The position numbers and the translations under genes are program-made. A DNA stretch of 64,000 bases from Aquicoccus porphyridii. GTDB taxonomy: Bacteria > Pseudomonadota > Alphaproteobacteria > Rhodobacterales > Rhodobacteraceae. The notes beneath the pieces are model-generated. The model saw only the letters and a list, made by a program, of their open reading frames with translations, ran no database searches and was not told where the DNA came from. Each line of letters starts with the position of its first letter. Positions within the stretch are counted from its first letter, which is position 1. The DNA lies in assembly GCF_008369105.1 (NCBI RefSeq), contig NZ_VINQ01000002.1, positions 105,298 through 169,297 of the forward strand. Direction: 5' to 3'. Below are positions 1 to 64,000 of this stretch, piece after piece.

Positions 1-25
1 GGGCGGGCGGGCCGTGCGCCGGGGG
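1..25. repeat. Partial copy of a GC-rich hairpin element
   Basis: These 25 bases are identical to positions 9350-9374, which are the end of the loop plus the right arm of a perfect hairpin (9331-9375). The left arm would lie outside the window. It sits just past the stop of the first gene, as the second copy sits downstream of the soe genes. Confidence 0.6.
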
Positions 26-38
26 ATTTGCGGCGCGC

Positions 39-1331
39 TCAATCGAAAGGGGTGGGCTTGTCGCCCGCCCCCTGAACCCACTCGTAAATCCCTGCGATCT
101 GGCGCGCCTTCTGCGCCCATGTGAATTTTTCCTCGACCCGGGTCCGCGCCGCCTGCCCCAGCGGCGCCAATGCCGCCGGATCATCGGCGCAATGCTCAAG
201 TGCTGCGCGCATACCTTCCACGATCCGCGCCCGTGGCCCGATCGGCACCTTCATCCCCCAGCCCGGCGCCACCAGTTCGCCCGGCCCGGCATAATCGACC
301 ACGAGAGGCACCAGCCCCAACGCCATCGCCTCGAGCACCACACCGCCGCCGAACTCGCGCACCGACGGGAAGGCCAGCATGTGACAGGCGGCCATCACCT
401 CCTGCACCCGCTCATGCGCCATCCAGCCGTGAAAGCTCACCGCCTCACCGATCCCTTCGCGCAGGGCGAACTCCTTCAACCCCGCCAGCATCGGCCCATC
501 GCCCACCATCTCGATCCGCATCCGCCCCGCCCGCAACAACGGCAGCGCCGCCTCAAGCAGCATGTCGGGCCCCTTGTAGGGTACCATGCGCCCCACGAAA
601 CAGGCGCGCAGCACCTCTCCCTCCGGCGCGGCCACCAGCGAAAACCGCGCCGGATCGATGCCGTTTTCGGGGATATAGACGCATTTGCCCCGATGCCGCG
701 CCGGTATCTCGGATTCGGTATGGCGCGACCCCACCACCACAGCCGCCGCATGGTCGAGCGTCGCCCCCCGCCCCGGCAGCGCCTTGTAGGCGCCGCGCAT
801 ATAGGACAGCCATTCGCGTTCGCGCCGCCGCTCGGCCTCGAACCCCTTGGGCCATGGCACCCCGCCATTGAGCGGCCCCAAAACGAAGGGCACACCGGCC
901 CCGGCGCATTTGCCCGCCAGCGGCGATGAGATCGTGGGCGAAAGCGGCGTCACCCGGTGCACCACGTCATAATCTCCCGCCCGGATCGCCGCCCCGAACC
1001 GGCGCCAGACCAACCGCTCGAAATAGGGGTATGACAGCGCCGAAACCGCCTGCACCATGGTCCAGCCCTTGCCCTGCCCCATGCGCAGCGCCTCGCCCAG
1101 CTTCCACATCGGCCGCGCCAACGCCTCGCTGTCGATGGCGGTGAATGTCTCGCCCTCGACCTCGCCGGCGCGCAGGAATGCCTCGCGGTTGCGCAGTTGC
1201 GTCACGATATGCACATCCGCCACCTCGCGCAGCGCCGTGGCCAGCGACCAGCCCACCAGCGGCACGCTCACCCATTCCGGGTTCGCCGCCTCCGCGATCA
1301 CCAATATGCGCCTGCGCGCTGCCATCCCCAC
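39..1331 (-). CDS. Glycosyltransferase family 4 (GT-B fold)
   Basis: A 430-residue retaining GT-B glycosyltransferase that probably adds a sugar from a nucleotide-sugar to a lipid-linked exopolysaccharide intermediate at the cytoplasmic face. The N-terminal half carries the acceptor-side Rossmann fold. The C-terminal half has the donor-binding signature: [19 protein letters not shown] around residues 242-260, then [19 protein letters not shown] and GPGELV, which contain the E-x7-E motif of GT4 enzymes. It starts one base after the stop of the upstream membrane protein, so the two are probably co-transcribed with the sugar transferase further upstream. Donor and acceptor cannot be read from sequence. 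Confidence 0.85.
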
Positions 1332-1332
1332 C

Positions 1333-2736
1333 TCACATGATGCTGCGCAATCCGTCCGCGCCCCGTGGCGGCGGCGCGTCGCTGGCCCGCCTGAAAATCC
1401 CCCGGTCCAGCGCCCCCAACATCGCCCCCGACAGCAACCAGGTCAGCGTGGTGATCGTCGCGTTGGGCAAAAGATCGAAAAGGTTGAACCCGAGGATCAA
1501 TGCCAGCGGCCCAAGCCAGGGCGAGATCCGCGCCATGTCCGGCCGCTTGAAACTGCGCCCCGCAAGGATGAAAAGCGGCAGCGCCAGAAGCGCGAACTCG
1601 GCAAAGAACCCAACCCAGCCGAACACCCCGATGGTGATCACCCAACGCCCGTCCGTCACCGTCAGGATCTGACCTGAAACCGGGTCGTGCACATGGTTGC
1701 GCCCCCAGCTTCCCCAGCCAAAGACCGGCTTTTCATAGGCGCGCTCCATCAGCACATCCTCATTGTCGAACCGGAATTCCAGCGATCCCGCCCGCTCAGG
1801 GTCGATCGCTTCCGCCTGCTCGAGCAGGAAATCCGTGGGGATGAACCCGTTCCCCTTGAGGACCGGATAACCGACCGCCAGAATCGCCAGAAGTGCCGCC
1901 ACGCGAAACTGCAACAAACGCCCGCTGAACAGGATCAACGGCACCAGCACCAGCGAATAGACCAGCGCCGCCAGTGACTTGCACAGCACCAGAACCACCC
2001 ACAGATATCCCGTGGCCATCAGAAGATAACCCCTGAGCCTGCCTTGCGTCTCGCGAAAAAGCGCCGCCGCCGCGGCCACGGCCATCAGCGCGAAAACCGC
2101 CACCCACAGCCCGTGATACAGGAACACGATGGGCCGGTAGCCATCGGCCCGCACCATCTGCTCGAAGATATGCTGGAAATAACCGTAGACCCAGACATTG
2201 AGCTGCGGACTCAGCCGCACCTCGACCAGCATCAGCACCGAATAGACCAGCCCCGCCAGCAACAGCGCGATCAATATGTCGCGCTGATCGCGCGCGCGGC
2301 CGAGGAAATTCTGCGCCAGGACGAAAGGCATCAAAAGCATCGCCTGGTTGACCATCAACGCGATCCCCTCGGTCAGCCGCAGCGCCGGAAGGACAACCCG
2401 CCCCCAGACCACCGGCTCGTCATTGGTCAGAACCGTGGCCAGCGGGCTGACCACGAAAACCACCATCAACAACTTGGCAAGGTTCGACCGGGGCAACAGC
2501 CGCAAATCGCGCCCGCGCATCGCCAGCGCCACCAGGAAGGCGCTGATCGACGGCAATGTTTCCTTGGACAGCGCCGGCATCATGGGAAAGTCGAACATGG
2601 CCGGCGGCGGTGGCAGGAACAGGTAAGCCAGCAGAAGCGACCAGATCACCGCCCGCCCGATCTCAAGGCGACGAAAGATCAAAATCGTCACCAGCGGCCA
2701 CAAGGCCAGCACGATCAGGGCAAAGCTGTTGGGCAT
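1333..2736 (-). CDS. Polytopic O-antigen ligase/polymerase-like membrane protein
   Basis: A 467-residue, very hydrophobic protein with about ten or more membrane segments and a large periplasmic-type loop (roughly residues 290-380, with [21 protein letters not shown] and [12 protein letters not shown]). This layout is typical of Wzy polymerases and WaaL-type ligases. I chose the ATG at 2736 because the only upstream in-frame start is a TTG at 2778. Lying between a sugar transferase and a GT4 enzyme, it most likely polymerises or ligates exopolysaccharide units in the inner membrane. Such proteins diverge strongly, so polymerase and ligase cannot be told apart. Confidence 0.75.
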
Positions 2737-2915
2737 GTTCGGGCCTGCATCCCGGCTGCTCGTTAAGGCGTCGAACAACCCTACCAGTCAATTGAAACGC
2801 TGTCCCGCCCTTCCGGCAGGCGCACACCGGAGATCGTCAGAAGTCACGATACGATACAGCCGAAAACCCGGACATTGTTCAGAACCGGGGAGAGATCAGC
2901 CCTCCCTCCGGCTCA

Positions 2916-3605
2916 TCAATATCCCGTGCCGCGCAGGACCACCTTCACCGTCGCCGCGATCACCCGCAAATCGGTCATCGGGGACATCTGGCGGAAATAA
3001 TTGGTGTCATAGGTGGCACGTTCCGAGAACGAACTCTCGTTGCGCTCGCTCACCTGCCAGAAACCGGTGATGCCCGGGCGCATTTCGTAATAGGCCGCAC
3101 CGGGATAGATCTCGCGCTGTTCGACCATCATCGGGCGCGGCCCGACAATCGACATGTCGCCCCAAAGCACGTTGAGCAGTTGCGGCAACTCGTCAAGCGA
3201 TGTCTTGCGGATGAACTGCCCGAACCCCGTGACCCGCGGATCGGACTTGAGCTTCTGGGTGCGGTCCCATTCCGCCTTGGCCTCGGCATCGCGCGCCAGG
3301 TAGGCGTCAAGCACCTGATCGGCCCCCGCCACCATCGAGCGCAACTTGAACATGCGGAACACCCGCCCATCCTTGCCCACCCGTTTCTGGACATAAATCG
3401 GCGACCGTCCATCGAGCGCGATGATCGCCATCAGCGGCACCAGGATCGCCACGGTCGGCACCAGCGCAATCAGCACGATCGCCACATCCAGCACACGCTT
3501 GACCCAGTTGCGATAGGCACCCTGCCCTTTGCGGATCGGGGCATCGCTCTCAATCAGCCGCTTTAGCCGGGCGGCATCGAAAATGTCAGCAACATGTTGA
3601 CTCAC
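2916..3605 (-). CDS. Undecaprenyl-phosphate sugar phosphotransferase (bacterial sugar transferase family)
   Basis: The priming enzyme that moves a sugar-1-phosphate onto undecaprenyl phosphate to start a repeat unit. The 229-residue protein has one N-terminal membrane segment (LDVAIVLIALVPTVAILVPLMA) followed by the conserved domain: PIYVQKRVGKDGRVFRMFKLRSM, the TSLDELPQLLNVLWGDMSIVGPRP block, and the C-terminal RPGITGFWQVS. I prefer the GTG start at 3605, which has GGGGA about nine bases upstream; an ATG at 3758 would add 51 residues unlike the family. It is the short WcaJ/ExoY type, without the long multi-spanning N-terminal part. It faces the gene-free kilobase that probably holds its promoter. 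Confidence 0.9.
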   Translation of the reverse strand: MSQHVADIFDAARLKRLIESDAPIRKGQGAYRNWVKRVLDVAIVLIALVPTVAILVPLMAIIALDGRSPIYVQKRVGKDGRVFRMFKLRSMVAGADQVLDAYLARDAEAKAEWDRTQKLKSDPRVTGFGQFIRKTSLDELPQLLNVLWGDMSIVGPRPMMVEQREIYPGAAYYEMRPGITGFWQVSERNESSFSERATYDTNYFRQMSPMTDLRVIAATVKVVLRGTGY

Positions 3606-3800
3606 AACTAAAATTCCCCAAGTGATACGCAACAGGCATTGCGTATGAAAGCCAAAGCTATACCGCCTACCCGACCAGCAGTTTCCCCGCCCTGTCAGGC
3701 GGTTTCGTTGAAAAGACTCGAATAGCAGCAGAGCCGTGTCACATATTTTCCCTCGCATGAGGGAAGGCCCCGCATGCGCTCCGCTTCCGGTTGGATCGCT

Positions 3801-3826
3801 TCATGCGTCTAGCCCCAAACGCATGA
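3801..3826. repeat. 8-bp inverted repeat upstream of the sugar transferase
   Basis: TCATGCGT and ACGCATGA form perfect arms around a 10-base spacer. The repeat lies about 200 bases upstream of the GTG start of the priming sugar transferase. It could be an operator or a small hairpin; no T-run follows on the plus strand. Confidence 0.4.
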
Positions 3827-4580
3827 AAAACATGATGATCTGAACCATCGCAGATACACCATGTTGTGCCGACACCCCCCCTCACAGTCAATCTGGCCGA
3901 TAGATAGGGGCAACCCATCCAATCGATAGCCGATCACGCAGCGCGGATTTCAACCCTACCGAGAACCCCGCCGACACCCCGCCCTCGAAGGCTCCACCAC
4001 CGCCCGGTTTTGCGCACTGTTCTGTGGCCATGGATAAAGCCGACCCTCGGCACAATTTTCCGGTTCGGTTTTCGACTCCTTTGTGGGGATACAGGAAACA
4101 ATACACCGGGAATGTTTCCAAAGCGCGCCACGCGGCAACAGATATTCCAGTTCCAAAACAGGAACAGGTTGCAACTGTTGATCCTCTTGCAGTCCCGTTT
4201 CGCCACGGACAAGGCCGAATCTCGCCCGATTTCCCCGAGCACCCCTGTTGTGCAGACCGTTTCCTTGCCAGCAACAGACACGCCAAAGGCGAGTGCGAGC
4301 CAGTCGCAAGCTGATCTCCGGCTCGGACCCCGCCTCGTCAAAATCCCGAAATCAGCGCAACTTGATTCGCATTTTCGCCAGATTTGACCGAATCACTGCC
4401 ATGCTTGTGCCGCATTTTTCATACCCGGCACCCTGCCCCGTCACGGGCAAAACCCCGGTCATTACAGGCGCCAAACCACCAACAGCACAGGCACTGATCC
4501 AATATCCATCACATTTCACGGTGTCATGATGTCGTTTCATAGAATAATCGTTTGGAAGTTGCGGATTTCGCCACCTAGGG

Positions 4581-4607
4581 TGACGTCACATTCGGATATC
4601 GCGATAT
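4581..4607. promoter_or_regulatory. Two palindromes directly upstream of soeA (possible operator)
   Basis: TGACGTCA (4581-4588) and the 12-base perfect palindrome ATATCGCGATAT (4596-4607) sit 25-51 bases before the soeA start codon, in a stretch clearly more AT-rich than the genes around it. The position suits a repressor site or promoter-proximal element. A purine-rich ribosome site (AGGAACAGGG) follows at about 4614-4623. The binding protein is unknown. Confidence 0.4.
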
Positions 4608-4631
4608 AACGATCAGGAACAGGGCCATCAC

Positions 4632-7466
4632 ATGACGGATACAAGGATCGCGGCACGCCCCTCTCCCAAGGTCTCGGACGAGGTGCGCAAGACGACATGC
4701 TACATGTGTGCCTGCCGTTGCGGCATCGACGTGCATCTCGAGAATGGCAAGATCAAGTATATCGAGGGCAACCGCGATCACCCGGTCAATCAGGGCGTGC
4801 TCTGCGCCAAGGGCAGCGCCGGGATCATGCAGCATTACGCGCCCTCGCGCCTGCGCGCGCCATTGAAGCGCACCGGCCCGCGCGGCTCGGGCCAGTTCGA
4901 GGAAATCACCTGGGACGAGGCCTACGAGATCGCAGCCTCTTGGCTCAAACCGATCCGCGACACCGACCCCTCGAAACTCGCCTTCTTCACCGGCCGCGAC
5001 CAAAGCCAAAGCTTCACCTCCTTCTGGGCACAGGCGTTCGGCACGCCCAACTATGCCGCGCATGGCGGTTTCTGCTCGGTCAACATGGCGGCGGCGGGGA
5101 TCTACACGATGGGCGGCGCCTTCTGGGAATTCGGCCAGCCCGATTGGGACCGCACCCGCCTCTTCATGATCTTCGGCGTGGCCGAGGATCATGACTCCAA
5201 CCCGATCAAGATCGGTCTTGGCAAGCTCAAGAAGAACGGCGGCCGCGTCATTGGCGTCAACCCGATCCGCTCGGGCTATAACGCCATTGCCGATGACTGG
5301 ATCGGCATCACGCCCGGCACCGACGGGCTTTTCATCCTGTCGATGATCCACGAGCTTCTGAAGGCCGGCAAGGTCGATCTCGACTACCTCACCCGCTACA
5401 CCAATGCCGGGTTCCTCGTGAACGACAACGCGGACGATCCCGATTACGGCCTTTTCCTGCGCGATGCCGATGGCACGCCACAGGTGATCGACCGCGCCAC
5501 CGGCAAACCCGCAAAATACGATGCGAAAGGCATCAAACCCGATCTCGCGGGTCACCTGCGCAAGGGCGGCATCACCTACAAACCCGCGTTTCAGCTTCTG
5601 GCCGAGAAATATCTCGACCCGCAATACGATGCCGCCAACATCGCCGCCCAATGCGGCCTCACCCCCGAAAAGATCCGCGCCACCGCCGCCGAACTGGCCC
5701 ACGTCGCCTTCGACGAAGAGATCACCCTCGATGTGGAATGGACCGACTGGAAGGGCGAACAGCACAAGACCATGACCGGCCGCCCGGTCTCCTTTCACGC
5801 GATGCGCGGGATCAGCGCCCATTCCAACGGGTTCCAGACCTGCCGCGCGCTCCACATCCTGCAAATCCTCTTGGGCTCGGTCGAGGTTCCGGGCGGTTTC
5901 CGCTTCAAGCCGCCCTACCCCAAACCGCCCGAATCCCACCCCAAACCCCATGCCACCCACCAGCCGGGCAAGCCGCTCGACGGCCCGCATCTCGGCTATC
6001 CGCTCGGCCCCGAACATCTCCTGCTGAACGACGACGGCACCGCCAAGCGCATCGACAAGGCCTACACCTGGGAAAACCCGTTCAGCGCCCATGGCCTCAT
6101 GCACATGGTCATCTCGAACGCCCATGCGGGCGATCCCTACAAGATCGACACGCTCTTCATGTATATGGCCAACATGGCGTGGAACTCGACGATGAACACG
6201 TCACAGGTGATCAACATGCTCACCGACACCGATGAAAACGGCGACTACGTGATCCCGCATTTCATCTATTCCGATGCCTATTCCTCGGAAACCGTGGCCT
6301 ATGCCGATCTCGTCCTGCCCGACACCACCTATCTCGAACGCCACGATTGCATAAGCCTCCTCGACCGCCCGATCTGCGAGGCCGAGGCGGCGGCCGACTC
6401 CATCCGCTGGCCGGTGGTCGAACCGGACCGCGATGTGAAAGGCTTCCAATCCGCGCTCTGCGATCTGGGCGGGCGTCTCGGCCTGCCGGGCTTCGTCAAC
6501 GAGGATGGCAGCCAGAAATTCCGCGACTACGCCCACTACATGGTCAGCCACGAACGCCGCCCCGGCGTCGGCCCGCTCGCCGGGTGGCGCGGCAAGGATG
6601 GCGACAAGGGCGGACGTGGGGAACCCAACCCCGACCAGATCGAGAAATACATCGAAAACGGCGGCTTCTGGATCAACCACATCCCCGAGAACGCGCAATT
6701 CTACAAGCCGTGGAACCAGCATTACCAGGATTGGGCGGTCGAGATCGGCCTCTTCGACGCCGCCGCACCTTACGTCTTCAACCTCTACCTCGAACCGCTG
6801 CGCAAACTGCAACGCGCCGCCGAGGGCCATGGCAAGATCCAGCCGCCCGACCATTTGCGCGAGCAGGTGAAATCCGCAATGACGCCGCTCCCCGAATGGT
6901 ATGAACCCTTCGAGGAGGCCGCCACCGACAAGGGCGAATTTCCCCTCCACGCCCTGACCCAGCGCCCGATGCACATGTATCACTCATGGGGGAGCCAGAA
7001 CGCATGGCTGCGCCAGATCACCGGCGTGAACAGGCTCTTCATCCCCCGCAAGCTTTGGGAAGACCACGGCTTTGCCGAAGGTGACGACTGGGCCTATGTC
7101 ACCTCGCCCCATGGCCGCATCAAGGCCCGCGTCGCCCGGATGGACGCGCTCAACGAAAACACCGTCTGGACATGGAACGCCATCGGCAAGAAACGCGGCG
7201 CATGGGCGCTCTCGGACGACGCACAAGAGGCGACGCAAGGCTTCCTGCTCAACCACCTCATCAACGAGCTGTTGCCGGAAAAGGGCGATGGCCGCCGCTG
7301 GGCAAATTCCGACCCGGTCACGGGTCAGGCCGCATGGTTCGACCTGCGCGTGCGTATCGAAAAGGCCCCGCCGGGCGATCATGTCAGCGAACCCGCGCAC
7401 CCGGCACAGGCATCGCCCGTGGGCCAGGGGCCAAAGGATATCGCCTATGGAGAGGAGTTCAAATGA
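4632..7466 (+). CDS. soeA: Molybdopterin oxidoreductase, SoeA-type sulfite dehydrogenase catalytic subunit
   Basis: A 944-residue DMSO-reductase-family molybdoenzyme. It starts with a [4Fe-4S] motif, C23-x2-C26-x3-C30-x27-C58, followed by AKG, then the molybdopterin domains (GGFCSVN near residue 153, VIGVNPIRSGYNAIADDWIGITPGTDG) and a C-terminal dinucleotide-binding domain. It has no Tat signal, so it should act on the cytoplasmic side. Together with a four-cluster ferredoxin subunit and a DmsC-type anchor this matches SoeABC, which oxidises cytoplasmic sulfite to sulfate and feeds the quinone pool. A TusA-like protein and siroheme synthase nearby, and moeA 8 kb away, fit sulfur and molybdenum metabolism. 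Thiosulfate, polysulfide or other substrates cannot be excluded, since relatives of this family are similar. Confidence 0.8.
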   Translation: MTDTRIAARPSPKVSDEVRKTTCYMCACRCGIDVHLENGKIKYIEGNRDHPVNQGVLCAKGSAGIMQHYAPSRLRAPLKRTGPRGSGQFEEITWDEAYEIAASWLKPIRDTDPSKLAFFTGRDQSQSFTSFWAQAFGTPNYAAHGGFCSVNMAAAGIYTMGGAFWEFGQPDWDRTRLFMIFGVAEDHDSNPIKIGLGKLKKNGGRVIGVNPIRSGYNAIADDWIGITPGTDGLFILSMIHELLKAGKVDLDYLTRYTNAGFLVNDNADDPDYGLFLRDADGTPQVIDRATGKPAKYDAKGIKPDLAGHLRKGGITYKPAFQLLAEKYLDPQYDAANIAAQCGLTPEKIRATAAELAHVAFDEEITLDVEWTDWKGEQHKTMTGRPVSFHAMRGISAHSNGFQTCRALHILQILLGSVEVPGGFRFKPPYPKPPESHPKPHATHQPGKPLDGPHLGYPLGPEHLLLNDDGTAKRIDKAYTWENPFSAHGLMHMVISNAHAGDPYKIDTLFMYMANMAWNSTMNTSQVINMLTDTDENGDYVIPHFIYSDAYSSETVAYADLVLPDTTYLERHDCISLLDRPICEAEAAADSIRWPVVEPDRDVKGFQSALCDLGGRLGLPGFVNEDGSQKFRDYAHYMVSHERRPGVGPLAGWRGKDGDKGGRGEPNPDQIEKYIENGGFWINHIPENAQFYKPWNQHYQDWAVEIGLFDAAAPYVFNLYLEPLRKLQRAAEGHGKIQPPDHLREQVKSAMTPLPEWYEPFEEAATDKGEFPLHALTQRPMHMYHSWGSQNAWLRQITGVNRLFIPRKLWEDHGFAEGDDWAYVTSPHGRIKARVARMDALNENTVWTWNAIGKKRGAWALSDDAQEATQGFLLNHLINELLPEKGDGRRWANSDPVTGQAAWFDLRVRIEKAPPGDHVSEPAHPAQASPVGQGPKDIAYGEEFK

Positions 7467-7633
7467 GCACGTCTCCGACCAGGCACACCACCGGCAATCG
7501 GCGGGACGCACCCGCCCGGGTGGGCGCGAACGCGCCCGCCATGGGGCGGGCGGGCGCGTCCCGTCGCTGCGCGACGGGGACACCCTGCCATCACCCGGCC
7601 CTCACCACTCAAGTCAGAAGGGGCACCGCATGA
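7463..7633 (+). CDS. Possible 56-residue linker ORF between soeA and soeB
   Basis: An ATG overlapping the soeA stop (ATGA) opens a frame of 56 residues whose stop overlaps the soeB start, again as ATGA. The product (begins MSTSPTRHTTG, then mostly Ala, Arg, Gly and Pro) matches no family I know, and much of the sequence is a large hairpin. The ORF may exist mainly to keep ribosomes moving from soeA to soeB (translational coupling) rather than to make a useful protein, or it may be chance. Confidence 0.3.
   Translation: MSTSPTRHTTGNRRDAPARVGANAPAMGRAGASRRCATGTPCHHPALTTQVRRGTA
7502..7578 (+). repeat. Large GC-rich stem-loop region between soeA and soeB
   Basis: Arms 7502-7518 and 7547-7563 pair over 17 positions with one mismatch. 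Inside lies GGGCGCG-AA-CGCGCCC (7522-7537), and immediately downstream CCCGTCGC-TGC-GCGACGGG (7560-7578). There is no T-run, so it is unlikely to be a strong terminator. It resembles an inserted intergenic repeat and could set RNA processing or subunit ratios in the operon. Confidence 0.7.
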
Positions 7634-8361
7634 CCACCCTGCCCACATCGACCGAAAAGAAACTCGGCCTCGCCATCGACCTCGACACCTGCGTCGGCTG
7701 CCATGCCTGCGTGGTGAGTTGCAAGGAATGGAACACCTCGAACTATGGCACACCGCTTTCCGATGAAGACGCCTATGGCGCCGAACCGCACGGCACCTTC
7801 CTCAACCGTGTCCACAGCTTCGAGGCCCAGCCCGAAACCGGATGTTCCCAGACCATCCATTTCCCCAAATCCTGCCTGCATTGCGACGACGCCCCCTGCG
7901 TCACCGTCTGCCCCACCGGCGCCAGCTACAAGCGCACTGAGGACGGCATCGTTCTGGTCAACGAAGACGATTGCATGGGCTGCGGCCTCTGCGCCTGGGC
8001 CTGCCCCTACGGCGCGCGCGAACTGGATCAGCTTTCGGGCGTGATGAAGAAATGCACCCTCTGCATCGACCGCATCTATAACGAGAACATCCCCGAGGAA
8101 GACCGCGTGCCCGCCTGCGTGCGCAGCTGCCCCGCCGGCGCGCGGCATTTCGGCGATTTCGCCGATCCCGACTCGAATGTCTCGAAACTCGTCGCCGAAC
8201 GCGGCGGCATCGACCTCATGCCCGAAATGGGCACCAAGCCGGTCAACAAGTACCTGCCCCCCCGCCCCAAGGACAGGCCCTCCGAGGCCCGGCTCGAAGA
8301 AACCCATAGCGAACCCAAGGGCTTTCTCGCCTGGCTCGACAAGGCATTGGAGGCTATCTGA
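7630..8361 (+). CDS. soeB: 4Fe-4S ferredoxin-type electron-transfer subunit, SoeB-like
   Basis: A 243-residue four-cluster ferredoxin subunit of the DmsB/PsrB/SoeB type, which carries electrons from the molybdoenzyme to the membrane anchor. Cysteine groups are visible in order: CVGCHACVVSC near residues 20-30, CLHCDDAPCVTVCPTGA near 83-99, CMGCGLCAWACPYGA near 116-130, and CTLCIDRI followed by CVRSCPAGARHFGD. No signal peptide is present, so it acts in the cytoplasm with SoeA. The ATG at 7630 overlaps the stop of the preceding 56-codon frame, and its own stop overlaps the soeC start (ATGA), pointing to tight translational coupling. Confidence 0.85.
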   Translation: MTTLPTSTEKKLGLAIDLDTCVGCHACVVSCKEWNTSNYGTPLSDEDAYGAEPHGTFLNRVHSFEAQPETGCSQTIHFPKSCLHCDDAPCVTVCPTGASYKRTEDGIVLVNEDDCMGCGLCAWACPYGARELDQLSGVMKKCTLCIDRIYNENIPEEDRVPACVRSCPAGARHFGDFADPDSNVSKLVAERGGIDLMPEMGTKPVNKYLPPRPKDRPSEARLEETHSEPKGFLAWLDKALEAI

Positions 8362-9233
8362 TGCACCCCGCCCCCTCCGTCATCCTCTTCACCGCCCTCT
8401 CCGGCCTCGGGTTCGGCCTTCTGGCATGGCTCGGCCTCGGCCTTCCCCCCGTCACCGGCTGGGTCGCCTTCACCTTCTACTTCATCGGTTACGCGCTGGC
8501 CGTGGGCGGACTCCTGAGTTCCGTCCTCCACCTCGCCAACCCGAAAAACGCGATCAAGGCCTTCTCGCAATGGCGCAGTTCGTGGCTCTCGCGCGAAGGC
8601 ATCATGGCGATCCTCTCGCTCTCGGTGATCGCGATCCACGCCATCGGCACGATCTTCTTCGCCACCCGCCTGCCCGCCATCGGCGCGCTCGGCACAGGGC
8701 TCGCCCTCGTCACCGTCTTCACCACCTCGATGATCTACACCCAGCTCAAGTCAGTTCCGCGCTGGAACACCCCGCTCACCCCGATCCTGTTTCAACTCTG
8801 GGCGCTCGGCGGCGGCGCGCTGCTGGCCGGGCAATTCGGTGCCGCGGCGATCCTGCTCGCCATCCTCGGCATCATGCAGGTCCTCGCATGGATGCAGGGC
8901 GACGCCCGCGGCGCCACCGGAGAAAGCACCATCGAGACCGCCACCGGCCTCGGCCGCATCGGCAAGACCCGCCTTCTGGAATCGCCCCATACCGGGCAGA
9001 ATTACCTCTTGAAGGAAATGGCCTTCACCGTCGGGCGCAAACACGCGCTCAAACTGCGCGTCATCGCGCTGCTTTGCGCCGTGGTGCTGCCGGTGGCCCT
9101 GATCGCGATCTTCCCCGCCACCCACGCGCTCGCCCTCCCGGTGATCGCGCTCCACCTCGTCGGGCTTCTCGCCGCCCGCTGGCTCTTCTTCGCCGAGGCC
9201 TCCCACGTGGTGCGCCTCTATTACGGCAAGTAG
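8361..9233 (+). CDS. soeC: DmsC-type membrane anchor subunit, SoeC-like
   Basis: A 290-residue inner-membrane protein with about eight hydrophobic segments, of the DmsC family. It anchors the SoeAB catalytic unit and passes electrons to quinone. The start overlaps the soeB stop by four bases. Between segments are loops such as NPKNAIKAFSQWRSSWLSREGI and RLLESPHTGQNYLLKEMAFTVGRKHALKLR that are typical of DmsC-like anchors in this complex. Assignment as SoeC rests mainly on operon context with SoeA and SoeB. Confidence 0.8.
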   Translation: MHPAPSVILFTALSGLGFGLLAWLGLGLPPVTGWVAFTFYFIGYALAVGGLLSSVLHLANPKNAIKAFSQWRSSWLSREGIMAILSLSVIAIHAIGTIFFATRLPAIGALGTGLALVTVFTTSMIYTQLKSVPRWNTPLTPILFQLWALGGGALLAGQFGAAAILLAILGIMQVLAWMQGDARGATGESTIETATGLGRIGKTRLLESPHTGQNYLLKEMAFTVGRKHALKLRVIALLCAVVLPVALIAIFPATHALALPVIALHLVGLLAARWLFFAEASHVVRLYYGK

Positions 9234-9264
9234 CGACCATCCCGACAGGCCTCCAGCCCCCGCT

Positions 9265-9287
9265 CTTTCTTGGGAAAAATACTCAAA
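9265..9287 (-). repeat. Dispersed 23-base 3'-end repeat, copy A
   Basis: Read on the minus strand (TGAGTATTTTTCCCAAGAAA and three more bases), this is identical to 20716-20738 on the plus strand. It lies about 30 bases after the soeC stop. Confidence 0.7.
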
Positions 9288-9330
9288 CCGGCCTCGCCAT
9301 AATCGCAACGCCGAACCTCAAAGCGCAAAG

Positions 9331-9375
9331 CCCCCCGGCGCACGGGGGAGGGCGGGCGGGCCGTGCGCCGGGGGG
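9331..9375. repeat. Perfect 15-bp hairpin element downstream of soeC
   Basis: CCCCCCGGCGCACGG (9331-9345) and CCGTGCGCCGGGGGG (9361-9375) are perfect reverse complements around a G-rich 15-base loop. No T-run follows. The loop end and right arm recur at 1-25. Confidence 0.75.
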
Positions 9376-9549
9376 CGGCCCGCCGCATGTCGCGTCAACG
9401 GGTGTTCCCCCGCCCTGCGGCTCGCGTCACCCGACAGCCGGATGTCAGCCGGCCGGTGCGCAAGTCATCCCCGAAAAACGCTGCAATCCGATGCGAAGCC
9501 CGTTATGGAAACAGGTGACACGCGATCCCGTGGCAGGAGAGATGACGAC

Positions 9550-9774
9550 ATGGCCGACCGAATTCTGGATGCGAAAGGGCTCATCTGTCCGCTGCCCATT
9601 CTCAAGACGAGAAAGACCCTCAAGGCCATGAACACGGGCCAGGTTCTTGTGATCGAGGCCACCGATCCCGCCTCGGTCATTGATTTCGCCGCCTTCTGCA
9701 ACCAGACCGGAAACGAGCTTCTCAGCCAGTCCTCCAACGGCGATGTCTACAGGTTCGAGATCCGGCGCGGCTGA
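9550..9774 (+). CDS. TusA-like sulfur carrier protein
   Basis: A 74-residue protein of the TusA/SirA family. The signature LDAKGLICPLPILKTRKTLKAM carries the CPxP motif with the persulfide-carrying cysteine near residue 13. The ATG at 9550 is preceded by GGCAGGAGAG at a good distance. TusA proteins relay sulfane sulfur, either for thio-modification of tRNA and cofactors or in sulfur-oxidation pathways. Lying downstream of a SoeABC-type sulfite dehydrogenase, this one may supply or receive sulfur in sulfite/sulfane metabolism, which is inference. Confidence 0.85.
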   Translation: MADRILDAKGLICPLPILKTRKTLKAMNTGQVLVIEATDPASVIDFAAFCNQTGNELLSQSSNGDVYRFEIRRG

Positions 9775-9814
9775 CGCGCGCCCCCCAAGAGACCGCCAAT
9801 CCGGCCTGTTCCCC

Positions 9815-9851
9815 CATGCTCCGCAACCTGCGGCGCACGCGGTTGAGCATG
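9815..9851. repeat. Inverted repeat after the TusA-like gene
   Basis: CATGCTC (9815-9821) and GAGCATG (9845-9851) enclose a GC-rich loop that can pair further. It lies between two convergent genes and may act as a shared, T-run-free terminator hairpin. Confidence 0.4.
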
Positions 9852-9859
9852 TCCATCAC

Positions 9860-10297
9860 TCAGCGTTTCGACCGGTTCGTGATGTCGAGCGCAACCAGCG
9901 CCGAATGAATGCCATCACGCATCCCGCCCGGTGGATAGGGGCCAAAGACATTCGGCCCGACCCGAAAAGACACGCCGATCCGCGCCCCCGGCGCCTCGCG
10001 GAACCGGACCCGGTAAAGGTCGGTCTGGCTTGACAGTGACCGGGCAATCGCATCGCGCAGCTCGACCCGGCTCATCCGCCCGGTCCAGTCTTGACCCCAA
10101 TCCACATCCACCTCGACCATGGCCAGCCCGGACTCCACCCGCCCGCCGCTCGCAGAGGCGCCGCGCTCCGAACTGATCGCGAGCGGTTGAAGATGCGGAT
10201 CATCCGAGAAATGACTGGCAATGCGAACACCGATGGCCGGTGCGGCCAGCAGGACGAGAATCACAACCGGTCGTATCCAGTCGGTGTCGCGCTCCAT
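9860..10297 (-). CDS. Conserved-looking hypothetical protein with N-terminal membrane anchor
   Basis: A 145-residue protein I do not recognise. Residues 9-24 (IRPVVILVLLAAPAIG) form one membrane or signal-anchor segment, and the rest appears soluble and probably periplasmic, with a mixed alpha/beta look (MVEVDVDWGQDWTG, YRVRFREAPGARIGVSFRVGPNVFGPYPPGGM). A GGAG ribosome site precedes the ATG. It is convergent with the TusA-like gene and downstream of the frameshifted TrpD2-like gene on the same strand. No function is offered. Confidence 0.55.
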   Translation of the reverse strand: MERDTDWIRPVVILVLLAAPAIGVRIASHFSDDPHLQPLAISSERGASASGGRVESGLAMVEVDVDWGQDWTGRMSRVELRDAIARSLSSQTDLYRVRFREAPGARIGVSFRVGPNVFGPYPPGGMRDGIHSALVALDITNRSKR

Positions 10298-10403
10298 CTC
10301 CGCACCTGCCCCTTTGCCTTCACTGGGGCATTCTTGCAGATCAAGGCTTTCATATGATTAACCCCGCCCTGCGCCATCACGCTGCCCCGTCGCGAGGCGT
10401 CGA

Positions 10404-11416
10404 TCATGCGCGCGCGGGCAGGAAATCGCGGTCGCGCGCGGACCAGAGCGCGCGACCCATCTCCTCGGCCTCGGCCAATGACCCCGCCTTGCCCATGGTG
10501 CGCAATGTCACCGCGATGGTGCCGGTGATCGTGGCCTCCGCATAGCGATCCGCAACCTCGCCCCGCCAGACCTGCAAAAGGCGCCCGGTGTCCATCCCCT
10601 CGTCGGGCGGCTGATGCCCTTCGGACAGGATCTGCGGCCAGTTCTCGATCACCGGCTCCGCATCGCCATGGGTCGTCCAGACCTGCGTGGGCTTGTTGGG
10701 CCGACGCTCGATCTCGCCGCCCTCGCCGCGAAACACCGCCATGTTGGTAATATCCAGAAGCCGCGCCGCGCCGGAATGAATGTCCATGAAACCCCGGTGG
10801 AAAATCCCCTGCATCACCGTCGGCGCATCGAACGGGTTGAGCATGCGCGAAAACGAATGCACCGGGCTGCGCAGCCCGAAAACCGGGCGCAGGTCGATGA
10901 GATGGCGCAGGGCCGGGCTCATCACCTCGAGCGGCACATAGGCAAACCGCCGCGCCCGAACCTGGTCCGCCGCCTCGGACAGCGTCCCCGCCGCCGGAAA
11001 GCCCAATCCTTCCAACACCCCGCGCGTATAGATCCGCCCCGCCGTATGCCCCTCGGTCCCGTGCATCAGCACCGAATGACCCGCATCGACCAGCGCCATC
11101 ACCGACAGCACGAACCACGGCAGTTGAACCCGCTTGCCCGCATAAGAGGACCAGTCGATATCGACAAGCGGAATGTCATCGGGCACTTGAAACGTCCGCC
11201 GCGTGCCCATGGTGAACCCGGCGATCTCTTCGGGCGCCTCTTCCTTCAGCCGCAGCAGCATCAGGAACGCGCCGATCTGCTCGGGCAACGCCTCGCCGCG
11301 CAGGATCATCTCCATCGCCTCGACGCTTTCCTCAGCGTCAGATGCCGTTGCTTGGTCTTGCCGCGGCCCAGAATGGCCACGAATTTCGAAAACGGATGCG
11401 GCGTCGGCGCGTTCAT
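10404..11416 (-). pseudogene. TrpD2/YbiB-type glycosyl transferase family 3 protein with an N-terminal frameshift
   Basis: The family resembles anthranilate phosphoribosyltransferase; TrpD2/YbiB members bind nucleic acid instead of making tryptophan precursors. From 11416 the frame reads MNAPTPHPFSKFVAILGRGK and on to KQRHLT, then soon stops. One base off, the frame resumes as EESVEAMEMILRGEALPEQI and continues 303 residues from the ATG at 11315. The two parts join as expected for the family if one base is restored near 11335. Either the gene is truly broken, a shortened protein starts at 11315, or the base is a sequencing error. The downstream part is otherwise intact (GKRVQLPWFVLSVMALVDAG, HGTEGHTAGRIYTRGVLEGLG). 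Confidence 0.75.
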
Positions 11417-11635
11417 CGCGGCCCCCTTGGATCAGTCATTGGTCACAGTCGCATCGGAACGGTCGGCGGGCAAGGTGCCAGGCGCCGACGCCCGCCGACC
11501 ACCGCTTGCGCCTCTCCCCGGGTCAGGGCATCCTCGGGCGACACCGCCCTGCACACCGACGAGGCCGGGGCGCCGGGCCGAACGGCAACGCCTGACCCCG
11601 CCCGTCCCCGCCTCACCCAACCGAAAGCAAGCACC

Positions 11636-13072
11636 ATGGACAATCTTCCCATCTTTCTCGGCATCAAGGGCAAGAAGGTCGTGGTCGATGGCGGCGACAC
11701 CGTGGCCGCCCGCCGGGTCGAACGCGCGCGCTCTGCCGGGGCAAGGGTCTGGGTCTTCGATCCCCACCCCACGCAGGAACTCCAGATGCAGTTGGGCGAT
11801 CCCGAGGTCACCCATCACGCCCGCCTGCCCACGCGCGAGGATGTTCGCGGCGCGTTCGTGGTCTGGGGTGCCTCCGAAGACGACGACCGCGACACCCGGC
11901 TCTACCAATGGACGCGCGAAGAGGGCTGCCTTGCCAATATCGCCGACCGGCCCGAGCTGTGCGATTTCATCACCCCCTCGATCGTCGACCGCTCGCCCAT
12001 CGTGGTGGCGGTCTCGACCGGCGGCGTGGCCCCCGTGATCGGCCGCATCCTGCGCGCCCGCATCGAATCCACCCTGCCCGCCACGTTCGGGCGGCTGGCG
12101 CGATTCGTCGGCCAGTTCCGCGCGCGCATCGCCACGACCTTCCCGGGCGGGCGCGAACGGCGGCATTTCTGGGAGAACATGATCGAAGGCCCGGCAGGCG
12201 ATCTTTTCCTCGCCGGCGACACCGCTCGCGCGACCGCAAGGATCGAACAGGATCTGGCCGACGCCGCCTCGGGCAAAAGCCAGTCCACCGGCGAGGTCTG
12301 GCTGGTCGGGGCCGGTCCCGGCGATCCCGACCTCTTGACCTTCCGCGCCCTGCGCCTGATGCAACGCGCCGACGTCGTGCTCTATGACCGGCTGATCGGC
12401 GAGGACATCCTCGCCCTCGTGCGCCGCGACGCGACACGCATCTATGTCGGCAAGGCGCCGTCGGATCACACCATGTCGCAGGAAGAGATTTCCGCGCGGA
12501 TGGTGCGCCTCGCCCGCGAAGGCAACCGCGTGCTGCGCCTCAAGGGGGGCGATCCCTTCATCTTCGGGCGCGGCGGCGAAGAGATCGAGGTGCTGGCCAA
12601 GGCAGGCATCGGCTTTCAGGTCGTGCCCGGCATCACCGCCGCCGCCGGATGCGGCGCCTATGCGGGCATCCCGCTCACCCATCGCGACCACGCCCAATCC
12701 TGCGTCATGGTCACCGCCCATGGCCGCGACGGCGTGCTGGGGCTCGACTGGGAGGTGCTGGTGCGCCCGGGCCAGACCACGGCGATCTACATGGGGCTTT
12801 CTGCGCTCGACGCGCTGACCGGCGGCTTTGCCGCACATGGCATCGACATGAGCACCCCCGTCGCGGTGATCGAGAACGGCACCCGCCCCGATCAGCGCGT
12901 CGTCACCGGTACGCTGGCCGATATCGCCACCCGTGTCACCGCCGCCGGGATCACCGGCCCGTCGATGATCCTCGTGGGTTCGGTCGTGCGCCTGCGCGAC
13001 ACGCTCAACTGGGGCGTGGACGACGCGGTCCATGAAATGAGCCTCGCCTCGTCCAAGAGGTTCGATCTCTGA
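11636..13072 (+). CDS. cysG: Siroheme synthase CysG (trifunctional)
   Basis: A 478-residue fusion that makes siroheme from uroporphyrinogen III. The N-terminal part (about 1-215) is the NAD-dependent precorrin-2 dehydrogenase/ferrochelatase, though its start (LPIFLGIKGKKVVVDGGDTVAARRVERA) has a variant nucleotide-binding loop. The C-terminal part (about 219-478) is SAM-uroporphyrinogen methyltransferase, with VWLVGAGPGDPDLLT, RLKGGDPFIFGRGGEE, VPGITAAAGCGAYAGIPLTHR and the ITGPSMILVGSVV end. Siroheme is needed by assimilatory sulfite and nitrite reductases, but no such reductase follows here; the next gene is convergent pseC. The divergent neighbour is the frameshifted TrpD2-like gene. Confidence 0.9.
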   Translation: MDNLPIFLGIKGKKVVVDGGDTVAARRVERARSAGARVWVFDPHPTQELQMQLGDPEVTHHARLPTREDVRGAFVVWGASEDDDRDTRLYQWTREEGCLANIADRPELCDFITPSIVDRSPIVVAVSTGGVAPVIGRILRARIESTLPATFGRLARFVGQFRARIATTFPGGRERRHFWENMIEGPAGDLFLAGDTARATARIEQDLADAASGKSQSTGEVWLVGAGPGDPDLLTFRALRLMQRADVVLYDRLIGEDILALVRRDATRIYVGKAPSDHTMSQEEISARMVRLAREGNRVLRLKGGDPFIFGRGGEEIEVLAKAGIGFQVVPGITAAAGCGAYAGIPLTHRDHAQSCVMVTAHGRDGVLGLDWEVLVRPGQTTAIYMGLSALDALTGGFAAHGIDMSTPVAVIENGTRPDQRVVTGTLADIATRVTAAGITGPSMILVGSVVRLRDTLNWGVDDAVHEMSLASSKRFDL

Positions 13073-13096
13073 GAGCCCCCGGCGGACTGAACGCGA

Positions 13097-15252
<2,156 letters not shown>

Positions 15253-15812
15253 TTAGCAGTTCTCCTAATGATTTTTTTTGCCACTCCGTAGCCCACTTTC
15301 CCGAACGTGACAAGCTGCAGAATAAGGGCCTCATAGCCCTCCCGTTGTTCGAAGTCAAAACCCTTGCGCAGGCTCGCCCGGATCGGCGGATTTTCGACGT
15401 CTCTACCGTGATCCCTCCGGCCAAACCCGCACCCGGCCCCACTCAGGTCAACGAAAGCGCCCCCCCATCGGGACCGCGGCCTGTTTCGGGTCTTGTGAAA
15501 GGTTTCGGGGCGGGCCAGAACCGCCGTGGCATGGATCATGCGCGGAAATCGCCCATCGAATGCCCATCGGGCGCAAAGACGTGTTGAGGCGCAACGTTTC
15601 GCATGTCACGACAGGGTGCAGATCGAGGAGACAGCGCATGGCATACTGGGGTAAACGGTGACGGGTCTTCGGATGGGTCGTCTTGACGGTGCCGCTCCGC
15701 AACGCGGTCGGCAGGGCGCGGCCCACCGGGTGCACGTCGAACGAGTCATGACCATGGCCACCGCCGTTCTCGCCCGCGCTTTCAACCTCCGGCATCTGCG
15801 GCGGGGCACCCG
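15253..15812. other. Gene-free region between pseB and moeA
   Basis: About 560 bases of divergent intergenic DNA. It holds presumed promoters for pseBC and moeA but no clear -35/-10 pair that I would defend. A minus-strand frame through 15448-15924 has an unusual composition and runs antisense into moeA; I see no family in it. Possibly the remains of a lost gene. Confidence 0.5.
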
Positions 15813-17081
15813 ATGACCGACACCCCCAAACCGACCGATCGCGACCTCGCAGACTGCGATGCGGGCGCCGCCTCGGCACTGCTGTCCTGGCAGGACGCAC
15901 AGGCCATCGGCCTCGGCCTTGCACATCCCGTGAGCGGCATGGATCACGTCCCCCTCGCCACGGCCACCGGCCGGGTCACGGCGGATGCGACGCGCTCGCC
16001 GGTCCCCCTGCCCCCGTTCGACAATTCGGCGATGGATGGTTTCGCCCTGCGCACCGCCGACCTGATCGGCCCGCCGCCCTGGTCGCTGCCGGTCGCCGGT
16101 CGCGTTGCGGCGGGCGAGGCCGGGACGCCCCTGCCCCCCGGCACCTGCCTGCGCATCCTGACCGGCGCGGCGGTGCCCGAAGGTGCCGACTGTATCGTGA
16201 TGCAGGAACATGTGACACGGCTGGACGGCACGATCCTGCTGGAAACCCGCCCCGCGCCCGGTCTCAACATCCGTCGCCAGGCCGAGGATCTGCCCAAGGG
16301 CGGCGTCGTGCTCCCCAAGGGCCGGGTGATCGGCCCGCGAGAAGCCGCCGTTCTGGCGGCAAGTGGCTGGGCCCGGGTTCCGGTGCATCGCCGCGTGCGG
16401 GTTGCGCTGTTCTGCTCCGGGTCGGAACTGCGCGACCCCGGCGATCCGCTCGCGCCGGGCCAGATCTGGAATTCCAACCGCTACCTGCTCGCCGCCGCCC
16501 TCGCCAGCCCATGGATCGACCTGCACGACATGGGCGCCGTGCCCGACAACCCCGCAAAGCTCGCCGCAACGCTGGTCGCGGCGGCCCGAGACGCCGACAT
16601 GGTCATTTCGACCGGCGGCATGGCCGACGGGGACGAGGATCACATGCCCCGCCTCCTGCGCGACGCGGGCGGCCAGGTCGACGCCCTGCGCGTGGCAATC
16701 AAGCCCGGCAAGCCGGTGGGCCTCGGCCGGTTGGGCGATGCCCTCTATGTCGGCCTGCCGGGCAACCCGGTTGCGGCCTTCGTGACATGGACCTGCCTTG
16801 GTGCGCCCATCCTGCGCGCGCTGGCCGGATTTGCCGAACCGGGCCTCACCTTCGATCGCGTCCGCCTGTCCGATGGCCTCGATCGCCGCCCCGGCCGGTC
16901 CGAGTTTCGCCCCGCGCAATTGCTGGGCCCGGGCGCCGACGGGCTTGACCGGGTCCGCCTCATGACCGCGTCGTTTTCCGCGCGAATCGCGCTTCTGGCA
17001 CAGGCCGACGGTCTTGCCCTGATCCCCGCCGAGGCCACGACACTCCCCGAGGGTGCTCTGATCGACTTCCTGCCCTTCTGA
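15813..17081 (+). CDS. moeA: Molybdopterin molybdenumtransferase MoeA
   Basis: A 422-residue enzyme that inserts molybdate into adenylylated molybdopterin to make Mo cofactor. Family signatures appear in order: PLPPFDNSAMDGFALRTADL near residue 67, GRVAAGEAGTPLPPGTCLRILTGA, GADCIVMQEHV, the molybdopterin-binding STGGMADGDEDHMP near 268, and GLPGNPVAAFVTW near 316. Length is normal for the family. The product is needed by the SoeA-type molybdoenzyme encoded 8 kb to the left, though it should serve all molybdoenzymes. A haloacid dehalogenase gene follows on the same strand after about 160 bases. Confidence 0.93.
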   Translation: MTDTPKPTDRDLADCDAGAASALLSWQDAQAIGLGLAHPVSGMDHVPLATATGRVTADATRSPVPLPPFDNSAMDGFALRTADLIGPPPWSLPVAGRVAAGEAGTPLPPGTCLRILTGAAVPEGADCIVMQEHVTRLDGTILLETRPAPGLNIRRQAEDLPKGGVVLPKGRVIGPREAAVLAASGWARVPVHRRVRVALFCSGSELRDPGDPLAPGQIWNSNRYLLAAALASPWIDLHDMGAVPDNPAKLAATLVAAARDADMVISTGGMADGDEDHMPRLLRDAGGQVDALRVAIKPGKPVGLGRLGDALYVGLPGNPVAAFVTWTCLGAPILRALAGFAEPGLTFDRVRLSDGLDRRPGRSEFRPAQLLGPGADGLDRVRLMTASFSARIALLAQADGLALIPAEATTLPEGALIDFLPF

Positions 17082-17240
17082 CAAAAGGGCGCGGGTGCAG
17101 GCGGTTCGGGACACCCCCGATCCATGAGCGGCAGTCATCAATGCCCCGGGAACACGCGCCGCGGCCATGGCATTGATGGTTCACGTCCGCCGCGAAACGT
17201 CATACCCTTCCCCGACCCGATCTCGAAACGCAAAGGCCCC

Positions 17241-17915
17241 ATGATGATACAGGCGCTCATCTTCGACGTGTTCGGCACCTGCGTCGACTGGCGCAACTCG
17301 GTCGCCCGCGCGGTCGCGCGGCAATTGCCCGGCGTCGATGCCACCGCCTTTGCCGAAGCATGGCGCGCCGAATATGACCCCGCCATGGCCCGTATCCGCG
17401 ACGGCGGGCGGGGCTATGTGCCGCTCGACGATCTGCACCTTGAAAACCTGCACCGCACCGCGCAGAACTTCGGGGTGGAGGCCCCCGACAGCCTCAACAC
17501 CGCGTGGGAAAGGCTCGACCCCTGGCCGGATGTGACGGACGGACTCAACGCCATGCGCCAAACCCGCATCATCGCCCCCTGCTCGAACGGCTCGATCGCC
17601 CTCATGACCCGGCTGGCGCGGTACGCGCAACTGCCGTGGGATTGCATCCTCGGGGCCGAGATCGCGCGGGATTACAAGCCCAAGCCGGCGGTCTATCTCG
17701 CCTCCTGCGCCGCGCTGCGCCTGCCCGCCCACGCGGTGATGATGGTCGCGGCGCATAACGGCGATCTGCATGCCGCCCGCGCCGCAGGGCTCAAGACGGC
17801 CTTTGTCCCCCGCCCCGCCGAACACGGACCCGGCCAGACCACCGACCTTGCCCCCGATGCCGAATGGGACATCGTGGCCGACGATTTCAACGACCTCGCG
17901 GCGCGGCTGTCCTGA
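17241..17915 (+). CDS. Haloacid dehalogenase, type II
   Basis: A 224-residue HAD-superfamily hydrolase close to (S)-2-haloacid dehalogenases. The nucleophile aspartate lies in IFDVFGTCVDW near residue 9, the Ser motif in APCSNGSIALM, the lysine in ARDYKPKPAVYLAS, and the last acidic motif in VMMVAAHNGDLHAARAAGLKTAFV. These are the type II haloacid dehalogenase signatures. I chose the ATG-ATG at 17241, since upstream codons do not resemble the family. True substrate could be a 2-haloacid or another small phosphate or halide ester. Confidence 0.85.
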   Translation: MMIQALIFDVFGTCVDWRNSVARAVARQLPGVDATAFAEAWRAEYDPAMARIRDGGRGYVPLDDLHLENLHRTAQNFGVEAPDSLNTAWERLDPWPDVTDGLNAMRQTRIIAPCSNGSIALMTRLARYAQLPWDCILGAEIARDYKPKPAVYLASCAALRLPAHAVMMVAAHNGDLHAARAAGLKTAFVPRPAEHGPGQTTDLAPDAEWDIVADDFNDLAARLS

Positions 17916-17925
17916 TCGTCCCCGC

Positions 17926-19110
17926 TCAGCCCGCCGTCACGTCATGGCCGTAAAGCCAGTCGAACTGGCGCAGCATCATGTCCGGGCGCACCTTCCCCGA
18001 CAGCCGCAGCACGTTATGCGCCACGAACCGCAGGGGCGGGAATTTCATGTGATATTTCCATGCGTTATCCGTCGCGGTGTTGACCACCCGCTGGACCCGC
18101 GCAAAGCGGCGCTGCCGATACGCGGCGAGCCCTTCGCCAAGGGTTCCCGCCCGCGCCAGCGCATCGGCCAGAACCCATGCATCCTCGATCGCCATCACCG
18201 CGCCCTGCGCCATGAACGGCAGCGTCGGATGCGCCGCATCGCCCAGAAGCGCCACGCCCTCGCCATGCCAATTCTGCGCAACCTCGTGACGGAACAGCCC
18301 CCACAGGTGACAGGTCTCGACCCGCGCCAGCATCTCCTGCACCGGCGCCCCGAAATCGGCGAAAGCCGCGCGCAGGTTGGCTGGCTCGTCGCGCTGGCTC
18401 CAGCTTTCGGCGATCCAGCCGCGGCGCTCCTCGACCGCCACCACGTTGATCAGCGATTCGCCACGCAACGGATAGCTCACCACATGCCGCCCCGGCCCCA
18501 TATGCACGCGGCTGACCGGCCCCAGCCCAAGGTCGTTCGGAATCACCGCCCGCCACGCGACATGCCCGGTAAAGAACGGCGCCTCGGTCCCGTTGAGAAC
18601 CGCCCGCAGCCGCGAATGCACCCCGTCCGCCCCGATCACCAGGTCGGCGCGCCGCTCGCCCCCACCGGCCAGCGTCACGACCGGCTCGGGCCCGTCCGCA
18701 ACATCCGCAACCTCTGCGCCCAGCTCGATCTCGACCCCCGCCGCGCGCGCGCCCGCCTCCAGCACCCCGATCAGATCGGCCCGGTGGACCTGGTAATAGG
18801 CCCCGCCCTGTCGCGTCAGGTCAAGCCGCGTGACCTCTCGCCCGTGATGATCGCAAAGCTGCACCGCGCGGCCCCGCACCGCCCCCGCAGCGATCAGCGC
18901 CTCCTCCAGCCCCAGCGCGCGCAACACCACCGCGCCGTTGGGGCTGATCTGAAGACCCGCGCCGACCTCCGCGATGGCCCCGGCCTGTTCCAGAACCCTG
19001 ACCCGCGCCCCGCGCAACGCCAATGCCCGCGCCAGCGTCAGCCCGCCAATGCCGCCCCCCACCACGAGGGCGCGCAAACCGTCGAGTCGTGGCTCGTTCC
19101 TCTCGCTCAT
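17926..19110 (-). CDS. FAD-dependent aromatic monooxygenase (salicylate-hydroxylase-like)
   Basis: A 394-residue single-component flavoprotein monooxygenase. The FAD-binding motif is LVVGGGIGGLTLARALALRGARVRVLEQ (residues about 15-42), with the AEVGAGLQISPNGAVVLRALGL block typical of salicylate or 6-hydroxynicotinate hydroxylases. A DG motif is at DLVIGADGVHSRLRAVL, and the second FAD contact at VALLGDAAHPTLPFMAQGAVMAIEDA. It uses NAD(P)H and oxygen to hydroxylate an aromatic acid; the substrate is unknown. It is downstream of dksA, with a terminator hairpin between them, so it probably has its own promoter. Confidence 0.85.
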   Translation of the reverse strand: MSERNEPRLDGLRALVVGGGIGGLTLARALALRGARVRVLEQAGAIAEVGAGLQISPNGAVVLRALGLEEALIAAGAVRGRAVQLCDHHGREVTRLDLTRQGGAYYQVHRADLIGVLEAGARAAGVEIELGAEVADVADGPEPVVTLAGGGERRADLVIGADGVHSRLRAVLNGTEAPFFTGHVAWRAVIPNDLGLGPVSRVHMGPGRHVVSYPLRGESLINVVAVEERRGWIAESWSQRDEPANLRAAFADFGAPVQEMLARVETCHLWGLFRHEVAQNWHGEGVALLGDAAHPTLPFMAQGAVMAIEDAWVLADALARAGTLGEGLAAYRQRRFARVQRVVNTATDNAWKYHMKFPPLRFVAHNVLRLSGKVRPDMMLRQFDWLYGHDVTAG

Positions 19111-19125
19111 GGAGTCACCGTCCTA

Positions 19126-19154
19126 CGAAAAACGCCGGAGCGAAAGCCCCGGCG
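19126..19154 (-). terminator. Intrinsic terminator after dksA
   Basis: On the minus strand the stem CGCCGGGGC-TTTC-GCTCCGGCG (with one G-T pair) is followed directly by GTTTTTCG. It begins about 30 bases after the dksA stop. Confidence 0.75.
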
Positions 19155-19182
19155 CCGGTCGTTCTTCTCTATCCGCACGCGC

Positions 19183-19605
19183 TCAATCGTCGCGATGCAC
19201 CTTCTCGCGCCGCTCGTGGCGTTCCTGCGCCTCAAGGCTCATCGTGGCGATGGGCCGCGCATCCAGCCGCTTGATGCTGATCGGCTCCCCGGTCACTTCG
19301 CAATAGCCGTATTCGCCCTCTTCGATTCGGCGCAGCGCCGCGTCGATCTTGGCCACGAGCTTGCGTTGACGATCCCGCGTGCGCAACTCCAGCGCCCGGT
19401 CGGTCTCCTCGCTGGCGCGGTCGGCGACGTCGGGAATGTTGCGGGTGCCAGACTGAAGCCCCTCGATCGTGTCGCGGCTGTCTCCGAGAAGGTCCAGCCG
19501 CCAGGCCAGCAGCTTCCTGCGGAAATATTCAAGCTGTCGGTCGTTCATGAATGGCTCGTCCTCAGCGGGACGATAATCGTCGGGCAGAAAGACTTCCACT
19601 TTCAT
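19183..19605 (-). CDS. dksA: RNA polymerase-binding transcription factor DksA, single-cysteine form
   Basis: A 140-residue DksA that binds the secondary channel of RNA polymerase and mediates the stringent response with ppGpp. The coiled coil covers about residues 20-95 and has the tip segment DVADRASEETDRALELRTRDRQRKL. The C-terminal globule reads YGYCEVTGEPISIKRLDARPIATM and keeps only one of the four zinc cysteines, as in the non-classical Rhodobacter DksA. I chose the ATG at 19605, which has a strong GAGGGAGCGGAG just upstream; an ATG at 19638 would add 11 residues. A four-Cys paralogue lies at 62432-62755. Confidence 0.88.
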   Translation of the reverse strand: MKVEVFLPDDYRPAEDEPFMNDRQLEYFRRKLLAWRLDLLGDSRDTIEGLQSGTRNIPDVADRASEETDRALELRTRDRQRKLVAKIDAALRRIEEGEYGYCEVTGEPISIKRLDARPIATMSLEAQERHERREKVHRDD

Positions 19606-19818
19606 CTCCGCTCCCTCAATTGTGCCAAGATCGGACATTGGTTTCCCTCTTGCGCCTGCCTCTTACCGCCCCATCAACGGATTGTCACTACCCCAAAACC
19701 GGTTTCCTCGGCTTTGTCGATTTTTGCTGATGTTAGAAAGGACTGGCGGCACATTGCGGTCATATTGCGTCTCCTTTAGGGTGCCGCCGAAACCCAAGTC
19801 AGAACGGATGACGCGCCG

Positions 19819-20658
19819 ATGAAATTCGAAGGAACCCAGTCCTATGTCGCCACCGACGACCTCAAGGTCGCGGTCAATGCCGCGGTGACGCTCGAACGCC
19901 CGCTCCTGGTCAAGGGCGAACCCGGCACCGGCAAGACCGAGCTTGCCCGCCAGGTCGCGCAGGCACTGGGCCTGCGGATGATCGAATGGAACATCAAGTC
20001 GACCACCAAGGCGCAGCAGGGGCTTTACGAATACGATGCCGTCAGCCGCCTGCGCGACAGCCAGTTGGGCGACGAGCGCGTGCATGACGTGCGCAACTAC
20101 ATCAAGCGCGGCAAGCTCTGGGAGGCGTTCGATTCGGACGACAAGGTCGTCCTCCTGATCGACGAGATCGACAAGGCCGATATCGAGTTCCCGAACGATT
20201 TGTTGCAGGAACTCGACCGGATGGAATTTTTCGTCTACGAAACCGGCGAAACCATCCGCGCCCGGCAACGCCCGATCGTCATCATCACCTCGAACAACGA
20301 AAAGGAACTGCCCGACGCCTTCCTGCGCCGCTGTTTCTTCCACTACATCCGCTTTCCCGATCACGACACGATGCGCGCCATCGTCGAGGTGCATCACCCC
20401 GGCCTCAAGGAACAGCTCCTGACCACCGCGCTCACGCAATTCTACGAGCTGCGCGACACCCCCGGGCTCAAGAAGAAACCGTCGACCTCGGAAGTGCTCG
20501 ACTGGCTCAAGCTCCTCCTGGCCGAGGATCTCGATGCCGAGGATCTCAGGCGCGACGGCAAGAACGCCCTGCCCAAGCTGCATGGCGCACTCCTGAAGAA
20601 CGAACAGGACGTGCATCTTTTCGAACGGCTGGCCTTCATGGCCCGCTCGCAACGGTAA
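19819..20658 (+). CDS. MoxR-family AAA+ ATPase
   Basis: A 279-residue AAA+ ATPase of the MoxR group, chaperone-like factors that remodel or activate partner proteins, usually together with a von Willebrand A protein. Walker A is VKGEPGTGKTELARQ (residues about 31-45), Walker B VVLLIDEIDKAD near 113, sensor 1 VIITSNNEKELPDAFLRRC near 155. The subgroup is the one normally followed by a CoxE-like VWA gene. Here the next gene is convergent DUF1223, so the usual partner is not adjacent. A dispersed 3' repeat lies after the stop. Confidence 0.88.
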   Translation: MKFEGTQSYVATDDLKVAVNAAVTLERPLLVKGEPGTGKTELARQVAQALGLRMIEWNIKSTTKAQQGLYEYDAVSRLRDSQLGDERVHDVRNYIKRGKLWEAFDSDDKVVLLIDEIDKADIEFPNDLLQELDRMEFFVYETGETIRARQRPIVIITSNNEKELPDAFLRRCFFHYIRFPDHDTMRAIVEVHHPGLKEQLLTTALTQFYELRDTPGLKKKPSTSEVLDWLKLLLAEDLDAEDLRRDGKNALPKLHGALLKNEQDVHLFERLAFMARSQR

Positions 20659-20715
20659 GGGCGCCAGATAACCGGGCGCCTGCCCCGATCATTGCGCCCG
20701 CCCGCGCCGGCGCAA

Positions 20716-20738
20716 TGAGTATTTTTCCCAAGAAAGAG
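20716..20738 (+). repeat. Dispersed 23-base 3'-end repeat, copy B
   Basis: Identical over 23 bases to the minus strand of 9265-9287; a diverged third copy is at about 24569-24591. It lies about 60 bases after the moxR stop. Confidence 0.7.
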
Positions 20739-20798
20739 ACAGGAAGGCGGCTCAGGACCGGCAGCGGCCATCGGGCTCCGGGGCCTGGAATCAGCCTT

Positions 20799-21503
20799 TC
20801 AATCCACCCGCGCCGCCGCCGCGATCGGGCCGAACCCGTGCTTGCCGAACCGCTGCACGATCACCGCCGCCTCGAACCCCTGTTCGAGCGGCGCGCGCAT
20901 GTCCAGCCCGGCCTTGCCGTCCCATTGGCCCAACCGGTGCCAATTCCGCGCCACGTTGGCATAGACATAGCTGTGCCCGGCATTCTCGCCCTTCTTGATC
21001 ATCACCTCTTCGCGCGGTGAATATTCCACGAGCTGCACCAGCATCGGCGCAGGCACCCGCGCCGTGCCCCGAATGACGACCTCGCCGCCACTGCGGCTCA
21101 CGTGCAGCGTCACGTCCTGCGCCTGCACACCATGCTGCGCAATGAGGTCGGTCACGTCCATCGGGTGATTGCCCACCACGTGGTCCTGCCCCTGGATCAC
21201 CATCTGCGGCGTATAGACCGACCGCCGCCCCGCAACCCTGGCATAGGATTTCTGCCGTTTCGAGAATTTCGCCTGGCCGAACACGTCCTTCCAGCCGATG
21301 TAATCCCAGTAATCCACGTGCAGGCTCAGCGCCAGAACATCCTCGCGCTTGGCCAGCTCATGCAGGAACGCATCCGCGGGCGGGCAGCTCGAACACCCCT
21401 GGCTGGTGAACAGTTCGACCACGACCAGCCGCTTGTCCTCGGCCATCGCCGCCCCGGCCACTGCAACCCATATCAGTGTGATCCATCCCCAAAATCGCAT
21501 CAT
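20799..21503 (-). CDS. DUF1223 thioredoxin-like secreted protein
   Basis: A 234-residue protein with a clear signal peptide (MMRFWGWITLIWVAVAGAAMA, cleavage after AMA) and a thioredoxin-like core, KRLVVVELFTSQGCSSCPPADAFLHELA. The CSSC motif is the family hallmark and suggests a redox or disulfide role in the periplasm. HVDYWDYIGWKDVFGQAKFSKRQKSYA is the second conserved block. The function of DUF1223 is not established. It is divergent from aconitase. Confidence 0.85.
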   Translation of the reverse strand: MMRFWGWITLIWVAVAGAAMAEDKRLVVVELFTSQGCSSCPPADAFLHELAKREDVLALSLHVDYWDYIGWKDVFGQAKFSKRQKSYARVAGRRSVYTPQMVIQGQDHVVGNHPMDVTDLIAQHGVQAQDVTLHVSRSGGEVVIRGTARVPAPMLVQLVEYSPREEVMIKKGENAGHSYVYANVARNWHRLGQWDGKAGLDMRAPLEQGFEAAVIVQRFGKHGFGPIAAAARVD

Positions 21504-21636
21504 GTCCTCGTGATTCCCTCACCTTGTTCAGGTCTCCCGGTCATAGGCATAGCCCGGTGAAATGACCAATCAAGGTTTTGCGAGAGTATGGTGACCTTGC
21601 GCCCCCGATCCCGCGCCGCAGGCGCATGTGTCATGA

Positions 21637-21665
21637 TTGCAAATCTGTGTGCAATAGTATACAAT
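21637..21665 (+). promoter_or_regulatory. Predicted acnA promoter with overlapping inverted repeat
   Basis: TTGCAA (21637-21642) and TACAAT (21660-21665) are separated by 17 bases, in an AT-rich island about 90 bases before the acnA ATG. TTGCA-N8-TGCAA (21637-21654) overlaps the -35 box and could be a regulator site. Confidence 0.5.
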
Positions 21666-21755
21666 CTGCGCAATGCCCCCCTTGAAACCCTTTCGTTCAT
21701 GGGCCACAAGCAGCCCCGACCAAGGTTAAACCGTTTTCCCCAGGGAGAGACAGCA

Positions 21756-24506
<2,751 letters not shown>

Positions 24507-24527
24507 CAAGGGCCATTCGAAACACCT

Positions 24528-24570
24528 GCACCCCCCGGCCTCTGCGGCCGGGGGGTGCTTGTTTCCTTTT
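24528..24570 (+). terminator. Intrinsic terminator of acnA
   Basis: GCACCCCCCGGCC (24528-24540) and GGCCGGGGGGTGC (24546-24558) form a perfect 13-bp stem with loop TCTGC, followed by TTGTTTCCTTTT. It lies 22 bases after the acnA stop. Confidence 0.9.
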
Positions 24571-24591
24571 GAGTATTTCTGGCAAGATGAA
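24569..24591 (+). repeat. Diverged third copy of the 3'-end repeat
   Basis: TTGAGTATTTCTGGCAAGAT and the following bases resemble copies A and B with several changes. It lies within 90 bases after the acnA stop, immediately after the terminator. Confidence 0.5.
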
Positions 24592-24779
24592 GCCCCGGGC
24601 GGGCGCCGCATTAACCGGTGTCGCGCCGATTTTCGCTGCAACGCGGCGGTGCACGCCCTGCAGCCGGGCAGCAGCCGGGGATCACCCCCCGGTTTTTCGC
24701 CGAAAACCCGCGTTAACCCGGCGGGACGGCGCGTTAAGGGGTTGTTTGCAATCCGCGCGCTTTGCCTTATGAGATGCGC

Positions 24780-25571
24780 ATGAGCGACACCCCCAGATCC
24801 CATGGCCGCAAATCCATCTCGGCGAGCCTGAAACCGCGCGACCTGATGGCCGAAAACCGCCTGGCCCATGCCTGGGCGGCGCAGGTCATCACCTTGTTTC
24901 CCAACGCTTTTCCCGGTGTTCTGGGCGAAAGCCTCACCGGGCGCGCGCTGAAGGATGGGCTGTGGCAGCTCGAGGCAATCGACCTGCGCCCTTTCGGCGT
25001 GGGCAAGCATCGCAATGTCGATGACACCCCTGCCGGTGGCGGCGCCGGGATGGTGCTGCGCGCCGATGTGCTCTCGGCGGCCATCGAACATGCTCGAAAG
25101 CAGGCCCGCAACCCCTTGAAACTCATCTATCTTTCGCCGCGCGGCCGGCCCTTCGACCAGGCCATGGCGCGCAGCTTTGCCACCCTGCCGGGCCTGACCC
25201 TTCTGTGCGGCCGCTTCGAAGGCGTCGATCAGCGCGTGCTCGATCATTACGCCATCGAAGAGGTCAGCCTCGGGGATTACGTGCTCACCGGCGGCGAACT
25301 GGCCGCACAGGCCGTGATCGACGCCACCGTGCGCCTCCTGCCCGGTGTTCTGGGCAATGCGGCCAGCACCGAAGAAGAAAGCTTTTCCAACGGGTTACTG
25401 GAACATCCTCAATTCACCCGCCCGGCCGAATGGCAGGGCCGCGCCATTCCCGACGTGCTGATGTCGGGCAACCATGGCGAGATCGCGAAATGGCGCCGCG
25501 CGCAATCCGAAGCGCTGACGCAGCTGCGCCGCCCCGATCTCTGGGCCGCGCGGGACAAGGACAAGGGCTGA
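24780..25571 (+). CDS. trmD: tRNA (guanosine(37)-N1)-methyltransferase
   Basis: A 263-residue SPOUT methyltransferase that makes m1G37 in tRNAs and prevents frameshifting. Motifs include [78 protein letters not shown] and [22 protein letters not shown], which contains the SAM-binding trefoil knot. Start choice is uncertain: ATG at 24774 and 24780 are both possible. rplS and rpmE follow; rimM and rpsP, which often precede trmD, are not in the window. The short N-terminal extension ([16 protein letters not shown]) seems to be a lineage feature. Confidence 0.94.
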
Positions 25572-25842
25572 GCCCGCAGCTTTAACCCTTGCGAAAAAGG
25601 CCCGCGCGCACTATACGGGCGCTCATCCGGGAATCGGCCCTGCCCTTTTCCCGGGTTTTCGTTTTCGCCCCCCATGGCGCCCGGGTGCTTCTCCGGCCCT
25701 GCCCGCGGCGAAGACGAGCCAGACAAGAAATGTTGACCTGACCTGCGGCGGGCGCATCCCGCGAACCCGATCGAAGACCGCAGCTCTGAGGCGCACACCA
25801 CCTTTGCGGAAAAAACCGCAAGCATCTGAAGGAGTTAGGTCA

Positions 25843-26220
25843 ATGGACCTGATCGCACAAATCGAGGCCGAGCAAATCGCCTCGCTCGGGAAACAGATTC
25901 CCGATTTCAAGGCTGGCGACACGATTCGCGTCGGCTACAAGGTGACCGAAGGCACCCGCACCCGGGTGCAGAACTACGAAGGCGTCTGCATCAGCCGCAA
26001 GAATGGCGGCGGGATTGCCGGATCGTTCACCGTCCGCAAGATTTCCTTTGGCGAAGGCGTGGAACGGGTGTTCCCGCTCTATTCGACCAATATCGACACG
26101 ATCGAAGTGATCCGCCGCGGTCGCGTCCGCCGCGCCAAGCTCTACTACCTGCGCGCCCGTCGCGGCAAATCGGCCCGGATCGCCGAAGACAGCACCTACA
26201 AGCCCAAGACCAAAGCGTAA
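25843..26220 (+). CDS. rplS: 50S ribosomal protein L19
   Basis: A 125-residue L19, located at the 30S-50S interface. It shows [30 protein letters not shown], then [19 protein letters not shown] and the basic [47 protein letters not shown] sits eight bases upstream of the ATG. A 271-base leader separates it from trmD, so it may have its own promoter or leader control. rpmE follows 11 bases later. Confidence 0.97.
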
Positions 26221-26231
26221 GGGGAAGCGGC

Positions 26232-26453
26232 ATGAAAAAAGATATCCACCCCGATTACCACTTCATCGACGTCAAGATGACCGATGGCACCGTGGTCAAG
26301 ATGCGCTCGACCTGGGGCGCCGAGGGCGACGTGCTCTCGCTCGACGTGGACCCGTCGGTTCACCCGGCCTGGACCGGTGGCGGCACCCGCCTGATGGACG
26401 CGGGCGGCCGCGTGTCGAAGTTCAAGAAGAAATACGAAGGTCTTGGTTTCTAA
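26232..26453 (+). CDS. rpmE: 50S ribosomal protein L31
   Basis: A 73-residue L31. It starts [20 protein letters not shown] and ends with [13 protein letters not shown]. The zinc CxxC pairs of C+ L31 proteins are missing, as usual for alphaproteobacteria. It lies 11 bases after rplS and is followed by a strong terminator. Confidence 0.95.
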
Positions 26454-26476
26454 GACTTTTTTCCGAAACGAAGATC

Positions 26477-26510
26477 AACCGCCGCCGGCCTCCCGGCGGC
26501 GGTTTTCTTT
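26477..26510 (+). terminator. Intrinsic terminator of rplS-rpmE
   Basis: AACCGCCGCCGG (26477-26488) and CCGGCGGCGGTT (26493-26504) form a perfect 12-bp stem with loop CCTC, followed by TTCTTTTG. Confidence 0.93.
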
Positions 26511-26521
26511 TGCGCCCCCCT

Positions 26522-26551
26522 TTGACAAGCCGCCCGGCTTGATCCCCTATG
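26522..26551 (+). promoter_or_regulatory. Predicted promoter of the AhpD-like gene
   Basis: TTGACA (26522-26527) is a perfect -35 box; CCTATG follows after 18 bases (26546-26551). It lies 35 bases upstream of the start codon at 26586. The -10 assignment is the weaker half. Confidence 0.5.
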
Positions 26552-26585
26552 GCGGTCATATCCTCGCCATCAAAGGGAGTTGACC

Positions 26586-26984
26586 ATGTCCACCGTTTCG
26601 CTGCTTTCCGACGACGATCTTGCCCCCGAGGCCCGCGCCGTGTTCGACGATATCCGCGCCACGCGGCAGGTCGAGCATGTCAACAATTTCTGGCGCGCGC
26701 TCGCCCATGATCCCGCACAACTGGCCGCGATCTGGAACCGGCTCAAGGGCGTGATGGGCCCCGGCGCGCTCGATCCCCTGACCAAGGAAATGATCTATAT
26801 CGCTGTATCGGCGGCCAATTCCTGTGCCTATTGCGCCCATTCCCACACCGCCAGCGCCCGCGCCAAGGGCATGTCGGACGAGATGTATGCCGAGCTTCTG
26901 GCCGTGATCGGCATGGCCAGCCAGACCAACGCGCTCGCCAACGCGATGCAGGTTCCTGTGGATGAGGCGTTCAAGGCAACCTGA
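26586..26984 (+). CDS. Carboxymuconolactone decarboxylase/AhpD-like protein
   Basis: A 132-residue all-helical protein of the CMD/AhpD superfamily. The motif IAVSAANSCAYCAHSHTASARAKG carries the CxxC-x3-H of alkylhydroperoxidase-type members, in which the cysteines reduce peroxides or a partner peroxiredoxin. The ATG at 26586 is preceded by AAAGGGAG. It stands alone after the ribosomal operon terminator with a good -35 box, so it is probably monocistronic. A peroxide-protection role is inferred from the CxxC-H motif. Confidence 0.82.
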   Translation: MSTVSLLSDDDLAPEARAVFDDIRATRQVEHVNNFWRALAHDPAQLAAIWNRLKGVMGPGALDPLTKEMIYIAVSAANSCAYCAHSHTASARAKGMSDEMYAELLAVIGMASQTNALANAMQVPVDEAFKAT

Positions 26985-27092
26985 CGCCTTGCGCAAAACG
27001 CATGGCGGGACTTCGCAAACAGCACTAACACGCTTTCGCAAAATTGCCTATTTGGTGTGCAGACATGTAATTGCGCCAGATGGAGCCCCGCC

Positions 27093-27245
27093 ATGACCTT
27101 CCTTTTCAACTTTGCCAAACGCGCCCGCCGCGCGCATTACTCCGACCTCGCCCTTGGCAACATGACCGACGCACAACTGCGCCGCGCCGGGCTGAGCAAG
27201 GCGGAAATCCTGCACCGCACCTTCTCGGGCTTTTACTACGCCTGA
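27093..27245 (+). CDS. Small DUF1127-like protein (50 aa)
   Basis: A 50-residue basic protein, MTFLFNFAKRARRAHYSDLALGN and onward, with the DLALGNMTDAQLRRAGLSKAEI segment that resembles short DUF1127 (YjiS-like) proteins of alphaproteobacteria. GGAG is placed correctly upstream of the ATG. Some DUF1127 proteins influence RNA turnover and phosphate or carbon metabolism, but nothing here shows the role of this one. It lies between an AhpD-like gene and aroQ on the same strand. Confidence 0.65.
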   Translation: MTFLFNFAKRARRAHYSDLALGNMTDAQLRRAGLSKAEILHRTFSGFYYA

Positions 27246-27373
27246 CCCAAGGACACGCTGCGCACCATGCGGCGCAGGGCGGCCACATCGGGGAAAAGAC
27301 CGTGCGCAGGCGGCTTGCCACGCGGGGCGACAAGGGCCCATAAGGGGCCACGCCAGCCAAGGACAAGCGCCCC

Positions 27374-27829
27374 ATGACACGCCCCGAGAATACCCGCATC
27401 CACATCCTGAACGGCCCCAATCTCAACCTGTTGGGCAAGCGTGAACCCGAAATCTACGGCGCGCGCACGCTGGCCGATATCGAGGCTGACAGCATCGCGC
27501 TTGGCCGCGATCTGGGGCTGGACGTGGCGCTCTTTCAGTCGAACCACGAGGGCGGGATCGTCGATCAGATCCACGATGCGCGCGAGGTCGCGGCGGGCAT
27601 CATCATCAACCCCGCCGCCTATACGCATACATCCATCGCCATCCTTGATGCGCTCAACATGTTCGACGGCCCGGTGATCGAGGTCCATATAAGCCAGGTT
27701 CACAAGCGCGAAACCTTCCGCCATCACTCCTATGTCAGCCTGCGGGCCGATGCGGTCATCGCGGGCTGCGGCACGCATGGCTACACGCTCGCGCTGCATC
27801 ATATGGCGCAGTTGCTCAACGACGCGTAA
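27374..27829 (+). CDS. aroQ: 3-dehydroquinate dehydratase, type II
   Basis: A 151-residue type II dehydroquinase, third step of the shikimate pathway. The motif [21 protein letters not shown] holds the active-site tyrosine in the mobile lid, [16 protein letters not shown] and [16 protein letters not shown] follow, and the catalytic histidine is in [21 protein letters not shown]. Length is normal. DUF1045 follows four bases after the stop and is likely co-transcribed. Confidence 0.95.
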
Positions 27830-27833
27830 CCCG

Positions 27834-28523
27834 ATGCCGGTCTTTCGCCGTTACGCCGTCTATTTCACGCCCGAACCCGGCCCGCTCGCCGATTTCGGCG
27901 CATCCTGGTTGGGCTGGGATGCCGTGACCGGAACACCCCGCGCGCATCCCGACCTGACCGGCCTCCCCCTGCCCGTGTCCGAGCTCACCGCGCAGCCCCG
28001 CAAATATGGGCTGCATGCCACGCTCAAACCGCCCTTCCGCCTCGCCGGGCCGAACGATCCCGACACGCTCAAGGCCGATCTGGCACAACTCGCCAGCACC
28101 CTTGCCCCGGCCAGCGCCGACGGGCTCGAGGTCTCACGCATCGGCCGTTTCCTCGCCCTCACCCCGCGCGGCGACCCGGCCGGGATTGCCCATATCGCGG
28201 GCGAAACCGTGCGGCGCCTCGACCACCACCGCGCACCGCCGACAACCGAAGAGCTGGCCCGCCGCCAAAAGGCACGCCTTTCCGCGCAGCAGCGCGAATA
28301 CCTCGAAACATGGGGCTACCCTTATGTTTTCGACGCCTTCCGCTTTCACATCACCCTGACCGGCCCGCTGCCCGACGACATGCTGGACCCCGTCAAAGGT
28401 ATTCTGGAAACCGCGTTCGCCCCGCACCTGCCCGCCCCGTTCCACCTGCGCGAGATTTGTCTTTTCGGCGAAGACGAAACGGGCCGCTTTCATCTCGTCT
28501 CGCGTCACGATCTGACCGGATAA
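27834..28523 (+). CDS. DUF1045 protein, 2H-phosphoesterase-like
   Basis: A 229-residue DUF1045 protein, a family often labelled putative phosphonate-metabolism protein. Two His-x-Thr motifs typical of 2H phosphoesterases are visible: KYGLHATLKPPF near residue 60 and FRFHITLTGPL near 170. Such enzymes cleave cyclic phosphate or 2',5' bonds. No phosphonate genes are nearby; the gene simply follows aroQ. The real substrate is unknown. Confidence 0.8.
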   Translation: MPVFRRYAVYFTPEPGPLADFGASWLGWDAVTGTPRAHPDLTGLPLPVSELTAQPRKYGLHATLKPPFRLAGPNDPDTLKADLAQLASTLAPASADGLEVSRIGRFLALTPRGDPAGIAHIAGETVRRLDHHRAPPTTEELARRQKARLSAQQREYLETWGYPYVFDAFRFHITLTGPLPDDMLDPVKGILETAFAPHLPAPFHLREICLFGEDETGRFHLVSRHDLTG

Positions 28524-28526
28524 GCC

Positions 28527-29249
28527 TTAGAAAAGGCGCAGGAAAAGCGACCTGGGCAAGAACCGCCCCGCCCGGAACAACCACGAGAAAAGCCACGGGA
28601 ACGAGGTCGCGAACCGCCCGGTTTTCATCGCGTGCACCACGCGGCGCGCGGCCTCCTCCGGCTCCATGATGAACGGCATGGCAAAGTCGTTCTTGTCGGT
28701 CAACCGGGTGCGGATGAAGCCCGGGTTGATCTGCTGCACCCGCACGCCACTGCCGCGCAGGTCGGCCTGCATGTTCTCGGCCAGATGCATCAGCGCGGCC
28801 TTGCTCGCCCCGTATCCGATCGCACCGGGCAGGCCCGTGAACCCGCCGAGCGACCCGATCAGAACCATGTGCCCGTGCCCGCGCGCCGCCATCGCGGGCG
28901 CCACATGCCCCAGCACCCGCACCGCGCCCATGAAATTCACCTCGCACATCGCCTCGACCGCCTCGGGCTCCCACTCCGCCACGCCAAGCGGTTCGTAGAA
29001 CCCCGCGCAATAGATCACCCCGTCCACCTCGCCCGCCGCGTCCACCGCATCGCGCACCAAGGCCGGATCGGTCACATCCATCGGCAGAACCCGCACCGGT
29101 CCGCCGATCTCACCGGCCAGGCTCTCAAGCCGCTCGGCCGACCGCGCCGACAGGATCAGCCGCGCCCCGGCGTCATCCATCTCATGCGCCAGCGCCCGTC
29201 CCAGCCCCTCGCTGGCGCCGATGATCCAGTACGTGCGCCCGGCAATCAT
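28527..29249 (-). CDS. Short-chain dehydrogenase/reductase
   Basis: A 240-residue classical SDR. The nucleotide-binding motif is YWIIGASEGLGRALAHEM near residues 7-24, the NAG-like motif VIYCAGFYEP, and the catalytic residues LIGSLGGFTGLPGAIGYGASKAALM with Y-x3-K. The C-terminus has a hydrophobic stretch FPWLFSWLFRAGRFL, suggesting membrane association and a lipid substrate. It is last in the operon that starts at 34707; it starts two bases after the DUF3833 stop. In Rhodobacter a similar SDR belongs to the sigma-E regulon (family knowledge, from memory). Confidence 0.85.
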   Translation of the reverse strand: MIAGRTYWIIGASEGLGRALAHEMDDAGARLILSARSAERLESLAGEIGGPVRVLPMDVTDPALVRDAVDAAGEVDGVIYCAGFYEPLGVAEWEPEAVEAMCEVNFMGAVRVLGHVAPAMAARGHGHMVLIGSLGGFTGLPGAIGYGASKAALMHLAENMQADLRGSGVRVQQINPGFIRTRLTDKNDFAMPFIMEPEEAARRVVHAMKTGRFATSFPWLFSWLFRAGRFLPRSLFLRLF

Positions 29250-29250
29250 C

Positions 29251-29799
29251 TCAGCCCCCCGCGGGTCGCATCGTGGCCACCAGTTCGGCCACCTTGACCC
29301 CGAACTTGCGCATCTGCGCGCGGTTGAGGATCGTGCCGTTCTCCATCAGGTAAAGCCAGTCGGTGACGTCAAGCACATGCCCGCCCCCCTCCTCGGGAAG
29401 GCGGATGCGGTATCGCATGGAGAGCGTCGCACCGCTCACCTCGCCGGTGGCTTGCCCGATGATATCATTGGCCTCGGCGGTGAACGTCCCGTTTTCCCCC
29501 AGCGTCAACCGCCATTCGCGGCTTTGCCGCCCTCCTCCGGCATAGCGGAATTCCTCGGCCAAGGTGCCCGTTCCACCCTCCCACGTGCCCGTCATCTCGG
29601 CCACGAACCGCGACACGACCCGCCCGCGCGGACCATAGATCATCCCTTCCGAGATCAACTTGCCGGACAGGTGCTCACGAATGTCGAACGCGGGGCCGGT
29701 GGCCCGGTAATGGTCGGGGCGTTGCGACTTGAACCCGAAACCGGGCCGCCACAAGGCAACGCATAACAACACGATCACGAGGATCAGGGTCAGTTTCAT
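29251..29799 (-). CDS. DUF3833 lipoprotein-like protein
   Basis: A 182-residue protein of the DUF3833 family with an N-terminal membrane anchor (LTLILVIVLLCVALW) and a beta-rich domain that resembles lipocalin-type barrels (FDIREHLSGKLISEGMIYGPRGRVVSRF, LAEEFRYAGGG, LSMRYRIRLPEEGG). It overlaps the MFS gene by four bases and is followed by the SDR. The function is unknown; operon context suggests an envelope or lipid role. Confidence 0.8.
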   Translation of the reverse strand: MKLTLILVIVLLCVALWRPGFGFKSQRPDHYRATGPAFDIREHLSGKLISEGMIYGPRGRVVSRFVAEMTGTWEGGTGTLAEEFRYAGGGRQSREWRLTLGENGTFTAEANDIIGQATGEVSGATLSMRYRIRLPEEGGGHVLDVTDWLYLMENGTILNRAQMRKFGVKVAELVATMRPAGG

Positions 29800-31013
29800 C
29801 TCATTTCCACTTCCTGCGACAGCCGCGCAACCATCCAGATCGCAACGAGCTTGATAAGACAGGGGATCACCGCGTAAGCGAGCGTGAGCGTCAGAAGGCC
29901 CCGCGCATCATTCGCACCACCGGGGCGAAACCCGCTCCAGTCGAGCAGCGGCAAAAGCGCCACCGCCGCCACCGCAAGCGCCAGCTTCCCGGCCAATGAC
30001 CACAGGCCGAACGCCTGCCCCGCGACCTGTCCCGCCCGCCCCATCAGCGCCGCGAACAAGGCCGGAAGGATCACCATATCCGCCCCGAGCGCCGCGCCCG
30101 ATCCGACACAGATCAGCGCAAACCCCATCGCCGCCCCCTCGGGCAAGAGCGCCGCCCCCCCGAACGACAGGATCGCCAGCGACATCGAAAAGAGAAGCAC
30201 CCGCCGCGTGCCCACCCGCCGTGCCGCCACGGTCCAGAGCGGCACGGAAAGCCCGGAGGCCACGAAAAACAGGATCAGGAACGGCCCGGCCAGACCGCCC
30301 AGCATCAGCCGATCCTCGACGAAGAACAGGAACAGGGTCGAGGTCATCGCCACCGGCAGGCTGTTGACAAAGGCCAGCAGCAATAACCGCCCGCCCCCCG
30401 CCGACCACAGCGCCCCGTAATCCAGCCGGCCCTGCGTCGTGCCCCCCGGTCGCCACAACCCGCGCGTCACCCCCCAGACCAGCACCGCCGCCACGGCCAA
30501 CCCGAGACCGAAAAACGCATATCCGCCCCGCCCGTCGAACGGCGCCAGAAGCACCGGCGCAATCGCGGCCAGCACGATCCCGGCAAGCGTGCCCGCTTCG
30601 CGCCAACCCGCCAGCCCGATCAGCCCCTCGCGCGATCCCGCGAGCGCAAGGCTTTGACCATAGAACAGGATCGAGCCAAGGCTGAACCCGGTGAACACGA
30701 CGACCAGCGACAGCACCAGCCAGGGAACCGGCGCGACCGGCGGCGACAAGGTGAACAGCATCACGAACCCAAGCGCCATGGTCGCGAGGGCCAGCGCGGC
30801 AAACCCGGCCCGCGAACGCGGAAAACGGTCGATCAGGCGGCCCAGAAACGGGTCTTGCACGAAATCCACCACCCGCAGCCCGATCAGGATGCCCCCCACC
30901 GTCGACAGGTCGAGCCCCATCTGCGCCGTCGCATAGCGCGGCAGATGGATATAAAGCGGCAACCCCGCCGCCGCGAGCAGCATCGCGAAAAGGCTCACCT
31001 GCCAATAGCCCAT
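29796..31013 (-). CDS. MFS transporter, GPH (glycoside-pentoside-hexuronide) type
   Basis: A 405-residue transporter with about twelve membrane segments. The GPH-like region VVDFVQDPFLGRLIDRFPRSRAGF sits between helices 2 and 3. The family moves sugars or other small molecules with cations, though some members move lipids. ATG at 31013 overlaps the upstream stop as TGATG, so I prefer it to the GTG three bases earlier. Within this operon a role in lipid or envelope material transport is plausible but unproven. Confidence 0.82.
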   Translation of the reverse strand: MGYWQVSLFAMLLAAAGLPLYIHLPRYATAQMGLDLSTVGGILIGLRVVDFVQDPFLGRLIDRFPRSRAGFAALALATMALGFVMLFTLSPPVAPVPWLVLSLVVVFTGFSLGSILFYGQSLALAGSREGLIGLAGWREAGTLAGIVLAAIAPVLLAPFDGRGGYAFFGLGLAVAAVLVWGVTRGLWRPGGTTQGRLDYGALWSAGGGRLLLLAFVNSLPVAMTSTLFLFFVEDRLMLGGLAGPFLILFFVASGLSVPLWTVAARRVGTRRVLLFSMSLAILSFGGAALLPEGAAMGFALICVGSGAALGADMVILPALFAALMGRAGQVAGQAFGLWSLAGKLALAVAAVALLPLLDWSGFRPGGANDARGLLTLTLAYAVIPCLIKLVAIWMVARLSQEVEMR

Positions 31014-31531
31014 CACTGTCCCCTGAGACGGCGTGACAACCCGACAGATCGCGCATTGTCCGAAAGCCAGATGCCCAGGAACCGCTTGCGCAGGTTCCCA
31101 TGACGCACCTCGCAGAGACGCGCACCGTTGAACCAGAAATCCACCCTGTCATCGGCCCGCGCCACCGCCAGAACCCGATCCCCCGGATCGACATCGCGAA
31201 AGCAACGCCCGAGTTTCCCAAGCAGAACCGGGTGATCCCGCCGCCGCCCCTCGATCCGCTCCAGCTCGCTTTGCGTGGCCGCAACAAGGCGTTCGCGGCT
31301 GATCTCGCGCCGATAGGCCAGTTCAAGTGCCATCGGCACCTGCCATGAAAACCGCGCCCCGCGCTCGGTATAAAGCGCCGCGTCGTAAAGCGGCAGACCG
31401 AACCAGCGCACCGTCACGCGCCCGAGGTTTCGCGCCTCGGCAATCCCGGCGGCAACAATATCGGCCCGCGCCTGCGCCGATCCCGGCACCAGCAAAAGCA
31501 GGGCGACGAGAAGGGCGGCCAGCTCACGCAT
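31013..31531 (-). CDS. Chalcone-isomerase-like periplasmic protein
   Basis: A 172-residue protein with a signal peptide (MRELAALLVALLLLVPGSAQA). The remainder resembles bacterial chalcone-isomerase-like domains, with RVTVRWFGLPLYDAALYTERGARF and a closing FWFNGARLCEVRHGNLRKRFLGIWL. Such bacterial proteins bind fatty-acid-like ligands rather than chalcone. It overlaps the upstream methyltransferase stop by eight bases and is in the sigma-E-type lipid operon. Confidence 0.78.
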   Translation of the reverse strand: MRELAALLVALLLLVPGSAQARADIVAAGIAEARNLGRVTVRWFGLPLYDAALYTERGARFSWQVPMALELAYRREISRERLVAATQSELERIEGRRRDHPVLLGKLGRCFRDVDPGDRVLAVARADDRVDFWFNGARLCEVRHGNLRKRFLGIWLSDNARSVGLSRRLRGQ

Positions 31532-32681
31532 GCTCCAGTTCCACCTGCACCACGTCGGTCTGGGCCAGCGCGAAACTCGACGCGCAGATTTCAAGGTAAT
31601 ACTGCCAGTTGCGCAGGAACGCCCGGTCATAGCCCAGCGCCTCGATCCGCGGGCTGGCCGCGACCAGCCGCTCGGCCCATGTCCGGCAGGTGCGCGCGTA
31701 ATCCTCGCCAAAGGCGACACTGTCACGCACGACCAGCCCCGCACGGCGCGCCTGCTGCGAAATCACTCTGTCCGAGAGCAACATGCCCCCGGGAAAGGTA
31801 TAATGGCGGATGTAATCGGTGCCCTTGCGGTATCTCGGGAAATATTCATCCGGCACGGTGATCGCCTGCACCACCGCGCGCCCGCCCTCGGCCAGCCGCG
31901 CCTTCAGCGTCGAGAAATAGCTCGGCCAATAGCGCTCGCCCACCGCCTCGATCATCTCGATCGACACGATATTGTCGAACGTGCCCTCGGTCTTGCGGTA
32001 ATCGCGCAGCTCGATCCGCGCCCGCCCGTCAAGCCGCGCATCGGCAAAGCCCTTCTGGCTGGGCGATATGGTGATACCGGTCACATCGCGGCCCTGACCC
32101 GCCGCGCGTTCGGCAAACCCGCCCCAGCCACAACCGATCTCGAGAATCCGCTCACCGTCGCTCATCCGGCTGAGGGCGCGGTCATACTTGCGGGTCTGCG
32201 CCCGTTCCAGATCGTTGTCGCCCGGCGCGAACATCGCCGAAGAATAGGTCATCCCCTCGTCGAGCCAAAGCTGGTAGAACTCGTTTCCGACATCGTAATG
32301 CGCCCGGATGTTGCGCGGCGCGCCGCGTTGTGAATTCGCGCGCAGGATGCGATCCACCGCCCGGAATTTCAGCCCGCTCCAGAACCCCGGATAGGCAAAC
32401 CGCGACAACTCTTCGAGGTTGAGCGTCGCCACGCTCGCCAGCGTCTCGATCGACGGCGTATCCCAAAGCCCCGCAACATAGGCCTCGCCCAGCCCGATAT
32501 CGCCGCGCACCGCCATTGCCGTGACCACGCTCCAGTCATGCAGCTCCATCACCGCCTGCGGCGCACCGCTGCCGAAATCATGGCGCTCGCCCTCCGGCGT
32601 GACGAGATGCAGGCTCCCCCTGCGGATGCGGCTGCAACTTTCGAGAAATTCATGCCTCACACGTTTGGTGACAAACAGCAT
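31524..32681 (-). CDS. Cyclopropane-fatty-acyl-phospholipid-synthase-like methyltransferase
   Basis: A 385-residue SAM-dependent enzyme that methylates or cyclopropanates unsaturated phospholipid acyl chains. Motifs include NIRAHYDVGNEFYQLWLDEGMTYSSAMF, the SAM site ILEIGCGWGGFAERAA, and VSIEMIEAVGERYWPSYF. The ATG at 32681 overlaps the DUF1365 stop (TGATG) and has GGAGG upstream. In Rhodobacter, sigma-E-controlled relatives take part in cyclopropane or furan fatty acid formation (from memory). With the flavin oxidase in the same operon this could be a methyl-branched/furan lipid pathway, which is inference. Confidence 0.88.
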   Translation of the reverse strand: MLFVTKRVRHEFLESCSRIRRGSLHLVTPEGERHDFGSGAPQAVMELHDWSVVTAMAVRGDIGLGEAYVAGLWDTPSIETLASVATLNLEELSRFAYPGFWSGLKFRAVDRILRANSQRGAPRNIRAHYDVGNEFYQLWLDEGMTYSSAMFAPGDNDLERAQTRKYDRALSRMSDGERILEIGCGWGGFAERAAGQGRDVTGITISPSQKGFADARLDGRARIELRDYRKTEGTFDNIVSIEMIEAVGERYWPSYFSTLKARLAEGGRAVVQAITVPDEYFPRYRKGTDYIRHYTFPGGMLLSDRVISQQARRAGLVVRDSVAFGEDYARTCRTWAERLVAASPRIEALGYDRAFLRNWQYYLEICASSFALAQTDVVQVELEHA

Positions 32682-33433
32682 CAGCTTACCTCCTGTCGCG
32701 GTGGTGCGGGCGGGCTGCGATAGCGCGCGCCCTTGAGTTTCAGGCGCAACGCCTGCCAATGGATAAGTGTGATCGTGCGCAGCGCCCCGAACGGGCGGCG
32801 CAGCGCGGCCCAGAGGATCGACCGATCGGTCAACGGCCGCCGCGCCCCCTGCAGCGTCGCCACGACCCCCTGACGCCCGTTTTCATGCTCGATGCGGATG
32901 GCGATCCGATCCGCCTGGATGTCGAAATGAAACCGATACGCCCCCTCGACGTCCTGAAAGGGCGAGACGTGAAAGATCTTGCGGGACGTCAGTTCCGTCT
33001 CCCGCGTGATCGGCGCAAACCCCGCGCGATGGCACAGGTAACTGTGGCGGTCGCCGAACGTGTTGTTGACCTCGGCGATCACAGCGCGCAGCGTGCCACC
33101 CCGCATCGCCAGCCAGAAACTCACCGGGTTGAACACGTAGCCCAGGAATCCCGGCTGGGTCAGGAGCAGGATCTGCATGCCCTCTAGCTCCAGCCCGGCC
33201 CGCGCCAGAATCTCCCGCGCCCAGACCACGCCGCGCCCCCGGCCCCGCGCGCCGCCATGATGGCGATCCATCACCGAAAAGAGGTTGAACCGGTTGCGCG
33301 AAAACAACCGCGGCCCACCCTTCGCCTCGGGGTCGATCAGAACGTAATCCACCCCGTAACGGAAGGCGTTGCTGATATCGCCGCGCCGCGCATGGCCGGT
33401 CGTGCCCGCGATATGCTCGGCTTGCGGCCTCAT
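32681..33433 (-). CDS. DUF1365 protein
   Basis: A 250-residue DUF1365 protein. Signature segments are RYGVDYVLIDPEAKGGPRLFSRNRFNLFSV, TQPGFLGYVFNPVSFWLAM, VIAEVNNTFGDRHSYL, and KIFHVSPFQDVEGAYRFHF. The family nearly always sits next to a flavin amine oxidase and a cyclopropane-synthase-like enzyme, as here, so it is expected to act with them on lipids. The start overlaps the upstream stop by four bases. Biochemical activity is unknown. Confidence 0.88.
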   Translation of the reverse strand: MRPQAEHIAGTTGHARRGDISNAFRYGVDYVLIDPEAKGGPRLFSRNRFNLFSVMDRHHGGARGRGRGVVWAREILARAGLELEGMQILLLTQPGFLGYVFNPVSFWLAMRGGTLRAVIAEVNNTFGDRHSYLCHRAGFAPITRETELTSRKIFHVSPFQDVEGAYRFHFDIQADRIAIRIEHENGRQGVVATLQGARRPLTDRSILWAALRRPFGALRTITLIHWQALRLKLKGARYRSPPAPPRQEVS

Positions 33434-34707
33434 GCCTCCACCCGTTCGATTGCGTTCGTCACCCGCACGGCACTCGCGAACCCGTCCTCGTGAAACCCGT
33501 GCCGCAGGTATGCGCCCGCGAACCATGTGCGATTCTGCCCCTGGATCGCGGCCAGCCGGTCTTGCGCGTGCAACGCCGCCTGGTCGAACACCGGATGGCG
33601 GAACGTGACCGCATCGTAAATCCGATCCTCCCGCACCGGCCGGACCGGGTTGAGCGAAACGAAAAGAGGGTCATTCTCGGGGATGTTCTGCAAGCGGTTC
33701 ATCCAGTATGTCACGCCGATCGCGGGGCGCGTGTCGTGGTCCTCGGCCTTGTAGACCCACGAGGACCAGCAGGCCTTGCGCTTGGGCATCTGCGTTTCGT
33801 CACAATGCAGGATAGCATGATTGTCCTGATAGGTCAGGTCCGACAGCGCCGCCTGCTCCTCGACCGTCGGGCGCGCCAACAGGCGCAGCGCGTCGTCCGA
33901 GTGGCAGGCAAGGATCACCTGGTCGAAACTTTCCGCCCCGAAGCGCGCGCTGCGGATGACGACGCCCTGCCCGTCGCGCTCCACCGCCTGAACCGGCGCA
34001 CCCGTGCGCAGATCGCATCCAAGGCTCGACAGCCGCGTTTCCAGCCGCCTCACATATTCCCGGCTGCCGCCCTTGACGGTCCACCACTGGTGCTGGCCCG
34101 TCACGTTCATCAGCGCATGGTTCCTGAAGAACCGCACCAGCGTCGCGGCGGGAAAGCTGCCGATCTGCTCCATCGGCGTCGACCAGATGGCCCCGCAGAT
34201 CGGCATCAGGTAATAGCGCCGGAACCAGTCGCCCAACCGCAGCTCGCGCATCAGTTCCTCAATCGTCAGCCCGTCATTCACCGCCCCCTCGGCGCGCGCA
34301 TTGAACCGCATGATATCGCGCACCATGGCCAGGAACCCGGGGCGGCGCGCGTTGGATTTCTGCGCGAACAGCGCACCAAGACTGCCCAGCCCGTATTCCA
34401 CCCGCCCGTCGTCGATCGTCGCGCCAAAGCTCATGTTGCTCTTCTCGACCGGCACGTCGAGATCGCGAAACATGGCCGTCAGATACGGGTAATTGACGAA
34501 ATTGAACACGATGAACCCGGTATCGACCGGCTGATCCCCGTTGCGCCCGGCCACCACCGTGCGCGCATGCCCGCCCAGGCTGGGGGCCGCCTCGTAAAGC
34601 GTGACATCATGTTGCGGGGTCAACCGATAGGCGGCTGCAAGACCCGAAATGCCACCACCCACGATGGCGATGCGCAGGCGGTGTTGCGGCGGGGCGTCGA
34701 ATGACAT
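33430..34707 (-). CDS. FAD-dependent amine-oxidase-family protein of the lipid operon
   Basis: A 425-residue flavoprotein. FAD-binding motif RIAIVGGGISGLAAAYRLTPQHDVTLYEA starts near residue 11; SLGGHARTVV follows; the far end has NRTWFAGAYLRHGFHEDGFASA. The family includes desaturase-like and oxidase enzymes acting on acyl chains. It is the first gene of the seven-gene operon and has a sigma-E-type promoter just upstream (34733-34762). AAGGAA precedes the ATG. A role in desaturating a methylated acyl chain is an inference from the Rhodobacter regulon. Confidence 0.87.
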   Translation of the reverse strand: MSFDAPPQHRLRIAIVGGGISGLAAAYRLTPQHDVTLYEAAPSLGGHARTVVAGRNGDQPVDTGFIVFNFVNYPYLTAMFRDLDVPVEKSNMSFGATIDDGRVEYGLGSLGALFAQKSNARRPGFLAMVRDIMRFNARAEGAVNDGLTIEELMRELRLGDWFRRYYLMPICGAIWSTPMEQIGSFPAATLVRFFRNHALMNVTGQHQWWTVKGGSREYVRRLETRLSSLGCDLRTGAPVQAVERDGQGVVIRSARFGAESFDQVILACHSDDALRLLARPTVEEQAALSDLTYQDNHAILHCDETQMPKRKACWSSWVYKAEDHDTRPAIGVTYWMNRLQNIPENDPLFVSLNPVRPVREDRIYDAVTFRHPVFDQAALHAQDRLAAIQGQNRTWFAGAYLRHGFHEDGFASAVRVTNAIERVEA

Positions 34708-34732
34708 TGGCGTTCCTTCATGTCCGTTCGCT

Positions 34733-34762
34733 ATTCTACGCCCGGCCCCGGCAAACGGATCA
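34733..34762 (-). promoter_or_regulatory. Sigma-E (RpoE)-type promoter of the lipid operon
   Basis: On the minus strand TGATCC (34762-34757), 18 bases, then TAGAAT (34738-34733). The -10 lies 26 bases before the ATG at 34707. The -35 box equals the Rhodobacter RpoE consensus as I recall it. Confidence 0.75.
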
Positions 34763-34794
34763 AACCGCGATGCAGGAAAAACGATTCTGAAAAA

Positions 34795-34824
34795 TGATCC
34801 GCCCCCAAGGACACCTCGTAACCG
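34795..34824 (+). promoter_or_regulatory. Sigma-E-type autoregulatory promoter of rpoE-chrR
   Basis: TGATCC (34795-34800), 18 bases, then TAACCG (34819-34824), the same spacing as the divergent promoter. It gives a leader of about 65 bases if rpoE starts at 34895. Confidence 0.7.
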
Positions 34825-34894
34825 ATCCATGATAATGCTGGATGATCATAGAACGCTTGCCGTCATTGCCCCCTGCGATAGTCTCGTCGTCAGC

Positions 34895-35479
34895 ATGACG
34901 GCGGGAAAAGAGCAGGCACAGGTGCGCAAGACCGATTACTCGATCCAGACCGAATGGATGCTCGCGGTCCGCGACGATCGCGACCGCCGGGCCTTTGCCC
35001 AGCTCTTCGATCACTTCGCCCCGCGTCTCAAAGGGGTTGTCGCCCGATCCGGTGCGCCCCCGGCACAGGTCGAGGATATCGTGCAGGATGTCATGCTGAC
35101 CGTCTGGCGCAAGGCACACCAGTTCGACCCCGAGCGCGCACAGGTCTCAAGCTGGATCTACCAGATCGCGCGCAACCGGCAGATCGACATCCTGCGCCGC
35201 GAACGCCGCCCCATCCCCGAAGAAATCGCCCGGCAGGAAGACACCACCCCCGACGCAAGCCAGGTTCTGGCGCTGGAGCAGGAAACCGAGAAGCTCAGAC
35301 AGGCGCTCAGCCAATTGAAACCGGCACAACGGGAAATGGTTGAAAAGGCCTATCTCGGCGAATTGAGCCATACCGACATCCAGGCCGAAACCGGCCTGCC
35401 GCTCGGAACCATCAAATCGCGCATCCGCCTCGGACTCGAGCGGCTGCGCCACGAACTCAAGACCATAGGCACGCCATGA
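34895..35479 (+). CDS. rpoE: ECF sigma factor RpoE of the ChrR type (ECF11-like)
   Basis: A 194-residue ECF sigma factor. Region 2 reads AFAQLFDHFAPRLKGVVARSG and VEDIVQDVMLTVWRKAHQFDPERAQVSSWIYQIARNRQIDILRRERR; region 4 reads LKPAQREMVEKAYLGELSHTDIQAETGLPLGTIKSRIRLGLERLRHEL. With ChrR encoded next (ATGA overlap), this matches the singlet-oxygen-responsive sigma factor of Rhodobacter. I chose ATG 34895 because the predicted promoter leaves no room for the upstream ATGs at 34829 and 34835. It should drive both its own operon and the divergent lipid operon. Confidence 0.9.
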   Translation: MTAGKEQAQVRKTDYSIQTEWMLAVRDDRDRRAFAQLFDHFAPRLKGVVARSGAPPAQVEDIVQDVMLTVWRKAHQFDPERAQVSSWIYQIARNRQIDILRRERRPIPEEIARQEDTTPDASQVLALEQETEKLRQALSQLKPAQREMVEKAYLGELSHTDIQAETGLPLGTIKSRIRLGLERLRHELKTIGTP

Positions 35480-36111
35480 CCGGCATCACCCACCACATCC
35501 CCGACAACCTCCTGATCGCTTACGCGGCGGGCACCCTGCCCAATCCCTTTGCGCTTGTCGTGGCCGCGCATGTGTCGCTCTGCGACGACTGCCGCGCCCG
35601 GCTCGCCGCGCACGAGGCCGCGGGCGGCGCGATCATCGAGCAATCCGCCCCCCAAGAGGTCAGCGCATCCCTGCGCGACCGGGTGCTGGACGCGCTCGAT
35701 GCGCCCTTCGAGATGCCCGCGCCACAACCGCGCCACGGGGTCTATCCCGGCCCGGTGATGGAGGCGCTCAAGGGCCACCCGCCGAAATGGAAACCCATAG
35801 GGATGGGCAACCGGCAATGCATCATCGACCACGGCGCCGAAGGCTCGGTGCGCCTGTTGTGGATCGCGCCCGGACAGGCGGTGCCCGATCACGGGCATAA
35901 CGGTCTCGAACTGACGCTGGTTTTGCAAGGCGCGTTTGCGGATGAAACCGGGCGCTTCGGCCCCGGTGATCTCGAAGTGGCCGACGCCGATCTCGAACAC
36001 ACGCCGATCGCCGCCGAAGGCGCGCCCTGCATCTGCCTTGCCGCCACCGATGCCGCGTTGAAATTCAACAGCTTCCTGCCGCGCATGCTGCAACCGCTCT
36101 TTCGCATCTGA
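35476..36111 (+). CDS. chrR: Zinc-binding anti-sigma factor ChrR
   Basis: A 211-residue anti-sigma factor with cupin domain. The N-terminal zinc domain has H6, H32, C36 and C39 (HVSLCDDC), matching the ChrR zinc ligands known from Rhodobacter. The C-terminal part is a cupin with the metal-site histidines in PDHGHNGLELTLVLQGAF and a further LEHTP. It sequesters RpoE and releases it under singlet oxygen or similar stress. It overlaps rpoE by four bases. No obvious change would abolish function. Confidence 0.93.
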   Translation: MTGITHHIPDNLLIAYAAGTLPNPFALVVAAHVSLCDDCRARLAAHEAAGGAIIEQSAPQEVSASLRDRVLDALDAPFEMPAPQPRHGVYPGPVMEALKGHPPKWKPIGMGNRQCIIDHGAEGSVRLLWIAPGQAVPDHGHNGLELTLVLQGAFADETGRFGPGDLEVADADLEHTPIAAEGAPCICLAATDAALKFNSFLPRMLQPLFRI

Positions 36112-36209
36112 TCGTAAAGCCGCTCGGAACGCAGCGTTGCCGCTTGCACCTCCCGCGTTCGGCTGCCACCTTCGGCACCGGATATCACGGGATGCAAGGA
36201 GCGACGCAG

Positions 36210-37754
36210 ATGGCACAGAATGGCGCGGATATACTGGCCCGGGTTCTCGCCCGGAACGGTGTCGATACATGCTTTGCCAATCCCGGCACGACGGAAATGC
36301 ACCTCGTCACGGCCTTCACCCATGACCTCGGCATCACCTGCCACCTGTGCCTGTTCGAAGGCGTCGCCACGGGTGCCGCCGACGGCTATGCCCGCATGGC
36401 CCGCAAACCCGCCGCGACGCTTCTGCACCTCGGCCCCGGCCTCGCCAACGGGATCGCCAACCTTCACAACGCGCGCAAGGCCGCCTCGCCGGTCATCAAC
36501 ATCGTCGGCGAACACGCGATCGACCACATCGCCCATGACGCCCCGCTCACCGCCGATATCGAAGGTCTCGCTCGCCCGGTCAGCAAGACGGTGACAACCA
36601 TCCGCGAGACCGGCCGGATCGACGCCGACGTCACCGACATGCTGCAAGAGATCCAGACCGGCCCCACCGGTGTCGGCACGCTGATCGTGCCCAACGACAT
36701 CGCCTGGGACACGGCGCAGCAATCGAACCTGCCCCCCGCGAGCGCCCCCGCGCCCACGCCCCCCGATGCCGAAGCCATTGCCGCGGCGGCAAAGGCCCTG
36801 CAGGAACCCGGCGCGCTCCTGTTGCTGGGCAGCCCCCATATCACCCGCCGCGCCATCGAACTCGGCAATGCCATCGCCGCGAAAACCGGCGCGAGCCTGC
36901 GCGCCGAGGCCGCGACCGCCCGCACCTCCCGTGGCGGCGGACTGCCCGAAATGGCCCGCATTCCGTTCCAGATCGACGCGGCGCTCGAGGCCCTCGCCGA
37001 CACGCGCCACGCAATCCTCGCCGGGGCGCGCGCGCCGGTGGCCTTCTTCGCCTATCCCGAACGCCCCAGCGCCCTCCTCCCCGAGGGCTGCGCCGTCACG
37101 CACCTCTCCCCGCCCGAGGGCGATCTCGAAGCGACGCTGGCGGCACTGGCCGACCATCTCGACGCAAAACCCGTGGCCATGTCGGCCCCCGACATGCCGC
37201 CCCTGCCGCGTGGCGCGATTACCCCCGAGGCGCTGGGCGCCGCCGTGGCCAACGCCCTGCCCGAAGCGGCAATCGTGGTGGATGAATCCGTCACCAACGG
37301 CCCCTTCCTGCAACCGACCTGCGCGGCCTCGCCCGCGCATGACTGGCTCAACAACCGCGGCGGCTCGATCGGGTACTCGATGCCCGTGGCCGTGGGCGCC
37401 GCGGCCGCCTGCCCCGACCGCCCGGTTCTGGCCGTGGTCGGCGACGGCTCGGCGAGCTACACGCCCCAGGCGCTCTGGACCATGGCGCGCGCGGGCATGA
37501 ACGTGACCGTGGTGATCCTGTCGAACCGGCGCTACCGCATCCTTGCCACCGAGATGTCGCGCATCGGCGCGGGCGAACCCGACGAGCGATCCGACCCGCT
37601 GATGAGTCTGGACAATCCCCCCATCGACTGGGTCGCGCAGGCCCGCGCCTATGGCGTGCCGGGCGCAAGCGTCACCGACGCGCAGGATCTGCACAAGGAA
37701 CTCACCCGCGCCTTCACGGAACCGGGGCCGCACCTGATCGAAGCCCGGATGTAG
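36210..37754 (+). CDS. Thiamine-diphosphate enzyme, acetolactate-synthase-large-subunit-like
   Basis: A 514-residue ThDP-dependent enzyme. The catalytic glutamate lies in CHLCLFEGVATGAADGYARM near residue 50, and the cofactor motif GDGSASYTPQALWTMARAGMNVTVVILSNRRY near 410-445. The protein is shorter than true acetolactate synthase and lacks an adjacent regulatory subunit, so it is more like the benzoylformate/oxalyl-CoA decarboxylase side of the family. AAGGAG is upstream of the ATG at 36210. It may belong downstream of chrR but has a 98-base gap. The substrate is unknown. Confidence 0.82.
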   Translation: MAQNGADILARVLARNGVDTCFANPGTTEMHLVTAFTHDLGITCHLCLFEGVATGAADGYARMARKPAATLLHLGPGLANGIANLHNARKAASPVINIVGEHAIDHIAHDAPLTADIEGLARPVSKTVTTIRETGRIDADVTDMLQEIQTGPTGVGTLIVPNDIAWDTAQQSNLPPASAPAPTPPDAEAIAAAAKALQEPGALLLLGSPHITRRAIELGNAIAAKTGASLRAEAATARTSRGGGLPEMARIPFQIDAALEALADTRHAILAGARAPVAFFAYPERPSALLPEGCAVTHLSPPEGDLEATLAALADHLDAKPVAMSAPDMPPLPRGAITPEALGAAVANALPEAAIVVDESVTNGPFLQPTCAASPAHDWLNNRGGSIGYSMPVAVGAAAACPDRPVLAVVGDGSASYTPQALWTMARAGMNVTVVILSNRRYRILATEMSRIGAGEPDERSDPLMSLDNPPIDWVAQARAYGVPGASVTDAQDLHKELTRAFTEPGPHLIEARM

Positions 37755-37805
37755 AGCTCAGGCGACCGGCGGCACAGGCCGCCGAACCGCTCTCACCCGG
37801 TCGCG

Positions 37806-39983
37806 TCAGGCATAGTCCTGTATGTTGCCCAGCAGGATACCGGTCATGTCGACCGCGTGATCACTCGCCATCGCGGCCAGGTCGATTCCGGTCTCGACCG
37901 CGGCATCGTGGCGATCAAGCCCCAGCCCGTCCCAATCCGTATCGGCCCCAAAGATCAACCAGCGCGGAACATTCTCGCTTTCAAGCCCGACCGCCGCGCG
38001 CAACACGTCAAGCGCGTCAGACGCGGTAACCCGGCCATCCTGGTCAATGTCGGCAGCGACGAAATTCATGGCCGACGCTTCCCCGAAGGACGCCTCCATC
38101 CCCAGCGCAAGGCGCAAGACATCAAGCGCGTCAAACGCGGTTATCGCGGGATCGCTGGCCGCGTCATGATCGCGCACGGCGTCGAGACGCCCGGCAATCC
38201 CCGACGCCAGCGTGAACCCAAAGGCACCGCCCGCGTCGCTCGACATTGCCGCCTCGGGCCAGCCTTCGGCCCTGAACGTCAGCGCAACACCTTCAAGCGG
38301 CCCGCCATCCGGATCGGCAACCACACCGGTCAGCGCGATGTCGATGTCGAGATCGGCCACAGGGACAACGTCGAAAGCGACACCGAAACGCCCCGAAAAC
38401 TGCAGCAGGTCGATATCCTGAAGCGTGTCGGTGCCGTCATCCGTCACCTCGCCCTCGCGAAGATCGGTGACGATCACCGTGCCCCCGGGGCCGCGCGCGA
38501 TGTCGTATTCGCCCCGCTGGCCGACAAAAACCGCCATGTCCTGCCCGCCGCCGCCTTGCAACAGATCGTCACCCGCACCACCGACCAGGAAATCGTCCCC
38601 CGGCCCGCCGCTCAGCATGTCGTCACCGGCAAACCCGAACAGCGCCGTCGCCGTATCCCCGGCCGCGATCATCTCGGCATCCGGCGTGCCCAGGATGTCG
38701 GGGGCATTCATCCGCGCACTGAACCCGTTTTCCATCAGCACGGCTTCCTCGCCGTCCCTGTTCCAGCCTGCGGTGCGGAACAGCTCAAGCCAGCCGGCCT
38801 CGCCCATGTCGAAAACCTTGATGGGTCCGCCGGGGAACCGGCTGAAGTGATCCACGTCCTGCGCGCGCAACGTGTCATCCAGCCCGCCAACCGGCTCGCC
38901 CTCGGCGTCATGACGCTGCAACAGGCGCCAGGTGTCGCCCGAGCGACCGGTGACCATGAATCCGCCATCCTGCATGGGGTTGATGGTCACTTCCTGGCGC
39001 AGGCTCGACAGGGCAAACGACGCCTCGCCCACGACCTGAACCGTTTCGCCCAATGGCGTGCCCTCGGGGTCAAAACGCTGCCACAGCGCCCGGCCACCCT
39101 CGCCATCGGGGGCGAAGGGCCAGGCAATGACAAAGCTGCCATCCTGCAAGGACTCGACAGCGGGCACGGCGTAGTCGTGGTTTTCCGCCGTCGCAACGGC
39201 GAACGCTTCACCGCGCGCCGTGCCATCCGCGTTGAAGATCTGCGCCGCGACCGTCAATTCCGCACCCTCGGCACCGCCGGGCGTGTTTTCACCCGCAAGC
39301 AGGACGACGACATACCCCCCATCGGGCAGGTCGGTGGAGTCGTAGACATAAACACTGTCCGGCACATGCGCCTGGAACGACAACCAGCTCACCCAGGGCG
39401 AGATCTGGCTGACGGACGACACCGGATTGGCCGCGGCATCGAAGACCTGCGTGAAATTCGCGCCCGCCCCCGAATATTGCGCCAGCATGCCGGCATGTTC
39501 GCCCGAGAACGTCAGCGCCATGCCGCCATCCTCAAGGGCGGTCAGCGTGTTGCTGCCACCCCCCGAATAGGTCGTGATCTCGCGCGTGTCGGTGACCCGC
39601 TGGGGCGAGGTTACGAGATGACTGCCGGTCAATACGCCCGCGTCGTCATAGCTGCGCAATTCCAGATTGTCCGAGTCGCCAGGGCGAAACGCCACGGCAA
39701 AGCCGCCACCGGCCAGCGCCTCGACCGCGGCCGGCCTGTTGTTGACGGGAAAGCTGGTATCTTCCGACAGAACCTGCGTGCCCGCGAAGGTGCCATCGGG
39801 GGCGTAACGATGCGCGATCAGGTGATGCTCATACGCTGCCTCGGGATCGGGCTGAAAGCGATGGACAGAAACGGCAATCACGCTGCCATCGGCCAGTTGG
39901 GCAAAGGCCGGTTCGAGGAAAGCACCGTCTTCCCCGTCATGCGGGCGAACAAGGGGCGTCGTGGGGAAAAGCCTGTAGGTCAT
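37806..39983 (-). CDS. Secreted RTX calcium-binding protein with dockerin-like repeats
   Basis: A 725-residue acidic protein with no classical signal peptide. Residues about 1-430 form a beta-propeller-like region of repeated units (LPDGGYVVVLLAGE, LQDGSFVIAWPFA, MQDGGFMVTGRSG). RTX calcium repeats follow near 432-485 (LSGGPGDDFLVGGAGDDLLQ). Two dockerin-like calcium loops close to the C-terminus read AITAFDALDVLRLALGM and DIDQDGRVTASDALDVLRAAVGL (about 614-665). RTX proteins without signal peptide are usually exported by type I secretion, whose genes are not nearby. Cohesin partners are not visible. Function may be adhesion or surface attachment. Confidence 0.8.
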   Translation of the reverse strand: MTYRLFPTTPLVRPHDGEDGAFLEPAFAQLADGSVIAVSVHRFQPDPEAAYEHHLIAHRYAPDGTFAGTQVLSEDTSFPVNNRPAAVEALAGGGFAVAFRPGDSDNLELRSYDDAGVLTGSHLVTSPQRVTDTREITTYSGGGSNTLTALEDGGMALTFSGEHAGMLAQYSGAGANFTQVFDAAANPVSSVSQISPWVSWLSFQAHVPDSVYVYDSTDLPDGGYVVVLLAGENTPGGAEGAELTVAAQIFNADGTARGEAFAVATAENHDYAVPAVESLQDGSFVIAWPFAPDGEGGRALWQRFDPEGTPLGETVQVVGEASFALSSLRQEVTINPMQDGGFMVTGRSGDTWRLLQRHDAEGEPVGGLDDTLRAQDVDHFSRFPGGPIKVFDMGEAGWLELFRTAGWNRDGEEAVLMENGFSARMNAPDILGTPDAEMIAAGDTATALFGFAGDDMLSGGPGDDFLVGGAGDDLLQGGGGQDMAVFVGQRGEYDIARGPGGTVIVTDLREGEVTDDGTDTLQDIDLLQFSGRFGVAFDVVPVADLDIDIALTGVVADPDGGPLEGVALTFRAEGWPEAAMSSDAGGAFGFTLASGIAGRLDAVRDHDAASDPAITAFDALDVLRLALGMEASFGEASAMNFVAADIDQDGRVTASDALDVLRAAVGLESENVPRWLIFGADTDWDGLGLDRHDAAVETGIDLAAMASDHAVDMTGILLGNIQDYA

Positions 39984-40070
39984 GAACTGACTCCAAATTT
40001 GCGGTGCTGGTCAAATGCGCGCATGCATAATCGACCATTCGCCAATCTACAGATGGCCCCGGATAAGTCC

Positions 40071-40084
40071 TTGACCTGCATCAA
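40071..40084. promoter_or_regulatory. Possible FNR/CRP-type site upstream of the RTX gene
   Basis: TTGAC-CTGC-ATCAA matches nine of the ten bases of the FNR palindrome TTGAT-N4-ATCAA. It lies about 90 bases upstream of the RTX protein start. An FnrL or NnrR-like regulator is possible. Confidence 0.4.
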
Positions 40085-40136
40085 CCCCGCATGTCGGCCG
40101 GGCCCGCACGTGAGCGGGGTCGACATCGCACGCCCC

Positions 40137-40158
40137 GTTAACCTAACGAAAGGTTAAC
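40137..40158. repeat. Perfect 8-bp inverted repeat
   Basis: GTTAACCT and AGGTTAAC enclose the six-base loop AACGAA. It is about 150 bases upstream of the RTX gene and might be an operator. Confidence 0.4.
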
Positions 40159-40164
40159 CGCCGC

Positions 40165-40216
40165 CGTTTTGCCCGGCAGCCGGGGAGCAGCCGGGCGACA
40201 GCCGGATGTCACCCCC
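40165..40216. repeat. Dispersed GC-rich intergenic repeat
   Basis: CAGCCGGGGAGCAGCCGGGC, then CGACAGCCGGATGTCA and a C-run. Related sequence occurs at about 24660-24690 and a 16-base identical piece at 9432-9447. All three are intergenic. Confidence 0.5.
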
Positions 40217-40245
40217 CTGAATTCGGCCCCAGACGGGCGTTAACC

Positions 40246-40380
40246 ATGGCGGACGGTGCGCGCCGGATCACCGGGCGGTGGCGTCCACATGACCTGCGAC
40301 GCACCACGCGCACGGAACCCAGCGCCCGCAAGGTGGGGCCGGATATAGCCCCGAGCGTCACCGGGCATGGGATGTGCGCC
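40246..40380 (+). pseudogene. Remnant of a tyrosine recombinase (phage integrase)
   Basis: The translation RWRPHDLRRTTRTEPSARK, followed by DIAPSVTGHGM, resembles the integrase box around the second catalytic arginine (H-x-LRRT) and the downstream GH. Only about 45 residues are recognisable and the rest is lost. It marks a past integration event beside the peptide-uptake cluster. Confidence 0.5.
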
Positions 40381-40440
40381 TGTCACGGATCGTGGCAGGG
40401 CATGACCCTGATTTCGAAGGGGCAAGGCGACACGCCGGCG

Positions 40441-40690
40441 CCGAGCTCGCACCTGCCGGCCTCGGCCATTGCGATGACGTCATCGTGCAAGTAGCGGATA
40501 GTGCCGCTGATCACTCACTGGCCCGGGACCACGTTGCAGGCCGAGCCCACACTGAAGGCCGTGATCGACAGAACCAGCGGTTTCAACAGCGGGGCGTTGC
40601 GGGTCGCTTCGAAGCCCAGTTCCGGGGGGCAGGTCGGGATGGATCTCGCTGAATTCGTTGGCGAAAGAGCCGATCCGGGGCATGACGCTC
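40441..40690 (-). pseudogene. Decayed M20-family amidohydrolase
   Basis: On the minus strand fragments read EIHPDLPP, then one base off ELGFEATRNAPLLKPLVLSITAFSVGSACNVVPGQ, a stop, and VISGTIRYLHDDVIAMAEAG. This joins the HPELGFE start of M20 peptidases to their dimerisation domain (SACNVVPG), with an internal deletion, a frameshift and a stop. It follows the dpp operon directly, where an active amidohydrolase would make sense. Confidence 0.65.
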
Positions 40691-40731
40691 ATGCGGTCGG
40701 GTCCGTCGTTGCGGGGCGACGGTTCGGCCAC

Positions 40732-41742
40732 CTACCCTACCTTGTCGAGCGCCGAGGCGCCCGTGATTTCGCGTTCCCTGACGTGGCAGGCCAGCCGGTG
40801 CCCCGGCGAGACCTCGATGGGGGCTGGCCGGATCGCGTCGCAGCCTTCCTCGCGGAGTGGACAGCGGGCGACGAAGGGGCAGCCGGCGGGCATCTCCATC
40901 GGGTTCGGCACGTCCCCCTGCAGCGGTCGCCCGGTCTTGGCACGTTCGGCCAGCGGGTCGGGGACCGGCACGGCGCTCAGCAACGCCTCGGTATAGGGAT
41001 GCAGCGGACGGGCGAAGAGGGCGTCGGTCGGCGCTTCCTCGACCACTGTGCCGAGATACATCACCGCGATCCGGTCCGCGATGTGACGGACCACGCTCAG
41101 GTCATGACTGATGAAGAGGTAGGAGAGACCAAGATCGCGCTGCAACCGCAAGAGCAGGTTCAGAACCTGGCTCTGGATCGACACGTCGAGGGCCGACACC
41201 GCCTCGTCGCAGATCACCACGCGCGGCTCCAGCGCCAGGGCGCGGGCGATCACCACACGCTGCCGCTGGCCGCCGGAAAGCTCGTTCGGATAGCGGTCGC
41301 GCTGGCCGGAGCGCAGACCAACGAGCTCCATCAGTTCGTCTACCCGCGCCCGGCGTTCGGCCTTGCCGACACCGTGGATCGCCAGCGGCTCGGCGATGGA
41401 CTGGCCGATGGTGCGCTTGGGATCGAGCGCCGAGACCGGGTCCTGGAACACAACCTGAAGGTCGCGCCAGAGCGCTTGCCGTGCCTTGCCTGTCAGAGCC
41501 GAGACATTCGTGCCATCAAAGAGGATCTCACCCTCGGTTACCGGGGCGAGGCCGAGGATCGCGTTGCCGGTGGTGGACTTGCCGCATCCGGACTCACCCA
41601 CGATGCCAAGCGTCTCACCCTCGTCGAGCGTGAAGTCGATGCCGTCGACGGCTCGGACCACCGGGGTCTTGCCAAACAGTTTGCCGGTCGCAACGGGAAA
41701 ATGGACCTTCAGACCCCGGACGGAAAGAAGCGGTTCGCTCAT
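40732..41742 (-). CDS. Peptide/oligopeptide ABC transporter ATP-binding protein, DppF-like
   Basis: A 336-residue ATPase. Walker A is GIVGESGCGKSTTGNAILGL near residue 60, the Q-loop VFQDPVSALDPKRTIGQSIAEPL, signature NELSGGQRQRVVIARALALEPRVVICDEAVSALDVS, and the C-terminal cluster GCPFVARCPLREEGCD with cysteines typical of the Opp/Dpp family. It overlaps the partner ATPase by four bases. It powers import through the DppBC permeases upstream. Confidence 0.93.
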   Translation of the reverse strand: MSEPLLSVRGLKVHFPVATGKLFGKTPVVRAVDGIDFTLDEGETLGIVGESGCGKSTTGNAILGLAPVTEGEILFDGTNVSALTGKARQALWRDLQVVFQDPVSALDPKRTIGQSIAEPLAIHGVGKAERRARVDELMELVGLRSGQRDRYPNELSGGQRQRVVIARALALEPRVVICDEAVSALDVSIQSQVLNLLLRLQRDLGLSYLFISHDLSVVRHIADRIAVMYLGTVVEEAPTDALFARPLHPYTEALLSAVPVPDPLAERAKTGRPLQGDVPNPMEMPAGCPFVARCPLREEGCDAIRPAPIEVSPGHRLACHVREREITGASALDKVG

Positions 41743-42719
41743 GCCAGGCCCTCCACCTTGTCGGAATGCCAGCAGGCGGTGACGTGATCGGTCCCTTCGC
41801 CGACCGCTTCCAGCGGCGGGCGGGTGGCACAGGCGTCCGAGGCCAGCGGGCAGCGGGTGCGAAAGCGGCAGCCTTCGGGCCAGGCAGAAACATCGGGGAC
41901 CATACCGCTGATCGAGAAGAGTTCAACCTTGCGCGGGCCGTCCATGCGCGGGATCGTCGCGAGCAGGAGCTTGGTGTAGGGGTGCCGGGGCGCCGCGAAG
42001 AGCTCATGCACCTCGGCCTGCTCGACAATCCGCCCGCCGTACATCACGCAGACCCGGTCTGCGACCGAGGCGACGACGCCCATGTCGTGGGTGATGATCA
42101 GGACCGAGGTGTCGGTCTCGTCCCGCAAGCGCCGCATCAGGTGCAGGATCTGCGCCTGGATCGTCACGTCGAGCGCGGTGGTCGGTTCGTCCGCGATAAG
42201 CAGACGTGGTTCCGCGATCAGGGCCGAGGCGATCATCACCCGCTGGCACATGCCACCGGACAACTCCGACGGCAGTTGTCGGGCCCGCTGCTCGGGCGCG
42301 GGAATGCCAACGTCGCGCAGCATCTCCACCGCGCGATCCCAGGCTTCGTCACTGGTTGCGCGGCCATGCACGATCAGGCTCTCGGCCACCTGAGCACCGA
42401 CACTCAGAAGCGGGTTGAGCGAGGCGATAGGTTCCTGGAAGATCATCGACAGGGACGTGCCGCGCAGCTTCTGCATCGCTGCATCGTTTCCGAGTTCCAG
42501 CGCCTGCCCCTCGAGCGTCGCGGTGCCACCGGTCTGGTGAACCGAGCCCGAGAGCAGGCCCATGATCGACAGCGCGGTCAGGCTCTTGCCCGAGCCACTT
42601 TCGCCGACGAGGGCCACTATCTCGCCCCGGCCGATGGAGAAATCGACGCCATCCACGACGGAGTGTTCGCCTACCCCGATGCTGAGATCGCGGATCTCGA
42701 GCGTTTGTGCCTCAGCCAT
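41739..42719 (-). CDS. Peptide/oligopeptide ABC transporter ATP-binding protein, DppD-like
   Basis: A 326-residue ATPase paired with the DppF-like one. Walker [26 protein letters not shown] near residue 35, signature [35 protein letters not shown], and the C-terminal [14 protein letters not shown] cysteine region. GGGGAG precedes the ATG at 42719, which overlaps the end of the gamma-glutamyltransferase gene by eight bases. An upstream start (42740) would add seven residues. Confidence 0.92.
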
Positions 42720-44286
42720 GGCGCTCCCCTTCGGCAACACAGGCGGTCCATGGGTTCACCGGGTGCGCCATGCCGGAATTCAGCCGGTCCCTTCGCGTGA
42801 CGGCAGAAGGTATGGCGAAGAGCACCGGGTGCAAGGAGTTCGCCCGGATCTCGACCGGGTAGGACCGGCTGACCGCCGCCGCCACGTCTGGCGCCGCAGC
42901 CTGGTCGACGACGATGGTGGGGCCCGATCCGTCGATGCGCGGGGCGTGGAACGCCTCCTCAAGCGACATGCCGCGGTCGAGCACGTAGCTGATCAGCTGG
43001 GCGATGCAAGGAAAGATCTGCCGTCCACCCGCTGCCCCGATCGCCATCGCCGGAGCGCCGTCGCGGCTGAGGATTGCGGGGCTCATGTTGGCCAGAGGCC
43101 GGGCGGCGGGGGCGATGCCGTTAGGGACGCCTTCCCGCGGGTCGAACCACATCATGCCGTTGTTCATCAGGATGCCGGTGCCGGGCAGAGTGACCTTCGA
43201 CCCAAAGCGCGACAGAAGTGTGTTGGTCAGCGCCACCATGTTGCCCTGTGCGTCCACGACCGAGACATGGCTGGTGCAGTCGCCATGCGCACCGGCATGG
43301 CCCATGGTCTTCAACCGGTCCTCGTAGGTGGTGCGGATGGCATTGGCATAGACCGCCGCCGCCTCGGCCTCGGAGGCGGCAAGTTTCAGCCCGGCTTCGA
43401 TGCGCGAAAGTGTCTCAAGCAGGCTCGGCCCACCGCCGAGGCCCGGCACGACCGAAACATCCATGTCACGGTATTGCCCGGTCCGGGCGTCGGCCCAGCG
43501 GGGCTGGAAGCTGGCAAGATCCTCGGCGTCGATCACCGAGCCGCCGTCCTGCAGGTCAGCGATGAGGCTTTGCGCCACCTCGCCCTCGTAGAAGTCCCGC
43601 GCGCCCGCGGTGGCCAGCCGCCGCAGCATCGCGGCCTTGGCCGTCATCGGCAGATAATCCACCTGCTTGCCGTTCGGCACCCGGCGCGGGCGGCCGTTAT
43701 CGAGGAAGAGCTTCGCCGACTCCGGGAACCGCGCCAGCCCCTGCGCATCGACAGCGAGGCAGAGCGACGTGAACCAATCGATCCGCATCCCGCGCTCGGC
43801 GATCTCGATAGCGGGGGCGAGCGCGTCGGCCCAGGACAACGTGCCGTGCTTTTCAAGAGCCGCGGCAAGGCCCGCGACGGCGCCGGGAACGCAGATCGAG
43901 GAATAGCCGATCAGGTTGCGATCATCCTCGACCGAGGGCCAGTCGAACCAGTCGCCATCACGCCCGCCAGCCAGCGGGTATTGCGAGCGATCCATGTTGC
44001 GGCTGGCGCGGACGTTGAAATCGAGCGTGTCGATGGTGCCGCCGTCGCCCGGCGCCCAGAGCATGAGCCCGCCGCCGCCAACCCCGCTGAGCCAGGGCTC
44101 GACCACCGAAAGCACCAGTGCGGCGACGACGGCGGCATCCATAGCGTTGCCGCCCGCCCCCAGCACCTTCGCGCCCGCCTCGGCGGCTTCGAAATGCTGG
44201 GTGGCGATCAGCCCGCGCGGGCTTTCGACCTGTTTCTTACTAACCGTCCAGGTCTCTTCGACGCGGTCGGTCACGTCCTGATCCAT
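42712..44286 (-). CDS. Gamma-glutamyltransferase family protein
   Basis: A 524-residue Ntn-hydrolase. These enzymes self-cleave before a threonine and then hydrolyse or transfer gamma-glutamyl groups, as in glutathione breakdown. The cleavage site is HGDCTSHVSVVDAQGNMVALTNTLLSRFGS, with Thr near residue 336, and GAAGGRQIFPCIAQ and PLANMSPAIL follow. Unlike secreted GGTs it has no signal peptide, so it would act in the cytoplasm on imported compounds. The start overlaps the upstream deacetylase stop by 16 bases. Substrate may be gamma-glutamyl peptides or cephalosporin-type acylamides. Confidence 0.9.
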   Translation of the reverse strand: MDQDVTDRVEETWTVSKKQVESPRGLIATQHFEAAEAGAKVLGAGGNAMDAAVVAALVLSVVEPWLSGVGGGGLMLWAPGDGGTIDTLDFNVRASRNMDRSQYPLAGGRDGDWFDWPSVEDDRNLIGYSSICVPGAVAGLAAALEKHGTLSWADALAPAIEIAERGMRIDWFTSLCLAVDAQGLARFPESAKLFLDNGRPRRVPNGKQVDYLPMTAKAAMLRRLATAGARDFYEGEVAQSLIADLQDGGSVIDAEDLASFQPRWADARTGQYRDMDVSVVPGLGGGPSLLETLSRIEAGLKLAASEAEAAAVYANAIRTTYEDRLKTMGHAGAHGDCTSHVSVVDAQGNMVALTNTLLSRFGSKVTLPGTGILMNNGMMWFDPREGVPNGIAPAARPLANMSPAILSRDGAPAMAIGAAGGRQIFPCIAQLISYVLDRGMSLEEAFHAPRIDGSGPTIVVDQAAAPDVAAAVSRSYPVEIRANSLHPVLFAIPSAVTRRDRLNSGMAHPVNPWTACVAEGERHG

Positions 44287-45155
44287 GCCGGGTGCTCCAA
44301 CAGGGTTGCGGGGATGTGAGAGGTGATCTGGTTCCGGTCCATCGCGTGAGCCGCGTGATGCGCAGCGATCTCGGCCACCGTCGCGACCCAGACGTCGCCC
44401 TTGTCGAGCACCCGCTCCAGCAGCGTCTCAAGCATAACGGGGCGCGCGCCACGGCCCGAGATCCAGTCGTGCACTGTCAGCATGAAGAGCGACCCGAAGC
44501 GATGGCTCGCCTCGAATTCCTCGGTCCACATGCCAAGGATCTCGGCGGTGCTGCGCGGAGCCGGATCTCCGCCACCGAGGAACTTGAAGAAGATTGCGTC
44601 GTCGGTGCCCCAGTTGACCGGCACCTCGACCACGCCATCCACGGTATGCGGCGTGTCGAGGCCCATGAGCGAGCTGTCGTAAAAGCCGTGGCGCTTCACC
44701 TCGGCCAGCATGTGCGGCGTCATTTCCCACGCGGGGGAGCGGAAGCCCTTGGGCTTCTCGCCGATCTGCTTCTGGAAGATTTCGAGGGACGACTCTAGCA
44801 CGCGGGAGAATTCCTCGTCCGAGACTTGGGCCACCAGCTCGTGGAAATACCCGTGCAGGCCGACCTCGTGACCGGCCTCGACAAGCGCGGGCAGCATCCA
44901 CGGATGCGCCTCGGCCACGGCGCCCGGGACATAGAAGCTGCCCTTCACTCCGAGGTTTTTCAGAATGTCGGCGATCCGCTGGATACCGACGCGCGGGCCG
45001 AAGTTGCGCTGTTCGAGATGCGACAGAAGCTGCGGCACCTCGTGGCGGTTGTTCCACATCCATGGCGAATGCGCGTCCACGTCCATCGTGAAACAGAAGG
45101 CCGAGGTCTTGCCCTCGGGCCAGGGATAGGGGGCGGGGAGATCGAGAGTGCTCAT
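44271..45155 (-). CDS. NodB-type polysaccharide deacetylase-family hydrolase (HpPgdA/PuuE-like)
   Basis: A 294-residue NodB-domain protein. The metal-site aspartates are in FCFTMDVDAHSPWMW near residue 25 and the two histidines in EVGLHGYFHELV near 105; FRSPAWEMTPHML and the late LTVHDWISGRG complete the set. The VDAHSPWM form is the HpPgdA/PuuE-type branch, whose members include cyclic imide hydrolases and allantoinase-like enzymes as well as sugar deacetylases. There is no signal peptide. In a peptide-uptake operon a C-N ring hydrolase is more plausible than peptidoglycan work, which is inference. Confidence 0.82.
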   Translation of the reverse strand: MSTLDLPAPYPWPEGKTSAFCFTMDVDAHSPWMWNNRHEVPQLLSHLEQRNFGPRVGIQRIADILKNLGVKGSFYVPGAVAEAHPWMLPALVEAGHEVGLHGYFHELVAQVSDEEFSRVLESSLEIFQKQIGEKPKGFRSPAWEMTPHMLAEVKRHGFYDSSLMGLDTPHTVDGVVEVPVNWGTDDAIFFKFLGGGDPAPRSTAEILGMWTEEFEASHRFGSLFMLTVHDWISGRGARPVMLETLLERVLDKGDVWVATVAEIAAHHAAHAMDRNQITSHIPATLLEHPAWIRT

Positions 45156-45940
45156 AGTGGGGCCTTCTTGTCTTGGTAGATGTCCATCGAACCGATCGAG
45201 TTGCCGCCGTCCACGGTCAGCGTTGCGCCGGTGACATAACTGGCGGCCTCGCTCGCGAGGTACATCGCGGCGGGCACCACGTCGTCGGGCGAGGACGCAC
45301 GACCGAGCGGCATGGAGGCGGTCACGCGCTTCACGTGCTCCTCGGGCAACGGGCTGGCGGTCGATCCGGCGGCAAAGCCCGGTTCCAGCGCGTTCACCCG
45401 GATGCCGTAGCGCGACAGCTCCAGCCCGTAGCCCTTGGTCAGCCGGTCCAGCGCGGTTTTCGACAAACTGTAGGGCGCGGCGGTCAAACGCATCTTGCGC
45501 GCGGCACCCGAGGAAATGTTGATGACGCTGCCCTTGCGTCCGGCCCGGATCATCTGGGTGGCGATGCCACGGGTCATGAGGTGCACGGCGCGCAGGTTGA
45601 TGTCGAGGATGCGGTCCCATTCCTCGGCGTCCGTATCCAGCAGAAAGCCCGAGGGATAGACGCCAGCATTGTTGATGAGCACGTCCGCCGCGCCCCAGCG
45701 CTGGCCCACCTCGGCCACCAGCGCGTCGATCGCACCGGCGTCGCGCAAGTCGCAGGCGAAGCCGAAGCTGCCTCCGGCCCCGACCTCGGTCGCCAAGGCG
45801 TCAAGCGCCGACTGGTCCATGTCGGTCAGGCAGAGCTTCGCGCCCGCCTTGCCGAAGCCTTCCGCCAACCATCGTCCGACCACTCCGAGCGCGCCCGTGA
45901 CGATCACGTGTTTGTCTTCAAATTCAGTTCCGAAATCCAT
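45152..45940 (-). CDS. Short-chain dehydrogenase/reductase of the peptide operon
   Basis: A 262-residue classical SDR. The NAD(P) loop is VIVTGALGVVGRWLAEGF (GxxGxxG form), NNAGVY is present, and the catalytic residues are in VINISSGAARKMRLTAAPYSLSKTAL. It ends with the common YVTGATLTVDGGNS. Stop and start overlap the deacetylase as ATGA. It should oxidise an alcohol or reduce a ketone derived from the imported compound; the substrate is unknown. Confidence 0.87.
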   Translation of the reverse strand: MDFGTEFEDKHVIVTGALGVVGRWLAEGFGKAGAKLCLTDMDQSALDALATEVGAGGSFGFACDLRDAGAIDALVAEVGQRWGAADVLINNAGVYPSGFLLDTDAEEWDRILDINLRAVHLMTRGIATQMIRAGRKGSVINISSGAARKMRLTAAPYSLSKTALDRLTKGYGLELSRYGIRVNALEPGFAAGSTASPLPEEHVKRVTASMPLGRASSPDDVVPAAMYLASEAASYVTGATLTVDGGNSIGSMDIYQDKKAPL

Positions 45941-45943
45941 GAC

Positions 45944-46810
45944 TTACCTTGACTTAGGGTTGAGGTAGGCGCTGAGTCGGTCACCGATCAGGTTCACCGA
46001 CAGCACGAGGAGGAAGAGGCAGAGCCCCGGGAAGGTCGCGATCCACCATGCGCTCGACACGTAGTTGCGCCCGACACTCAGCATCGCGCCCCAACTGGCC
46101 GTGGGGGGCTGTACGCCGAGCCCGAGGAACGACAGCCCGGCCTCGAAGAGGACCATCAGGCCGAATTCCAGCGTCGCCACCACCGCGAGCGGCGCGATGA
46201 TATTGGGCAGGATGTGCAGGAAGAGCACCCGGACCGGCCCCGCGCCCATGGCCTTCGCCAGACGAACATAGGGCTGGTTCGAGATCGCGAGGGTCTGACC
46301 ATAGGCGACACGGGCGTAGCGCGGCCAGCGTGTCAAGGCGAGCACCAGGACCACGTTCACGAAGCCTGGCCCCAGCACCGCGACCATGATGATGGCCAGC
46401 AGGATGGCCGGGATCGACAGGAAGATGTCGACAAAGCGCATCACCACGACCTCGACCCAGCCACCGCGATAGCCGGCGAGCATGCCCAGCGTGATGCCGA
46501 CGCAGCCCGACAGGATCACCGACAGGAAGGCGACCGAGAGCGAGACCCGCGCGCCATAGATCACCCGGCTCAGCAGGTCGCGGCCGAGCTCGTCCGAGCC
46601 CAGCACGTAATATACGTCCCGCGCCAGCGTCCCCGGTGGCTTCAACCGGCCCAGCAGGTTCTGGGTGTTGGGATCGTAGGGCGCGATCAGCGGCGCGAAG
46701 ATCGCGACGACGACCATGGTGGCGAGGATAGTGACGAAGACGCCCGCGGGGACGCCGCCGCCCGCCTGCGGCCAGAACATGCGGCGCCATGTGGCGGCAA
46801 CGGCGGTCAT
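45944..46810 (-). CDS. Peptide ABC transporter permease, DppC-like
   Basis: A 288-residue inner-membrane permease with about six membrane segments. It begins with a long cytoplasmic tail, then YPD-type LIAPYDPNTQNLLGRLKPPGTLARDVYYVLGSDELGRDLLSRVIYGARVS, the OppC-family signature. The EAA loop is YVRLAKAMGAGPVRVLFLHILPNIIAPL. It overlaps dppB by four bases and pairs with it. Confidence 0.93.
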   Translation of the reverse strand: MTAVAATWRRMFWPQAGGGVPAGVFVTILATMVVVAIFAPLIAPYDPNTQNLLGRLKPPGTLARDVYYVLGSDELGRDLLSRVIYGARVSLSVAFLSVILSGCVGITLGMLAGYRGGWVEVVVMRFVDIFLSIPAILLAIIMVAVLGPGFVNVVLVLALTRWPRYARVAYGQTLAISNQPYVRLAKAMGAGPVRVLFLHILPNIIAPLAVVATLEFGLMVLFEAGLSFLGLGVQPPTASWGAMLSVGRNYVSSAWWIATFPGLCLFLLVLSVNLIGDRLSAYLNPKSR

Positions 46811-47733
46811 GCTCGGCCTCCCTTGCGGATGCGCGGATCGACCACGCTGTAGAGGATGTCCGCCAGCAGGTTCACGCTGATCGTGACGAAGGCGCCCAGC
46901 AGGACAATGCCCTGCACCACGACAAAGTCGCGCGACTGCACGGATTGCACGGTCAACTGGCCGAGGCCGGGCCATGCAAAGACGGTTTCGACGATCACCG
47001 CACCTGCGAGGAGCTGTGAGATCTCGAGTGCGCTGATCGAGATCACCGGAATCAGCGAATTGCGGATCAGGTGCTTGCCGACCAGACGCCCGGTGCCGAC
47101 ACCGCGCGCGCGGGCCGAGCGGACGTAATCCTTGGACATTTCGTCAAGGATCGAGCTGCGGGCGATACGCGCGTAGGTTGCCATCGACAGCAGGCCGAGG
47201 GCGATCGAAGGCATGATCAGATGCGCGAAACTTCCCGAACCCGAGGGTGGCAGCCAGCCCAGCCAGACGCCGAAGATCATGATCATCAGGATGCCGCTCC
47301 AGAAGGTCGGCAGGCTCTGCGCGCCCAGCACCATCCCCATCAGCACATTGGTGACGGGATGCTTGCGCCAGATCGCCATGGCGAGACCCACGGGCAGGCC
47401 GACGACGAAGGCGACGAAGAGCGCGCCGGCAGCCAGTTGCAGCGTATAGGGCAGCCGCGAGGCGATGATCTCGGTGACGGGAATGTTCTGGACATAGGAG
47501 GTTCCGAAATCGAACCGCAGCATATCCCAGAGGTAGCTCACGTATTGCAGGACCAACGGCTGATCAAGGCCGAGCGACCGGCGCATGGCCTCGATATCCG
47601 CCTGTGTCGCGGTCTCGGGGACCAACAGGTAGGTGGGATCCCCGGTCAGGCGCTGGATAAAGAACACCAGCGTCATCACGCCGAAGATCGCCACGAACGC
47701 CTGACCCAGTCTTTGGAGTAGGAAGACCGACAT
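46807..47733 (-). CDS. Peptide ABC transporter permease, DppB-like
   Basis: A 308-residue permease with about six membrane segments. It has the DppB/OppB start (LQRLGQAFVAIFGVMTLVFFIQRLTGDP) and the EAA motif DYVRSARARGVGTGRLVGKHLIRNSLIPVI. It follows the first binding-protein gene after seven bases. Confidence 0.93.
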   Translation of the reverse strand: MSVFLLQRLGQAFVAIFGVMTLVFFIQRLTGDPTYLLVPETATQADIEAMRRSLGLDQPLVLQYVSYLWDMLRFDFGTSYVQNIPVTEIIASRLPYTLQLAAGALFVAFVVGLPVGLAMAIWRKHPVTNVLMGMVLGAQSLPTFWSGILMIMIFGVWLGWLPPSGSGSFAHLIMPSIALGLLSMATYARIARSSILDEMSKDYVRSARARGVGTGRLVGKHLIRNSLIPVISISALEISQLLAGAVIVETVFAWPGLGQLTVQSVQSRDFVVVQGIVLLGAFVTISVNLLADILYSVVDPRIRKGGRA

Positions 47734-47740
47734 GGGCCGC

Positions 47741-49231
47741 TTATTCGTTCCAGCTCATGCGGTTCAGGAACAGGCTCTCGTTCGCCGTCGGCGTCCATTC
47801 GAGCTTGTCCGACGCACCGTAGAGCGCCACCGCCTGGTAGAGCGGCAGGATGTAGGCGTTGTCATGCACGATCTTCTGCACTTCCGTGTAGGCCGCCATG
47901 CGGGCTTCCTCGTCGAGCGAGGTGCGCCCCTGTTCCAGCAGGCCGTCAAGCTCCGCATCGCTCACCCGGCTCCAACTGGAGGAGGAATGCAGGAGCGGGA
48001 ACTGGACACCGTCGACATCCTGGCACGCGCAGGACCAGCGACCGAAGCTGAGATACGGGCGTTCCGTCTTCTCGGGCGCGCGGGCCAGCTGCAGGTAGGT
48101 GCTCATATCGGTCATCGAGATCTCGACGTCGAAGCCCGCTTCGGTAAGCATCTGCTGGATCGCCTGCACGATGCGCTGGTCGAACACCGGCGAGGTGGCG
48201 AACTGCATCGGGATGTCGCCGGCACCGGTCTCCTCGACGATGCGCTTGGCTTTTTCGAGATCGTAGGGGGTCGCCTCGACACCCTCGACGTAACCAAAAT
48301 GCGAGGAGGTCGCCATCTGATCGACGACGATCTCACCCCCGGCAAGGATGCCCTGCACGATGCCCTCGCGGTCGATCGCCATGGTGGCAGCCTCGCGTAC
48401 CTGCGGATCGTCGAGCGGCGGACGCGTGGTGTTCATGCCCATGAAGGCCACCCGCTCCGTCGGTGCCGTCAGGACCTGCACGCCAGACTGACCTTCGAGT
48501 TGGCGGATGATGTCGCTGTCAATCGACACGATCAGGTCCGCCGTGCCTGCGCGCAGGTTGGCCACGCGGGTGGAGGCGTCCGGCACCGCGACGAAGGATG
48601 CGGTCTCGAACGGGCCGACATCGCCCCAGTAATCGTCGTTCCGCGTCAGCGTCACGTCGACGCCGCGTTTCCAGCTGGCGAGTTTGTAGGGGCCCGAGCC
48701 GACAGGTGCGGCGTTGAATGTCTCGTCCCCAATCTCCTCGACGACGTGCTTGGGAACCACAGACAGCTTCACCAGCTGTGCCAGCAGCACCGGGTAGGCA
48801 CCGTCGGTGGTCAGCGTGACCTCGTTCTCGCCGGTCACTTCCGCGCCGGTGATCTGGTTGAACTGACCCAGCTGTGGCGAGCCGAAATCGGGGTCCGTGA
48901 TCCGTTCGACGGAATAGACCACGTCTTCGGGCGTGAGCGGCGTGCCATCGTGGAAGGTGACGTCGTCGCGGATGTTCAGCACCATCTCGGTGTCCGAGAC
49001 CTGGTTCCACTCGGTCGCGATCTGCGGGACGATCTCACCCGTGTCGTCACGGGTGACAACGTTGTCGAAGATGTTGCGGTAGACGTAATAGCTGTCGGGG
49101 TTCCACTGCTGGTGCGGGTCCAGCGTCGACGGCTCGTTCACCAGGTTGACGGTGATGTCCTGCGCCATGACGGCCGGGGCGGACAACAGGGCTGCGGCGA
49201 TGACGATACCGCGGATGCTCGTGTGGATCAT
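47741..49231 (-). CDS. ABC transporter substrate-binding protein, family 5 (copy 1)
   Basis: A 496-residue periplasmic binding protein of the DppA/OppA (SBP_bac_5) family. The signal peptide MIHTSIRGIVIAAALLSAPAVMA is cleaved before QDITVNLVNE. The body contains PSTLDPHQQWNPDSYYVYRN, FHDGTPLTPEDVVYSVERI and VGSGPYKLASWKRG. Residues WSCACQDVDG, with two cysteines, are unusual for the family and shared with copy 2. Start ATG at 49231. It gives the transporter specificity; the ligand is not known. Confidence 0.9.
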   Translation of the reverse strand: MIHTSIRGIVIAAALLSAPAVMAQDITVNLVNEPSTLDPHQQWNPDSYYVYRNIFDNVVTRDDTGEIVPQIATEWNQVSDTEMVLNIRDDVTFHDGTPLTPEDVVYSVERITDPDFGSPQLGQFNQITGAEVTGENEVTLTTDGAYPVLLAQLVKLSVVPKHVVEEIGDETFNAAPVGSGPYKLASWKRGVDVTLTRNDDYWGDVGPFETASFVAVPDASTRVANLRAGTADLIVSIDSDIIRQLEGQSGVQVLTAPTERVAFMGMNTTRPPLDDPQVREAATMAIDREGIVQGILAGGEIVVDQMATSSHFGYVEGVEATPYDLEKAKRIVEETGAGDIPMQFATSPVFDQRIVQAIQQMLTEAGFDVEISMTDMSTYLQLARAPEKTERPYLSFGRWSCACQDVDGVQFPLLHSSSSWSRVSDAELDGLLEQGRTSLDEEARMAAYTEVQKIVHDNAYILPLYQAVALYGASDKLEWTPTANESLFLNRMSWNE

Positions 49232-49296
49232 GGTTCGATCCTTCCTTGAGAATTGAGGAATGCGGGGCCGCGCCTGTTGCGCGGCCCCACGGCTGG

Positions 49297-50811
49297 TCAT
49301 TCGGCCCAACTCATGCGGTTGAGGAAGAGGCTCTCGTTGGATGTAGGCTGCCATTCGAGATTGTCCGCCGCACCGTAGATGATCGCGGCCTGGTAGAGCG
49401 GCAGGATGTCCGCATCCTCAAGCGCCATGCGGTTGATCTGGGCGTAAAGCTCGGCACGCCTGGTCTCGTCCAGTTCGCTGCGGGCCTCGTCGAGCAGGGC
49501 GTCGATCTCAGGATCGTTCACCCGGCTCCAGTTCGACGAAGAATGCAGCAGCGGATACATGATCCCGTCCGGATCCTGGCAGGCGCAGGACCAGCGCGAA
49601 AAGGTCAGCATCGGCGCCTGTTCCGGGGTGGTCTGCTGATCCTTCAGCCAGGTGGCCATGTCGGTCGTGTTGATCGCGACGTTCAGGCCGACATCGGTCA
49701 GCATCTGCTGGATCGCCTGCACGACGCGCTGATCGAAGACCGGCGAGGTGGCAAGGCCCAACTCCATGTCGGGCGCGACGTTCAGCCCGGCGATCAACTC
49801 GCGCGCCTTTTCGGGCTCATAGGCATAGCCCTTGATCCCGTCGGCCCAGCCGAAATGGGCGGGCGACAGCATCTGATCGACGATCTGCGGGTAGCCACCT
49901 AGCAGGCCCTCGACGATGGCCTCTCGGTCGATGGCATGGCCGATCGCCTTGCGCAGGTCAGGCTGATCGAGCGGCGGCCGGGCGCTGTTCATCGCGAAAT
50001 AGGCAACGCGTTCGGTGTTGACGGTCAGCACCTTGCCCTTGCCGCCACTTTCGACCTGCTGCGCGAGGTCGGTGTTCAGCGTTACGACAAGATCGGCGGC
50101 ACCGGCCTGCAGATCGGCCACGCGGGTCGCCGCATCCGGCACTCCGCGGAAGACGACGGACTCGAACGGACCCTTGTCGCCCCAGTAGTCCTCGTTCCTG
50201 GTCACGGTCACGGACACGCCGCGGTCCCAGCTTTCGAAGACATAGGGGCCCGAACCGACCGGGGCCTCGTTGAACTCGGCCGACGTCATGGTCGAAGCAA
50301 TGTGCTTGGGCACGATGGACAGCTTCACCAGCTGTGCCAGCAGCGCCGGATAGGCGCCGTCGGTGGTCAACGTGACCTCGTTCTCGCCGGTGGCCTCGGC
50401 CTTGATGATCTTGTTGAACTGCCCCAGCTGCGGCGAGCCAAAATCGGGGTTCGTGATCCGGTCGACGGAATAGACCACGTCTTCGGGCGTGAGCAGCGTG
50501 CCATCGTGGAACATGACGTCGTCGCGGATGGTGAAGACGGTATCGGTATCGCTGGTCCGCTCCCACTTCGTCGCGATCTGCGATACGATCTGGCCCGCGT
50601 CATCGCGTGTGACCATGTTGTCGAAGATATTGCGGTAGACGTAGTAGCTGTCTGGGTTCCATTGCTGGTGCGGGTCGAGCGACGAGGGCTCGTTCACCAG
50701 ATCGACGGTCAGCAGATCCTTTGCGATGGCCGGGGTCAGCGCGAACATCGCGACCCCAAGGGACAGGGCAATCGGCAGCGCGAAGCGCGCCACTCTCTTC
50801 GTGGTATTCAT
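49297..50811 (-). CDS. ABC transporter substrate-binding protein, family 5 (copy 2)
   Basis: A 504-residue paralogue of the gene next to it, obviously a tandem duplication: both carry DPHQQWNPDSYYVYRNIFDN, LTPEDVVYSV and WSCACQD. Signal peptide ends ALTPAIA before KDLLTVDLVNE. The start overlaps the GntR stop as ATGA. Two binding proteins with one permease suggests either a broader ligand range or separate affinities. Confidence 0.9.
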   Translation of the reverse strand: MNTTKRVARFALPIALSLGVAMFALTPAIAKDLLTVDLVNEPSSLDPHQQWNPDSYYVYRNIFDNMVTRDDAGQIVSQIATKWERTSDTDTVFTIRDDVMFHDGTLLTPEDVVYSVDRITNPDFGSPQLGQFNKIIKAEATGENEVTLTTDGAYPALLAQLVKLSIVPKHIASTMTSAEFNEAPVGSGPYVFESWDRGVSVTVTRNEDYWGDKGPFESVVFRGVPDAATRVADLQAGAADLVVTLNTDLAQQVESGGKGKVLTVNTERVAYFAMNSARPPLDQPDLRKAIGHAIDREAIVEGLLGGYPQIVDQMLSPAHFGWADGIKGYAYEPEKARELIAGLNVAPDMELGLATSPVFDQRVVQAIQQMLTDVGLNVAINTTDMATWLKDQQTTPEQAPMLTFSRWSCACQDPDGIMYPLLHSSSNWSRVNDPEIDALLDEARSELDETRRAELYAQINRMALEDADILPLYQAAIIYGAADNLEWQPTSNESLFLNRMSWAE

Positions 50812-51629
50812 GACGAGACTCCATTGTTGGACTTGATCCCGGGCTCGCCTGTGATCTTTGTCCCGGGTGTTGCGCCTCCGTCCGGCCTTGGCTGACCGTT
50901 GTTGGATGAGGCGTCGTGGGCGTCGAGAGGGACGCCAAGCTCGGTGCGGTCCCGCATGAGGCCCGCAAAGGCGTACTCCTGAAAAGTGGTAATGTCGGAC
51001 ATCCGGAGCGCGACGATCCGCGCGCCGTCCCCGGCCGCCACAGCCTGCGTCAGCGCCCGCGCCTGGCAGGCGGCAAAGGGCGGCAATGCGGGCGTTTCGA
51101 GGAACCGCATGATGCGTTCGGAATGATCCCAGAGCCCGACGAGGAAATGGGCCATCAGCCGGTTCCCGACGGCGTTCGACAGAATATCGAGCAGCTCGCG
51201 TTCATAGCCGCGCCGCGTCGTGAGGCTGGCAGAATCCCGCTGACCTTCGAGCACCTCGATCATCTCGGCCAGCTCTTCCATGCGGCTCAGCGCAACGGCG
51301 TCGGGGCGCGCCTCGGCAAGGCAGGGTTCGACCTGCCGCCGCGCCGCGATCACGTCGCCGATCAGGGCACCGGTGACCGGCAGCACCTTCCAGCCGGACC
51401 GCCGGATGGGATGCACGAGACCCATGGCCGACAGCCGGGCCAGCGCGACGCGAACCGCCGCGCGACCAAGCCCGAATCTCTCGGAAATCTGCGCCTCGGT
51501 CGCAATCGACCCGGGCAGGAGCTCGCAGGACTGAACGGCCACCTTCAGCCGGTCCTCGGCAAAGCTGGTCTTCTGCACCGGCTGAAGCGGGTCGGTCTTG
51601 CCAATGAAAGGCGATGCCGGATCGAACAC
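50808..51629 (-). CDS. GntR-family transcriptional regulator
   Basis: A 273-residue FadR/GntR-type regulator. The winged helix covers about 22-88 (EDRLKVAVQSCELLPGSIATEAQISERFGLGRAAVRVALARLSAMGLVHP), followed by an FCD-like helical ligand domain. It starts with GTG at 51629, with GAGGAGAGTC upstream. It is the first gene of the operon it presumably controls, so autoregulation in response to the imported compound is likely. The C-terminal 40 residues are low-complexity (NNGQPRPDGGATPG). Confidence 0.87.
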   Translation of the reverse strand: MFDPASPFIGKTDPLQPVQKTSFAEDRLKVAVQSCELLPGSIATEAQISERFGLGRAAVRVALARLSAMGLVHPIRRSGWKVLPVTGALIGDVIAARRQVEPCLAEARPDAVALSRMEELAEMIEVLEGQRDSASLTTRRGYERELLDILSNAVGNRLMAHFLVGLWDHSERIMRFLETPALPPFAACQARALTQAVAAGDGARIVALRMSDITTFQEYAFAGLMRDRTELGVPLDAHDASSNNGQPRPDGGATPGTKITGEPGIKSNNGVSS

Positions 51630-51655
51630 GTGACTCTCCTCTACCTATTTTGAAG

Positions 51656-51685
51656 ATGCTAAACTCAAGTTATGAAGATCGTCAA
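51656..51685 (-). promoter_or_regulatory. Predicted promoter of the GntR-dpp operon
   Basis: On the minus strand TTGACG (51685-51680), 18 bases, then TAGCAT (51661-51656), in an AT-rich stretch 27 bases before the GTG. Confidence 0.5.
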
Positions 51686-51778
51686 ACAGTAAAACTGACA
51701 TCTTTTATACCTTTGGCCCAAGAATCCTCGCGACCAGCACGGAAATGCTCAGACTTTCATCAACAGGCGGCAGGAGTC

Positions 51779-52151
51779 ATCGGTGCAGCTCGCTTTCTCG
51801 AAACCGCCCGTGCCGGTTCTTGGAAAACGTCGACTGATCCGGCACACGGTCATTCAGATCGAGACGGCAGAACCACCGATAGGCTAGGTTCAGATGCACC
51901 TCCTCGCACAGGCGACGCAGCGACCGGATGCCAAAGCAACAGGCGACCAGCAGCATTCGGATCAGCAGTTCGTGATCGACCGAGGGAGGGCCAGTATGGC
52001 TTTAGAAACCGGCAAGATGGGCGCGAATGCCGCTCAAGTCGACAAACCGATCAATCGACCGCAACAGGTGGCCTTGGGGGACATGATCCTCGAGCGAAAA
52101 CTCGTAGAACAAAGCCGCCTGCGCTTCCTGCCTCGGTCCCATCATCGCCAT
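51779..52151 (-). pseudogene. Broken transposase, IS1182/IS5-like
   Basis: The frame from MAMMGPRQEAQAALFYEFSL through DHVPQGHLLRSIDRFVDL reaches a stop (TAA at about 52000) and resumes as SHTGPPSVDHELLIRMLLVACCFGIRS, then LCEEVHLNLAYRWFCRL and PDQSTFSKNRHGRFRES. This is the N-terminal third of an IS1182-type transposase, with an in-frame stop and no catalytic C-terminal part. No terminal inverted repeats are seen. It lies between the GntR promoter and the nitrilase gene. Confidence 0.8.
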
Positions 52152-52277
52152 TCCACCCGCCCGATGTCTGAATTGAATCAGCGAAACACGCTTCAATCGA
52201 GCACGAGTTTTGCAACAAAATACGCCCAAAATACCGAATGTTGCGGGGGCTCGGATTGGCCGGGATGAGTTTGGAGG

Positions 52278-53231
52278 TTATTGTCGCTGTTCAGGTAAAC
52301 AGGTAAATGTGACCGGGTCTTTCCGGCTCCGGTCCACGGATAGCGAAAAGACATCCGGGCGGGCGTAGTGTCCCGAGGCGTCGAATTTGCGCCGGGAGGC
52401 TCGGGCGGCGGCCACGTCGATCTCGGTCACAAGCAAGCCCTTTTCCTTGTGCATCGGCCCAGCGGCAATGCCGCCAAAAGGTTTGTAGACCACCGCATCG
52501 CCTGGATTGACCCATTCGCCCTTGTTGGGAAACAGCGTTTCATGGTGGGGGATATCCTCCGGAATATCCGAGACCTCCAGGCTCGTCGCGCAACCGATCA
52601 CCCAGGACCCGCTTTCCCGCGCGATATGCTGCATCGAGGCCAGCCATGTCTCACCGCTGTCCCATGTCGGGGCGACATAGATATCCATATTCTGGGCATA
52701 AAGCGCGTAGCGTGCCAGCGGCATGTAGCTTTCCCAACAGATAAGCGCCCCGATCCGCCCTACTGCCGTATCGACCACTTTCAACCCGGATGCATCGCCG
52801 AATCCCCAGATCATGCGTTCCGGGTTGGTCGGCATCAGTTTGCGGTGATTGTTGGCAATCCGGCCATCTGCATCGATGATGATGCAGGAATTGTAGATCG
52901 TTGATCCGGACACCGCGCCATCCAGCTCCTGGTAACCCGCTACTATCACCATGTCGTTTTCGACCGCGGCTTCCTGCAGAGGCTTCATGCCCCCGCGGCT
53001 CAGGTCGATGCAATTGGCCTGCAGCACGGCGAATAGCGCGTCGGTTTTGCCCATGTCGGCGCCAGGTGACAGGCGCCAGCCGAAGGTCGGGTATCCGGGG
53101 AACCACGCTTCGGGGAAAACCAGAAGCTTCGCGCCCTCGCTGGCGGCCTTTTCGACCAGGCCAATGGCCCGATCCATGCTGGCGGTGAGGTTCAAGTAGA
53201 CGGGAGGTTCCTGTACAACAGCGATCTTCAT
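52278..53231 (-). CDS. Nitrilase/carbon-nitrogen hydrolase
   Basis: A 317-residue nitrilase-superfamily enzyme. The catalytic triad is visible: Glu in LLVFPEAWFPGYPTF near 42, Lys in NNHRKLMPTNPERM near 130, and Cys in RIGALICWESYMPLARYALYAQ near 163. The CWE with FPEAWFPGYP is the nitrilase branch proper, which turns nitriles to carboxylic acids and ammonia. I chose ATG 53231, since GGAAGG lies nine bases upstream; the ATG at 53240 leaves no room for it. It follows the methyltransferase gene by 18 bases. Confidence 0.92.
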   Translation of the reverse strand: MKIAVVQEPPVYLNLTASMDRAIGLVEKAASEGAKLLVFPEAWFPGYPTFGWRLSPGADMGKTDALFAVLQANCIDLSRGGMKPLQEAAVENDMVIVAGYQELDGAVSGSTIYNSCIIIDADGRIANNHRKLMPTNPERMIWGFGDASGLKVVDTAVGRIGALICWESYMPLARYALYAQNMDIYVAPTWDSGETWLASMQHIARESGSWVIGCATSLEVSDIPEDIPHHETLFPNKGEWVNPGDAVVYKPFGGIAAGPMHKEKGLLVTEIDVAAARASRRKFDASGHYARPDVFSLSVDRSRKDPVTFTCLPEQRQ

Positions 53232-53249
53232 GTCTGACATCCTTCCTGT

Positions 53250-54101
53250 TCAGTTCCGGCCCGAGACGACGACCATCTCGCATGGCCCGACAAAGCCTTG
53301 TTCTGTTTCGAACGCGGCAAGGGCCATGCCGATCTCGGCCCAGACATCTTCCTGCGCGTCGGCAGATAACCCGCCCAGCATCTGGTGCAGCGCGCCAAAG
53401 CTCTCGCGCTCAAACCGCAGGCAATCGGCAGCCGTGGGCAGATATACCGGGGCGTCCATCACGCGTTCTTCGATATCGGAAAACCCCGCGGTCTCCAGCA
53501 CCCCCGCCAGAACCCCGGGCGCGCCAAGGCTGAAGGGCCCCGGCTGGCCCGGAAGCGGCGGCGGCAGCTTGGCACGCTCGCGGATGATCGAAACAGGGGT
53601 TGAAAAGAACCCGTTCCGATCCGGCGTCGAATAGACCACGGCGGCAAACCGTCCGCTGGGTTTCAACGCCTTGCGAATGCTGGCCAGTGCGGCCTGCTGA
53701 TCGGGGAAATAGATCAGCCCAACGCGCGAGATCGCCGCATCGAAGGAGGCAGCTGGCACATCAAGCGCCTCTCCATCGGCCACTTGCGTATCCAGATTGG
53801 TATACCCTCGCCCCCGTGCGTTCTCCGCTGCGAACTCAAGGATGTTCGAAGAGATGTCCGTGGCCAGTACTCGGCCCGACGGCCCCACCCGCTCGGCGGC
53901 CAGAAGCGATTGGTCCCCGGCGCCTGCCGCCACGTCCAGCACGTGGGAGCCTTCGACCACTCCAGCCATCTCCAGCATGACATCGGTCGTCGGACCAAGC
54001 CAACTGCGCAAAAGGCCGCCCCAGTCATTCCAAGCCTTGGCCGCGTGCTGCCACTGTGCGCAAGTGGTTGTCTTATAGGCGATCGGATCAAACGCAGTCA
54101 T
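53250..54101 (-). CDS. Class I SAM-dependent methyltransferase
   Basis: A 283-residue methyltransferase of the UbiE/ArsM-like group. The SAM site is VLDVAAGAGDQSLLAAERVGPSGRVLATDIS near 52-82, with VADGEALDVPAASFDAAISRVGLIYF. AAAGGAGG precedes the ATG at 54101. It is probably co-transcribed with the nitrilase and divergent from the winged-helix regulator. The substrate is unknown. Confidence 0.87.
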   Translation of the reverse strand: MTAFDPIAYKTTTCAQWQHAAKAWNDWGGLLRSWLGPTTDVMLEMAGVVEGSHVLDVAAGAGDQSLLAAERVGPSGRVLATDISSNILEFAAENARGRGYTNLDTQVADGEALDVPAASFDAAISRVGLIYFPDQQAALASIRKALKPSGRFAAVVYSTPDRNGFFSTPVSIIRERAKLPPPLPGQPGPFSLGAPGVLAGVLETAGFSDIEERVMDAPVYLPTAADCLRFERESFGALHQMLGGLSADAQEDVWAEIGMALAAFETEQGFVGPCEMVVVSGRN

Positions 54102-54159
54102 CGGTGTGTCCTCCTTTGGTCTCATCTGCCAACGCTGCAACATCGCCGCAAATAAAGTC

Positions 54160-54181
54160 CCAACGGTTTTCCAACGGTTTT
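54160..54181. repeat. Tandem 11-bp direct repeat in a divergent promoter region
   Basis: CCAACGGTTTT occurs twice with no gap (54160-54170 and 54171-54181); CCAACG also occurs at 54129-54134. One-turn spacing is what OmpR/CadC-type winged-helix proteins bind, and one is encoded next door. Confidence 0.6.
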
Positions 54182-54231
54182 CCGCTTTTTTGAGCTATGA
54201 TTAGGGAAACGCCGCGCGAAAGGCCCCATCC

Positions 54232-55854
54232 TTGCCCAATCCCAGCCAGCCGGATCGCTTTCTCGTCCATGGTCATGTCGTGACCCCGGACACCAACGAG
54301 ATCGCCCGCGATGGAACGGTCGCGCGAATCGAGCCGAAATCGATGGAAACGCTGGTGCATCTTTGCGCCCATGCCGGCGAGTTGGTGTCACGCGACGACC
54401 TGCAGCAAGCGATCTGGGGCGATGTAGTTGTCGGCGACGACAGCCTGACCAATGCGATCATCAAGATCCGCAAGGCTTTTGGAGACGATGCGCGAAACCC
54501 GCAAGTGATCGAAACCATTCCGAAACGCGGATACCGCCTGATCGCGGCGGTAGAGCATGAAAGGCAAAGACCCCTGTCAGCTACACCACGGAACCGGCAA
54601 CCGGCATTGCTCGTTCTGTTTCTGGCCGTAATTGCGATGGCCGGTAGCCTATTCCTTTTCAGTAGCCAGCAACCTTCGACAGCAGCGCAGAATCCGGTGA
54701 CACAATCCGCGCTGGCCGACACCCGAACGCGCATCCTGGTCGCGCCATTCCGGAACCTCAGCGGTGATCCAGCGCAGGACTACCTGGTGCGCGGCGTGGA
54801 AGAGACCCTGCTGACCGGCTTGGCCCAATTCCCACGAATTGCGGCAATGCAGGGGCAGGCTTCACCACCCGCAGATTACCGGCTTGAAGGCAGCGTATAT
54901 CGCAACGGTAGACGCATTCGGGTCGAGGCGCGGTTGCTCGAAGTGGCGACGGGTATCATCCTGTCGACAGAACGACATGAGGGTGACTTTTCCGATCTGA
55001 TAGCGATCGAAGCCGAGATCGAGGTTACCATTCTGTCCGCCCTTGCGAACGATATCGAAATCGCCAACCGGACCAGCGCGTCACGCGGATACACCCATTC
55101 GGTCGACGCCTATGACTTGTTCCTTCGCGCACGCTCTGCTCTTTTGCCGCGCGACCAATCCGGCAACGCCCGCGCCCGCGAGTTGTACACACAGGCAATC
55201 GAACGGGACCCCCGTTTCGCGCGCGCCTATGCCGGTTTGGCCCTGACCCATGCCGCCGATTATCGTAATGGTTGGGTGGAGAATAGGCAGGACTCCCTGA
55301 ATATGGCCCTGAAAACGGCACAGATCGCGCTTGGGATTGAACCCAACATGCCAGAGCAACTATGGGTCATCGGCTATGTCCAAACCCAGTTGCGCGAACA
55401 CGCCAAGGCCGAAGCAGCGTTGAAAGACGCCCTGGAGCTTGATCCGTTCTATGCCGATGCCTACGCTTTGATGGCGGGGGTCAAGACATATGCAGGGCAA
55501 CCAGAAGCCTCCATCCCGTTGCTGCGCGAAGCGATGCGCCTCAACCCCCAAGCCGGGTATCTTTATTTCCTGCTGCTCGGGCGGGCTTACTATTTCTTGG
55601 GGGATTGTGAGCAGGCGAATATCAACCTGCATGAGGCGGCTGTCCGTAACCTCGCGAATGTGGAAACACGCCTCTACATAGCCGCCTGCATGGTCGAAGC
55701 CGACGACTTGGATGGCGCCCGGTGGGAGGTGGAGGAAATCCTGAACTTGGCGCCGTCATTTAGTGTTGAATCCTTTTTCAACTCGTACCCTATGGCCGAT
55801 CCCGATCAGACCGAGACGCTGACACACGATCTGAAAATGGCTGGAGCCACCTGA
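54232..55854 (+). CDS. Winged-helix (CadC-type) regulator with membrane segment and TPR repeats
   Basis: A 540-residue regulator. Residues about 10-105 are an OmpR/CadC-type winged helix (IEPKSMETLVHLCAHAGELVSRDDLQQAIWG, TNAIIKIRKAFGDDARNPQVIETIPKRGYRLIA). A membrane helix follows (LLVLFLAVIAMAGSLFLF), then an adenylate-cyclase-associated domain (ILVAPFRNLSGDPAQDYLVRGVEETLLTGL), and TPR repeats from about 330. The only start that fits is TTG at 54232, behind GAAAGG. It probably senses an envelope or periplasmic signal and controls the divergent methyltransferase-nitrilase operon. Confidence 0.85.
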   Translation: MPNPSQPDRFLVHGHVVTPDTNEIARDGTVARIEPKSMETLVHLCAHAGELVSRDDLQQAIWGDVVVGDDSLTNAIIKIRKAFGDDARNPQVIETIPKRGYRLIAAVEHERQRPLSATPRNRQPALLVLFLAVIAMAGSLFLFSSQQPSTAAQNPVTQSALADTRTRILVAPFRNLSGDPAQDYLVRGVEETLLTGLAQFPRIAAMQGQASPPADYRLEGSVYRNGRRIRVEARLLEVATGIILSTERHEGDFSDLIAIEAEIEVTILSALANDIEIANRTSASRGYTHSVDAYDLFLRARSALLPRDQSGNARARELYTQAIERDPRFARAYAGLALTHAADYRNGWVENRQDSLNMALKTAQIALGIEPNMPEQLWVIGYVQTQLREHAKAEAALKDALELDPFYADAYALMAGVKTYAGQPEASIPLLREAMRLNPQAGYLYFLLLGRAYYFLGDCEQANINLHEAAVRNLANVETRLYIAACMVEADDLDGARWEVEEILNLAPSFSVESFFNSYPMADPDQTETLTHDLKMAGAT

Positions 55855-56131
55855 ACGGGCTTCTTCCTGAAAGCGGTGATGTGGGCTGAAAAGGCTGGTT
55901 CGCGCCCGTCCTGCAGAAACCGCCTGTCGCAACATGCCGACACCAGCCATTCGATCCAGAATGAAGAGCGGCAGCTCCGGCCCGTCTGTCGCCATCCGAT
56001 CATCGGAAATGCCGCAAGATGCGCAAACGGCAGGAATGCGAAAGCTGCATTGTGCGTAACTTGTCCCGGCCAATAGCCGCAAAGGGCCAATCACGTCTCG
56101 AAGGCCCATCACGGTTTGCAACTTCGGAGCG
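55855..56131. other. Gene-free region after the regulator
   Basis: No family-like frame on either strand. Frames on the minus strand exist but show no recognisable domain. It may contain the decayed edge of whatever XRE-type locus remains at 56132-56317. Confidence 0.5.
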
Positions 56132-56317
56132 TCAGGTGTCCTTGCGCAACCGGACGCCTGCGCCGCCCCCATTCTCCGCTATTAGCTCTACCCTGGCGGA
56201 TTCGAGGGCGGCGCGGAGCGCAACGATGGTGCGCGGATAGGGGGAACTCTGTCCCATTTCAAAGCCCGCAATGCTGCGCGCCGTCGAGCAGATGGCCGAG
56301 GCTGCAAGACTGCCCAA
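56132..56317 (-). pseudogene. Remnant of an XRE-type helix-turn-helix regulator
   Basis: The frame GSLAASAICSTARSIAGFEM, then SSPYPRTIVALRAALES and VELIAENGGGAGVRLRK, is the second half of a typical short XRE protein (FExG-x3-PYPRT, ALExAGVxFIxENGGG). The usual start with the first HTH helix is lost behind an in-frame stop. A functional short form starting at TTG 56317 is possible but unlikely. Confidence 0.6.
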
Positions 56318-56596
56318 TCTCCCCGAAGCTCAAAGCCTGTTTGTTCTGATTACGGCCACGCAAAGCAAGTTGATCGAGGCTGACGACGCTCACGCTATTG
56401 AGGGGGTGGTGCGCAGAGGCACGACAGGCGAGATGACGCCCGGGTGTCTGACGTCAGCCGATCAACGTGGATCGGGCGGAATTCCCCCGGTTTTCTTGTG
56501 ACTGCGCAAATTGATTACAAATCCGGCGACAAAGGCAAAGCAGTAGGGCAAGGCATGACTGCCGACACCCATAAATTGTTGTTTTATTTGGCTTAC
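56318..56596. other. Gene-free stretch between XRE remnant and tRNA
   Basis: I see no gene here. The tRNA below is transcribed toward this stretch, so its terminator should lie in it, but no clear hairpin with T-run was found. Confidence 0.5.
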
Positions 56597-56672
56597 TGGT
56601 GCCCCCACACGGACTCGAACCGCGGACCTACTGATTACAAATCAGTTGCTCTACCAGCTGAGCTATAGGGGC
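56597..56672 (-). tRNA. tRNA-Thr(UGU)
   Basis: The minus strand folds as a 76-base tRNA including encoded CCA. Acceptor GCCCCTA pairs with TGGGGGC, the D arm is GCTCAGCTGGTAGAGC, the anticodon arm CTGATTTGTAATCAG gives anticodon TGT, and the T arm is GCGGTTCGAGTCCGT. It lies 48 bases after the permease stop on the same strand. Confidence 0.97.
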
Positions 56673-56719
56673 GCCGGTGAGGGCATACGAAATGCAACGC
56701 AGCCACGCAAGCCGGAAAA

Positions 56720-58378
56720 TCATCTGTTCGCCCGCGCCAACAACCCCACCGCAACCAACCCTACCCCAATGATCAAAACCGCCGCCGGAGCTGCATTGCC
56801 AAGGTTTTCAAGGCTCGCTTCGTTGTGGACCCGCGTGGCGAGGGTGTCAAAGTTGAACGGTCGCAACAAAAGCGTTGCTGGCAGTTCCTTCACGCAATCC
56901 ACGAAGACCAGCAAGAGCGCCGAACCCACCGATCCACGGATGAGCGGGTAATAGATCTCATGCAACGTCTGCCCCTGTGACCGCCCAAGCGATCGCGCCG
57001 CCATGGGCAAACTCGGCGATACCCGTCCCATTGCCGCATCGGCCGCCCCTTGCGCGATCGCGAAGAACCGCACCGAATAGGCAAGGACCAGGGCAAAAGC
57101 CGATCCGGTCATGATAAGCCCGATATCATATCCGGTCAGGTTTTCCACCATGTCGGCCAGCCAGTTGTCTATCGTGGCCAGGGGTATGAGAATTCCCACC
57201 GCAAGTACCGCGCCGGGCGCGGCGTACCCGATGGTTGTCACCGGCAATAGCTTCCGAGGCAGGCTCCGCCCCGACAAACGCACGCCATAAACAAGAAACA
57301 CACCGGCCAGAACCGTCACAACGGCGGCCGTTCCACCGACGGTCAACGTATTGATCAATGCGCTGAACAAGGCCGGGTTGGCCCATTGATCTGCGTTGGC
57401 CAGCGCATGTTTCAGGATGACGGCAGCAGGAAGAATAAACCCGATAGCAAATGGAAACAGGCACAACAGGAACGCCACGGCGGCGGCCCATCCTGTCACC
57501 CGCTTGCGCTCGACCGGGCGGTGCCGGGTCGAAAGATCGAAAAACTTGACCTTTCGGCGCGAAAGTCTTTCCAGCATCACCAGCAAAATGACGATCGCAA
57601 GAACCACCGAGGCAATCTGCGCCGCCCCGCCGGCATTGTTGCTCTCGAGCCAGACGTTGAAAATACCGGCGGTCAGGGTTTGGACGGCAAAGAAATCGAC
57701 CGTGCCGAAATCATTCACCGTCTCCATCATCACGATTGCCACACCCGCCGCAATCGCCGGGCGCGCCAAGGGCAGGCCAACGCGCCAGAACCGCGCCAAC
57801 GCCCCGGCCCCGAGGCTCATCGCCACCTCTTCGGAACTGCCCGACTGCTCCCGAAAGGCGGCCCGCGAAAGCAAATAAACATATGGGTAAAGCGAGGCGC
57901 TCAACACGATAATCGCCGCCCCCATCGACCGGATCTCGGGAAACCAGTAATCCCGCGCCGTCTGCCAACCGAACATCGCCCGCAAGCCGGTCTGAACCGG
58001 CCCCGCATATTCCAGAAGGTCGACAAGCGCATAGGCCCCGACATAGGCAGGGATCGCCAAGGGCAACAATAACAACCATTCAAGCCAGCGCGACATTGGA
58101 AAGCTGTAACGAGAAATGATCCACGCCGCACCGGTTCCCACAACCGCGGTGACAGCGCCGACCGCGCTCATCAATACAAGCGTGTTCCTGAGGTAGCGCG
58201 GCAATGTCGTGGCCAACAGATGTGGCCAGATATTATCAACTGGAAACAACGCGATCCACAACACCGCGGCAATCGGCGCCAACACGATGATTGCAATGAC
58301 CATCGCCCCGACAGACCACGGATCCACCAGATCGCGCCAAGCACGCCTATCATTCTTGAGAAGAGTCTCGAGGCTCAT
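56720..58378 (-). CDS. Iron(III)-type ABC transporter permease (FbpB/SfuB-like, fused)
   Basis: A 552-residue permease with about twelve membrane segments made from two similar halves, as in FbpB/SfuB. EAA-like loops are EVAMSLGAGALARFWRVGLPLARPAI near residue 185 and AAMGRVSPSLPMAARSLGRSQGQTLHEIYYPLIRGSV near 455. The family imports ferric iron delivered by a periplasmic protein. Neither binding protein nor ATPase is adjacent, so partners are coded elsewhere. Other substrates (thiamine, putrescine) use related permeases. Confidence 0.88.
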   Translation of the reverse strand: MSLETLLKNDRRAWRDLVDPWSVGAMVIAIIVLAPIAAVLWIALFPVDNIWPHLLATTLPRYLRNTLVLMSAVGAVTAVVGTGAAWIISRYSFPMSRWLEWLLLLPLAIPAYVGAYALVDLLEYAGPVQTGLRAMFGWQTARDYWFPEIRSMGAAIIVLSASLYPYVYLLSRAAFREQSGSSEEVAMSLGAGALARFWRVGLPLARPAIAAGVAIVMMETVNDFGTVDFFAVQTLTAGIFNVWLESNNAGGAAQIASVVLAIVILLVMLERLSRRKVKFFDLSTRHRPVERKRVTGWAAAVAFLLCLFPFAIGFILPAAVILKHALANADQWANPALFSALINTLTVGGTAAVVTVLAGVFLVYGVRLSGRSLPRKLLPVTTIGYAAPGAVLAVGILIPLATIDNWLADMVENLTGYDIGLIMTGSAFALVLAYSVRFFAIAQGAADAAMGRVSPSLPMAARSLGRSQGQTLHEIYYPLIRGSVGSALLLVFVDCVKELPATLLLRPFNFDTLATRVHNEASLENLGNAAPAAVLIIGVGLVAVGLLARANR

Positions 58379-58525
58379 CCTTGCCCTGTTGCCTGATTTC
58401 GGTTCTATGGTCCAGAAAAGACCTTATACAGCGACAAAACAGCGTGGGGAATAGAGGCTGCAACCTTGCCAACGGGGCATGTACAGCCCGGATAGTGCCC
58501 CAACCATGAACACACGAGGCGACAA

Positions 58526-59401
58526 ATGCAGATCATGTTTCACGCCGGAGTTCACTGCACCGACGATGACCGCGTGTTGAAATGCCTGTTGCGCAACCGA
58601 AGTGAATTTTCGGAAATCGGGTCGATCGTGCCACCACCCGGGCGCTATCGAAAATTGCTCCACCAAACCCTTGTTGCCTTGTCCCAGTCCGAGCCCGCGC
58701 CAAACGCGCGTGAAATTCTGCTGGAAACGATTCTCGACGACGACCAGGCCGACAGGCTGCTTCTGTCCAACGAAAACCTTTTCTGCATTGGCAAGCTCGC
58801 TGTTTCAAACGGTGTCCTCTATCCCAAGGCGGGGATGCGGATCAGGCAACTGAAATCCCTCTTTCGCGGGGATCAGATCGAAGTTTTTATCGCCATCCGA
58901 AATCCGGCGACTTTCTTCCCCGCGCTCTTCAACGCCACACCTGTGGACGATTACAACGCGTTGATGCGCGACAACGACCCGCACGATCTGGCTTGGTCGG
59001 AACTGATCTGGCGAATTCGCAATGAACACCCGGACGTGCCCCTGACCGTCTGGTGCAACGAGGACAGCCCCTTGATCTGGGCACAGATCATTCGCGAGAT
59101 GGCCGGGTTGAACCCGGGCGCCAAGATCAAGGGCGGCTTCGACCTTCTGTCCGAGATCATGACACGCGACGGGATGAAACGCTTTCGCGCCTATCTGGCC
59201 GAGCATCCCGCAATGACCGAGATCCAGAAGCGTCGCGTGATGGTCGCATTTCTCGACAAGTTCGCGCGCGAGGACATGATCGAAGAAGAGCTTGATCTGC
59301 CCGGCTGGACCGATGACCTCGTGGATACTCTGAGTGAAGCCTATGATGAGGATGTGTATGAAATCGCACGCATCCCCGGGGTGAATTTCATCGCCCCCTG
59401 A
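58526..59401 (+). CDS. Sulfotransferase-like hypothetical protein
   Basis: A 291-residue protein I do not firmly recognise. It begins MQIMFHAGVHCTDDDRVLKCLLRN, which resembles the P-loop start of sulfotransferase-like proteins (FHAGxHKTGT) but lacks the Lys-Thr pair; LLLSNENLFC resembles the SSE-type segment of the same fold, and EVFIAIRNPATFFPALF the PAPS-binding R-x-P. A degenerate or divergent sulfotransferase fold is therefore possible, with missing cofactor residues. It stands alone, divergent from the permease and convergent with gapR. Confidence 0.6.
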   Translation: MQIMFHAGVHCTDDDRVLKCLLRNRSEFSEIGSIVPPPGRYRKLLHQTLVALSQSEPAPNAREILLETILDDDQADRLLLSNENLFCIGKLAVSNGVLYPKAGMRIRQLKSLFRGDQIEVFIAIRNPATFFPALFNATPVDDYNALMRDNDPHDLAWSELIWRIRNEHPDVPLTVWCNEDSPLIWAQIIREMAGLNPGAKIKGGFDLLSEIMTRDGMKRFRAYLAEHPAMTEIQKRRVMVAFLDKFAREDMIEEELDLPGWTDDLVDTLSEAYDEDVYEIARIPGVNFIAP

Positions 59402-59424
59402 ACCCGGTCGGCACGCACTGCGCC

Positions 59425-59700
59425 TCACCGCATCCCGAGTGCTTCCTTATACATATCCAAGACCGCCTCTTCCTCCGCGATGTCATCGGCATCCCGCTTG
59501 CGCAGCGCGATCACCTTGCGCATGACCTTGGTGTCATAGCCACGTGCCTTGGCTTCCGCCATGACCTCTTTCTGTTGATCGGCTATGTCCTTTTTCTCGG
59601 CTTCCAGCCTCTCAAAGCGCTCGATGAACTGCCTCAATTCATTGGCCGTCACACGATATGTCGAATCTTGGTCACTTTGCACATTGTCACTATCGGTCAT
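59425..59700 (-). CDS. gapR: GapR-family (DUF2312) nucleoid protein
   Basis: A 91-residue DUF2312 protein. The core ANELRQFIERFERLEAEKKDIADQQKEVMAEAKARGYDTKVMRKVIALRKRDADDIAEEE is the GapR signature. In Caulobacter GapR is a clamp-like protein that binds overtwisted AT-rich DNA and assists topoisomerases during replication. Length and helical pattern are normal. Some genomes carry more than one copy; whether this is the main one is unknown. Confidence 0.9.
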   Translation of the reverse strand: MTDSDNVQSDQDSTYRVTANELRQFIERFERLEAEKKDIADQQKEVMAEAKARGYDTKVMRKVIALRKRDADDIAEEEAVLDMYKEALGMR

Positions 59701-59840
59701 GCTCGGGCCTCCTTCGGTTGAGAGCGCACTGACTACCCCTCTCCCCTCACCCCCGCAAGAGGATATCGCACCGCAGCCTTGCGCTTTGCATCATGATCCG
59801 CTAGCCGCGTGCCGTCTCACTGCAAACGAAAGCGAAAGTG

Positions 59841-60056
59841 ATGCTATTCCTGATCTGGGCTGGTGCTGGCGTTACACTCATCGGGCTGCTTGGCCTCGCA
59901 TGGTGCATCGTCAGGGCCGCAGCCGCCAAACGCGAGAACCTCTCGGACGAGGCAATGCGCGCGCGCCTGGCCCGTCTCGTACCAATCAACCTGGCATCCC
60001 TTTTGCTCTCGGCCATTGGATTGATGATTGTTATCATTGGAATTTTCCTGGCTTAA
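59841..60056 (+). CDS. Small two-helix membrane protein
   Basis: A 71-residue protein with two membrane segments (LFLIWAGAGVTLIGLLGLAWCIVRAAAA and LASLLLSAIGLMIVIIGIFLA) joined by a charged loop (KRENLSDEAMRARLARLVPIN). A GTG at 59838 is an alternative start. It overlaps the convergent FadJ-like gene by four bases. The function is not known. Confidence 0.65.
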   Translation: MLFLIWAGAGVTLIGLLGLAWCIVRAAAAKRENLSDEAMRARLARLVPINLASLLLSAIGLMIVIIGIFLA

Positions 60057-62158
60057 TCGCCGAACCTCGTGCCGTCCTTTATCCGGTCATCCAGAATTGG
60101 TGAAATCTGCCACAATCGCGGGTCAGACGCGCTGAACCTCTCCAACGCCTTTCTGACCCTGATAAGGCCCGCGTTTTCGGCCCATTTCATCGGTCCGCCA
60201 GACGAACGTGGCATGCCCAACCCATGGATCGCGGCCAGATCCACCTCCGCGGCACGCCCGATTACGCCACCCTCCATCAATTCGAGCCCCACACTCACCA
60301 AGGCCAGCAATATGCGTTGACGGATTTCCTCCGCAACGGGCCCCTGTCTGTCAGCCTCAACGTCGCGCCAGCGTGCAACAAGTGCATCCGCCTCCGGGTC
60401 TGCTCTCGGGTTTTGACCATTGTCGTCATAGCGGTAATATCCCCGACCGTTCGCAATACCGTCGCGACCGACGGCAAGAAGCGCACTGTTCAGCGAATTC
60501 TCGCGCTCATGCCCGTTGATCGCAGCCAATCTGGCCGATTGAGTTCCAAGCCCTTCACGATCCATCATCGCAAATGGTCCCGCCCGCCATCCAAGGGCCC
60601 TGTCGACCTCCAATGGCGAGGCACCTTGCAACACGCACCACTCTGCCGCCGCAAAGAACCGGGACACCAATGTCTGCAAAAGACACCCGTTCCGGGGGGC
60701 CACATGCAACACGACCTTGCGCATCGCACGGGCCAAGGCTTCACTCCGGATCACGGCCTCTGCCGAAACCGCGTCCGGCACGACAAGCTCAACCAGCCTG
60801 GCCAACTGCGGGGGTGGCTGAAACGCGCCACCGAGCACACGCCCGCCAAACAGGTGCGCCATGGCCCCGCCCCGCAACGCGACATTCGACCCAAGCAGAA
60901 CCGGAATCTCAGGACCGGTTGCCGACGTAAGAAGATCGGCGACATCTCCCATCGCCGATAGAGGAAAACCTCCGGCTTCGATGACAATCTCGCCGCTGCC
61001 GATCACCTCCTCCAGCCGTCCGCCGGACAGCCGGGACAGCCGCGCTTGCGCGTGCTCGGCACTCGTATGGCCAGCCGCGACCTCTTGTGTGTTGACCTTC
61101 TCGATCTCCTTCACAAGCCGCCCGGCACCGCCTTCTGCGCGTTCGGCCAAATGAACGCGGGCACCGGCATCAAGGCACGCAATCGCCACCCCCCGCGCCA
61201 TCCGGCTGTCCCCGAACACCACCACGTCCTTGGGCGCAGGATGCCGGGCTGTCAGAAAAAATGCCTCCGCCTGCGCCACATGGACAAGTGCGGCGGCCCT
61301 GGAACTTTCTCGCAACACATGAAACGACGACGTTTCAAAAGCTTGCCCTGCCTCCATTGTCAGCAGTTGCGCAGCCTCAACGCAGTCGACAATCGCCTTG
61401 GCCTCGGCAGACAAAACCCCCTTGCGTGCGCCCGCGACCGCCCGTTGATATTGGATCGGGTCTGATAACCCGGCCGCCTCGGCTTCACTCCGCCGGTTAT
61501 TCGCCCGGGACTGAACCGCAAGGTCACGCGCCAGCCCGATCGCCGCATCCATCAGGTTGTCACCGACAAGCCGCTCGAAAAGAGGCGCGACATCCACATG
61601 TTCGGCGGGCACAAGGCGTCCCGACAGCATAAGCTCGATCGCAGGCCCAGCCCCCAGAATCCGCGAAAGCCTCTGGGTTGCGCCTGCAAAAGGGCACAAA
61701 CCCCACTCGATTTCCTTGAACCCGATCCTCGTGCCAACCTGCGCAACGCGCGCATGTGTGGACAATGCCAACGACAGCGCGCCGCCACACACGGCCCCCT
61801 GCATCACCGCAACAACCGGCAGGTCAGAACAGGCAACACGAGAGCACAATTTGCCGAGGCTTTCGACCGTCACATCGCTCAGAATCTCGGACAGCGGCGG
61901 ACCATCGGGAAATCCATCGCCCTCCCCCGCAATCACAACGGCCAGAACCCCCTCCGCTTGCGCCCGGCAAAGCGCCGCGCCGATTGAGTCAATCACCTGC
62001 CCGCTCAAATGACCGGGGTCCTGATTGACGCTCAAGATAGCAATTCCGTCTTTTGTTTTATATGACAGGCCTTGCGCCACTGACGGCTCTTCCCAATACA
62101 CGTCTCGTGACAGAGTTTTGGGCAGTCTTTGCCTCCGCGCAAGTTCCGAGTTTCGCAT
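60053..62158 (-). CDS. Enoyl-CoA hydratase/3-hydroxyacyl-CoA dehydrogenase fusion with degenerate active sites
   Basis: A 701-residue FadJ-like fusion. The N-terminal crotonase domain is about 30-215, the 3-hydroxyacyl-CoA dehydrogenase NAD domain starts near 305, and the C-terminal domains end with GMPRSSGGPMKWAENAGL. Several normal catalytic features are changed. The first crotonase Glu (GGGxEVAL in relatives) reads GGALSLAL. The NAD loop GxGxMGxGI is FGDSRMARGV. The dehydrogenase His (GLHFFxP) is GGAFQPP, although the following LVELV Glu is kept. It may be a pseudoenzyme or act on an altered substrate. The preceding 72-aa gene ends nine bases upstream. Confidence 0.82.
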   Translation of the reverse strand: MRNSELARRQRLPKTLSRDVYWEEPSVAQGLSYKTKDGIAILSVNQDPGHLSGQVIDSIGAALCRAQAEGVLAVVIAGEGDGFPDGPPLSEILSDVTVESLGKLCSRVACSDLPVVAVMQGAVCGGALSLALSTHARVAQVGTRIGFKEIEWGLCPFAGATQRLSRILGAGPAIELMLSGRLVPAEHVDVAPLFERLVGDNLMDAAIGLARDLAVQSRANNRRSEAEAAGLSDPIQYQRAVAGARKGVLSAEAKAIVDCVEAAQLLTMEAGQAFETSSFHVLRESSRAAALVHVAQAEAFFLTARHPAPKDVVVFGDSRMARGVAIACLDAGARVHLAERAEGGAGRLVKEIEKVNTQEVAAGHTSAEHAQARLSRLSGGRLEEVIGSGEIVIEAGGFPLSAMGDVADLLTSATGPEIPVLLGSNVALRGGAMAHLFGGRVLGGAFQPPPQLARLVELVVPDAVSAEAVIRSEALARAMRKVVLHVAPRNGCLLQTLVSRFFAAAEWCVLQGASPLEVDRALGWRAGPFAMMDREGLGTQSARLAAINGHERENSLNSALLAVGRDGIANGRGYYRYDDNGQNPRADPEADALVARWRDVEADRQGPVAEEIRQRILLALVSVGLELMEGGVIGRAAEVDLAAIHGLGMPRSSGGPMKWAENAGLIRVRKALERFSASDPRLWQISPILDDRIKDGTRFGD

Positions 62159-62167
62159 TACCCGTTT

Positions 62168-62386
62168 TCACACCGGCATGTTGTCAAACTGCGCCTCGAT
62201 CGCAGCGTCCATCAGTGCTTTTTCAAGGTGTATCACACGCTCCGGCGGTTCCAGCCCTGCCTTCAGCATACACTCAACCAGATTATGCAAATCCTTTTGC
62301 ACCAGACGGTACTTCTCATCCGGAAGGTTCTCGATGCGCCTTTCCAGCGCTTCGAGTGCTTGGTTTAACGTGTCTTGCTGCATCAT
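62168..62386 (-). CDS. Small helical protein (72 aa), unknown
   Basis: A 72-residue acidic protein, MMQQDTLNQALEALERRIEN, then PDEKYRLVQKDLHNLVECML and ERVIHLEKALMDAAIEAQFDNMPV. It looks fully alpha-helical and probably forms a coiled-coil dimer. AAAGGA precedes the first ATG. It lies between the DksA/TraR gene and the FadJ-like gene on the same strand and may be co-transcribed. I know no family. Confidence 0.6.
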   Translation of the reverse strand: MMQQDTLNQALEALERRIENLPDEKYRLVQKDLHNLVECMLKAGLEPPERVIHLEKALMDAAIEAQFDNMPV

Positions 62387-62431
62387 GGTTCACGTCCTTT
62401 CGTTCGACCATGTTCCGCACCTCGATCAGCA

Positions 62432-62755
62432 TCACAAAGACGCGGCGCAGGTTTTGCAAAACGGCGTGTATGGCAACACGTCCAGCCGGGCCTCAGGTAT
62501 CTGCTCGCCACATTTGGTGCAGATCCCGTATTCCCCGTCCCGAATCCGTTGGAGAGCAGCGCGGATACGCCTGATTTCTTCCTGACCCGCCAGCCCCAAC
62601 CCCTCCAGAACTTCATCATCCTCGCGTTCGGTCGCCAGTTCTTCCCAGTCTTTCGACTGGTGCGCATCAAGTTCCTCTTCGATCTCATGCAATCGCTGGT
62701 CCAGTTCCGACAATCGTGTCAGCAACAGAGCCCGGTATTTCGCGTAGGATTTCAT
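62432..62755 (-). CDS. DksA/TraR-type zinc-finger protein (four-Cys)
   Basis: A 107-residue protein of the TraR/DksA family. After a helical hairpin (YRALLLTRLSELDQRLHEIEEELD) comes the zinc site YGICTKCGEQIPEARLDVLPYTPFCKTCAAS with all four cysteines. GGAGG lies nine bases before the ATG at 62755; an upstream start at 62818 is unlikely. Its helical part is shorter than that of true DksA, so regulation of RNA polymerase may differ. It diverges from the persulfide dioxygenase gene. Confidence 0.85.
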   Translation of the reverse strand: MKSYAKYRALLLTRLSELDQRLHEIEEELDAHQSKDWEELATEREDDEVLEGLGLAGQEEIRRIRAALQRIRDGEYGICTKCGEQIPEARLDVLPYTPFCKTCAASL

Positions 62756-62847
62756 CTGGTCACGCCTCCCTTGTCCAAGGGGAAGAGTCGCACATTTCAC
62801 TGCAAGAATCATTGACACAAATCAAAGGCACATCATCTGATCATCGG

Positions 62848-62877
62848 TTGAAACACATGCGAAAAAATACATATTAA
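62848..62877 (+). promoter_or_regulatory. Predicted promoter of the persulfide dioxygenase operon
   Basis: TTGAAA (62848-62853), 18 bases, then TATTAA (62872-62877). It is AT-rich and 43 bases before the ATG. I found no convincing BigR/SqrR operator around it. Confidence 0.55.
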
Positions 62878-62919
62878 AACCGAGGTCACGAGAAACAAGA
62901 AATCACCAGAGGAGTCCCC

Positions 62920-63783
62920 ATGTCACCCGAAGTGAAAGCCTTTTTCGATGAAGCCACGAATACGATTTCCTACATTGTGCGCGACCCGAACGGATCGTCC
63001 TGCGCCATTATCGATTCAGTGCTGGACTTCGATTACGCCTCTGGTCGCACTGACACCGCGTCGGCCGACCGGATCATCAAGTGGGTCAAACAAGAGGGTC
63101 TGAGCGTTGAATGGTTGCTCGAAACGCATGTTCACGCCGATCACCTTTCTGCCGCCCCCTATATCCAGCAGGCGTTGGGCGGCAAGATTGGAATAGGCGA
63201 CCGGATCAAGGTCGTTCAGGAAACGTTTGGCAAGGTTTTCAACGAAGGCACCGAGTTCGAGCGGGACGGCTCTCAATTCGATCAGCTCTTTGCAGAAGGC
63301 GACAGTTTCATGATCGGTCAACTGCGCGGGGACGTGTTGCATACACCCGGTCACACGCCGGCTTGCCTGACCTATGTGATTGGTGATGCGGCCTTTGTTG
63401 GCGATACGCTCTTCATGCCCGATTTCGGCACGGCGCGGTGCGATTTTCCCGGCGGCTCCTCGCGAATGCTCTATGACTCGGTGCAGAAAATCCTGGCGTT
63501 GCCAGACGCGACCCGCATTTTCGTAGGGCACGACTACAAGGCGCCGGGTCGTGAAGAATATGCATGGGAAACAACGGTTGGAGAGCAGAAAACCCGGAAC
63601 ATTCATGTCGGCGATGGGAAATCCAGGGATGAGTTCGTGAAAATGCGCGACGAACGCGATGCATCCTTGCCCATGCCGAAACTTATCATCCCGTCACTTC
63701 AGGTGAACATGCGCGCGGGCCACATGCCCAAACCCGATGACAAGGGCGACGTGTTCCTGAAAGTTCCGGTGAACAAGCTCTGA
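62920..63783 (+). CDS. Persulfide dioxygenase-like MBL-fold protein (Blh/ETHE1 type)
   Basis: A 287-residue metallo-beta-lactamase-fold enzyme. Metal motifs are LLETHVHADHLSAAPYIQQ near 68, HTPGHTPACLTYVIGDAAFVGDTLF near 145-170, and FVGHDYKAPGR near 207. This order and the C-terminal KLIIPSLQVNMRAGHMP fit the ETHE1/Blh group that oxidises glutathione persulfide to sulfite. A DUF442 sulfurtransferase follows, the usual partner in sulfide-detoxification operons. Sulfite made here could feed the SoeABC-like enzyme. Confidence 0.9.
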   Translation: MSPEVKAFFDEATNTISYIVRDPNGSSCAIIDSVLDFDYASGRTDTASADRIIKWVKQEGLSVEWLLETHVHADHLSAAPYIQQALGGKIGIGDRIKVVQETFGKVFNEGTEFERDGSQFDQLFAEGDSFMIGQLRGDVLHTPGHTPACLTYVIGDAAFVGDTLFMPDFGTARCDFPGGSSRMLYDSVQKILALPDATRIFVGHDYKAPGREEYAWETTVGEQKTRNIHVGDGKSRDEFVKMRDERDASLPMPKLIIPSLQVNMRAGHMPKPDDKGDVFLKVPVNKL

Positions 63784-63847
63784 AATGCTGCCAAAGGCCG
63801 ATGCCAGGTGCTGGACAGAGGCTCAGCAGCTGCATAAAAGACAAACC

Positions 63848-64000
63848 ATGGATATTCGCACCCTGACCCCCCGATACTCGGTGAGCCCGCAAATCTCAGC
63901 ATCCGATGCCGCCGCAATCGCCGCGGCGGGTTTTACGACTGTGATCTGCAATCGTCCGGATGAAGAGGTTCCCAAGGATCAACAGGCCGAGGCCATTGGC
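63848..64000 (+). CDS. DUF442/TIGR01244 sulfurtransferase, truncated by window end
   Basis: An open frame of 51 codons that runs off the edge. It reads MDIRTLTPRYSVSPQISASD, then AAAIAAAGFTTVICNRPDEE and VPKDQQAEAIG, the N-terminus of DUF442 phosphatase-like sulfurtransferases, often fused or next to persulfide dioxygenase (Blh). The ATG at 63848 lies 64 bases after the dioxygenase stop. Its active-site cysteine is outside the window. Confidence 0.8.
   Translation, partial: MDIRTLTPRYSVSPQISASDAAAIAAAGFTTVICNRPDEEVPKDQQAEAIG

Follow-up and report, generated by a model that had tools for sequence, protein, structure and literature searches.

Loss of catalytic residues in both domains of an MFE1/FadJ-type protein kept under purifying selection at a syntenic locus of the Rhodobacteraceae

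The window analysed here (64,000 nucleotides from Aquicoccus porphyridii, genome code G000) contains on its minus strand, at 60053..62080, a degenerate MFE1/FadJ-type gene, hereafter the focal gene, whose product lacks catalytic residues in both of its enzymatic domains. Judged from the sequence, pseudoenzyme is the best label for this protein, since it keeps its full length and is under purifying selection over five domains. It is probably a maintained pseudoenzyme derived from a redundant beta-oxidation enzyme and, as its likeliest mechanism, may work as a folded scaffold for acyl-CoA binding or for interaction. A preliminary description of this DNA had proposed a FadJ-like fusion without catalytic residues in either enzymatic domain, and three alignments agree with it. 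As both sites are without essential residues, 3-hydroxyacyl-CoA dehydrogenation, and very probably enoyl-CoA hydration, should be impossible; we predict with high confidence that the protein has no dehydrogenase activity and with good confidence that it has no enoyl-CoA hydratase activity. Searches of open-licence papers turned up no earlier description of this gene or of any crotonase pseudoenzyme.

The reading frame is open across 701 codons (60053-62158, minus strand, zero internal stops) up to an upstream ATG at 62158, as first described, and only its coding start had to be amended. The focal CDS probably begins at a GTG at 62080 (60053-62080, 675 aa), because the orthologues from two genomes of the same genus, G001 and G002 (contig JAABTV010000050.1, a Rhodobacteraceae MAG), start there and G002 has a stop codon just upstream of the equivalent position. 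All residue numbers are counted from this GTG. The focal gene is a hydratase-dehydrogenase fusion of the MFE1/FadJ type. Like functional MFE1, FadB and FadJ it combines crotonase, 3HCDH_N and 3HCDH in one chain, with Pfam matches all above their cut-offs (ECH_1 61 bits, 3HCDH_N 44 bits and 3HCDH 39 bits). Five regions were delimited on the minus strand: domain A, with the crotonase (hydratase/isomerase) fold (residues 1-196, 61493..62080, approximate boundary; Pfam ECH_1 and hhalign); the linker region B (residues 197-283, 61232..61492, boundary also approximate, from the alignment); the NAD-binding Rossmann domain C (residues 284-462, 60695..61231; Pfam 3HCDH_N); and the two C-terminal HAD domains, D (residues 463-565, 60386..60694; Pfam 3HCDH) and E (residues 566-675, 60056..60385, from the alignments). 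An AlphaFold model of the focal protein together with one orthologue (L040) reached a pLDDT of 37.4 and a pTM of 0.26 and was not used.

The highest-scoring NCBIfam match was the FadB/FadJ complex alpha subunit (FadJ, PRK11154, 171 bits; also TIGR02440). Unlike FadB/FadJ, the focal protein has lost catalytic residues; it scores far below the cut-off of 869, and none of the neighbouring genes examined encodes a thiolase. The cut-off is not discriminating here, because a catalytically complete paralogue in the same genome (G000:C14) also falls below the equivalog cut-offs for FadB/FadJ (467-477 against 869-870 bits). Among solved chains, hydratase/dehydrogenase fusions come closest: 6ium, a hydratase/isomerase fusion (325 bits over 666 profile positions), as well as the peroxisomal bifunctional enzyme. 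Unlike the focal protein, 6ium keeps the Glu pair, GAGTMG, the His and the GNR motif. No relatives of the focal protein were found when viral contigs were scanned.

The gene order MBL, DksA/TraR-like, focal gene, GapR, 291-aa protein and permease recurs across Rhodobacteraceae. In the window, a DksA/TraR-like C4 zinc-finger protein lies upstream (62432..62755, minus strand; Pfam DksA-like_N and zf-dskA_traR, and synteny), followed by an MBL-fold protein (Blh-like dioxygenase part; 62920..63783, plus strand). Downstream are a GapR-like nucleoid protein (59425..59700, minus strand; Pfam PF10073, 114.9 bits) and the protein of 291 aa, without known function (58526..59401, plus strand). A fast-evolving small ORF of 72 aa (62168..62386, minus strand) lies between the DksA/TraR-like gene and the focal gene. 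An Rfam scan of 58300-64000 gave no match.

The register of the active sites was established with two MAFFT alignments (38 and 73 rows) and with an hhalign comparison of the six members of the focal clade (G000, G001, G002, G096, G011 and G078, the first three forming the focal genus) against seven catalytically complete relatives, which matched with a probability of 100 and an E value of 9.4e-84 over 669 columns. In all three alignments the first hydratase Glu (Glu103 equivalent) is replaced by Ser103 (61772..61774), so that of the two glutamates only the second, Glu123 (61712..61714), is kept. The NAD loop, GGGTMG in the complete relatives, reads GDSRMA (residues 290-295, 61196..61213) and no longer fits GxGxxG, and the catalytic His of the dehydrogenase (HAD) is Ala419 (60824..60826); its partner Glu431 (60788..60790) is kept. 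The replaced crotonase Glu, the broken Rossmann loop and the change of the dehydrogenase His to Ala had already been read from the sequence alone, and all of them held. Two losses come in addition: the HAD Asn of the GNR motif is Gln469 (60674..60676), and the Ala of AGAD is Pro61 (61898..61900). We take the NH of the AGAD alanine to be the first oxyanion-hole donor, which places Pro61 at the likely first oxyanion-hole position. Misalignment of the catalytic columns was rejected, because phmmer, MAFFT and hhalign independently placed them alike.

Comparison of orthologues, suggested in the preliminary description, gave losses common to 3/3 genomes of the focal genus, as expected for a pseudoenzyme. 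Pro61, Ser103, Glu123, Ser292, Ala295, Glu431 and Gln469 are identical in all three, and residue 419 is Ala, Val and Ala in G000, G001 and G002. With identical states in three genomes, an assembly error or frameshift artefact was also rejected. Across the whole clade (in the order G000, G001, G002, G096, G011, G078) the first-Glu position reads S, S, S, A, A, D, the second E, E, E, E, D, A, and that of the HAD His A, V, A, A, A, A. The last three genomes are thus variable, yet they also lack the Glu103 equivalent and the HAD His. That the original residues have gone without one conserved replacement speaks against a single new reaction shared by the focal clade, and a conserved ligand site in this clade could not be demonstrated. 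The retained Glu123 and Glu431 may nevertheless allow residual or altered chemistry.

Codon comparison indicated that the protein has been kept by selection. In G000 against G001 and G002, 675/675 codons align ungapped and stop-free, with dN/dS of 0.24 and 0.21, respectively; these ratios are rough, as dS is ~1. By the same method the DksA/TraR-like gene gave 0.03, the MBL gene 0.04, the 291-aa neighbour 0.07-0.08, the permease 0.05-0.07, the active MFE1-type paralogue 0.06 (same genomes where available) and the small ORF of 72 codons 0.29-0.30. Per domain of the focal protein the values were 0.14-0.33 across all five. When neutral change of the focal sequence was simulated, 0/300 copies remained stop-free at either 0.25 or 0.5 substitutions per site. 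The focal protein is therefore under selection, three to eight times less strictly than its larger neighbours. The conclusion that selection has maintained it, drawn originally from the open frame, stands through the codon comparison, an open frame alone being weak evidence. Of the two functions first suggested, a pseudoenzyme gains from the purifying dN/dS and the ungapped codons, and a new chemistry is weakened by the variable replacement residues. A regulatory part in fatty-acid oxidation is no more than a possibility: the neighbours are not beta-oxidation genes, and in 10/35 dehydrogenase-dead genomes a second full-length MFE1-type enzyme that could be regulated is missing.

In one alternative, which we consider unlikely, the crotonase half is still an enzyme and the dehydrogenase half a structural remnant. 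Delta3-Delta2-enoyl-CoA isomerase, a one-Glu crotonase, has its single catalytic Glu at the second position and an intact oxyanion hole made of two backbone NH groups. Glu123 would suit such an isomerase, or another reaction of the crotonase fold, whose enzymes catalyse many, and it is present in the three members of the genus and in G096. Moreover, the closest solved chain, 6ium, is labelled hydratase/isomerase, and 15 dehydrogenase-dead homologues in the wider clade keep both hydratase Glu, so that a dead dehydrogenase half is commonly joined to a hydratase half that possibly works. Against this, Pro61 stands where an NH group serves to stabilise the oxygen of the thioester. In the clade members nearest to G000, G001, G002 and G096, the position of Glu123 is occupied by Asp (G011) or Ala (G078), and domain A (dN/dS 0.21-0.27) is no more constrained than the rest of the protein.

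What remains constrained points to the framework of the protein. Between 14 complete and 32 degenerate rows of the locus family (short rows L060, L054 and L107, plus L127, excluded from the latter), mean pairwise identity, given as degenerate/complete, was 0.37/0.56 in A, 0.37/0.55 in B, 0.27/0.54 in C, 0.35/0.67 in D and 0.35/0.56 in E. The drop is biggest in the NAD domain C and in domain D, and smaller in domain A, the linker helix B and domain E. Even the most decayed homologues have the linker-helix motif VDCVEAAQLLTMEAGQAFE (residues 231-249, 61334..61390), and in G034, where the protein has shrunk to 447-448 aa with most of the HAD region gone, both this motif and GLGMPRSSGGPMKWAE of domain E (60176-60223, minus strand) are still present. 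In rat MFE1, as described in PMC10988713, the hydratase site lies beneath the linker helix, which is packed tightly against domain E. The pattern of domains, the G034 motifs and this packing thus suggest that the framework has been kept and not the chemistry.

Rat peroxisomal MFE1 (RnMFE1) and the active paralogue G000:C14 have the A-B-C-D-E layout and the length of the focal protein, at ~27% identity. According to the same paper (PMC10988713), the rat enzyme has Glu103 and Glu123 for the hydratase reaction and His431 for the dehydrogenase reaction; the focal protein differs from both enzymes in Glu103 to Ser, the broken NAD loop, the His431 equivalent to Ala and the HAD Asn to Gln. The E123A variant of RnMFE1 (PDB 3ZWB), described there too, is hydratase-dead but stays folded, and enoyl-CoA bound to it is not hydrated, a precedent for a dead hydratase that still binds. 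That variant was engineered and lost the second Glu, whereas in the focal protein it is the first that is missing, along with the dehydrogenase residues. By analogy, and with low confidence, the crotonase pocket and the B/E framework of the focal protein could still make up a folded body able to bind, without turnover, either acyl-CoA or a protein partner.

The focal gene is best explained as a syntenic paralogue, specific to the Rhodobacteraceae, of the multifunctional MFE1-type enzyme of beta-oxidation. This locus originally encoded a complete hydratase/3-hydroxyacyl-CoA dehydrogenase, as members that keep every catalytic residue still occur at it, e.g. in G026 and G062; further complete members turned up there in a profile search that favoured them. 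Two first trees had long degenerate branches, and the second also a misleading midpoint root; they were superseded by a rooted tree of 76 rows with an outgroup and additional relatives from within genera. Complete members are over-represented in the 72- and 76-row trees, since 17 loci were taken from the top of the profile search; L127 (G140, at a contig end) was left out of the trees, and L137 and L054 also out of the 76-row one. In the latter the locus members form a clade of 57 rows (support 100) apart from other MFE1-type copies, with a single locus member, L167 (G259), falling just outside. Counting as dead a dehydrogenase in which His or Asn is missing and a hydratase in which one Glu or the other is missing, we found at least 4 changes of the dehydrogenase, 3 of them forced by well-supported branches, and at least 11 of hydratase status, both being minima because long degenerate branches may attract each other. 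With this same caveat, the tree indicates that the dehydrogenase site was usually lost first and the hydratase site afterwards, repeatedly. Independent loss is clearest within the genus of G012, where both states are present: the gene was found in 6 of 7 genomes searched, complete in G323, G324 and G328 (dN/dS among them 0.08-0.15) and dehydrogenase-dead in G012, G326 and G327.

Catalytic constraint was released in many lineages, plausibly owing to a second MFE1-type enzyme. A second full-length MFE1-type copy (>=690 bits) was found in 25/35 dehydrogenase-dead genomes against 4/15 dehydrogenase-intact ones (Fisher p 0.005, ignoring kinship and for a comparison picked after seeing the table). 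The 15 exclude G291, whose copy lies away from the locus, as well as G255 and G166, with the hydratase partly lost; G157, whose second copy is of half length, was assigned by its place in the tree alone. These counts are consistent with a release through redundancy. The presence of a closely related active MFE1-type paralogue in 6/6 members of the focal clade (1117-1187 bits) would also suit a dedicated regulatory or assembly partner of that enzyme (G000:C14), or of a FadJ-type one, for example in a mixed oligomer. This is improbable in our opinion, since 10/35 dehydrogenase-dead genomes are without a second full-length MFE1-type copy and no beta-oxidation genes adjoin the focal gene.

In the focal genus essential residues of both sites have been lost, yet purifying selection still keeps the full length, as in a maintained pseudoenzyme. 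Other dead lineages evolve faster, with dN/dS of 0.41-0.49 among G012, G326 and G327 and 0.48 in the dead pair G018-G322, so that constraint in the focal genus is about double that in the other dead lineages for which dN/dS was obtained. Besides, 24 positions are invariant specifically in the focal clade (A 1, B 3, C 7, D 7, E 6; S398, one of the seven in C, is an alignment slip by hhalign), mostly in the dehydrogenase half, among them Trp481, Cys482, Gln514 and Trp571. This tighter constraint and the invariants in the former dehydrogenase half make it possible, if still rather doubtful, that the same chromosomal copy has repeatedly been converted to a non-catalytic protein and, in the focal clade, has taken on a new job in binding or regulation that is under selection. 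A slowly decaying pseudogene with no function left, to which the rate of 3-8 times that of the larger neighbours, the dN/dS of 0.41-0.49 in related lineages, the G034 remnant and the empty slots elsewhere might point, is very unlikely: at dS ~1 the three genomes show neither stops nor indels over 675 codons, dN/dS is about half that of other dehydrogenase-dead pairs, and there are the clade-specific invariants.

Pseudoenzymes have mostly been studied as single cases, and this syntenic locus offers a graded and replicated series in one family, from the complete enzyme through loss of the dehydrogenase and then of both sites to a shortened protein and an absent gene. With such a series, and with intact and dead copies in one genus, it becomes testable in which order the sites are lost, what part redundancy plays and when new constraint sets in. 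If the new job were real, the locus would be a natural replicate series of the conversion of an enzyme into a pseudoenzyme. Automatic names such as FadJ and 3-hydroxyacyl-CoA dehydrogenase given to genes at this locus will often be wrong for function.

Prevalence was estimated only from a survey anchored on the DksA/TraR-like protein (E 1e-20) in 150 genomes of the family, of which 69 had a match. Among these TraR-positive genomes a homologue of the focal gene lies alongside in 25/69, the syntenic neighbours are present without it in 17/69 and the neighbourhood is missing in 27/69. True empty slots, with TraR and GapR on the contig and nothing resembling the focal gene between them, accounted for 12/17, so the gene is dispensable in some relatives. 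A functional operon with the DksA/TraR-like gene was rejected as explanation of the function, since that gene remains in the 12 empty-slot genomes and had no match (E 1e-20) in G011, G028 and G034, whose loci carry the focal gene. The linkage may be only positional, because the DksA/TraR-like gene persists alone and the neighbours (DksA/TraR-like, GapR, MBL-fold and ABC permease, with no beta-oxidation gene among them) indicate no pathway. Among the homologues of the survey, HAD His and Asn were both found in only 3/24 (G026, G062 and G166; G140, cut by a contig end, excluded) and both hydratase Glu in 10/25.

In one of the genomes compared (G036), the homologue of the pseudoenzyme is itself degenerate, with 608 codons (locus L054, 7702-9525), and the DksA/TraR-like gene of this genome is found away from it, on locus L101. 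Since the two genes do not adjoin, either the homologue has moved or the neighbourhood has broken up. In another genome (G110, locus L117), the slot between TraR and GapR is filled by an unrelated ORF of 600 codons (3233-5032, minus strand).

Two small ORFs border the pseudoenzyme gene in the window. One of 72 amino acids (62168-62386, minus strand), flanked by the pseudoenzyme and DksA/TraR-like genes, had no Pfam hit above the cut-off and no NCBIfam match; it evolves as fast as the pseudoenzyme, with a dN/dS of 0.29-0.30. The other, a membrane-protein-like ORF of 71 codons (59841-60056, plus strand) also without match in Pfam or NCBIfam, is convergent to the pseudoenzyme gene and overlaps its end by 4 bases. 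Similar ORFs are carried by three loci (L097, L106 and L114) that have TraR and GapR with no pseudoenzyme homologue between them.

The 291-aa protein (58526-59401, plus strand) adjoins GapR across the family at 34-87% identity, despite matching no Pfam or NCBIfam domain. The MBL protein (62920-63783, plus strand) matches the Blh sulfur transferase/dioxygenase model only at positions 141-423, which makes it the dioxygenase part of this model as a stand-alone protein. Outside this conserved neighbourhood, the window also encodes a TPR-repeat protein with a winged-helix domain (Trans_reg_C; 54232-55854, plus strand).
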